Shown: positions 1 through 34,613 of the stretch, one piece after another
How positions within the stretch are numbered: the first letter of the stretch is position 1
How the letters are laid out: every line of letters begins with the position of its first letter
From: Megasphaera sp.
Lineage (GTDB): Bacteria > Bacillota > Negativicutes > Veillonellales > Megasphaeraceae
Reading direction: 5' to 3'
NCBI GenBank assembly: GCA_022486585.1
Contig: JAKVKI010000019.1
Coordinates: 1 to 34,613 of the forward strand
DNA: 34,613 nucleotides
Program-made: the position numbers and the translations under genes
The notes under the pieces: model-generated
The model's input: the letters and a program-made list of their open reading frames with translations, nothing else
What the model was told of the DNA's origin: nothing
Database searches by the model: none

Positions 1-2972
1 GAGGTCATCAGGATAGGCCGCAAGCGGAGTTTTGCCGCTTCGACAGCCGCCTGCACCGGTTCCATCCCTTTATCTACACGAACCTTAGCAAATTCGACAA
101 TCAAAATGGCATTTTTAGCTGCCAAACCAATGAGCATGATGACACCGATCTGCATGTATACACTATTCTGCAATCCGGCATTTTGCACTCCCATCAGGGT
201 ATCAATCATCCGTAAAAAATATTCCGAGAACAAAGCCCCGAATATACCGGTCGGCACGGTGAGCAACACAGCATACGGAATACTCCAGCTTTCATACAAT
301 GCTGCTAAGCACAGGAATGCAAAGGCTAAGGCCAGCAAAAGAACTTTCAGTGTCGAATTGCCAGCACTCTTTTCTTCACGGCTCTGTCCTGACCAGGCCA
401 CTTCAAATCCCGTTGGCGCTACTTCACGGACAACATCTTCCATCGCCGTCATCGCCTGTCCGGAGCTGTAGCCTGACGCTGCGTCCCCTTGGATTTCGAT
501 ACTGCGGGCATTATTGAACCGTGAAATAATAGAAGGCGCTGTCCCCAATTTAGACGTAACCAGGGTATCTAGCGGGACCATGGCACCACTGTCACTCTTA
601 ACGAAAACAAACTTCGATGCGTCGGTCGCATCGCGATACTGCGTATCCGATTGTAGCATGACTTTATACGTACGGCCAAACCGGTTGAAATCATTGACCT
701 GTTTACCGCCATAATTCACTTGCAACGCTGAAAAGACATCAGACAGACTGACACCCAAGGTTTTCGCTTTTTCACGATCAACGTTGAATTCATAATCTGG
801 TGTATCGATCTGATAGGTCGAACGGACAGCTTTGAGTTCTGGCCGCTGGTTCGCCGCTGATACGATTTTCTTCGTAATCGTATCGAGTTCTTCATCCGTA
901 TGAGAAGCGCTGTCTTGAAGCTGCATAGTCCAGCCGCCAAGCATGCCCAGACCTGGTATAGACGGAGGGTTAATGGCCATGATGGACGCTTCCGGGTGAT
1001 TAGCAGCACCGATAGAGGCAACTTTGCCCATAATAGAGTTGATGCCCAGTTCGGTTGTCTTTCGGTCAGCCCATGGTTCCAGCTTCACAAAGAATGTCGC
1101 TGCGCTCGATTTTAACCCAGAGGACATCGTATCATATCCCGTAATATTCATGACCGCATTGACCCCAGGGACCGTCTGTACATCATTAGACACAGCCGTA
1201 ACGGTCTCGCTGGTCCGGTTAAGCGAAGTCCCTTCTGGCAGGTTCAGGGCCATCATAAAATATCCCTGATCTTCTTCAGGAACGAAGGTACTAGGCAAAA
1301 CATTATACAGCACCGCCGTCAGGCCACAAATCGTAACTAAGGTGATGACCGCCAGACGAGCATGGCCAATCATCCAGTGAACACCGCGGGAATACCGTTC
1401 TTTCAAGCTGTCAAAGCTATCATTGAACCAATTGAAAAAATGATTCATACGGCCCCGTTTATGTTTCCCTGTATGAGGTTTTAACAACATCGCACACAAC
1501 GCCGGCGTCAGCGTCAAGGCAATAAATGCCGACAGGGCCATAGAAATAGCGATAGTCAAGGCAAACTGCTTATACAGCACACCTGTCATGCCACTGAGGA
1601 AGGCCACAGGAATGAAGACACTGGCTAGTACGCAAGCAATAGCCACAATAGGTCCTTGTACTTCCTGCATAGCCTTAATCGTTGCCTCTTTAGGCGGCAG
1701 ACCATCTGTCTGCATATGGTTTTCGACGTTTTCAATAACAACGATGGCATCATCGACAACGAGGCCGATTGCCAATACAATAGCGAACAACGTAAGCGTA
1801 TTGATGGAGAAATCCAACACTGTAAAAGCTGCAAAGGTCCCAATAAGAGAGACAGGGATTGCCAATACAGGGATCAACGTAGCCCGACCGCTTTGCAGGA
1901 ATATGAAAACGATGAGCACGACCAGGAATAAGGCTTCTAAGAAGGTCTTCAGCACTTCCCGGATAGATTCACTAATATAATCCGTACTATCCATGACTTC
2001 TTTATACTGTAGATCCGGCGGGAAATTTTCCGAAGATTCTTGCAGTATTTTCTTAACTTCATTGACCGTTTCCATCGCATTGGCATCATTGGTCAGCTGG
2101 ATACCGAATGCTATCCCTTCGCTGCCATCTACTTGGGAAATAATATTATTAGTTTGTGGACCCGTTTCGATATGGGCAACATCTTTTAGTTTTACAAAGG
2201 CACCATTCGTGCCGGTCTTGATAATGATATTACTGAATTCATCCACTGTAGATAAACGGCCCTGTACTTTCCCGGCATACTGCTTTTCCTGGGAACGAGG
2301 TGCCGGCAACTGGCCAATCGTCCCTGCCGGAGCCTGTACATTCTGTTCTTCAATGGCTTTTTGCACATCGGCGACAGTCAATCCTAATTCTGCCAGTTTA
2401 TCTGGATTCAGCCAGACCCGCATGGAGAAGCTGGCACCAAACATATTGACATCCCCGACGCCTTTGACTCGTTTGATTTTATTGACTAAATAAATATCGG
2501 CATAATTTTTGATAAACGTAGCATCATAGTACCCTTTAGGAGAATACAGTGATATCATCAGTGCCATATCACGAGATGCTTTTTTCGTCGTTACACCAGT
2601 TGTCTGCACATCTGTCGGCAAACTGGCATTGGCAATAGCCACGTTATTCTGCACTTTGACCGAGTCCATATCACCATCGGTCCCCAGTTTAAACGTGACC
2701 GTAAGGTCATAGTTGCCACTATCATCGGAACTGGAATTCATGTAATCCATGCCCTGCGTCCCGTTGACCTGGTCTTCAATGATTTGTGCCACTGTCTGAT
2801 TGACAACGTTAGCACTAGCTCCCAAATAGGACGCGCTAACGCTGATCGTCGGCGGCGAAATCTGCGGATACTGGGCAATCGGCAGCTGCATCGCTGAAAT
2901 AACACCGATAATGACGATAATCAATGATATAACGATAGCAAAAATAGGCCGGTTAATAAAAAACTTAGACAA
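1..2972 (-). CDS. RND multidrug efflux permease, AcrB/HAE1 type, partial (C-terminus off the left edge)
   Basis: This is the inner-membrane proton/drug antiporter of a tripartite pump. About 990 residues are readable and the frame is still open at base 1, inside the conserved RLRPILMTS stretch near the C-terminus, so roughly 50 residues are missing compared with AcrB. It opens FFINRPIFA, as the family does. The transmembrane proton-relay pair is seen in GLVVDDAIVVIEN and the relay lysine in GLAAKNAILIVEF, so it looks functional. I chose a TTG start at 2972 because no ATG is near the conserved N-terminus and a purine-rich AAGGGGGG ribosome site lies six bases upstream. It follows the adaptor gene by 36 bp in the marR-adaptor-permease operon. 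Substrates cannot be read from sequence. No TolC-like channel lies in the window. Confidence 0.95.
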   Translation of the reverse strand, partial: MSKFFINRPIFAIVISLIIVIIGVISAMQLPIAQYPQISPPTISVSASYLGASANVVNQTVAQIIEDQVNGTQGMDYMNSSSDDSGNYDLTVTFKLGTDGDMDSVKVQNNVAIANASLPTDVQTTGVTTKKASRDMALMISLYSPKGYYDATFIKNYADIYLVNKIKRVKGVGDVNMFGASFSMRVWLNPDKLAELGLTVADVQKAIEEQNVQAPAGTIGQLPAPRSQEKQYAGKVQGRLSTVDEFSNIIIKTGTNGAFVKLKDVAHIETGPQTNNIISQVDGSEGIAFGIQLTNDANAMETVNEVKKILQESSENFPPDLQYKEVMDSTDYISESIREVLKTFLEALFLVVLIVFIFLQSGRATLIPVLAIPVSLIGTFAAFTVLDFSINTLTLFAIVLAIGLVVDDAIVVIENVENHMQTDGLPPKEATIKAMQEVQGPIVAIACVLASVFIPVAFLSGMTGVLYKQFALTIAISMALSAFIALTLTPALCAMLLKPHTGKHKRGRMNHFFNWFNDSFDSLKERYSRGVHWMIGHARLAVITLVTICGLTAVLYNVLPSTFVPEEDQGYFMMALNLPEGTSLNRTSETVTAVSNDVQTVPGVNAVMNITGYDTMSSGLKSSAATFFVKLEPWADRKTTELGINSIMGKVASIGAANHPEASIMAINPPSIPGLGMLGGWTMQLQDSASHTDEELDTITKKIVSAANQRPELKAVRSTYQIDTPDYEFNVDREKAKTLGVSLSDVFSALQVNYGGKQVNDFNRFGRTYKVMLQSDTQYRDATDASKFVFVKSDSGAMVPLDTLVTSKLGTAPSIISRFNNARSIEIQGDAASGYSSGQAMTAMEDVVREVAPTGFEVAWSGQSREEKSAGNSTLKVLLLALAFAFLCLAALYESWSIPYAVLLTVPTGIFGALFSEYFLRMIDTLMGVQNAGLQNSVYMQIGVIMLIGLAAKNAILIVEFAKVRVDKGMEPVQAAVEAAKLRLRPILMT

Positions 2973-3008
2973 AATGGTCCCCCCTTATATGACGGCGCGT
3001 CCCCGCCA

Positions 3009-4199
3009 TTATGAATTACTGATAGTAGCGGTCGTCTGCGATGTTGTCAGAGAAAATCCCATTTCTTCCGGTGTTACCATTTGTGCGTCCAAGGTTTTCC
3101 CTTCTTGCAGATTCGTTAAACCTTCAACAACAACGATATCGTCTGCTGTAAGGCCCTCTGTGATGACATAATAACTGCCAATTTTATCTCCCAGTGTTAC
3201 TGTTTTAGATTCCGATTTATTATCGGCACCTACGACGATGACAAAAGACTTATCCAGCAATTGCTGTACTGCCCGCTGAGGGACCAAGATAGCATTGGAA
3301 ATAGTTTTACCCGTCAATTTAACGCGGGCAAACATGCCTGGCTTCAATACCCCTTCAGGGTTATCAAACAAGGCTTTCATTTTCAACGTCCCTGTATTAT
3401 CCGACAGCGCCCGATCGGATTGCACGATTTCGCCACTAATAGGATAGGCTGTCCCATTGCTGAGGACAATAGAAACCGTTGCCTTTTCCGGGCTGTCTGC
3501 ATTCAGTGACATCGAATCCATGTATTTCAAATAGTCATTTTCACTGAGGCTAAACTGTACATATACGGGATTACTAGAACCAATCGTGACTAAGGCAGTA
3601 CTGCCAGCATTGGCATAGGTTCCTTCGGCCACATCATCGACAGACAATTTACCGCTCATAGGAGCATAGACAACCGTATCATCAAGGTTTTGCTGTGCCT
3701 TGCGAAGCGATGCGTTATCGGCATCGACTACAGCCTGATAGGATTTGACATTAGCACGCTGCGTCGTCACGGTCTGTTCGGAAACAGCATCTGCTGCCAG
3801 CAGACTTTGATCCCGTACTAAATCCGTTTGGGCATTGGTCAGTGTCGCTTCTGATTCAGCTACCTTAGCTTGTGCCGATTGGACATCTGATTCATATTGC
3901 CGTGAATCAATTTTAAATAAAGGCTGCCCTTCCTGGACCGTATCACCGCCACGGATATATTTCTGCATCACTTTTCCTGATACTTTAGCTTGTACTTTAA
4001 CTTCATCTTTACCGGTTATTTGTCCGGCATATTCAAACGTTGATGGCGCATCCTGTTGCAATACCTTCATGGCTTTGACTTTAGTCCCATCGGGCTGACC
4101 GCCACGCTGAGTACCGCAACTGCAAAGAAGCAGTGCTGCTACCAATGACACCACTATCAGTCCCGTCATCCTCTTCGTATTCCTGCGTGTTATTAACAT
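3009..4199 (-). CDS. RND efflux periplasmic adaptor (membrane fusion lipoprotein, AcrA type)
   Basis: This 396-residue protein links the inner-membrane RND permease to an outer-membrane channel. Its N-terminus has basic residues, a hydrophobic stretch (about residues 14-25) and a lipobox LLCSC with the likely lipidated cysteine at 28, so it should be a periplasm-facing lipoprotein. The biotinyl-lipoyl-like half-motif is visible in VQAKVSGKVMQKYIRGGD, followed by an alpha-helical hairpin rich in Ala, Gln and Asp (about 105-170) and the second half around VVYAPMSGKLSVDDVAEG. The beta-barrel and membrane-proximal domains fill the rest, including the family segment LKPGMFARVKL. The ATG at 4199 has the ribosome site AAAGGGAG. 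It lies 21 bp after the MarR gene and 36 bp before the permease, so the three are almost certainly one transcript. Confidence 0.93.
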   Translation of the reverse strand: MLITRRNTKRMTGLIVVSLVAALLLCSCGTQRGGQPDGTKVKAMKVLQQDAPSTFEYAGQITGKDEVKVQAKVSGKVMQKYIRGGDTVQEGQPLFKIDSRQYESDVQSAQAKVAESEATLTNAQTDLVRDQSLLAADAVSEQTVTTQRANVKSYQAVVDADNASLRKAQQNLDDTVVYAPMSGKLSVDDVAEGTYANAGSTALVTIGSSNPVYVQFSLSENDYLKYMDSMSLNADSPEKATVSIVLSNGTAYPISGEIVQSDRALSDNTGTLKMKALFDNPEGVLKPGMFARVKLTGKTISNAILVPQRAVQQLLDKSFVIVVGADNKSESKTVTLGDKIGSYYVITEGLTADDIVVVEGLTNLQEGKTLDAQMVTPEEMGFSLTTSQTTATISNS

Positions 4200-4220
4200 G
4201 TGAATTCTCCCTTTATATTG

Positions 4221-4643
4221 TTATGGTAAATATTCGATATTCCGATAAACACGTTCCAAATATTGCAGTAATTGCGCTCGTTCTTCTGGCGTAAAGCCTC
4301 CACTCAGCACGTCTTCAACGGCATTACGATGCTCTTCTGCTTCATGGAATTTTTCTATATCATATTCGATGATCTTCATCGTCCTGTTCTTGGGATTGAA
4401 ATGCGTATGGATAAATCCATTCTTTTCCATTTCCTTTAACATCCGGGAAATAGTTGGATGCGATACACCAAAGGCTACTTCCAAATCCTTCTGCGTGACC
4501 ATCCGTTCTTCATTTGCTTTAAGAAATTCTACTATTTGCAGCTGCTTGGCCGTTATATGTCTTTCTTTCAGTAATTTATTGAATTTATTGGTCATGCGAT
4601 CATTGATCAGCTTCAATAAGAATCCAACATGCTTTTGCTTCAT
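4221..4643 (-). CDS. MarR-family transcriptional regulator, likely local repressor of the RND pump
   Basis: This 140-residue protein has the winged-helix layout of MarR: an N-terminal dimer helix (residues 5-25), helix-turn-helix around VTQKDLEVAFGVSHPTISRMLKEMEKNG (residues 48-76), a wing with FNPKNRTMKII, and a C-terminal dimerisation helix. MarR proteins usually repress an adjacent transporter and release DNA when they bind a small aromatic or drug-like ligand. Here the gene is first in the pump operon, and a perfect palindrome covers its promoter at 4692-4720, which fits autoregulation of the whole operon. The ligand is unknown. The family call is firm; the repressor role is inferred from position and operator. 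Confidence 0.9.
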   Translation of the reverse strand: MKQKHVGFLLKLINDRMTNKFNKLLKERHITAKQLQIVEFLKANEERMVTQKDLEVAFGVSHPTISRMLKEMEKNGFIHTHFNPKNRTMKIIEYDIEKFHEAEEHRNAVEDVLSGGFTPEERAQLLQYLERVYRNIEYLP

Positions 4644-4691
4644 CGTATTTGTCCTCCCTCAGTCTTATGTCTAAAAGTGTAGCTTAGCTAC

Positions 4692-4720
4692 GTATAAGTG
4701 TAGCACCACTACACTTATAC
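4692..4720 (-). promoter_or_regulatory. Perfect 12-bp inverted repeat over the marR-RND promoter (probable MarR operator)
   Basis: GTATAAGTGTAG and its exact reverse complement CTACACTTATAC are separated by five bases. On the minus strand a consensus -35 box TTGACA (4721-4726) abuts the palindrome, and the likely -10 TACACT (4697-4702) falls inside the far arm with an 18-bp spacer, so a bound dimer would block RNA polymerase. A second, shorter palindrome (GTAGCT/AGCTAC around one base, 4679-4691) lies at about the expected transcription start. The repeat is seen directly. Its binding by the adjacent regulator is inference. Confidence 0.82.
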
Positions 4721-4725
4721 TGTCA

Positions 4726-4770
4726 ATAAAAAAACAATGGAAAATAGTTTCACAACTATCTCCCATTGTT
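4726..4770 (-). terminator. Rho-independent terminator after the DAHP synthase gene
   Basis: On the minus strand, AACAATGG and CCATTGTT arms (4763-4770 with 4733-4740) close an imperfect stem with inner pairing of ATAGTT and AACTAT, followed at once by a run of seven T. It separates aroF from the marR promoter, whose -35 box begins within a few bases of the T run. Confidence 0.8.
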
Positions 4771-4788
4771 GTTATATCGTTTTATATA

Positions 4789-5826
4789 CTATTGAATCAT
4801 ATCGGCCATTTCAAGAATGAGTCTTTCTGTCTTTTCCCAACCGAGGCAGGGATCCGTAATGGATTTCCCATAAGTTCCTTCACTGATTTTTTGATTACCA
4901 TCTTCAATGTAACTTTCAATCATGAGGCCCTTGACGATATTGTTAATATCCGGAGCCATACGGCAGCTGGTAATGACATCTTTAGCAATACGGATCTGTT
5001 CCAAATATTTTTTGCCAGAATTAGCATGGTTGCAATCGACAATGACTGCCGGATTTTCTAGTTCCCGTTCGCCATACGCTTCGACAAGGTTGCGCAGGTT
5101 TTCATAATGGTAGTTCGGCAAGCTGTTGCCAAAACTGTCCACATAGCCGCGCAGGATAGCATGGGCCAAGGGATTTCCTGTCGTGCGGACTTCCCAGCCG
5201 CGGAACAAGAATTCTTGTGTATGCTGAGCTGCAGCGATAGAATTAAGCATAACCGAAATATCCCCGGAAGTCGGATTTTTCATGCCGACAGGGATACCTG
5301 TCCCACTAGCAATCATGCGATGCAGCTGATCTTCAACGGAACGGGCACCGACAGCAGCGTACGACAGGATATCCGATAAATACCGATAAATTTCCGGATA
5401 GAGAATCTCTTCGGCACAGGTGAATCCTGTTTCTCTGGCAACGCGGGCATTCATTTCCCGAATAGCAATAATGCCTGCCAGCATATCTTCCTTGCCTTCT
5501 GGATCTGGCTGATGGAGCATACCTTTGTAGCCCACGCCGATAGTGCGGGGTTTCATCGTATAAAGGCGGGGAATGATGAGAATTTTGTCAACGACTTGTT
5601 CCTGCACCTTGACCAGGCGATGAGTGTAGTCGACGACAGCCTCTTCATTATCAGCTGAGCAGGGCCCGATAATAAGCAGGAATCTGTTGTCTTTGCCAGT
5701 AATGATATTCCTGATTTCTTCATCATGCCGTTGCTTTATTTCTTTTGTTTTCCCATCAATGGGAAATTCATCCATCAATTCTTGCGGTGAAGGCAGCTTA
5801 CGAATAAATTTCATTTGCATTTCCAT
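4789..5826 (-). CDS. 3-deoxy-7-phosphoheptulonate (DAHP) synthase, class I (AroF/G/H type)
   Basis: This cytosolic enzyme joins phosphoenolpyruvate and erythrose 4-phosphate in the first step of the shikimate pathway to Trp, Tyr and Phe. The 345-residue length matches the E. coli AroF/G/H isoenzymes. Diagnostic segments are IGPCSA with the metal-ligand cysteine at 56, KPRT at 92-95 in the PEP site, GMKNPTSGD, and VDCNHANSGK with the metal-binding His. The start has a GGGGG ribosome site. It is the last gene before a strong terminator and lies 95 bp after the histidine kinase gene. The gap has two small hairpins and a weak possible promoter, so it may have its own start site or be read from the Trp T-box array upstream. 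Which aromatic amino acid inhibits it cannot be judged. Confidence 0.95.
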   Translation of the reverse strand: MEMQMKFIRKLPSPQELMDEFPIDGKTKEIKQRHDEEIRNIITGKDNRFLLIIGPCSADNEEAVVDYTHRLVKVQEQVVDKILIIPRLYTMKPRTIGVGYKGMLHQPDPEGKEDMLAGIIAIREMNARVARETGFTCAEEILYPEIYRYLSDILSYAAVGARSVEDQLHRMIASGTGIPVGMKNPTSGDISVMLNSIAAAQHTQEFLFRGWEVRTTGNPLAHAILRGYVDSFGNSLPNYHYENLRNLVEAYGERELENPAVIVDCNHANSGKKYLEQIRIAKDVITSCRMAPDINNIVKGLMIESYIEDGNQKISEGTYGKSITDPCLGWEKTERLILEMADMIQ

Positions 5827-5921
5827 GTTTTTTCCCCCAATGTGTGTTGTAGTGCAGTACTCTCACGAATGATACGCTGTCAGCCACTGCTGCTGACAAG
5901 ACAGGTCCTGTCATGCACAGA

Positions 5922-7184
5922 TCAATTTAATTTTATCATAAAAGTGATGATGCCGTCTTTGAAATTGACAGAAATTTTTCCTTTTAACAGCTGCGTCAAT
6001 TCTTCTGCCATAGACAAGCCAATGCCATACCCTGATTTTTGGCTGTTATGGGATTCGTCACCACGATAAAAGCGTTCAAAGAAACGGCTGTAATCCACGT
6101 TCTTACCATCGGCATAGTTATTAGCAACAGTAACGATGATTCCCTTGTTCTTCTTGCCACTCTTTAACGTCACATCGATAGTGCCGCCATCATCGCAATA
6201 TTTGACAGCATTATCTACTAAAATATTGACCAGTTCATACAAACATTTGGCATCGGATACGATGTGCAGGTCTGGCTGAATATGACTGACTAAGGTCTTC
6301 TGTTCATCTGTTACCATCGGTTGAAACGACTCTGTAACCGTTTGGACCGTATCGGATACATCGACAGAAACCATATTCAGATCCGTTTGCGACCGTTCTC
6401 CCATTTTCGACAACGTAATGAGATCCGTAATGAGATTGTTGAGGCGCCGCACCTGTTTCAGTATACTCCCGGTCCACTGGCTCTTGCCGTTAATCATTTC
6501 GATGGTTTCTGCATTAGCTGAAATAATGGCGATCGGTGTCTTCAGTTCATGACCAGCATTGGTAATAAATCGCTTCTGATTTTCCATATTATGAATGAAT
6601 GGCTGAATAGCTACGTTACACAACGCTGCCAGGATGAGCACATATAAAATAATACAGATGAGGCCAAACCACGCTGAATCACGCATAAAATCCGTGATTG
6701 CCGAGACATCACGCGTACAGTCCATGATAACGATAAGATACGTATCATTATCGTTTTTGGTAATCATATAGCCATAAGTAGCTTTATTCTTTTTGAAAAA
6801 GCCTTGGATCTTTCCTTCTGCCACAGTCGTACGGGCATATTGGATAGCTTCTTGCTCCGTAAATGCCGCAATATTGGCAATATTAATTTTTTCTGCATAG
6901 CCATCTGCATTGACCAATACACTAAAATAGCGAATCTGATAAGAAAAATCAGGTGTATCGTCAGACCAGCTGCCGTTACCGAGCCAGCTCGTATTGGGTG
7001 GTGTCGAATGAGATGGTATGTGCCCGCCATTTTGGGAAATATACTGCAGGACATTCATACACTGCGACTCCATACGGACATAGCTGATAGCATTAATAAG
7101 GCCTAAGGCACCAACAACGATGAGGAACACCGCGGCTGTAGCAATGATAATGAATTTACGGCGCAACCGCTTGATGATATTCAT
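5922..7184 (-). CDS. Sensor histidine kinase
   Basis: This 420-residue membrane kinase has a first transmembrane helix at about 11-33, an extracytoplasmic sensor region of about 135 residues with no family I recognise, and a second helix at about 172-194. The dimerisation/phosphoacceptor helix carries ITNAGHELKTPI with the phosphorylated histidine at 212. The ATPase domain has the N box VDNAVKYC (Asn325), the F box FERFYRGD, and the glycine box GYGIGLSMAEEL. The usual DxGxG of the G1 box is replaced by ANNYADG, so nucleotide binding may be non-standard. It starts two bases after the response-regulator stop codon and is surely its partner. The signal is unknown. Confidence 0.93.
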   Translation of the reverse strand: MNIIKRLRRKFIIIATAAVFLIVVGALGLINAISYVRMESQCMNVLQYISQNGGHIPSHSTPPNTSWLGNGSWSDDTPDFSYQIRYFSVLVNADGYAEKINIANIAAFTEQEAIQYARTTVAEGKIQGFFKKNKATYGYMITKNDNDTYLIVIMDCTRDVSAITDFMRDSAWFGLICIILYVLILAALCNVAIQPFIHNMENQKRFITNAGHELKTPIAIISANAETIEMINGKSQWTGSILKQVRRLNNLITDLITLSKMGERSQTDLNMVSVDVSDTVQTVTESFQPMVTDEQKTLVSHIQPDLHIVSDAKCLYELVNILVDNAVKYCDDGGTIDVTLKSGKKNKGIIVTVANNYADGKNVDYSRFFERFYRGDESHNSQKSGYGIGLSMAEELTQLLKGKISVNFKDGIITFMIKLN

Positions 7185-7186
7185 GA

Positions 7187-7870
7187 TCAGTCCGCCTTTT
7201 CTTTGGCTGACAGAATGAATTCTTCACCCTTTTCGCCAATGATTTCAACATCTGCATCGATTGCTTCCAGTTTTTCTCTCAAATAGGAAATATAGATCCA
7301 GACGATGCTGGCATCGACATCTTCTTCATCCTGCCATACATGGTCAAAAATCACGTCTGTCGTCAAGGATTTCCCTACATTGAGCATGAGGAATTTCATT
7401 AGTTTCGTTTCCTTATTAGCCAGCCGGATGGAATTTTTGCAGGACAGGGATTGTTCTTCTACATCCAGCTCGACATGTCCTGCCGATACCTTTGACGGTG
7501 TAAACGTATGGTTGCGCCGGGTCATAGAACGGATACGAGCCAATAATTCTCCCATAGCGAACGGTTTTGTCAAATAATCATCTGCGCCAGCATCGAGTCC
7601 GGTAATACGGTCATCGATTTCAGATTTAGCCGTCAACATGATGACCGGCGTCACATCGCCGCCTTGGCGGAGATGCTGTACTACTTCCAGCCCATCCATC
7701 TTAGGCATCATGATATCGAAAATCATGCAATCATACGTATTGTTCTGACCTTTTTCCAAGGCAGCGGCTCCATCATACACAGCATCGACTTCATAGCCGG
7801 AATGCTGCAAAATAGCTACTAAGGCTGCCGACATATCCCGTTCATCTTCTGCCAATAATAATTTTGTCAT
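7187..7870 (-). CDS. OmpR/PhoB-family response regulator
   Basis: This is a DNA-binding response regulator of 227 residues. The receiver domain has the acidic pair LLAEDE, phosphoacceptor Asp52 in FDIMMPKMDG, the switch Thr in MLTAKSE, and the conserved lysine in DYLTKPF. A winged-helix domain follows, with NKETKLMKFLMLNVGK and VWIYISYLREKLE typical of OmpR/PhoB. The open frame extends to 7936, but that start would overlap the upstream alarmone-synthetase gene. The ATG at 7870 begins MTKLLLAEDE as relatives do and has a ribosome site AGAAAGGA, so I chose it. It lies 14 bp after the alarmone synthetase and 2 bp before the kinase, in one transcription unit. Confidence 0.94.
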   Translation of the reverse strand: MTKLLLAEDERDMSAALVAILQHSGYEVDAVYDGAAALEKGQNNTYDCMIFDIMMPKMDGLEVVQHLRQGGDVTPVIMLTAKSEIDDRITGLDAGADDYLTKPFAMGELLARIRSMTRRNHTFTPSKVSAGHVELDVEEQSLSCKNSIRLANKETKLMKFLMLNVGKSLTTDVIFDHVWQDEEDVDASIVWIYISYLREKLEAIDADVEIIGEKGEEFILSAKEKAD

Positions 7871-7884
7871 GCCTGTATTCCTTT

Positions 7885-8502
7885 CTAGTGATCTGCATGG
7901 ATCAGATTGCGGATTGTCTGCATAGACACATCGCACGATGCCAATTCGTCAGCACAGCGTTTCAGTTCCCGTACAATAAGTTCCGGATTCTTAATATCAT
8001 GCTTATACTTCATCTGATGTTCCAAACTGGCCCACGAGTCCATCGCAATCGTGCGGAGCTGGATTTCTGCAAAGTAATGACCCGGGGTATTACCCTTCAC
8101 ATCTTCATAAGGTACTTCCAGCTCGATGATCATATGATAGCTGCGGTAACCATTGGGTTTAACATGTTTTATATAATCTTTTTCTTCAATGACACGGCAG
8201 CCGGGAATCGCTTTTATCTGGTCAATATTCGTATAAATGTCCTGGAGGAAACAACAGACAATACGCAGACCGATGGCATCATGAATATCCCACAATGCCG
8301 ACTGTGCCGTCTGCGGCAGGCCTTTGCGGCTGCATTTTTCCTTCATGCTGTCATTGGTTTTAATACGATAAATAAAATGTTCATATGCGCCCTCACCGGT
8401 TCGTTCCTTCAAAGCGGCATTATACGATTTGATGTGAGCTGCCAAATCTGCCATTACATGTTGCAATATTGGAGCATATGTTCCATATATAGTGTCTGTC
8501 AT
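7885..8502 (-). CDS. Small alarmone synthetase (RelA/SpoT nucleotidyltransferase domain only)
   Basis: This 205-residue protein is a single RelA/SpoT synthetase domain, the size of B. subtilis YjbM/YwaC. Such enzymes transfer pyrophosphate from ATP to GTP or GDP, making (p)ppGpp without a hydrolase domain. Visible motifs are YRIKTNDSMKEK (about 45-56), DAIGLRIVC with catalytic Asp75, the G-loop-like NGYRSYHMI with Tyr119, and AEIQLRTIAMDSWASLEH, where Glu146 should complete the active site. There are no TGS, ACT or HD domains, so it cannot bind ribosomes as long Rel does. It lies between an SDR gene (17 bp upstream) and a response-regulator/kinase pair (14 bp downstream), which suggests that alarmone production and two-component signalling are transcribed together. 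The family call is firm; the role is inferred. Confidence 0.88.
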   Translation of the reverse strand: MTDTIYGTYAPILQHVMADLAAHIKSYNAALKERTGEGAYEHFIYRIKTNDSMKEKCSRKGLPQTAQSALWDIHDAIGLRIVCCFLQDIYTNIDQIKAIPGCRVIEEKDYIKHVKPNGYRSYHMIIELEVPYEDVKGNTPGHYFAEIQLRTIAMDSWASLEHQMKYKHDIKNPELIVRELKRCADELASCDVSMQTIRNLIHADH

Positions 8503-8519
8503 ATAGTCACCTGATCCTA

Positions 8520-9320
8520 TTACGGTTGTTTACCAAGATAAGCCAAAATCCCGCCGTCTGCATACAAGATCTGACCATTAACGAAGTCAGACGCAGCAGA
8601 AGCTAAAAACACAGCCGGCCCTTCTAAATCCTTCGTTTCACCCCAGCGCCCTGCCGGCGTTTTCGATACGATGAAGCGGTCAAAGGGATGGCGTGAACCA
8701 TCTGGCTGGCGCTGCCGCAACGGCGCCGTCTGCGGTGTCGCAATGTAGCCCGGGCCAATACCATTGCACTGGATATTAGCACTTCCGTATTCAGCACAAA
8801 TATTACGAGTCAGCATTTTCAAACCGCCTTTGGCAGCAGCATAGGCAGAAACAGTTTCCCGTCCTAATTCACTCATCATAGAACAGACGTTGATAATCTT
8901 ACCATGACCTTTTTCTATCATTGCCGGAATGACGGCTTTAGATACGATGAACGGCGCTACTAAATCAATATCAACAACTTGGCGAAAATCTGTGGCTTCC
9001 ATATCGCACATGGGCACTCGCTTGATAATGCCGGCATTATTGACCAAGATATCAATCGTTCCCAAGTTCCGGCATATATCTGCTACCATGGTCTGGACAG
9101 CCGCTTCATCGGTAACATCACAAATATACCCGCTGGCATCGATTCCCTGCGCCCGATAATCAGCCAGCGCCGTATCTAAATGAACCTGACTGCGACAGTT
9201 AAATGCAATTTTTGCACCAGCCTGGGCATACGCCTTAGCAATAGCAAATCCGATACCATAAGAACCGCCTGTAATCAAAGCGACCTTATGATCCAAGGAA
9301 AACATATCTAAATAGGACAT
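8520..9320 (-). CDS. Gluconate 5-dehydrogenase-type short-chain dehydrogenase/reductase
   Basis: This cytosolic 266-residue NAD(P)-dependent oxidoreductase has the cofactor motif TGGSYGIGFAI, NNAG (in ILVNNAGI), the catalytic serine around NVCSMMS, and YAAAK with catalytic Tyr and Lys. The stretches NNAGIIKRVPM and SMMSELGRETVSAYAAAKGG closely resemble gluconate 5-dehydrogenase (IdnO/Gno), which interconverts 5-ketogluconate and gluconate. A 2-deoxygluconate 3-dehydrogenase-like role is possible. The open frame reaches 9380, but the ATG at 9320 has a near-perfect AAAGGAGGAG site and gives the usual N-terminus. No kinase, transporter or dehydratase for gluconate is adjacent, so its place between a transporter array and an alarmone synthetase is unexplained. 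Confidence 0.85.
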   Translation of the reverse strand: MSYLDMFSLDHKVALITGGSYGIGFAIAKAYAQAGAKIAFNCRSQVHLDTALADYRAQGIDASGYICDVTDEAAVQTMVADICRNLGTIDILVNNAGIIKRVPMCDMEATDFRQVVDIDLVAPFIVSKAVIPAMIEKGHGKIINVCSMMSELGRETVSAYAAAKGGLKMLTRNICAEYGSANIQCNGIGPGYIATPQTAPLRQRQPDGSRHPFDRFIVSKTPAGRWGETKDLEGPAVFLASAASDFVNGQILYADGGILAYLGKQP

Positions 9321-9382
9321 CGTAACTCCTCCTTTGTCAGCACCTACGGTACGACAACATAACAGCATCCCCTGCAACAAAC

Positions 9383-9976
9383 CTACGTTGGCATGAGCCC
9401 GGGAAGTTCATTGACAAGGACAGGCAAGACCGCTTCTGCCAAGACCGTATAGCCTGCAGCTGTTGGATGGATGCCATCGGCATACAACGAAAAACCCAGA
9501 CGCTGTTCTCCTTCCAGCAAGGCCTGATAAAAGTCAACAGCATCGTACTGCCGCGATATAGCTGCTTTTTCCAGCCACTGCCGATACTGAGTGATGGCAT
9601 CATTATGCCGCTTCACATCACCGGCAGTCTGCCAGCCGTATAGTGCGCTTTCCGGTCTCGTAAGCAACGGCAGCCCTATCATGACCGGTTTATGAAGCGT
9701 AACGAGCATATCCATCATTGCCGCCATATTTTGCTCCACTGACGGCAACGGCGCTTCTAATAAGATGTCATTGGTCCCTCCCATCAGAAAGAACGCATCG
9801 TACGGTGCATATGGAAAATGCTGTAGCCGATATAACATCCCATCTGTCGTATCTCCGCAAATACCTCCGTTGTGGATATGGAGACCTGTCTTCATCGTGA
9901 TCTGTCCAATCCAGGATTCGTTCGTACTAACATCGTACCCATAGGTCAGACTGTCACCGACACAAAGTAGTTTCAT
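9383..9976 (-). CDS. SGNH/GDSL-family hydrolase (esterase/lipase fold)
   Basis: This 197-residue protein has all the main SGNH blocks: GDSLTYG with nucleophile Ser9, an Asn/Gly oxyanion region near GICGDT, GGTND in block III, and DGIHPTAAGY with the catalytic Asp and His near the C-terminus. There is no signal peptide, so it is probably cytosolic and acts on a soluble ester, thioester or acylated metabolite; the substrate cannot be told. It begins 49 bp after the ECF fusion gene with an AGAGGGG ribosome site and ends 62 bp before the SDR gene. It may be part of the same transcript. Confidence 0.88.
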   Translation of the reverse strand: MKLLCVGDSLTYGYDVSTNESWIGQITMKTGLHIHNGGICGDTTDGMLYRLQHFPYAPYDAFFLMGGTNDILLEAPLPSVEQNMAAMMDMLVTLHKPVMIGLPLLTRPESALYGWQTAGDVKRHNDAITQYRQWLEKAAISRQYDAVDFYQALLEGEQRLGFSLYADGIHPTAAGYTVLAEAVLPVLVNELPGLMPT

Positions 9977-10025
9977 GGTTTATCCCCTCTTTTTCAACAC
10001 ATCCGGCAAAGAGGGCGCATAGGGT

Positions 10026-11495
10026 CTAGCACTGTGACTGGAGAGCCTGTATAGCTTTATCTGTCGAAAGCCATGCTTCACCCATGTCATACCCTGCTTT
10101 TTCCAAATCCAGCTGGCAGGCGAAAACCTGCGGAATAGCTGTTTTATATACATCTTTATTATACATATAACGCAGTGTTGTTTCAACATCACCATCACTG
10201 AGTATATGACCATGGTCGATGAGAATAAGACGGTTGGCATACGGCAGCGCCGCTTCCAGCATGTGTTCAATAACGACAATCGTATGACCGTATTTCACGT
10301 TCAATTCATGGACTAATTCATAAAAAGAATGTGTCCCTTCCGGATCAAGGGCCGATGTCGGTTCATCGAAGACGAGGATATCCGGATTGGTAGCTAAGAC
10401 ACCGGCAATAACCAGACGCTGCCGCTGCCCGCCAGAGAGCTTGCTCAACAGTCGCGTCCGATACGGCGTCAGATCCACCTTTGCCAGTGATTCCGTAATA
10501 GCTGCTTCAATCTTATCGGGAGCAATGCCGAGATTTTCCAGGCTGAAGGCAATTTCTTCTTCAACGGTCATCGCCACGAGCTGACTATCATAGTCATCCA
10601 GCATAGCGCCAACGCGGCTGGCTAAATGAGAAATCGTCGTCTGCGTCGTTGCCTGACCAGCAACATAAACCATACCTTTCATGACACCGCCGAAGTAATG
10701 CGGGATAGCTCCAGTCATAGCCATGCATAGCGAGCTCTTGCCACTGCCGCTTTCACCGGTAATGACCAAAAAATCGCCTTTGTTGACAACAAGATTCACA
10801 TCATCCAGTACAGGGGTCTTTTGTTTATTATAGATGTAACTCATGTGTTCCATAGAAATGAGGCTGTCGTTAGACGGTTTCAATTCATACATAGAGTGGT
10901 CTGAGGTCACTTCTTGTTCTTCCAGCGAATCAAGGATCCCCCGCGACACGAAGAGACGCAGTGCCGGGAAATACATGAGTGGCGTTACGACAGCATTGAG
11001 GGCACCAATAACGACGACTAATGGCAGCATGCCGTAAACATACACAGGCCATGGCAAATCCATGACAAATTTCAAAATAGTGACGAAAGAGCCGCCGCTA
11101 AGACAAGTCGCAAAGAAACCAGTCAATACAGGCAAGCAGGAATGTCCTTTAATACGAATAGAGGAGAGATTTTTTACGATAAAGGTACACGTCAGCGTAC
11201 CTAAAGGTTCACTAACAATATTACCATAAGGAAACCCTGATTTCGATGTAAGGACGTTGATCAGCGCTGCTACAAGGCCGATGCCCAGCGCCTGCTTATA
11301 AGAAGGTTTCGTCAGGCAAATAGCTACACAGTATGTTGCAATGGTCCAGTTTGGCGTAATACCAGCTACGCTAGGCGACACAAGATGAAGGATGCAGCCA
11401 ATAGCCAGGAGCAGTGTCGTAATGGTGATCCAGCGGAACTGACCGCCTTGGCGATGATGAAATTCTAATTTTGAAATATCTGCAACTGTTTTCAT
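10026..11495 (-). CDS. ECF transporter fusion: TrpP-like membrane S component plus ATPase domain
   Basis: This 489-residue protein joins two ECF parts normally made separately. Residues 1-185 are hydrophobic with about six predicted helices. They resemble TrpP-type S components, with an N-terminal ILHLVSP, a SKSGFPYGNIVSEPLGT segment and a short GxxxALNAVV-type helix near 160. Residues 212-440 are a complete ABC ATPase with Walker A GESGSGKSS (247-255), Q-loop, signature LSGGQRQR (353-360), Walker B LVFDEPTSALD and the switch histidine in VVIEHM. The gene follows EcfT by 9 bp, giving an ATPase-T-(S+ATPase) operon under a tryptophan-type T-box. Tryptophan or a close precursor is therefore the likely substrate. 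The fusion is seen directly; the substrate is inferred. Confidence 0.85.
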   Translation of the reverse strand: MKTVADISKLEFHHRQGGQFRWITITTLLLAIGCILHLVSPSVAGITPNWTIATYCVAICLTKPSYKQALGIGLVAALINVLTSKSGFPYGNIVSEPLGTLTCTFIVKNLSSIRIKGHSCLPVLTGFFATCLSGGSFVTILKFVMDLPWPVYVYGMLPLVVVIGALNAVVTPLMYFPALRLFVSRGILDSLEEQEVTSDHSMYELKPSNDSLISMEHMSYIYNKQKTPVLDDVNLVVNKGDFLVITGESGSGKSSLCMAMTGAIPHYFGGVMKGMVYVAGQATTQTTISHLASRVGAMLDDYDSQLVAMTVEEEIAFSLENLGIAPDKIEAAITESLAKVDLTPYRTRLLSKLSGGQRQRLVIAGVLATNPDILVFDEPTSALDPEGTHSFYELVHELNVKYGHTIVVIEHMLEAALPYANRLILIDHGHILSDGDVETTLRYMYNKDVYKTAIPQVFACQLDLEKAGYDMGEAWLSTDKAIQALQSQC

Positions 11496-11504
11496 GATAG
11501 CCTC

Positions 11505-12191
11505 CTAGACGATACCGTTCAAACGCATATAGACAACAAGGATGCTGCAAGCCGCCAGTACGGCCATGACAACATAATCGATGCCTTTAGGACGAACGTT
11601 GCTCATGAAACTGTGTTCATTGCTGCCAAAGCCCCGCAGTTCCAGACTCAAAGCCATCGTTTCCGAACGGCCTAATGATTTGAGCATGAGCGGCTGAATA
11701 ACACTCATATAATTTTTAAGTTTCTTGAATACATTCCCCTTCGTCGAAAGGCCACGGCAAGCCTGTGCTTCCTGTACGGTCTGACTTTCTGCAAGGAAGT
11801 CCGGCACAAAACGCAGGGCCGCCGTAAACATAAAGGCATATTCATAGGGGATTTTTATTTGTTTGACTAGCGCTGCCGTCAAATCCTGCAAACGCGTCGT
11901 CGTCAATAAAATAATAAAGACCACCGTCATGGCCAGCATGCGCAGCCCTGTAACATATGCCGACTCGAGGGAACCGCCGCCTAAGAGCTGTACCAGCGCT
12001 AAGAATGCAGCGAAAATACACAGACTAAAAACGGCTTTGCTATTACGGCTCAAGCTGCCGCACAAGGCAAGCAATATCAGTTCAATCATAACGAGGACAA
12101 TGAGCGGCACTGTCGTATGCAGTACTAACGCCCAAAAAGAAAATGCAAAGGTGCCTAACAGTTTAGTGACTGGTACGAATTTTTTCATCAT
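11505..12191 (-). CDS. ECF transporter transmembrane component (EcfT)
   Basis: This 228-residue membrane protein couples the two ECF ATPases to the substrate-binding S component. It has several hydrophobic helices in the N-terminal 110 residues and the EcfT coupling helices carrying Ala-Arg-Gly-type motifs, here EAQACRGLST and SLELRGFGS. The open frame extends to 12251, but the start at 12191 overlaps the ATPase stop codon as ATGA, which indicates translational coupling and gives the normal N-terminus. It lies between the lone ATPase and the S-ATPase fusion, so all parts of one transporter are encoded together. Confidence 0.9.
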   Translation of the reverse strand: MMKKFVPVTKLLGTFAFSFWALVLHTTVPLIVLVMIELILLALCGSLSRNSKAVFSLCIFAAFLALVQLLGGGSLESAYVTGLRMLAMTVVFIILLTTTRLQDLTAALVKQIKIPYEYAFMFTAALRFVPDFLAESQTVQEAQACRGLSTKGNVFKKLKNYMSVIQPLMLKSLGRSETMALSLELRGFGSNEHSFMSNVRPKGIDYVVMAVLAACSILVVYMRLNGIV

Positions 12192-13003
12192 TTTGTCGTT
12201 CCCCCTAACCGTTTCAGCATCGCTGCCGTAAATTCTGTAATGGATTTGCAATAAGGCATACCTGGCACAGCCATAGATAAGGACACGGCTTCCGGACGGC
12301 TCAGCCCTAATTCATACAGGTCCTTCCGCTGCGTGAACAGCTCTTGCGGCGTCCCGTCAAACGCTTTGGTATGATTGCCGATGACCAGCACACGTTGGCA
12401 GAATTCTGCCAAAATATCCATATCATGTGTAATGAGCAGGATCGTCATGCCCTGCTTATTCAATTTCGTCAGAAGATCCATGAGCATGGCCTTATCAGCA
12501 CTATCCTGGCCACTCGTCGGTTCATCGAGGATGATGCATTCCGTATGCATAGCTACTGCCGAAGCAATGGCAACACGCTGCTTTTCGCCACGGTTCAGAT
12601 TAGGCGGATAGGCATCTGCCAAATCGGTCAGCGCTGTCGCCGCTAACGCATCCGCTACGGCATGACCGATTGCTGCGTCCGACATGCCGAGCTGCTGCGG
12701 CCCATAGGCCACTTCTTCTTGCACAGTAGGACGGAACATCTGCCGTTCAGGCCGCTGAAACACATACCCCATAAAATGACTGCGCACAGCAGCTTCGTGC
12801 TGCGTAATATCTTGTCCATCATGCAGAATCGTCCCGGTTAGCGGTTTTTCTAACCCCATGAGCAACCGCGTCACCGTCGTCTTGCCGCAGCCATTGCGGC
12901 CGCCAAGGCCGATGAATTCACCTGCATTGATCGTTACGCTGACATGCTCCAGTACAGGCACGCCATTGCCGTAATTGAATGTTACATCTTTCATTTCCAA
13001 CAT
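12188..13003 (-). CDS. ECF transporter ATPase (EcfA/CbiO type)
   Basis: This 271-residue ABC ATPase energises the ECF transporter as a heterodimer with the ATPase half of the fusion protein. It has Walker A GGRNGCGKTT (34-43), Q-loop FQRPERQMF, Walker B IILDEPTSGQD and the switch histidine in ITHDMD. The ABC signature is LNRGEKQR rather than LSGGQ. Variant signatures of this kind occur in ECF ATPases, and the fused partner carries a canonical one, so the pair may be asymmetric. The open frame runs back to 13282 through the T-box, which is untranslated leader. The ATG at 13003 after a GGAGG site is the real start. The gene is first behind the T-box terminator. Confidence 0.92.
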   Translation of the reverse strand: MLEMKDVTFNYGNGVPVLEHVSVTINAGEFIGLGGRNGCGKTTVTRLLMGLEKPLTGTILHDGQDITQHEAAVRSHFMGYVFQRPERQMFRPTVQEEVAYGPQQLGMSDAAIGHAVADALAATALTDLADAYPPNLNRGEKQRVAIASAVAMHTECIILDEPTSGQDSADKAMLMDLLTKLNKQGMTILLITHDMDILAEFCQRVLVIGNHTKAFDGTPQELFTQRKDLYELGLSRPEAVSLSMAVPGMPYCKSITEFTAAMLKRLGGTTK

Positions 13004-13027
13004 GTCCCTGTTCCTCCATTCATATAC

Positions 13028-13317
13028 AAAAAAACCTTCCATCTCTTGTAAAAACAAGGGACGAAAGGTTAGTATATACTTCTTCCGCGGTACCACCCGT
13101 ATTGACTTGGTCAGTCCTGCTCTGCATGTACGGCCGAAGCGATACACGTTCTTTGATAACGGTGGAAATACACCGTCGCACCCTACTTGATCTCCGTTCA
13201 GGCCGCATCTCCCGAATCCATTCCATTTGCTGAACTGTACCGAACTCTCACTATCATCGGCTCGCTGCCACTGTCGTTGCATATGTACTCGTTTCGTTCA
13301 TCGATTGATGTTAAATT
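13028..13317 (-). ncRNA. T-box riboswitch leader, specifier codon read as TGG (tryptophan)
   Basis: The minus strand carries the T-box core ACGGGTGGTACCGCGG at 13085-13100, followed by an intrinsic terminator (arms AACCTTTC and GGAAGGTT, then seven T, 13028-13070). Folding Stem I by hand gives an upper helix CATATGC/GCAAATG and a lower helix CGAA/TTCG. Between them is an internal loop with AGTA on the 5' side and GAATGGA on the 3' side. This is the known specifier-loop layout (AGUA opposite GAA-codon-A), so the codon at 13218-13220 is TGG. A Stem III-like hairpin ACGGTG/CACCGT follows. Uncharged tRNA-Trp should therefore switch on the ECF operon. The T-box identity is firm; the specifier rests on a hand fold. 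Confidence 0.92.
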
Positions 13318-13324
13318 AACTATA

Positions 13325-13352
13325 AGTATACAGTATTTCAGCTGCTTGTCAA
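13325..13352 (-). promoter_or_regulatory. Sigma-A-type promoter of the T-box/ECF operon
   Basis: Minus-strand TTGACA (13347-13352) and TATACT (13325-13330) are separated by 16 bp and would start transcription near 13317, just before the T-box Stem I. The -35 box lies 16 bp past the stop codon of the upstream C_GCAxxG_C_C gene, so the two units are separately driven. Confidence 0.8.
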
Positions 13353-13368
13353 GGAATCTATGGTCAAC

Positions 13369-13782
13369 TTATCTGATTCCCCGTTCTTTGACAAACCGCA
13401 CGAGCATTTCTACGGTAACTGCCATAATTTCCGAACAGGGTACGACACCGTGAGCCGGGCTTTTGAGAACACGGCAACAGGCTACGCCAAAATGTTTGAT
13501 CCAAATATTGTAAAATTCATGAACTGGCGCATTCATTTCCTGTTTCGTCTTTTCTTGGGGATTACTGCGACCTGTCAGGGCGCCTAAGACAAGACTGGCA
13601 CCGGTCAGAGCGCCACAAGCACAGCCAGAACCACCGATACCGCCGCCTAAAATAGATGCCATGCGGAATGTTTCTTCTGGCAGTTGAAGCTCCAGTACAT
13701 CATTGCTCGTTTTCAGTACTGTTTCGACACAATTATTACCTAATTTAAAATAATTCGCAGCAATTTCTTTTACGTCTTCCAT
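13369..13782 (-). CDS. C_GCAxxG_C_C family protein (cysteine-rich, probably redox-active)
   Basis: This 137-residue protein matches the family named for its spaced cysteines: Cys18 in NNCVETVL, the signature GGGIGGSGCACGALTGA around residues 46-62, CC in GVACCRVL, and Cys in VVPCSEIM. Members are thought to be redox-linked, but their biochemical role is not established. The central Gly/Ala-rich segment could enter the membrane, though no clear signal peptide is seen. It has a strong AGGAGG ribosome site and its own extended -10 promoter (TGCTATAAT at 13825-13833). It precedes the T-box operon but has a separate promoter. Confidence 0.88.
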   Translation of the reverse strand: MEDVKEIAANYFKLGNNCVETVLKTSNDVLELQLPEETFRMASILGGGIGGSGCACGALTGASLVLGALTGRSNPQEKTKQEMNAPVHEFYNIWIKHFGVACCRVLKSPAHGVVPCSEIMAVTVEMLVRFVKERGIR

Positions 13783-13824
13783 ATGATAACCTCCTGAAAT
13801 TTCTAATATTACTATGTATCACCT

Positions 13825-13833
13825 ATTATAGCA
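13825..13833 (-). promoter_or_regulatory. Extended -10 promoter element for the C_GCAxxG_C_C gene
   Basis: The minus-strand sequence TGCTATAAT matches an extended -10 (TGn plus TATAAT). No good -35 is seen at 17-18 bp, which is usual when the extended motif is present. It lies about 40 bp upstream of the start codon. Confidence 0.6.
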
Positions 13834-13916
13834 TAGGCCATCCTTTTTTGTCCTATTTTGTCCTATATAGAAATGACACTACAACTAAGGGGCGTCAGTA
13901 GTATAAGCAAAATTTC

Positions 13917-13944
13917 TTGACAAATCATTTTTTTATGGTAAACT
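13917..13944 (+). promoter_or_regulatory. Promoter of the SAM-riboswitch/metQ-metF operon
   Basis: TTGACA (13917-13922) and TAAACT (13939-13944) have a 16-bp spacer. Transcription would begin about 15 bases before the riboswitch aptamer, the usual geometry for S-box leaders. Confidence 0.75.
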
Positions 13945-13965
13945 ACTTTTAAGACAATTTTATAT

Positions 13966-14061
13966 GCTTTTATCCAGAGAGGTGGAGGGACTGGCCCAAT
14001 GAAACCCGGCAACCGATAACGACGGTGCTAATTCCTGCGGAAGCAATTCCGAGAGATAAAG
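13966..14061 (+). ncRNA. SAM-I riboswitch (S-box) aptamer
   Basis: The order of conserved S-box blocks is complete: TATCCAGAGAGGTGGAGGGA, CTGGCCC, ATGAAACCCGGCAACC, GGTGCTAATTCCTGC, and the closing GAGAGATAAAG that pairs with CTTTTATC at the 5' end (P1). When SAM is bound, P1 forms and the downstream terminator folds, switching off metQ and metF. The identity is firm from these motifs. Confidence 0.96.
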
Positions 14062-14070
14062 AACGGGTAT

Positions 14071-14105
14071 GCCTCTTTCTCTTTCGGAGAGAGGTTTTTT
14101 CATTT
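14071..14105 (+). terminator. Intrinsic terminator of the SAM-I riboswitch
   Basis: The stem CCTCTTTCTC pairs with GGAGAGAGG (one or two G-T pairs) and is followed by six T and more T-rich sequence. It lies directly after the aptamer, about 50 bp before the metQ start, as expected for the expression platform. Confidence 0.9.
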
Positions 14106-14154
14106 TTTGGATAGGAGTGACCGTCTAATATCATGTATAGTGGAGGAATCATTT

Positions 14155-14994
14155 ATGAAAAATTTTAAGAAACTCACCCTGCTGGCCACATCGGCCCTTC
14201 TATCCCTGGCGCTGCTGGCCTCAGGTTGCGGCGGCAACGCTTCATCTGACCAAAAAAGTGCAGGCAGTGACAAAAACGTTACTGTAAAAGTCGGTGCCTC
14301 ACCAGTACCACACGCTGAAATCCTGAACGAAATCAAACCGCTTTTGGCTAAAGAAGGCGTTGATCTTCAAGTCGTCGAATTCACGGACTACGTCACACCA
14401 AATCTGTCCTTGAATGACAAAGAACTGGATGCCGATTTCACGCAGCACGTTCCCTACCTCGATAAGTTCAACGAAGAACGGGGCACAAAGCTCTCCGCCA
14501 TTGGCAAAGTCCACATCGAACCGATGGGCATCTATTCCTCCAAAGTCAAAAAACTTGAAGAATTGACAGACGGCGCTAAAGTTGCTATCCCTAACGATCC
14601 GACCAACGGCGGCCGTGCGCTGTTATTATTGCAAAAAGCCGGTCTCATTGAATTGAAAGACGGCGGCAGCATCGCTTCAACAGTACAAGATATCGTTAAA
14701 AACGAAAAGAATATCAAGATTTCCGAATTGGACGGCCCGCAGATTCCTCGTTCCTTGAACGATGTAGACATCGCCCTCATCAACACGAACTTTGCGCTGG
14801 AAGCCGGCCTCAACCCGATGAAAGACGCTATCTTCATTGAAGACAAAGATTCGCCGTATGCTAACGTACTCGCAGTCCGTACAGGTGACGAAAACCGTCC
14901 GGAAATCCAAAAATTAATGAAAGCCTTGAATTCTCCGGAAGTGAAGAAATTCATTGAAGACAAGTACCAAGGTGCTATCGTTCCGGCATTCTAA
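14155..14994 (+). CDS. metQ: MetQ/NlpA-family methionine-binding lipoprotein
   Basis: This 279-residue extracytoplasmic lipoprotein binds methionine for an ABC importer. It has a signal peptide with lipobox LLASGC (Cys25). The mature body follows the NlpA family: VKVGASPVPHAEIL, the ligand-region VVEFTDYVTPNLSLNDKELDADFTQH, PNDPTNGGRAL, and DIALINTNFALEAGLNP. The start at 14155 follows a GGAGG site; an upstream in-frame ATG at 14107 lies in the riboswitch tail and was rejected. The SAM-I riboswitch upstream supports methionine as ligand. No MetN ATPase or MetI permease gene is adjacent, which is unusual, so the rest of the transporter must be elsewhere. Confidence 0.92.
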   Translation: MKNFKKLTLLATSALLSLALLASGCGGNASSDQKSAGSDKNVTVKVGASPVPHAEILNEIKPLLAKEGVDLQVVEFTDYVTPNLSLNDKELDADFTQHVPYLDKFNEERGTKLSAIGKVHIEPMGIYSSKVKKLEELTDGAKVAIPNDPTNGGRALLLLQKAGLIELKDGGSIASTVQDIVKNEKNIKISELDGPQIPRSLNDVDIALINTNFALEAGLNPMKDAIFIEDKDSPYANVLAVRTGDENRPEIQKLMKALNSPEVKKFIEDKYQGAIVPAF

Positions 14995-15010
14995 GTAAGG
15001 AGACCGCCTG

Positions 15011-15868
15011 ATGAAAACAAGTGAATTATTTGCCAAGAAAACCGTTTTTTCTTTTGAAGTCTTCCCTCCAAAACGGGATATGCCTATTAGCTCCATGTAT
15101 GAAACGTTGGAATCCCTGAGCCAGTTACAGCCGGATTTCATCAGCGTCACCTGCGGTGCCAACGGGCAGGGAAGCAACCGTACAGCAGAAGTAGCCTCCC
15201 TTATTAAGAACACGTACCACTGCGAAACAGTGGCCCACATGCCCTGCCTCTATCTGACAGAAGCAGAAGTGCTCCAGACGCTGACGGATCTGAAAAAAAT
15301 CGGTGTTGCAAATATTCTGGCCCTGCGAGGCGATGAAACGCCTGGTGAAACACCGGCAGGTGTCTTCCAGCATGCCAGCGACCTCATTACGTTCATAAAG
15401 GAAAAAGCACCGGAATTCAACATTGCCGGTGCCTGCTATCCCGAAGGGCATTTGGAAGCAAAAACAGTCGCTGCTGACATTCAGAACCTGAAAACGAAAG
15501 TCGATGCTGGTGCCAGTGAGCTTATTTCCCAGCTCTTCTTCGATAACGACGTGTTCTACCGCTTCCTGGAACGGACGCAAATCGCCGGCATTCACGTACC
15601 TGTCGAAGCCGGTATCATGCCGGTCACGAACCAGAAACAAATCGAACGGATGGTCACGCTGTGCGGCGCTACACTGCCGATCAAATTCCAGCGCATTATC
15701 GCTAAGTACGGCTACGATTCCAAGATTCTCCGCGAAGCTGGCATCGCCTATGCCATCGATCAGATCGTCGATCTTCTGGCTAATGGTGTAGACGGCATCC
15801 ACGTATATACTATGAATAGCCCCTATATCGCCAAAAAAATCACGGAAGCCATTAAACCGCTGCTATAA
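15011..15868 (+). CDS. metF: 5,10-methylenetetrahydrofolate reductase (MetF)
   Basis: This 285-residue flavoenzyme reduces methylene-THF to methyl-THF, the methyl donor for methionine synthesis. The length equals bacterial MetF. Diagnostic segments are SFEVFPPK with the catalytic Glu16, FISVTCGANG, the folate/flavin-region NILALRGDETPGE, GACYPEGH, ELISQLFFDNDVFYRF, and VEAGIMPVTNQKQIERM. It starts 16 bp after metQ with an AAGGAG site and shares the SAM-controlled transcript. A strong terminator follows. Cytosolic. Confidence 0.96.
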   Translation: MKTSELFAKKTVFSFEVFPPKRDMPISSMYETLESLSQLQPDFISVTCGANGQGSNRTAEVASLIKNTYHCETVAHMPCLYLTEAEVLQTLTDLKKIGVANILALRGDETPGETPAGVFQHASDLITFIKEKAPEFNIAGACYPEGHLEAKTVAADIQNLKTKVDAGASELISQLFFDNDVFYRFLERTQIAGIHVPVEAGIMPVTNQKQIERMVTLCGATLPIKFQRIIAKYGYDSKILREAGIAYAIDQIVDLLANGVDGIHVYTMNSPYIAKKITEAIKPLL

Positions 15869-15883
15869 GTTCTGATAACAGCT

Positions 15884-15927
15884 AAAAGGACGGCACTGCA
15901 CATTTCCTGTGCAATGCCGTCCTTTTT
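15884..15927. terminator. Bidirectional intrinsic terminator between metF and the ornithine decarboxylase gene
   Basis: The arms AAAAGGACGGCA and TGCCGTCCTTTT, with inner CTGCACA/TGTGCA pairing, form a long stem flanked by A-rich and T-rich runs. It would therefore end transcription of metF (plus) and of the convergent decarboxylase gene (minus). Confidence 0.92.
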
Positions 15928-15937
15928 ATGATATTTA

Positions 15938-18094
15938 TTATTCTTTTAATACGTATCCATACGCCCGGATACGCTCTCCTTCATGTTCCAAATACACGCC
16001 CTGGATTTCCGAAGCAAAGCCTGGTAATTCATTGAGTCCTTCTTCTAAGGCCTTGAAATACTGCACGGCCGTATGAGACCACCGTTCGCCTGGAACGACG
16101 CAGAGGACGCCTGGCGGATAGGGAAGCGCCCCTTCAAGAGCAATACGGCCCTCAATATCATCCAGAGGGACTAATTCCCGCTGGCCCCGGATAAATGCAT
16201 GATGGGCCTCTTGAGGGCTCATAGCATATTCCGGGAAAAATTCACGACGAAATAGTCGCTTCTGCAAATCCTTTACATGACGGGCTTTATAGAAATCATG
16301 CATTTCCTGACACAACTGGCGAATCGTATAGCCTTCATACCGGGCCGGATGTGAATTGTATACTCCCAGGAGAACTTCCTGCATAGGTACATTAATATCG
16401 ACAAACCGTTCAAACCGCACTAACTGCGACGTAAGGAAGCGAAGTTTATTCTTATTTTCTGCCGGCGTCAGGAGAAATAAGATGGAGTTGAGATCGCATT
16501 TTTCCGGAATGACACCATTGCCTCGCAAGTACGTTGCCAAGATATTGGCATGAATGCCAAATTCTTCATATTCTCCTGTTTCTGTATCGATTCCCGGCGT
16601 CGTCAGCAGCAACTTGCACGGATCGACACGGTACTGATCCGGTCCATAGTCTTCAAAAGCATGCCATTTGGCATCTGGTTCAAACGTAAAGTAGGCAATA
16701 TCATCTGCCATAGCGTCAGTATCACCGTCCTGCCAAGGCTTGCCATGTACGACGGGTGCTACGAACGGTCGTACATAATGACACCGATTCAATATACTCT
16801 TACGGGCATCGATACCCATTTTCACGCAGTCCCGCCACATCTTGCGACCTGCCTCCCCAGCATGGATTTTTGCATTGACAGCAATAGTCGCAAACATGGG
16901 GTAAAACGGACTCGTCGAAGAATTCGCCATAAAGGCATTATTGAATGTTTTATGATTACAGTACCGATTCTGGCTGTGAATATGGTTATCCTTCTTATGT
17001 ATTTGTGACGTCTGAGAAAAACCTGCCTGCTGTTTATGGACGGATTGGACAACCATGATTCCCGGATCATCGGGATGCATATGCAGCAATAACGGGCTGC
17101 TGTCACGCAGCATAGGAATAAACTGTTCATAGCCGACCCAGGCCGAATCAAACAAGATATAATCACAAAGATGACCAATCTTATCGACGACATAGCGGGC
17201 ATTGTACAGCGTACCATCATAGGTGCCGAGCTGGATGACTGCCAGTCGGAATGGCCGCTGGCTCTTCGCTTTCTCTGGATCTCGTTCTGCTGCCAATTGC
17301 CGAAGATACGTTTCATCAAAACAGTGGTTATCGATACCACCAATAAATCCATAGGGATTGCGAGCTGTTTCCAAATACACCGGCGTAGCGCCAGCCTGGA
17401 TAAGAGCACCGATGGCAACGGATTTATGATTATTGCGATCATAGAGGACCAAGTCACCAGGTGTAAGCAGTGCCGTCGTGACGATTTTATTGGATGCTGA
17501 TGAACCGCCTAAGACAAAATATGTCTTGTCAGCATGGAATACTTCGGCAGCAAAATCCTGTGCTTCTAAGGCCGGCCCTTCATGAATAAGCAGATCGCCG
17601 AGGGTGACATCGGCATTACAAATATCGGACTGGAAGATATGCGGTCCATAGAAATCATAAAGATAGCGTCCGGCCGGATGTTTCTTAAAAAAAGCACCAT
17701 CCTGATGACCCGGACAATCGAAGGGATTGTTTTTTTCGCTGACATAGTCGACGAGATCGTTAAAAAATGGCGGTAATACAGACTGTTCGTAGCGGCTTGC
17801 CAGCCGTTCTGCCGTGACGATACAGCGGCTCTTATTCACCATTTCTTCAGTAATGACGGCATCGACTTTGTCCGTATATCGGACAGGCATCTTTTCACCG
17901 CCTGGCATAATGACCATAATGGGTATGCCAAATCCAGTCGCATCGATTTTATCGATATAGGAAAAATCCTGATCTGATAAAACGGCAACGGCAATATCCG
18001 TAAAGTCTGTCTGTTCTACAGGGACAATATCCCTGTCGCTGTCTACAAAGTAATACTGCACGTCAAAACTATACGCTATCTTTAAATGTTTCAT
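15938..18094 (-). CDS. Ornithine decarboxylase, large PLP-dependent type (SpeF/SpeC)
   Basis: This 718-residue cytosolic enzyme converts ornithine to putrescine and CO2, for polyamine synthesis or acid resistance. It has the three parts of the family: an N-terminal wing (1-110), the PLP fold, and a C-terminal domain. The PLP lysine is Lys354 in SVHKQQAGFSQTSQIH, one residue from the position in Lactobacillus OrnDC, and this motif separates ornithine decarboxylases from the lysine/arginine group. Other PLP contacts are GGSSASNKIV, DRNNHKS and FDSAWVGYEQF. No putrescine-ornithine antiporter (PotE) is adjacent, so use in acid resistance is not supported here. It has its own promoter and an AAGGAG ribosome site. 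Confidence 0.92.
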   Translation of the reverse strand: MKHLKIAYSFDVQYYFVDSDRDIVPVEQTDFTDIAVAVLSDQDFSYIDKIDATGFGIPIMVIMPGGEKMPVRYTDKVDAVITEEMVNKSRCIVTAERLASRYEQSVLPPFFNDLVDYVSEKNNPFDCPGHQDGAFFKKHPAGRYLYDFYGPHIFQSDICNADVTLGDLLIHEGPALEAQDFAAEVFHADKTYFVLGGSSASNKIVTTALLTPGDLVLYDRNNHKSVAIGALIQAGATPVYLETARNPYGFIGGIDNHCFDETYLRQLAAERDPEKAKSQRPFRLAVIQLGTYDGTLYNARYVVDKIGHLCDYILFDSAWVGYEQFIPMLRDSSPLLLHMHPDDPGIMVVQSVHKQQAGFSQTSQIHKKDNHIHSQNRYCNHKTFNNAFMANSSTSPFYPMFATIAVNAKIHAGEAGRKMWRDCVKMGIDARKSILNRCHYVRPFVAPVVHGKPWQDGDTDAMADDIAYFTFEPDAKWHAFEDYGPDQYRVDPCKLLLTTPGIDTETGEYEEFGIHANILATYLRGNGVIPEKCDLNSILFLLTPAENKNKLRFLTSQLVRFERFVDINVPMQEVLLGVYNSHPARYEGYTIRQLCQEMHDFYKARHVKDLQKRLFRREFFPEYAMSPQEAHHAFIRGQRELVPLDDIEGRIALEGALPYPPGVLCVVPGERWSHTAVQYFKALEEGLNELPGFASEIQGVYLEHEGERIRAYGYVLKE

Positions 18095-18147
18095 GTCTAT
18101 TCTCCTTATCCTCTTCCTTTTCTGTGTATTTTATTTTTACTTACTCA

Positions 18148-18176
18148 ATTGTAAGCAAAATGAAACCATATAGCAA
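18148..18176 (-). promoter_or_regulatory. Promoter of the ornithine decarboxylase gene
   Basis: Minus-strand TTGCTA (18171-18176) and TACAAT (18148-18153) are separated by exactly 17 bp, about 55 bp before the start codon. The rest of the 148-bp intergenic stretch (18095-18242) holds only the ribosome site and AT-rich sequence. Confidence 0.6.
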
Positions 18177-18242
18177 GTAAAAAATATATAATGTCTGTAG
18201 AAATGTACTCTTATGAACACGTAGCTCCACAGCCTCTCCTGA

Positions 18243-18896
18243 CTACGGAATATATCCGACCGTATCCAGTGTTTGCTGTAATCGTTCAAAAAACACGCCT
18301 GCATGATAGCCATCACAAACAGCATGGGCGATCGTAAGAGCCACTGGCATGATTGCCTGCCCCTGCGTCCATTCGTATTTCCCGGCAGTAATAATGGGGA
18401 AAAACTGGGGATCCCTGTTAGATACGGTACTGTTAAAACTCGTAAAGGACATCCAAGGCGCACAGGAAACACAAAAAAAATTGGCCGGCTGATCGGGCTT
18501 CGCTTTGATTCCTTTTACTGCTTGATAGGTATCCATATCTTGCACAATATGACTGTACTGTACTTCAAAATCAGGATCATATGGCGACCAACAATCGGAA
18601 AAAGTATGATCGTCGTCATGAAAGATCGTATAATTAGGCACTACATGCTGCCATACACATAATCGTCCGGTTTCATCCCTGAACATACGGAAATTCTCCA
18701 TGCTATTGACGACTTCTGTAATACCTCCAATGAATGCCGGATAGAACCGTTTTCCCTGACAATGACAGCCGTCGATCATCTTCTCTGCATGGACGGGAAC
18801 GGTCACTGTAAAGGCAACGGGAAGCCGTTCTGTATAATAGCGGTAATGCTCTTTGCGTGGCCAATGTTCTACATCTACGAGGCTGTATCCACTCAT
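18243..18896 (-). CDS. Chloramphenicol acetyltransferase-like protein (type A fold)
   Basis: This 217-residue protein resembles classical CAT enzymes, which acetylate chloramphenicol with acetyl-CoA. The catalytic motif is AHAVCDGYH near the C-terminus: the active His and the structural Asp are kept, while the preceding His of the usual HHAVCDG is Ala. Other family segments are YPAFIGGITEVVNSM, MFRDETGRLCVW, and APWMSFTSFN. I chose the ATG at 18896 because GGGAG lies eight bases upstream; a GTG at 18905 would sit against that site. The gene is alone with its own promoter and has no mobile-element neighbours, so it looks chromosomal. It may acetylate another small molecule; resistance cannot be inferred from sequence alone. 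Confidence 0.82.
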   Translation of the reverse strand: MSGYSLVDVEHWPRKEHYRYYTERLPVAFTVTVPVHAEKMIDGCHCQGKRFYPAFIGGITEVVNSMENFRMFRDETGRLCVWQHVVPNYTIFHDDDHTFSDCWSPYDPDFEVQYSHIVQDMDTYQAVKGIKAKPDQPANFFCVSCAPWMSFTSFNSTVSNRDPQFFPIITAGKYEWTQGQAIMPVALTIAHAVCDGYHAGVFFERLQQTLDTVGYIP

Positions 18897-18927
18897 GATT
18901 TTCACTCCCTATGCTAATATTACTGTT

Positions 18928-18956
18928 ATTATACTACAACCATCGGGCTCTGCCAT
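18928..18956 (-). promoter_or_regulatory. Promoter of the CAT-like gene
   Basis: Minus-strand TATAAT (18928-18933) is a perfect -10. A weak -35, ATGGCA (18951-18956), lies 17 bp upstream. It is about 30 bp before the start codon and next to the terminator of the upstream small gene. Confidence 0.55.
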
Positions 18957-18965
18957 TATAGAAAT

Positions 18966-19012
18966 CAAAAAACCACGCACCGCATATGAATTCACATATA
19001 CGATACGTGGTG
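18966..19012 (-). terminator. Intrinsic terminator after the 54-residue peptide gene
   Basis: On the minus strand ACCACG and CGTGGT arms, extended by TATATG/CATAT pairing around a short loop, are followed by six T. It lies about 30 bp past the small gene's stop codon and isolates it from the CAT-like gene. Confidence 0.82.
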
Positions 19013-19039
19013 TATACCTCTTTTCTCACTCGCTGTATT

Positions 19040-19204
19040 CTATTGTAAGAACGGCAATCGTTGTATAGCTGCGGTCTGATGCATGACGGCTGCCACGATA
19101 GTATGGCCGGCTTCTTCATTCATGAGCGTATCCGAACTATAGACGGCACCGCTCAGTACGATTGCGGCTGCTAAGGCCAGTACTTTATATTTTAAATTTT
19201 TCAT
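19040..19204 (-). CDS. Small exported or membrane-anchored peptide, 54 residues, unknown function
   Basis: The peptide begins MKNLKYKVLALAAAIVLSG, a basic start and hydrophobic core of about 14 residues that looks like a signal peptide or single membrane anchor, with a possible cleavage after GAVYSS. About 30 mostly polar residues follow, ending in RLPFLQ. There are no cysteines and no motif I recognise. The ATG at 19204 has an AAAGGGGATG site; the open frame upstream to 19261 has none. Its own strong terminator supports it being a real, separately transcribed gene. Function unknown. Confidence 0.6.
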   Translation of the reverse strand: MKNLKYKVLALAAAIVLSGAVYSSDTLMNEEAGHTIVAAVMHQTAAIQRLPFLQ

Positions 19205-19286
19205 GGCAATCATCCCCTTTGTTATGATAAGTATACAAGGAGGGTGTAACAGTACCACCATGGACAGGTCACAATTTCAGCACAAT

Positions 19287-20456
19287 TTATGCATCAATAA
19301 CGTCTTTAATAACAGCAATGCCCTTCTTCAGCACATCCCAGGGGATATTGAGCGGTGGCAGCAGACGCAACAACCCATTGGCTGTCAGCACTAGCACACC
19401 GGCATCGATACAACCGTTAACGACTGTCGCCAAATCCTTTTTCAAGGTCACGCCAATCATGAGCCCCATGCCCGATACGCTTTCTACATTTTTGCAGCTT
19501 TCCAATTCCTGCTTAATATAGGCACCCTTTTCCCGTACGTCCTTCAACAACGTTTCATCAATGCGATCAATAATAGAGATCGCGCCGGCAGCACAAATAG
19601 GATTGCCGCCAAAGGTCGACCCATGCGAATGGCTGGTCAGCGTATGCTGACATGAATCAGCAAACATTGTCGCCGCAAAAGGCAGACCGCCGCCGATAGC
19701 TTTCGCCGTTGTAACGATGTCCGGCTGAATACCATAATTCATATATGCATATAACGCCCCTGTACGACCGTTGCCAGTCTGGACTTCATCGACGATGATG
19801 AGAATATCATGTGCATGCGCATAGTCAGCTACCTGGCTGACAAATTCTTTATCCAGCGGATGGACACCGCCTTCACCTTGTACCATTTCCATCATAATGG
19901 CACAAACATTGTTTTCTTCAGCTAACTTCTTCACCGAATCAAAATCATCCGGATCAGCATAGACGAAACCCTGTGGGAACGGACCAAAATCTTCGTGCAG
20001 TTCGTCTTGTCCACAGGCAGCCAATGTCGCCAATGTGCGGCCATGGAAACTGTTCTTCAAGGTAATGATTGTATAGCGGCCATCACCATATTTATCATGT
20101 GAGTATTTGCGGGCTGTTTTAATAGCACATTCGTTAGTTTCTGCTCCAGAATTAGAGAAGAACACTTTTTTCATGCCCGTCTTTTCACACAGTTTCTTCG
20201 CCAGCAGGATCTGCGGTTCTGTATAGAACACGTTTGAAATATGACTTAACGTATTCAGCTGCGCAATGACGGCGTTCTTCCACTGGTCATCACAAACACC
20301 AAAGATATTGACGGCAATGCCAGCACTGAGGTCAATATATTCTTTGCCGTTCACATCATATAAAACAGAGCCCTTGCCGTGATCAATAACGGCATCCAGA
20401 CGACTGTATACATTAACGATATATTCTTTATCTAACGCTTCAAAATCTTGTGGCAT
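19287..20456 (-). CDS. argD: Acetylornithine aminotransferase (ArgD)
   Basis: This 389-residue cytosolic PLP enzyme converts N-acetylglutamate semialdehyde to N-acetylornithine. It shows the class-III aminotransferase marks: SNSGAETNECAIK for PLP phosphate, NSFHGRTLATL, IIVDEVQTGNGRTG with PLP Asp223, and the Schiff-base lysine Lys252 in TTAKAIGGGLP. It is the last gene of argC-argJ-like-argB-argD, 68 bp after argB. That gap has a TGCA-ACGAG-TGCA repeat and a TATATTATA stretch but no clear second promoter. No terminator is visible in the 82 bp before the next gene. Confidence 0.95.
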   Translation of the reverse strand: MPQDFEALDKEYIVNVYSRLDAVIDHGKGSVLYDVNGKEYIDLSAGIAVNIFGVCDDQWKNAVIAQLNTLSHISNVFYTEPQILLAKKLCEKTGMKKVFFSNSGAETNECAIKTARKYSHDKYGDGRYTIITLKNSFHGRTLATLAACGQDELHEDFGPFPQGFVYADPDDFDSVKKLAEENNVCAIMMEMVQGEGGVHPLDKEFVSQVADYAHAHDILIIVDEVQTGNGRTGALYAYMNYGIQPDIVTTAKAIGGGLPFAATMFADSCQHTLTSHSHGSTFGGNPICAAGAISIIDRIDETLLKDVREKGAYIKQELESCKNVESVSGMGLMIGVTLKKDLATVVNGCIDAGVLVLTANGLLRLLPPLNIPWDVLKKGIAVIKDVIDA

Positions 20457-20524
20457 GTGTTGTTGCCTCCCATATAATATATACGATGCACTCGTTGCAC
20501 CCTTAGCTGACGGTCATGCAGCTG

Positions 20525-21433
20525 CTATTCATGGCCTACTACAGAATAATGACCTATAAACATAGTCCCCAGGCCCTCTTCTGTCAAAAGTTCGATGAGG
20601 ATGGCATGTGGTACGGTACCATTGATAATGAATACACGTTTGACGCCAGCTTGAATAGCATCGGTACAACACTGCACTTTAGGAATCATGCCGCCGGCAA
20701 TAACGCCCCGTTTCTTCAATTCTTCTGCCTGCGGCAGCGTCATGGACCGAATCAGTGTTTCCGGTGCATCTTTATCTTCAAGAACGCCGTCAATATCGGT
20801 CATATTCAACATACATTCCGCATTCAGGGCACCTGCAATAACAGCGGCTGCCGTATCGGCATTGATGTTGTATGAATGGCCCTTCGTATCCGTACCAATA
20901 GTAGAAATGACTGGAATATACCCTTTATCCAAATTATCACGGATGATTTCCACATCAACATCGACAATCCTGCCGACGTAACCTAATTCGTCATCTTGTT
21001 TACGAACTTTGATCATCTGATCATCGAGTCCGCAAAGACCGATAGCATCACCACCAAGTGAGCCGATCAGGTTGACCAGATCCTTATTGACCTGACCTGC
21101 CAGGACCATCTGAACGATTTTCATCGTCGCTTCATCTGTAACGCGGAGGCCATTGAGGAATTTTGATTCCAGCCCTACTTTGCTAAGCATATCTTTGATA
21201 TGAGGACCACCGCCATGAACTAAGACAACCTTCACTCCGATGAGATTAAGAAGGACGATATCCGCCATAACTGACTGACGCAGATCTTCATTGATCATAG
21301 CATTGCCACCATACTTGATGACAATGATTTTCCCATTATATTTTTTGATGTTCGGCAATGCATCCATCAATATCTGCGCTTTCTGCGCATTTGTGACAGC
21401 GCTGATATCATTAAAATGTTTCAATTCAACCAT
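20525..21433 (-). CDS. argB: Acetylglutamate kinase (ArgB)
   Basis: This 302-residue amino-acid kinase phosphorylates N-acetylglutamate, the second step toward ornithine, and is often the arginine-inhibited step. Diagnostic residues are in IVIKYGGNAM near the N-terminus, VLVHGGGPHI, FLNGLRVTDEATM, and YNINADTAAAVIAGAL, where the nucleotide and substrate bind. The extra N-terminal helix before KYNGKI (about 28 residues) is the form seen in arginine-sensitive hexameric kinases, so feedback inhibition is likely, by inference. It has a GGGGGAA ribosome site and follows the argJ-like gene by 47 bp. Confidence 0.96.
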   Translation of the reverse strand: MVELKHFNDISAVTNAQKAQILMDALPNIKKYNGKIIVIKYGGNAMINEDLRQSVMADIVLLNLIGVKVVLVHGGGPHIKDMLSKVGLESKFLNGLRVTDEATMKIVQMVLAGQVNKDLVNLIGSLGGDAIGLCGLDDQMIKVRKQDDELGYVGRIVDVDVEIIRDNLDKGYIPVISTIGTDTKGHSYNINADTAAAVIAGALNAECMLNMTDIDGVLEDKDAPETLIRSMTLPQAEELKKRGVIAGGMIPKVQCCTDAIQAGVKRVFIINGTVPHAILIELLTEEGLGTMFIGHYSVVGHE

Positions 21434-21480
21434 TACCTATATTCCCCCAATGAATGATGCCGTGATTCTACCACGACAAT

Positions 21481-22197
21481 TTACGAACAGGCCTGCAGTG
21501 CATCCCGGAAGCCTAATTCTTTGAAAACCTGCTGCATAGCCTGTGCCAATTCGGCAGCATTGGCCGAACAACCTGCCACGCCGTTAGACATAACAATGAC
21601 GGTAAACTCTTCCAAATCCATGAGCCGATGGCTCAGTACAAGTGCCTTTTCGATCTGTTGCGGACTCGTAGCCACATCGGTCGTGATAATGCACAGCCCC
21701 GACTGTCCTGGAATCCCGTCAGCAGCAATGCCGCTCATATGGCATGTACTGCAGAACTCGACACTACTGCCACTGACATCACCGTTATTATCAATGACCG
21801 TACTGACCTGACTGCCATGAGACGGCGAAACAGCCGCTGTCAGCGTCGCCAAACTGCTAATGAGCAGGGACGGCTTAAAATACTGATGTGTATCCCCATA
21901 TGCCCCAAGAGCTACATCATACGACGGCATGCCTAACTGTTTCGACACAGCCTGGCAGATTTCCTGCCGGATTTCTTTGCCCCGTTTTCCTTGTGGAAGA
22001 GCTGTTCCGTTATGGAGCACCAGCGTCTTGCCAATAGTACACGTTATCATACCTTCACGTGCTGTAACGATGGAGCAGTCTGTACGACTGACGATCATGG
22101 CTAAATCTAATTTTACACGGTTTTTGCAAAGACCGCTATAGGTTCCGGCTGCACTGAAGCCCTGGGGAACGCAAATATCATCATATTCCTGTTTCAT
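21481..22197 (-). CDS. Shortened, divergent ArgJ-like protein in the argJ position
   Basis: This 238-residue protein lies where argJ (ornithine acetyltransferase, about 400 residues) belongs. ArgJ-like stretches remain: VPQGFSAAGTYSGL, KLDLAMIVS, VSKQLGMPSYDV, IITTDVATSPQQIEKAL, and MSNGVAG. The catalytic features are missing. The autoprocessing ATM(L) sequence with nucleophile Thr is replaced by GQSGLC, the oxyanion STGVIG by GAYGDTH, NSGNAN by LHNGTA, and the whole C-terminal beta-chain half is absent. There is no room for it before argB. The frame is open and has a good ribosome site, AAAGGTGGAG, so it is a maintained gene rather than a fresh wreck. It probably cannot perform the ArgJ reaction and may be regulatory or structural. 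Confidence 0.75.
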   Translation of the reverse strand: MKQEYDDICVPQGFSAAGTYSGLCKNRVKLDLAMIVSRTDCSIVTAREGMITCTIGKTLVLHNGTALPQGKRGKEIRQEICQAVSKQLGMPSYDVALGAYGDTHQYFKPSLLISSLATLTAAVSPSHGSQVSTVIDNNGDVSGSSVEFCSTCHMSGIAADGIPGQSGLCIITTDVATSPQQIEKALVLSHRLMDLEEFTVIVMSNGVAGCSANAAELAQAMQQVFKELGFRDALQACS

Positions 22198-22221
22198 AAC
22201 TACTCCACCTTTCTCAAATCA

Positions 22222-23166
22222 CTATTTCAAAATATTTAATCCAGTCTGCGGGGCCAGCCCCAGCATAATATTCATATTTTGTATCGCTGCTCCTGACGCC
22301 CCCTTGCCGAGGTTGTCGAACAACGTCGTCACCATCACTCGTTCATCGTTACCTGTAACGATGATTTCCATATCATCGCGACCGCTAAGGGCATTGGCGG
22401 AAAGATAGCCGCCTTTGTCTTCCCCTAAAGGCAAGACATGAATAAACGGACACCCTTCATAGTGCGCTGCCAAAGTCTGCCAAATCCCTTCCTTTGTCGG
22501 TTTCCCATGCAACAACGCTGTAAAGAAAGGCACCATGACTTCCATGCCACTATAATAATCATCAACAATCGGCGTGAACACCGGCGTTACAGTAAGACCA
22601 CACACAGCGATGATTTCCTTCAAATGCTTGTGTTGCTGTATCAAGCCGTACTGACGGGGCGCACATAAGTCAGGCGTCTTATCGCCCTCGTACTGGCCAA
22701 TCATCTTCTTGCCGCCGCCGCTATACCCGGTAAGGGAAAACGCCGTAACGGGATAATCTGTCGGCAGCAATCCAGCAGCAATAAGCGGCTGCACAGCAGC
22801 AATCGTACCACTGGCATGACAGCCCGGATTACCTACACGATTGCTCTTGGCGATGCTTGCCGGCTGTTGCTGTGTCAATTCAGGAAATCCATAGGTCCAG
22901 CCTGGCGCTGTCCGGTGTGCCGTCGACGTATCAATGATACGGACATGGCAGTCTTCTGCCAAGGCCACGGCTTCTACTGCCGCTGCATCTGGCAAGCAAA
23001 GGAATGCAATATCTGCTGCTTTCATGCACTGCTGGATGACGGCCGGATCTTTGCGATGTTCGTCGTCAATGGAAATGAGTTCGATATCGTCGCGACTAGC
23101 AATTCGTTCATGAATCCGCAGGCCTGTCGTGCCGGCGTGACCATCTATAAATACTTTCGTTTTCAT
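22222..23166 (-). CDS. argC: N-acetyl-gamma-glutamyl-phosphate reductase (ArgC, type 2)
   Basis: This 314-residue cytosolic enzyme reduces N-acetylglutamyl phosphate to the semialdehyde with NADPH. It belongs to the shorter type 2 group: it begins KVFIDGHAGTTGLRIHERI and has LCLPDAAAVEAV, DTSTAHRT, and GFPEL. The catalytic cysteine is Cys116 in RVGNPGCHASG, and SGYSGGGKKMI and the C-terminal NLGKGASGAAIQNMN are present. It is the first gene of the arg operon, behind a consensus promoter with an ARG box, and 24 bp precede the argJ-like gene. Confidence 0.95.
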   Translation of the reverse strand: MKTKVFIDGHAGTTGLRIHERIASRDDIELISIDDEHRKDPAVIQQCMKAADIAFLCLPDAAAVEAVALAEDCHVRIIDTSTAHRTAPGWTYGFPELTQQQPASIAKSNRVGNPGCHASGTIAAVQPLIAAGLLPTDYPVTAFSLTGYSGGGKKMIGQYEGDKTPDLCAPRQYGLIQQHKHLKEIIAVCGLTVTPVFTPIVDDYYSGMEVMVPFFTALLHGKPTKEGIWQTLAAHYEGCPFIHVLPLGEDKGGYLSANALSGRDDMEIIVTGNDERVMVTTLFDNLGKGASGAAIQNMNIMLGLAPQTGLNILK

Positions 23167-23230
23167 GAAATGACACCTCTATGCGTAAATTTCTTATATA
23201 AATTCTATAAAATAAGTTATTTCTTTTTCT

Positions 23231-23274
23231 ATTGAATTTTTATTCATTATATATGTATTTTAATATTTTGTCAA
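23231..23274 (-). promoter_or_regulatory. arg operon promoter overlapped by an ARG box (ArgR operator)
   Basis: The minus strand has TTGACA (23269-23274), a 17-bp spacer and TATAAT (23246-23251), a perfect consensus. The 18-bp palindromic sequence AATGAATAAAAATTCAAT (23231-23248) overlaps the -10 and matches the ARG box bound by ArgR/AhrC of Firmicutes. Arginine-loaded repressor here would block the promoter. A weaker, partial ARG-like sequence (TATAGAATTTATA) lies downstream near 23200. The elements are seen; repression is known for the family. Confidence 0.88.
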
Positions 23275-23343
23275 GGAAATATGCATGCTTTTTACATAAT
23301 AGTGACATATTTTATATGCATCTTCTCTGATAATGCGAACAAA

Positions 23344-23411
23344 CAGACACCCCGTCCAGCCCGCCTCAGGGATGCTATGCGAAGCCCTAAAACAGGAAAA
23401 CGGGGTGTCTG
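23344..23411 (-). terminator. Long-stem hairpin after carB, probable terminator
   Basis: CAGACACCCCGT at 23344-23355 is perfectly matched by ACGGGGTGTCTG at 23400-23411. The 44 bases between include a nested hairpin (AGGG...CCCT). On the minus strand it is followed by TTTGTT, a weak T run. It begins 53 bp after the carB stop codon. A terminator for the pyr operon is likeliest, but the structured loop is larger than usual. Confidence 0.6.
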
Positions 23412-23464
23412 CCTTTACGCAGTGCCAGCACGGCTGTACCGCTGCGTATCTGTATATTCTTGAC

Positions 23465-26400
23465 CTATCTATCTGTATCGTAATCCTGGAGCGCTGCTAC
23501 GGTGTGATAGCCATCACCTCTGCCTTTATTGGCAAAGACACGCAGTACTTCTCTGGCTGTATCCAGCGAAGTCAGGCATGGTACAGCTAATTCAACAGCC
23601 ATACGGCGCAGATTGAAGCCATCCCGTTCAGGATGTTTGCCATAAGTCAGCGTGTTGAGGACCAGGTCGATCTTGCCATTTCGAATCAAAGTGGCAATAT
23701 TCTGGCCGCCTTCATGGATCTTGCGGACAACTTCAACATCCATGCCGTGTTCATTGAAATACTTTCCTGTTCCTTCAGTCGTAATGATATGATATCCTAA
23801 TTCTTTAAAGCCATTGGCCAGTTGCAAGGCTTCGGCTTTATCACGGTCAGCAACAGTGACCAAGATGGTTCCCCCTGCGGGGATTCTCATTTTTGCACCG
23901 TTAACTGCTTTGTACAACGCTTCTGAATACGTATGTCCAATACCCATGACTTCGCCTGTCGATTTCATTTCCGGCCCTAAGGCGATTTCTGCCAGGCCGA
24001 TCTTGCTGAAGGAGAATACAGGAGCCTTTGCTGCTACGTGGTCTTTAGCCGGCATAAGTCCGCTATGGTATCCCATTTCTTTCAAGGTTTCACCAAGAGC
24101 GATACGGGTCGCTATTTCAATAATAGGCACATGCGTAACTTTGCTCAGGAACGGCACTGTACGACTGGATCGCGGATTTACTTCAATGATATACAGTTTG
24201 CCCTTCGAGACGACAAATTGGATATTGACAGCCCCTTTGACCTGTAATTCCAAGGAAATGCGTGTCGTATAGTCTACGATCTGCCCGATCATTTCCTGAT
24301 CCAAATGCTGTGGCGGATAGACGGCAATAGAGTCACCAGAATGGACGCCAGCCCGTTCTACCTGTTCCATAATACCTGGGATGAAGACATCCGTGCCATC
24401 GGCAACGGCATCGACTTCCACTTCACGGCCAACCATGTATTCATCAATGAGTATCGGATGATCTGGTGAAGCAATAACAGCTTCACGCAAGTACCGTTCC
24501 AATTCCTTTTCATTGTATACGATTTCCATAGCACGGCCGCCGAGAACGTAAGACGGACGAACGATAAGCGGGAAAATCAATTCTTTAGAAACCTTCATCG
24601 CTTCTTTATCGCTAGTTGCAATACGGCCATCCGGACGTGGAATGTTCAATTTCGCCAAGACTTCATCGAATCGTTCGCGATCTTCTGCACGATCCATCCC
24701 ATCGACAGAAGTGCCCAGTACCGTAACGCCCCGCTTAGCCAACGGTGCTGCCAGGTTAATCGCTGTCTGGCCGCCAAACTGGCAGATAACACCAACTGGT
24801 TCTTCTTTATGGACGACATTCATCACATCTTCTACGGTCAATGGTTCAAAATACAAGCTGTCTGATGTATCAAAGTCCGTAGAAACGGTTTCCGGATTGT
24901 TATTGATAATAATGCTGTTCATGCCGGCGTTGCGCAATGCCCAAGCCGAATGAACGGAACAGTAATCGAATTCGATGCCCTGGCCGATGCGGATAGGACC
25001 GGAACCAAGAACAATAACGCTCTTATTTCCAAGCGGCTTCACTTCATCTTCTTCTGCATAGCATGAATAATAGTACGGCGTAGCCGCTTCAAATTCAGCA
25101 GCACACGTATCAACCATCTTAAAGGTCGGCATAATGTGGTGCTGTTCGCGGAAATCACGAACCTGGTCTTCTGTCTTATTAGTCAGTTCAGCAATGATAG
25201 CATCAGGGACACTATACCGTTTGGCATGACGGACATTATCAACAGTCAGGTTATTACGGCGCAATTCATCTTCCAAATCGACGATCTTCTTGAGCTTGCT
25301 CAGGAACCACATGTCGTATCCCGTGATGTAATGTATCTTTTCTTCACTAATACCAAGACGCAAGGCCTGTGTGACGACAAAGATCCGTTCATCATCTTGC
25401 TTCTGCAGGAGTTCTACTATATCAATAAGGGATTTGCTCTGAAGCTTTTTCATGGACAAGTAGTTGACACCAATTTCCAGAGACCGTACTGCTTTAAGGA
25501 GAGCCCCTTCAAAGGTGCGGTCCAAGGACATGACTTCGCCTGTAGCTTTCATCTGTGTCCCTAACGTGCGGTCTGCAAGGGCGAACTTTTCAAAGGGCCA
25601 GCGCGGGAATTTGATAACACAATAATCCAGTGTCGGTTCAAAGCAGGCTGTCGTCTTACCGGTTACAGCGTTGGTGATCTGATCCAGCGTCAGCCCTGTC
25701 GCGACTTTGGCAGCGACCTTGGCAATCGGATAGCCTGTTGCTTTAGACGCCAGTGCCGACGAACGGCTGACACGGGGATTGACTTCAATGACATAGTATT
25801 GATTCGAATCAGGATCCAGCGCATATTGAACATTGCAGCCCCCTTCGATTTTAAGGCGGCGAATAATAGCCAGGGAGGATGTACGCAGCATTTGATACTG
25901 CAAGTCATTCAAGGTCTGGCTAGGTGCAACGACAATCGAGTCCCCTGTATGAATGCCGACAGGGTCGATATTTTCCATATTGCAGACAATGATGCAGTTA
26001 TCTGCTTTGTCGCGCATGACTTCATATTCGATTTCCTTCCAGCCGGCAACAGACCGTTCTACAAGGATTTGGTTAATTGGGCTGAGCTTGATGCCGCGAG
26101 TGGCAATCATGAACAGTTCGTCTTCATCTTTGGCAATGCCGCCGCCTGTACCACCTAAGGTGTACGCCGGGCGAACAATGATCGGATAACCGATTTTATC
26201 AGCAAATTCGATAGCTGACTGAACATCTTCAAAAATATCGCTTTCTGGTACAGGCTGCTGGATATCATTCATCGCCTTTTTGAAAAGTTCCCGGTCTTCA
26301 GCTTCTTCGATAGACGACAAATGCGTTCCCAAAAGACGGACATTGTATTTTTCAAGGACGCCGGCTTTAGCCAGTTCGACAGCCATATTCAGACCGACCT

Positions 26401-26671
26401 GACCACCTAACGTAGCTAAAAGACCATCTGGCCGTTCTTTGGCAATGACTTCCGTCACATAATCTACAGAAATCGGTTCGACATATACCCGGTCAGCAAT
26501 ATCTTCATCGGTCATGATTGTTGCCGGATTACTGTTAATAAGGACGACTTCCAGACCTTCTTCTTTCAATGCCCGGCAAGCCTGGGTACCGGCATAGTCA
26601 AATTCTGCGGCCTGGCCGATGATAATAGGGCCGGAACCGATAACGAGTACTTTCTTTAAACCTTCTACCAT
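23465..26671 (-). CDS. carB: Carbamoyl-phosphate synthase large subunit (CarB)
   Basis: This 1068-residue subunit uses ATP twice, bicarbonate and glutamine-derived ammonia to make carbamoyl phosphate for pyrimidines and arginine. The two homologous ATP-grasp halves are clear: [21 protein letters not shown] near residue 8 and [19 protein letters not shown] in the second half, with the metal-binding [14 protein letters not shown] and [14 protein letters not shown]. The C-terminal allosteric domain (last 130 residues) has GTGKYF and the end-region LVLNTL. It starts one base after the carA stop. Its place in a PyrR-controlled operon suggests pyrimidine control; the arginine pathway must share it or have another copy. 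Confidence 0.97.
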
Positions 26672-26672
26672 G

Positions 26673-27731
26673 TTAGTTTTCCTCCATCATTTTGATAAAT
26701 TGTTCAAATAAATACAAATTATCAGTCGGTCCCGGTGATGCTTCAGGGTGATACTGCACACACATCAATTGTTTATCTGGATATTCAAAACCTTCCAGCG
26801 TATTATCATGAAGATTACGATGCGTCACGATGACACCGGCAGGCAGTGATTCTTCGTCAATAACATAGCCATGGTTCTGTGAGGTAATATAGACCCGGCC
26901 CGTACGGACATCTTTGACCGGATGGTTAGCACCGCGATGACCAAAGGTCAGTTTACGGCTCTTGCCGCCTAGGGCCAGACCTAGCATCTGGAGACCCAGG
27001 CAGATACCGAATATGGGCTTTTTGCCAATAAGTTTCTTTACTTCGTCTACAATGTACGGCACATCCTTCGGATCGCCAGGACCATTGCTAAGGAATATAC
27101 CATCAGGATTAATAGCCAGGACATCTTCGGCTTTAGTTTCAGCCGGGAAGATAGTCAACCGGCAGTCGTTTTTGACAAGGTCACGGAGGATATTATTCTT
27201 AGCACCGTAATCCATGACAGCAACATGATATTTACCGCTGCCCATATGTTTGATTTCCCGTGTCGTCACTTGGCGGACGAGCTGCGTTTCCAGCGGCGTA
27301 TCGAATAATTCACGAATTGCGCTTTCTTCCATCGTTTCCGGTACGATGACACCTTTCATAACGCCATGGCTGCGGATTGCCCGGGTAATCGCTCGCGTAT
27401 CGACACCGTAGAGGCAGGGAATATGATGAGTCATAATAAAGGTCGACAAGGTACCTTCGTTTTGCCAGTTGCTCGGTTCTTCACAAAGTTCACTGACAAT
27501 GAAACCTGCCGCGTAGGGACGGTCAGCCTGTTCGATTTCATGGAACAAGCCATAGTTGCCAATGAGCGGGTAGGTCATGGTAATGATCTGACCAGCATAT
27601 GACGGATCCGTAAAGGTTTCCTGATATCCCGTCATTCCTGTATTAAATACGACTTCACCCACAGCTGCTTCGCCCATGAGCATGGTACCATAAAACTTCT
27701 GTCCATTCTCTAATATGAGAATTCCCTTCAT
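26673..27731 (-). CDS. carA: Carbamoyl-phosphate synthase small subunit (CarA)
   Basis: This 352-residue glutamine amidotransferase subunit supplies ammonia to CarB. The N-terminal half has the CarA-specific [23 protein letters not shown], and the C-terminal half is a class-I amidotransferase with nucleophile Cys244 in [11 protein letters not shown], the HRGANHPV segment and the catalytic His/Glu in [10 protein letters not shown]. The ATG overlaps the pyrC stop codon (ATGA), a sign of translational coupling. It forms pyrB-pyrC-carA-carB. Confidence 0.97.
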
Positions 27732-29017
27732 CGTAAAACCTCCCCATCTTTCATCACAACGATGCCATCTACGATCGTAGCGGCCGCTTTCCCTTTGAAT
27801 ATCATATCATCAAACGGTGTTGATTTTCCCTTGGAATAGAACGTCGTTGAATCGACAGCCCATTCTTTATCCAAATCTATGATCGTCAAATCGGCTTCCC
27901 GGCCCGGTGCCAAAACACCGGCATCAATGCCAAGGATCTTAGCTGGTGCCGCTGTATAGGCCCGGATAAGCGTCGTCAAATCGACCATGCCTGTATGATA
28001 TAAATAAGTAAGGACGGCACCAACACTCGTTTCCAGGCCAACAAAACCGCTGGGAGCCAAGTTGAATTCTTCATCTTTTTCTTCCCATTCGTGCGGTGCA
28101 TGATCTGTAACGATAGCATCAATAGTGCCATCGATGAGTCCGTCAACAACGGCCTGGCGGTGATCATCAGAACGAAGCGGCGGATTGACTTTGAAGCGCG
28201 CATCGTATTCCCGCAAAGCTTCGTCTGTCAAGATCATATGCTGTGGTGTCGCTTCTGCCGTTACGTGAAGGCCTTTAGCTTTAGCCCTGCGCACCATATC
28301 GACAGCATTTTTTGTACTGATATGAGCAATATGGACAGGCGTGTTCGTCGCTTCAGCCAATAAAATATCCCGCGCCACAGCAATGTCTTCTGCCACAGCC
28401 GGCCGGCCTTTGAGTCCTAATTCATTGGAAACAGTGCCTTCGTGCATTGTACCACCGGCAACAAGTGATTGTTCTTCGCAATGGTCAATGATCACTTTAT
28501 GGAACATGCTGGCATATTCCATCGCCTTACGCATGAAATCACAGTCTTCTACATAACGACCATCATCTGAGAAGGCAACGACGCCAGCATTAGCCATAGC
28601 ACCCATAGCAGCCAATTCTTGCCCTTTAAGTTCTTTAGAAATAGCCCCGACGATGTCTACTTTGACAACGCCTTCATGTTCTGCCTTATATTTCATGCCT
28701 TCAACAATAATTGCCTTATCAATGACAGGCTTCGTATTAGGCATTGTAGCTACGCGGCAAATTCCGCCGGCAGCCGCTGCCCGTGTTCCCGTTCCGATTG
28801 TTTCTTTAGCGGACTGGCCAGGCTGACGGAGATGGACATGCATATCAATGAAGCCTGGTGCTACAACCAGGCCGGCTGCGTTGAAAACTTCTGCACCTGG
28901 TGCGTTCAAGTTGGTACCCATTTCTTTTATTTTACCGTTTTCAATAAGAATATCACAAATTTCATCTTGTTGAACTGCCGGATTGATTACCCTGCCGCCT
29001 TTAACGAGTAGTGTCAA
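27728..29017 (-). CDS. pyrC: Dihydroorotase (PyrC, type I)
   Basis: This 429-residue amidohydrolase interconverts carbamoyl aspartate and dihydroorotate. The zinc site is seen in PGFIDMHVHLRQPG, HCEEQ, HIAHIST and DAIVTDHAPHE. I chose the TTG at 29017 as start: GGAGG lies eight bases upstream and the protein then begins MTLLVKGGRVINP, as in relatives. The other in-frame TTG, at 29023, is only two bases from that site. The gene overlaps the end of pyrB by 17 bp and shares ATGA with carA, so it is tightly coupled. Confidence 0.96.
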   Translation of the reverse strand: MTLLVKGGRVINPAVQQDEICDILIENGKIKEMGTNLNAPGAEVFNAAGLVVAPGFIDMHVHLRQPGQSAKETIGTGTRAAAAGGICRVATMPNTKPVIDKAIIVEGMKYKAEHEGVVKVDIVGAISKELKGQELAAMGAMANAGVVAFSDDGRYVEDCDFMRKAMEYASMFHKVIIDHCEEQSLVAGGTMHEGTVSNELGLKGRPAVAEDIAVARDILLAEATNTPVHIAHISTKNAVDMVRRAKAKGLHVTAEATPQHMILTDEALREYDARFKVNPPLRSDDHRQAVVDGLIDGTIDAIVTDHAPHEWEEKDEEFNLAPSGFVGLETSVGAVLTYLYHTGMVDLTTLIRAYTAAPAKILGIDAGVLAPGREADLTIIDLDKEWAVDSTTFYSKGKSTPFDDMIFKGKAAATIVDGIVVMKDGEVLR

Positions 29018-29945
29018 CGTCAACGCCTCCTATAATAGTTAAATATAATACAGCCATGCGGACGGAAACACCGTTTTTGACCTGTTCCTGAATGGAAGAA
29101 TGATCACCATAGCAGACATCTGTATCGATTTCGATGCCCCGGTTCATCGGGCCGGGATGCAAGACGAGGACATCGTCCTTCGCTTTCTGAAGGCGCTTCG
29201 CATTGAGACCAAATAATGAATTGTATTCACCAGCACTGGGGAAGAATCCGATGCCCTGACGTTCGCGCTGAATGCGCAGGACATTGATGACATCAGCATC
29301 TTTAATAGCTTCGTCCAAATCGTAATGAACGGTAACGCCCATAGCTTCTATTTCCGGCTGAAGAAGTGTCCGCGGACCGACGATGTGTACATCAGCCCCC
29401 ATGGTTTTAAGTCCGTAAATATTCGAACGGGCTACGCGGCCGTGATCGATATCACCGACAATAACGACTTTCAAGCCATCAATATGACCTTTCACATCCT
29501 GGATCGTGAACAAATCCAATAAAGCCTGTGTCGGATGTTCATGCGCTCCGTCACCAGCATTAATGATAAGCGGCGATACACACTGATGGGCCAACAACGA
29601 CGAGCCTTCTTGTTTATGCCGCATGACAATAGCATCTACACCCATAGCCATGACCGTCAGGAGGGTATCACGGAAACTTTCGCCTTTCTGGATGGAACTG
29701 CCCCGTGGTGAGAAGTTAATCACATCTGCACCGAGGTATTTCGCTGCCATTTCAAAGGAACCACGCGTACGTGTACTCGGTTCCCAGAATATATTGCATA
29801 CGGACTTCCCTTTCAGGAGAGACAGCTTTTTGTCACCGCTATTGATGACTTCCTTCATCTTACGTGCCACACGCAGGATCAGTTCGATTTCTTCCTTAGG
29901 TACTCCTTGGAGTCCTAACAGGCTTTTGCCCTGTAAACTAACCAT
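29001..29945 (-). CDS. pyrB: Aspartate carbamoyltransferase catalytic subunit (PyrB)
   Basis: This 314-residue enzyme joins carbamoyl phosphate and aspartate, the first committed step of pyrimidine synthesis. It has the carbamoyl-phosphate motif EPSTRTRGSFE, NAGDGAHEHPTQALLDLFTI, and HPGPMNRGIEID, and it has no fused regulatory domain. No PyrI subunit is adjacent, so it is likely controlled through RNA attenuation rather than allostery. It is first in the operon, 15 bp after the attenuator T run, with an AAGGAGGA ribosome site. Confidence 0.97.
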   Translation of the reverse strand: MVSLQGKSLLGLQGVPKEEIELILRVARKMKEVINSGDKKLSLLKGKSVCNIFWEPSTRTRGSFEMAAKYLGADVINFSPRGSSIQKGESFRDTLLTVMAMGVDAIVMRHKQEGSSLLAHQCVSPLIINAGDGAHEHPTQALLDLFTIQDVKGHIDGLKVVIVGDIDHGRVARSNIYGLKTMGADVHIVGPRTLLQPEIEAMGVTVHYDLDEAIKDADVINVLRIQRERQGIGFFPSAGEYNSLFGLNAKRLQKAKDDVLVLHPGPMNRGIEIDTDVCYGDHSSIQEQVKNGVSVRMAVLYLTIIGGVDVDTTR

Positions 29946-29959
29946 TGAATCCTCCTTGT

Positions 29960-29990
29960 AAAAAAAGACCTCCGCCTAAAGGCAAAGGTC
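29960..29990 (-). terminator. PyrR-controlled attenuator terminator before pyrB
   Basis: The minus-strand hairpin GACCTTTGCC-TTTA-GGCGGAGGTC is followed by seven T, 15 bases before the pyrB start. It is the terminator of the leader whose PyrR loops lie upstream. Confidence 0.92.
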
Positions 29991-30023
29991 ATATATTAAG
30001 CATGGCAAAATATGTCCCTTCTT

Positions 30024-30085
30024 AGCCTCTCTGGACTACATTAAAGGTACAACAAATGATACGGAATAGCACAGCCTCTCGGACT
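30024..30085 (-). promoter_or_regulatory. Pyrimidine operon leader with two PyrR-binding loops
   Basis: The minus-strand leader RNA contains AGTCCAGAGAGGCT (30024-30037) and, 35 bp earlier, AGTCCGAGAGGCT (30073-30085). Both match the PyrR-recognised anti-antiterminator loop (AGUCCNGAGAGGCU), the second with one base fewer. The upstream loop sits in a hairpin closed by GAATA/TATTC. UMP-bound PyrR would stabilise these loops and allow the terminator at 29960-29990 to form. Only one terminator is seen for the two loops. No pyrR gene lies in the window. Confidence 0.88.
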
Positions 30086-30104
30086 GCCGTCATATTCTCT
30101 ATAT

Positions 30105-30133
30105 ATTTTATATATATGGGTACATAAAGTCAA
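30105..30133 (-). promoter_or_regulatory. Promoter of the pyrBC-carAB operon
   Basis: Minus-strand TTGACT (30128-30133) and TAAAAT (30105-30110) are 17 bp apart, starting transcription near 30098, just before the first PyrR loop. It begins only 24 bp past the stop of the 99-residue gene. Confidence 0.75.
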
Positions 30134-30156
30134 GAATTTTTTATAAAAAGCGCAGT

Positions 30157-30456
30157 TTAACTACAATGTTTCGGTTCTGGTGACAAGCCAGCCAGATCTA
30201 TGTCATCCTTATCGATATCGTTATCCAGATCCTCTTCGATAGCTTCTAAGGTCTCTGCTCTGATATCCTTCAAATCTTTGGCCGATACGACGGGAACTGC
30301 TATTTCATTCAATTCACTGATACACGCTTCGGCTACAGCCAAATGCTGTTCCATATCTTCATGGCAGCCATTGCGACGGGCTTCGAAATAATCATGCATA
30401 GCCGCGACCAGCGTATCCCTGTCTATTTCTGCCAAATAATGTTCAAACTTATCCAT
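30157..30456 (-). CDS. Acidic hypothetical protein, 99 residues
   Basis: I do not recognise this protein. It is soluble and highly acidic, especially the last third (EDLDNDIDKDDIDLAG), with an N-terminal helical stretch DKFEHYLAEIDRDTLVAAMHDYFEARRNG and only a few cysteines (such as CHEDM and CSS near the end of the helix and C-terminus). It starts 8 bp after the stalk-domain protein gene and lies just upstream of the pyr promoter, so it is last in a transporter-stalk-acidic protein unit. No terminator is obvious after it. Function unknown. Confidence 0.6.
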   Translation of the reverse strand: MDKFEHYLAEIDRDTLVAAMHDYFEARRNGCHEDMEQHLAVAEACISELNEIAVPVVSAKDLKDIRAETLEAIEEDLDNDIDKDDIDLAGLSPEPKHCS

Positions 30457-30464
30457 ACATCCTC

Positions 30465-30977
30465 CTACTGTGAAGAATCCACTTTTGATGTAACAGATAC
30501 ATCATTATCATGAATAACAACATCATTAAAAAAAGCTTCAAATACCTGAACCGGCACATACAGACGATCGTGTCTGATAATCGGGCCTGCGCCGTATTGA
30601 TAGGTCCTATCCGGCGGACTGACCTTGACAGTACGAATGCAATGATACCAATCTGATCCAGGATATATGTACATAAAGGCAGTGTTCGTATCCACACGGG
30701 CCATCCGTTCTTGTGGGTCCCATGTTACGGTGTACCCAAGTTGTTCGGCTGTGCCCCGTAATGGTACCATAATGACGCCATTACATCGGTATGCCGCTAC
30801 GGCAAGCTGTGTTGTATCTAAAACACTCCTATTTATCATAATATGATAAGATGGCAGCGCCGTCAATGCCTGAATGGAAATAATATGATGTAATATTTCA
30901 GCAGAGGTGGCAAAAACCGTACTATTGATGAAAAATAACAACGAAAAAAAGAACAGTGTCCACTTTTTTCTTAGCAT
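30465..30977 (-). CDS. Exported stalk-domain protein (copper amine oxidase N-terminal-like domain)
   Basis: This 170-residue protein has a signal peptide (MLRKKWTLFFFSLLFFINSTVFA) and a single domain like the copper amine oxidase N-terminal domain common in Firmicute cell-surface proteins: VIMVPLRGTAEQLGYTVTWDPQERMARVD followed by a Leu-Tyr-Val-Pro-type second half, HDRLYVPVQVFEAF. Such domains are thought to be structural or stalk-like; no copper or catalytic site is present. It starts one base after the EamA stop, with AGGAGG overlapping it, and is followed 8 bp later by the 99-residue gene. Partner and ligand unknown. Confidence 0.72.
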   Translation of the reverse strand: MLRKKWTLFFFSLLFFINSTVFATSAEILHHIISIQALTALPSYHIMINRSVLDTTQLAVAAYRCNGVIMVPLRGTAEQLGYTVTWDPQERMARVDTNTAFMYIYPGSDWYHCIRTVKVSPPDRTYQYGAGPIIRHDRLYVPVQVFEAFFNDVVIHDNDVSVTSKVDSSQ

Positions 30978-30978
30978 G

Positions 30979-31878
30979 TTATCCTCCTACACGGAATTTT
31001 GCCATGACCAGGAACACCGTCATGAGGATACAAACGAAACCAATCAGTTCCGGCACTTCAAAGACCGTACCGAGCCATAAGGCAGAAAAGGTCGCCGATG
31101 ACACCGGTTCCAACGTACCGAACAGTGTCGCTTTAATGGGACCGATATCGCCGACACCACGAAGGAATAAAATATATGTCAAATCCGTACCAATAAGGAC
31201 AAGTGCTGCCAGCAAAATGATACCGAACATATCCAAATCAGGTGTGACCGTCCACGGCCGGATACATGCCGTAAGACAAAGACCGCCCATAAACATGCCC
31301 ACAGCATTGACTGGTATACTGCCCCACTTCCACACCAGGCTCTGGGACATGTACGAATAAAAGACGACGCCTACAGCCGCCAACAGGCCCCAAAACAATC
31401 CCAATGGCGATAATACCATAGAGGATATGTCACCATTGGTCGCCAGCAGGAATACCCCCACAAAAGCCAGCACAATGGATATCGCCTCTTGACAGGAGGG
31501 CAGCCGCCGGCTGCCGATGCAGGATACACCAGCCATCATGACCACGCTTAACGAACAGAGAATCGCCGCGGTCCCTGAATTGGAATAGGAAATACAAATA
31601 TAAAACGCGAGCTGGCTCATGAGCAGTCCTGGAATGGCATACCCTAGCAAATGAAGAAAATCGCTCTTGTTTTTCAACATAGAGACCATAGCTACTCGAT
31701 GAGGCCAGGACAGCAATAGTAAAATCAATCCGCCAAAGATCATACGCATATTCGTAATCCAATAGGCATCGACCGTATAATGGGTCAGTAAATATTGTCC
31801 TACAGTCCCGGTGATCCCCCAAATAACCGCGCCTATACCGGAACATAAGTAACCCCGTACCAGATTTTGTTTGGCCAT
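30979..31878 (-). CDS. EamA/DMT-family transporter
   Basis: This 299-residue membrane protein has about ten hydrophobic helices in two similar halves, as in the drug/metabolite transporter superfamily. It begins GYLCSGIGAVIWGITGTVGQYLLTHY, typical of EamA repeat one, and the second half has GLFWGLLAAVGVVFYSY and IGPIKATLFGTLEPVSSATFSALWLG, the classic EamA repeat-two signature. Members export amino acids, nucleosides or other metabolites; the substrate here cannot be read. It has its own extended -10 promoter and ends one base before the stalk-domain gene, with which it is co-transcribed. Confidence 0.92.
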   Translation of the reverse strand: MAKQNLVRGYLCSGIGAVIWGITGTVGQYLLTHYTVDAYWITNMRMIFGGLILLLLSWPHRVAMVSMLKNKSDFLHLLGYAIPGLLMSQLAFYICISYSNSGTAAILCSLSVVMMAGVSCIGSRRLPSCQEAISIVLAFVGVFLLATNGDISSMVLSPLGLFWGLLAAVGVVFYSYMSQSLVWKWGSIPVNAVGMFMGGLCLTACIRPWTVTPDLDMFGIILLAALVLIGTDLTYILFLRGVGDIGPIKATLFGTLEPVSSATFSALWLGTVFEVPELIGFVCILMTVFLVMAKFRVGG

Positions 31879-31901
31879 GATACAACTCCTTTCATCCCGC
31901 T

Positions 31902-31910
31902 ATTGTAACA
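31902..31910 (-). promoter_or_regulatory. Extended -10 promoter element for the EamA unit
   Basis: Minus-strand TGTTACAAT (TGn plus TACAAT) lies about 25 bp before the EamA start. No convincing -35 is seen. Confidence 0.5.
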
Positions 31911-31947
31911 TACTTAAAGGACTTCGCCTACTCTGAAAGAAAGCAAA

Positions 31948-31976
31948 ACCCGCAACAGTGACGAACTGCTGCGGGT
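31948..31976 (-). terminator. Hairpin terminator after the unrecognised membrane-protein gene
   Basis: ACCCGCAACAGT and ACTGCTGCGGGT pair with one mismatch around a five-base loop and are followed on the minus strand by TTTTG. The T run is short, so termination may be partial. Confidence 0.7.
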
Positions 31977-31993
31977 CCTGTTCCCTAACCTGT

Positions 31994-32935
31994 TTAGAAC
32001 TGGAAGAATCCCATTGATTCATCGGCCATAGGAATGACGGGAAATCCCGCCGGTACCGGCTGAAGGATCATAAATACCAAGGCTGTCAAAACGGCAAGTC
32101 CCATCGTGACATAAGAAAATGTTCCTTTCGTACTGTGTGCGCTAAGCCCAAAAAGGCGGACACCAATAGCGGAACCGATCGTAGCAAACAGCGCTCCCAG
32201 CGAAAAATAGTGATATATACAATAGCTCACGACAAGAGCAATGATCATACCGCCATTGATAATGATGGGGTAGCACCGTGATAATACAGACGGGCTCTTG
32301 CTACGCTGCATGGACTGCAGCCAATCCGTACCATCAATACCGGTCAGCCCTGTCGCAAAGAAAGAACCATACAAGAATTTATCCCATATATCTGCCCATT
32401 TATGACGATCGCCGCCAAACCACATCCATGCCGTGTACGCTAAAACAGCAACACCAGCTACGATATAATAATAGTTTGCCGGAATGAACTGAACGACAAC
32501 CACGCCAATAGAGATAATGACACCAGCAATGACAGACAACTGAATAAGCTGTTGCTTTGCCGGTTTCGTTTTCTTATCCATTTCTTTGTAAGACTTGGCA
32601 AAGATTTCCATTAAGAAGCAAAAGATAAAAAAGACGATGCCAAAAAAAGCATTGAGTGCCGCAAAGGCAATAGTAAGCAAAATAGGAATGGCCATGCGCA
32701 CTCCCGGGAAAAACACCATGCTTTTAATATTCATCACATGCAACTGTGTATACGTCGTAAAATACGTAAACACATTGAACATCAACATACCGACAATACA
32801 TTCTACTGGTGTCGCTCCCATGTATAAATACGAAAACAACACACACATACTGATATTGATACCCGTAAAGCGGGCATATACCGTAGCGAAAAAGCCGGCC
32901 ATAAAAAATGGCGTTATTGCCAATAACATTTCCAT
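31994..32935 (-). CDS. Multi-pass membrane protein, unrecognised; TSUP-like internal duplication suspected
   Basis: This 313-residue protein has eight or nine hydrophobic helices. I do not recognise it with confidence. Two halves look related: an N-terminal FFMAGFFATVYARFTGIN and, after a charged middle (KEMDKKTKPAKQQ), a C-terminal YGSFFATGLTGIDGTD. A Gly-rich repeat at the start of each half is the layout of TauE/SafE (TSUP) anion exporters, but the usual GIGGG is weak, so the match is only suggestive. It starts 19 bp after pyrE with an AGGAG site, so it is probably co-transcribed with pyrF-pyrE. A pyrimidine-related or unrelated transport role is possible; no function is claimed. Confidence 0.6.
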   Translation of the reverse strand: MEMLLAITPFFMAGFFATVYARFTGINISMCVLFSYLYMGATPVECIVGMLMFNVFTYFTTYTQLHVMNIKSMVFFPGVRMAIPILLTIAFAALNAFFGIVFFIFCFLMEIFAKSYKEMDKKTKPAKQQLIQLSVIAGVIISIGVVVVQFIPANYYYIVAGVAVLAYTAWMWFGGDRHKWADIWDKFLYGSFFATGLTGIDGTDWLQSMQRSKSPSVLSRCYPIIINGGMIIALVVSYCIYHYFSLGALFATIGSAIGVRLFGLSAHSTKGTFSYVTMGLAVLTALVFMILQPVPAGFPVIPMADESMGFFQF

Positions 32936-32954
32936 AGGTACATCTCCTAAATAG

Positions 32955-33542
32955 TTATTTCAAATGGTGACTGCCCCGTTCGGTCATGGGGATACCTTGT
33001 TTACAAAGAGGGCATTCTTCCGGTTTATAGGTAGGCACCGTCAAATGCAACAGCGCCTGGACCTGATCTTGCGGTACCCCGAATTCTGCCTTGCCGCCGC
33101 TGCGATCTACGAGAAGGCCAACACCGACAATGACACCGCCGGCTTTTTTAACAACATTGACAACTTCCTGGACGGAACCACCGGTCGTAACAATGTCTTC
33201 TACAATAAGGACTCGTTCGCCCGGTTCAATATGGAAACCGCGACGCAGCGTCATCACACCATTTTCACGTTCTGTGAAAATGGCCCGTGTCCCCAAGGCT
33301 TTGCCAACTTCATGCGCCAGGAGGATACCGCCAGTCATTGGTCCCATAACGGTCTGTACCTGCTGATCTTTGAATCGCGCTGCCAATTCTTTGCAGAGCT
33401 TTTCCGTATATTCCGGATGCTGCAGGACATTGAACTTTTCAACATATAACGGGCTATGCAATCCTGATGTAAGGAGAAAATGACCTTCCAACACTGCCTT
33501 TGTTTCTACTAGTAATTGCCGTACTTCTTCTTCTGTCATCAT
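32955..33542 (-). CDS. pyrE: Orotate phosphoribosyltransferase (PyrE, Thermus-type)
   Basis: This 195-residue enzyme adds phosphoribose from PRPP to orotate. The PRPP loop is VLIVEDIVTTGGS, and MGPMTGGILLAHEVGKALG and FTERENGVMTLRRGF form the substrate site. The C-terminal CPLCKQGIPM is typical of the Thermus-type subfamily. The open frame starts at 33578, but MTEEEVRQLL at 33542 (or the adjacent ATG at 33539) fits the family, with GGAG about nine bases upstream. It lies 94 bp after pyrF and before the unrecognised membrane protein. The gap shows no PyrR loop or terminator. Confidence 0.95.
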   Translation of the reverse strand: MMTEEEVRQLLVETKAVLEGHFLLTSGLHSPLYVEKFNVLQHPEYTEKLCKELAARFKDQQVQTVMGPMTGGILLAHEVGKALGTRAIFTERENGVMTLRRGFHIEPGERVLIVEDIVTTGGSVQEVVNVVKKAGGVIVGVGLLVDRSGGKAEFGVPQDQVQALLHLTVPTYKPEECPLCKQGIPMTERGSHHLK

Positions 33543-33636
33543 AATACCTGTCTCCATTCCGCCGCTGCTGCGACTCAACTTTTATGCACCATCTATACGT
33601 ATACCACAAGGATATATACACGTACGATCATCAAAA

Positions 33637-34353
33637 TTAAGGTATGTCCTTGATTTCTGCAGTAATTTTACGAACCGCTGCTACAGGATCCGCTGCTTTT
33701 GTAATGGGCCGGCCAATAACCAAATGCGAAGCTCCATCTGTCAGCGCCTGCGCCGGAGTCGTAAACCGCTTCTGGTCGTTGGCGACAGCAAAAGACGGAC
33801 GTATACCCGGTGTGACGATAAGAAAATCAGGACCATTCATCTGCCGGATTTCCTTCGCTTCATACGGCGACGATACAGTCCCATCAATACCTGCTTCTTT
33901 AGCTAATTTAGCTAAGCCTTTTACAGTATGGGCGATATCGTATTTACCACCGATTTCCTGCCAGGCCGCTTCATCTATACTCGTCAGGATAGTAACTGCC
34001 AGCAACCGCGGTCGCTTGATACCAAGTTTCACAGCTTCATCGGCTACGGCTTCTGATGCCGCTTCCATCATGGCTCTGCCGCCAGTCCCATGAATCGTCA
34101 TCAAATCAGCTCCAAGGCGCGTCAAGGCCCGCAGACTTTGGCCTACGGTATTTGGAATATCATGAAGTTTCAAATCAAGAAATACATATTTCCCCTGACT
34201 CTTTAAATAACGAATCGCGTCAGGACCTGCACTGTAGAATAATTCCATGCCAACTTTATAAAAAGAAATACTGTCACCCAGCATCGTGACAAGGTGTTTC
34301 ATATCATCCAGCGAATGTACGTCTAACGCTGTAATAATGCGGTTATCTGCCAT
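33637..34353 (-). CDS. pyrF: Orotidine-5'-phosphate decarboxylase (PyrF)
   Basis: This 238-residue TIM-barrel enzyme makes UMP. It opens RIITALDV, has the catalytic array Asp60-Lys62-Asp65 in FLDLKLHDIPNTV, and the phosphate-binding segments VTPGIRPS and VIGRPITKAADP near the C-terminus. The ATG has an AGGAGGGG ribosome site. It is first in a pyrF-pyrE-membrane protein unit. Unlike pyrBC-carAB, its leader has no PyrR loop, so the two pyrimidine units are controlled differently here. Confidence 0.96.
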   Translation of the reverse strand: MADNRIITALDVHSLDDMKHLVTMLGDSISFYKVGMELFYSAGPDAIRYLKSQGKYVFLDLKLHDIPNTVGQSLRALTRLGADLMTIHGTGGRAMMEAASEAVADEAVKLGIKRPRLLAVTILTSIDEAAWQEIGGKYDIAHTVKGLAKLAKEAGIDGTVSSPYEAKEIRQMNGPDFLIVTPGIRPSFAVANDQKRFTTPAQALTDGASHLVIGRPITKAADPVAAVRKITAEIKDIP

Positions 34354-34392
34354 TCATACCCCTCCTGTTTACATATTAGGCATATCTAAGTA

Positions 34393-34421
34393 ATTATATC
34401 ATTAAACAGGCCCCTTGAAAA
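34393..34421 (-). promoter_or_regulatory. Promoter of the pyrF-pyrE unit
   Basis: Minus-strand TATAAT (34393-34398) is a perfect -10 and a weak -35, TTTTCA (34416-34421), is 17 bp upstream. It follows immediately after the tuf terminator. Confidence 0.6.
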
Positions 34422-34424
34422 GCA

Positions 34425-34454
34425 AAAAGCAGCTTGCATTTGCAAGCTGCTTTT
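34425..34454 (-). terminator. Perfect 14-bp-stem terminator after tuf
   Basis: AAAAGCAGCTTGCA and TGCAAGCTGCTTTT are exact reverse complements around TT. On the minus strand the stem runs into a T-rich tail. It ends the EF-Tu transcript 28 bp past its stop codon. Confidence 0.92.
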
Positions 34455-34482
34455 CTCATATGAGATATATCGTTCAATAAGA

Positions 34483-34613
34483 TTAGCCTTCGATTTCAGA
34501 TACGACACCAGCGCCTACTGTACGGCCGCCTTCGCGGATAGCGAAACGGAGACCTGCTTCAATAGCGATCGGTGTGATCAAGGAAACGTCCATCTTTACG
34601 TTATCGCCAGGCA
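34483..34613 (-). CDS. tuf: Elongation factor Tu, C-terminal end (partial, cut by the right edge)
   Basis: Only the last 42 or so codons are present: [42 protein letters not shown] and stop, split here as [29 protein letters not shown] and [13 protein letters not shown]. This is the conserved end of domain 3 of EF-Tu, which carries aminoacyl-tRNA to the ribosome. A perfect terminator follows. The gene continues beyond the window. Confidence 0.97.

Follow-up and report, generated by a model that had tools for sequence, protein, structure and literature searches.

What does an ECF importer carry, and what governs its production, when the only models that its ATPases and EcfT resemble are generic or cobalt-type ECF ones, each listed match falling below its NCBIfam cut-off? 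The question is raised by a three-gene operon of a Megasphaera-like bacterium, a Negativicute, lying wholly on the minus strand of the window, i.e., the entire stretch of 34,613 nucleotides that was analysed (Megasphaera sp., assembly GCA_022486585.1, contig JAKVKI010000019.1). The operon codes for an ECF ATPase, A1 (12188–13003), the transmembrane scaffold EcfT (11505–12194) and a protein of 489 residues (10026–11495) in which the S component is joined to the second ATPase, A2, of this ATP-driven importer. With considerable confidence, the operon can be seen as a dedicated (group I) ECF importer for L-tryptophan under the control of a tRNA-Trp T-box, the substrate being deduced. The basis for this is read from the sequence: the T-box, its TGG codon, the terminator, the gene order, the protein families, the predicted fold, the fusion and their conservation.

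An earlier note had described the leader as a T-box with a TGG specifier, and this description holds. The covariance model RF00230 matches on the minus strand at 13054–13310, from Stem I to the antiterminator, with 85.9 bits and an E-value of 2.4e-19 over all 219 model positions (cmscan of 12950–13420). A default Rfam scan of the window did not list this T-box, because its score lies below the gathering score of 93. A T-box is found upstream of the same operon in all 16 other genomes of the family, in 10 of them at 93 bits or above and in 6 at 77.1–89.3 bits, and a T-box with TGG is present in 17/17 family genomes, the window included. The codon lies at 13218–13220 (minus strand) within a GAATGG that is invariant in 19/19 aligned orthologous leaders while the neighbouring bases vary, and no other codon emerged; covariation is seen in the helices flanking the specifier loop (columns 33–38/90–95 and 24–25/103–104), and an AAATGGA farther upstream in the window is not conserved. 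RNAalifold alone does not reproduce the T-box fold: it predicts a lone pair at columns 27/101 and another at 29/99, both spanning the specifier loop and touching its codon, and it gives the antiterminator strand a different partner.

The antiterminator bulge, read from the sequence as UGGU (13092–13095, minus strand), has as its expected partner the GCCA end of uncharged tRNA-Trp, with a G.U pair at the discriminator, and the tRNA-Trp of the host has a CCA anticodon and a 3' end of G73-CCA. Across the 19 leaders, the window included, the variable base of this bulge (UGGY) is U in 10 and C in 9, and the predicted bulge is suited to G73 of tRNA-Trp; according to a passage on TBDB, 46% of Trp T-boxes have a U facing G73 (PMC7778990). 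An intrinsic terminator with a U tract follows at 13028–13070 on the same strand (-20.6 kcal/mol, z -5.55 against shuffles); it is absent from the output of a simple terminator scan and is conserved across the leaders, with one pair changed on both sides in 5/19. The features of RF00230 membership are thereby present, namely Stem I, the UGGN antiterminator, the conserved T-box sequence, a specifier matching a host tRNA and a downstream terminator, and tRNA-dependent antitermination may be predicted for this leader. Just upstream of the T-box stands a candidate sigma-70-like promoter, TTGACA-16-TATACT (13325–13352, minus strand; 11/12 consensus bases), which is put forward mainly for its position, the promoter scan having found 4 sites as against 5.4 in shuffles. 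The same genome has T-boxes reading TGG on trpS (TIGR00233, 374 bits) and on a complete trpEGDCFBA operon, and the trpS leader places the same specifier bases at the same aligned position as the operon leader.

The protein products fit the compact three-gene ECF system with a fused S component and ATPase that had been noticed earlier. A1 (PF00005, 6e-28; TIGR04521, 5e-62, below its curated cut-off) has a degenerate ABC signature, LNRGE, whereas A2, spanning residues 213–489 of the fused protein (10029–10859, minus strand; TIGR04520, 1.2e-63, again below its curated cut-off), has a canonical Walker A motif and LSGGQ in the motif table, with ABC_tran covering residues 230–381. EcfT is recognized by PF02361 (5e-22) and by its resemblance to a solved EcfT (4hzu chain T, E 2.4e-12). 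The S, two A and T components are encoded together at the window operon and in 16/16 relatives, and the fused protein, which in the window matches PF17099 and PF00005, is a single open frame there and in all 16. That the fusion is an assembly artefact can be rejected, as the frame is open in 17/17 family genomes and in Veillonella and Negativicoccus; it appears to have arisen once. A search of plasmids for the fusion gave 71 records, none spanning 80% of the fused protein.

The likeness of the N-terminal membrane domain (residues 1–190; 10926–11495, minus strand) to TrpP is likewise borne out. PF17099, the TrpP family, covers residues 22–175 with 41.3 bits for the S domain alone and 38.2 for the whole protein, as against a cut-off of 27.2, and is the only Pfam family above its cut-off for this domain. 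PF17099 is matched at E≤0.01 by 28/28 aligned S domains, the window included, and the general S-component family PF12822 is additionally matched by 2 of the 28. A search of the PDB with the S profile brought up nothing relevant, and the fold was therefore assessed by structure: the model has six predicted helices (pLDDT 82.6), and nine of its ten best PDB matches by E-value are chains of RibU, ThiT or BioY, the ninth in rank being a complex I chain and the eleventh 5edl, though all at weak Foldseek values (E 0.03–0.41, query TM 0.44–0.56, none at E≤0.001). Helix 1 carries the small-xxx-A motif (T27-xxx-A31 in the window), which is present in 27/28 aligned S domains, the window included, and has been noted as a motif of ECF S components (PMC5037267). 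A second weak TrpP match elsewhere in the genome (14.9 bits) was dropped, the translation of its frame looking, by eye, like a phosphoglucomutase.

A wider view comes from divergent TrpP genes elsewhere in the phylum. These were drawn from 39 PF17099 rows scoring under 67 bits, of which 4 belong to the genus of the window; from the remaining 35, G172 and the second rows of G258 and G142 were left out as short or weak matches, and G306 was excluded for having no S match at its locus. All 31 distant genes so placed sit in dedicated S-A2-A1-T operons, 30 unfused and 1 fused. The 30 stand-alone TrpP loci, in contrast, taken best scores first, have no ECF A or T genes within about 1.5 kb; their leaders were scanned as a comparison only, with a crude choice of start codons. 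A tree that included 13 of the 24 named loci (L153, with a partial S match, left out) and 30 stand-alone TrpP genes, but no B. subtilis sequence identified by name, sets the dedicated clade apart from the stand-alone one with support of 100/100. This separation, and the fact that others have tested a stand-alone TrpP and not a member of the dedicated clade, count against the tryptophan reading.

Of the 31 distant loci, 27 lie in mtrB-positive, i.e., TRAP-encoding, genomes; they stand for 26 genomes in 11 families, and several are nearly identical (f15), so the 27 cannot be counted as independent events. TRAP-like (G/T)AG arrays stand in the leaders of these loci, 25/27 at p≤0.02 (≤10/500) and the other two at 18 and 25/500, by a spaced-chain measure devised after the first leaders had been inspected. 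On a second batch of 12 mtrB-positive loci fetched later, the same measure gave ≤10/500 for 11, and with a plain window count of (G/T)AG triplets, a weaker measure than the spaced chains, only 19/27 loci reach that level, L121, L122 and L142 being unremarkable at 113, 286 and 402 of 500. Among the four mtrB-negative distant loci, a TGG T-box occurs at three, and the fourth shows neither a T-box nor an array; G381 was known to lack mtrB before its leader was retrieved, and that leader then proved to hold a T-box. The fused relative G189 has neither leader type at its locus nor mtrB in its genome, and no T-box was detected in the Veillonella orthologues. In the family of the window, mtrB is matched in 0/17 genomes, and the stretch ahead of A1 in the window has no (G/T)AG array of the kind seen in TRAP-controlled operons (chain score 2.0). 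The gene mtrB is not peculiar to the dedicated operon, being also present in 3/5 tested genomes with a stand-alone TrpP. Thus, TRAP-like arrays at mtrB-positive loci and TGG T-boxes elsewhere point to one operon type controlled by two unrelated tryptophan sensors.

The steps that we infer are tRNA binding, antitermination, the substrate and toppling. When tryptophan is short, uncharged tRNA-Trp would recognize Stem I at the TGG specifier and pair with the UGGU bulge through its GCCA end, whereupon the antiterminator would replace the terminator at 13028–13070, and all three proteins, A1, EcfT and the S-A2 fusion, would be produced. The TrpP-like S domain would capture tryptophan outside the cell, and ATP hydrolysis by A1 and A2, relayed via EcfT, would be expected to topple this domain, freeing tryptophan inside. 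Complex formation and ATP-driven uptake are predicted for this module, and, because S and A2 are one chain, the S component would be unable to leave it. The TrpP-like protein very probably transports tryptophan, as judged from regulation and homology, and the tryptophan uptake proposed in the earlier note is supported by the TGG T-boxes on the genome's own trpS and trp operon, the G73-compatible bulge and the TRAP-like leaders of unfused relatives.

It might be asked whether the same machine, under the same T-box, takes in a precursor or relative of tryptophan, such as indole, anthranilate or indole-pyruvate, to be converted inside by the trp enzymes. The leader would report the charging of tRNA-Trp and not the cargo, the genome encodes the whole trp pathway, so that a precursor would be usable, and the dedicated clade is distinct from stand-alone TrpP. 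This is nonetheless unlikely, given that the domain belongs to the TrpP family, that deletion of its B. subtilis member raises resistance to 5-fluorotryptophan (as stated in a passage of PMC13170310), and that the matching regulator elsewhere is TRAP, a sensor of free tryptophan. Considerably less probable, and already disfavoured, is that a general vitamin or metal importer came to lie behind a T-box by chance, with the TrpP match reflecting a generic S-component resemblance: the cobalt-type and general likeness of EcfT and the ATPases and the two S domains also matching PF12822 would agree with this, whereas PF17099 stands alone above its cut-off for the window domain and the operon type is under two unrelated tryptophan sensors in different families. 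A misread specifier, with the T-box answering another tRNA in a shifted frame, e.g., Gly GGA or Met ATG, is barely credible; the specifier region contains ATGGAATGGA, and therefore other frames exist, but the 19/19 invariance of GAATGG amid varying flanks, the alignment of the same bases at the same place in the trpS leader and the C or U at the bulge in all 19, as G73 requires, speak against it.

Among known systems, the group I importers YkoEDC and BioMNY have S, A and T encoded by a single operon, as in the window, which differs from both in its predicted cargo, an amino acid. BioMNY is not known to have an S-A fusion. YkoEDC is described as controlled by an RNA leader that matches it, and its YkoD protein joins one A to another (PMC5037267), whereas the window fuses S to A. 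The B. subtilis TrpP (YhaG), which matches the same Pfam family above the curated cut-off and imports tryptophan, is counted among the S proteins of that organism (PMC11487621); it is an S protein on its own, expected to draw on a general ECF module shared with others, while the window S domain has its own A1, A2 and T genes and is fused to A2. TrpP of B. subtilis is under TRAP control (PMC13170310), and the TRAP (MtrB) control of its trp and trpP genes resembles the (G/T)AG leaders of unfused relatives in mtrB genomes, whereas the family of the window has a T-box instead. With NSS permeases and ABC systems (PMC2494555), TrpX of Streptococcus suis (PMC9382623) and CD1988 of C. difficile, a putative gene for tryptophan transport whose specifier the passage does not show (PMC11477304), the window shares a T-box on a tryptophan uptake gene; among the matches listed, the available passages on these systems describe no T-box ahead of an ECF module that brings its own ATPases. 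The earlier suggestion that the combination may be undescribed stands in part: the B. subtilis TrpP has already been published as an ECF S component, but novelty may lie in the dedicated module, in the fusion and in the way the operon is controlled, no description of the dedicated module, fusion and sensor arrangement having been found in the open-licence literature among the matches listed.

On balance, and with somewhat more conviction than doubt, these operons may form a class of ECF importers dedicated to tryptophan that has yet to be described; the class would be present in many families of the phylum, and the window would represent its fused branch. Control by tryptophan would have been kept while the sensor was swapped between TRAP, responding to free tryptophan, and the T-box, responding to tRNA-Trp charging, a swap that may have happened three times, provided that the three T-box groups arose independently. 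In the Negativicutes, S would be covalently tied to one ATPase, such that transport runs without S leaving the module, and the degenerate signature of the second ATPase would make for unequal ATP sites. Two unrelated regulatory codes would thereby back a substrate for a transporter whose ATPases and EcfT give generic or cobalt-type matches. The importer also bears on the question whether the S component of ECF importers must dissociate from the module during transport, which a natural S-ATPase chain would make directly testable. The two kinds of control could also be compared on one operon type, which in some lineages would be governed by a protein that senses free tryptophan and in others by an RNA that senses the charging of tRNA.

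The operon under study, on the minus strand, codes for an ECF ATPase (A1, 12188-13003), EcfT (11505-12194) and a 489-residue protein (10026-11495) in which a TrpP-like S-component domain (S) is fused to a second ECF ATPase (A2). Within the fused protein, residues 22-175 match TrpP (PF17099, cut-off 27.2), at 41.3 bits for the isolated domain and 38.2 bits for the full-length chain; the hit of residues 213-485 to an ECF ATPase model scores under the curated cut-off of that model. The predicted models comprise six helices followed by the ATPase, with a low-confidence linker at about residues 181-200 (block means 67 and 57); pLDDT and pTM are 82.6 and 0.79 for the S domain, and 83.1 and 0.62 for the whole chain. 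Comparison of the S-domain model with the PDB gave no match at E 0.001; S components (RibU, ThiT, BioY; probability 0.91-1.00, query TM 0.44-0.54, E 0.03-0.40) account for nine of the top ten by E-value, with a complex I chain at rank 9 and 5edl, titled as an ECF S component, at rank 11. The small-xxx-A motif described in helix 1 of S components (PMC5037267) appears as T27-xxx-A31. Of 28 S domains that were aligned, the window's among them, 27 have this motif; PF17099 is matched by every one, and PF12822 by two as well. A2 carries the canonical ABC signature LSGGQ, which is absent from every tabulated operon A1 protein: the A1 signature is degenerate in fused and unfused operons alike (LNRGE in the window; LSKGQ, LSRGQ or similar in relatives), with no motif found in three. 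Two ABC genes with LSGG, in L073 and L124, are taken to lie outside the operons.

The T-box leader of this operon (RF00230; 13054-13310, minus strand) was recovered by a targeted covariance search over 219 of 219 model positions (85.9 bits, E 2.4e-19), a score below the Rfam gathering score of 93; the default Rfam scan of the whole window missed it, its two hits being a SAM riboswitch and a PyrR site. A terminator hairpin lies 3' of the T-box (-20.6 kcal/mol, z -5.55) and a promoter-like TTGACA-16-TATACT 5' of it (13352-13325, minus strand); the latter comes from a scan in which neither promoter-like nor terminator-like sites exceeded chance and in which this terminator hairpin was not listed. 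Across 19 aligned leaders (the window, the 16 other genomes of its family and the more distant relatives L085 and L086), GAATGG is invariant while the surrounding bases vary, and the helices flanking the specifier loop show compensatory changes (e.g., columns 33/95, 37/91 and 24/104); thus, the position of TGG is set by structure and sequence alike. RNAalifold places two isolated pairs across the specifier loop (27/101, 29/99) and gives the antiterminator strand other partners, which we read as artefacts because the covariance model puts all parts in their usual places. The tRNA-Trp of the window genome has the anticodon CCA and a 3' end of G73-CCA. At the bulge base of UGGN, 10 of the 19 leaders have U and the other nine have C, and U facing G73 is given for 46% of Trp T-boxes in TBDB (PMC7778990); of the genome's 21 T-boxes, the window's included, 20 have a readable motif and only that of trpE has C in the bulge.

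The window genome holds 21 full-length and two partial T-box matches. Among these, T-boxes with TGG as the specifier in the covariance alignment precede both trpS (TIGR00233, 374 bits) and a complete trpE-G-D-C-F-B-A operon, which suggests that charging, synthesis and the ECF operon are under one common signal.

A1, T, the fused gene with an open frame, and the T-box are all present in 17 of 17 family genomes; the T-boxes of the 16 relatives were found by covariance search, ten at or above the gathering score and six at 77.1-89.3 bits. Megasphaera belongs to the Negativicutes (Bacillota), and the named relatives (24 loci) are mainly Megasphaera and Veillonella, along with Anaeroglobus, Colibacter and Negativicoccus. 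The T-box lies immediately 5' of the fusion in Negativicoccus and in a MAG related to it, where the gene order is fusion-A1-T. This order recurs in Veillonella (nine loci, L076-L084), where no T-box reached the gathering score in the eight loci scanned and no T-box motif was seen near the gene in any of the nine; the region upstream (~5900-6000) reads as a short, conserved promoter-like block just before the gene. In Megasphaera paucivorans and one MAG, the operon has a copy of the fusion at both ends, which suggests a possible route to the order A1-T-fusion. In these loci (L056 and L057; named copies L071 and L070), the 5' and 3' copies flanking A1-T are respectively ~64% and ~76% identical to the window's fusion; the 5' copy may have a different cargo or be the older one.

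Of 398 genomes sampled from the window's phylum, 109 have a TrpP match. The strong matches are single-domain frames, and the 30 best-scoring loci have no ECF ATPase or EcfT within ~1.5 kb. The weak, divergent matches, once fetched, yielded 31 placed loci, all with an S-A2-A1-T operon: 30 have an S frame of 109-253 residues and one is fused. The latter (L117 in genome G189, 4953-6236; 427 aa), from the window's class but a different family, has neither a T-box motif nor a triplet array at the locus, and its genome has no mtrB match. A tree built from 74 S domains separates the dedicated-operon clade from stand-alone TrpP (support 100/100) and groups the 15 fused proteins as one clade inside the dedicated one (100/98), making a single fusion event the simplest reading; L128 is on a long branch.

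Most leaders of the divergent loci hold runs of GAG/TAG triplets spaced a few bases apart, as in the binding sites of B. subtilis TRAP. The role of TRAP in B. subtilis has been described (PMC13170310). Its gene, mtrB, was found in 26 genomes supplying 27 of the 31 loci and is absent from the genomes of the other four. All 27 mtrB-positive loci have spaced arrays (25 at <=10/500 dinucleotide shuffles, the others at 18/500 and 25/500), a cruder triplet count placing 19 of them at <=10/500; in 24 of them, the leader also contains a terminator-like hairpin and T tract, as do 0 to 8 of 100 plain shuffles. These loci span 11 families and include several near-copies, such that the counts are of non-independent events. 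None of the four mtrB-negative loci has an array, and in three of them the covariance search found a T-box with TGG at the specifier position, scoring 99.5 bits in one locus and, below the gathering score, 79.0 and 76.1 bits in the other two. In the window's family, mtrB was found in none of the 17 genomes. Thus, the sensor appears to track the genome, being TRAP-like where TRAP is present and otherwise mostly a T-box. mtrB is not tied to the dedicated operon, as it also occurs in three of five tested genomes with stand-alone TrpP. The upstream region of one stand-alone locus, L096, combines a T-box motif with a stretch rich in triplets (11 in 110 bases, 0/100 shuffles as high), and trpP there could be under double control.

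Elsewhere in the window, the SAM riboswitch (13967-14062, plus strand, 81.3 bits) points away from the T-box operon, which it adjoins in 12 of 16 family loci; 3' of it lie a gene for an NlpA-type (MetQ-like) lipoprotein and a further gene whose translation reads as metF. A PyrR-binding leader (29958-30051, minus strand, 57.9 bits) precedes what looks, from translations alone, like a cluster of pyrimidine genes. An apparent membrane protein of 313 residues adjoining putative pyrE (31994-32935, minus strand) has no Pfam match at E 0.001. Between putative argC and argB, a 238-residue ArgJ-like protein (21481-22197, minus strand) matches ArgJ weakly (19.2 bits vs a cut-off of 32), the family model being far longer at 377 positions.

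Several elements of this system have precedents: the S proteins tested in PMC11487621 include B. subtilis TrpP and the ECF substrates named there include tryptophan, a T-box is listed on a putative tryptophan transport gene of C. difficile (PMC11477304), Trp T-boxes occur on NSS and ABC transporters (PMC2494555) and A1-A2 fusions are known (PMC6828968). Among the matches listed from the open-licence literature, there was no dedicated tryptophan ECF module, no TRAP or T-box control of one and no S-ATPase fusion of the window's kind; an earlier prediction may exist in subscription journals. The parts of the operon support its reading as a tryptophan importer that would be made while tRNA-Trp is uncharged. 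The case for tryptophan as the probable cargo is built on the protein family and two unrelated sensors, and a precursor such as indole is a possible alternative. With S fused to A2, the putative tryptophan importer would have an S component unable to leave its module, a feature relevant to the transport cycle of ECF importers.
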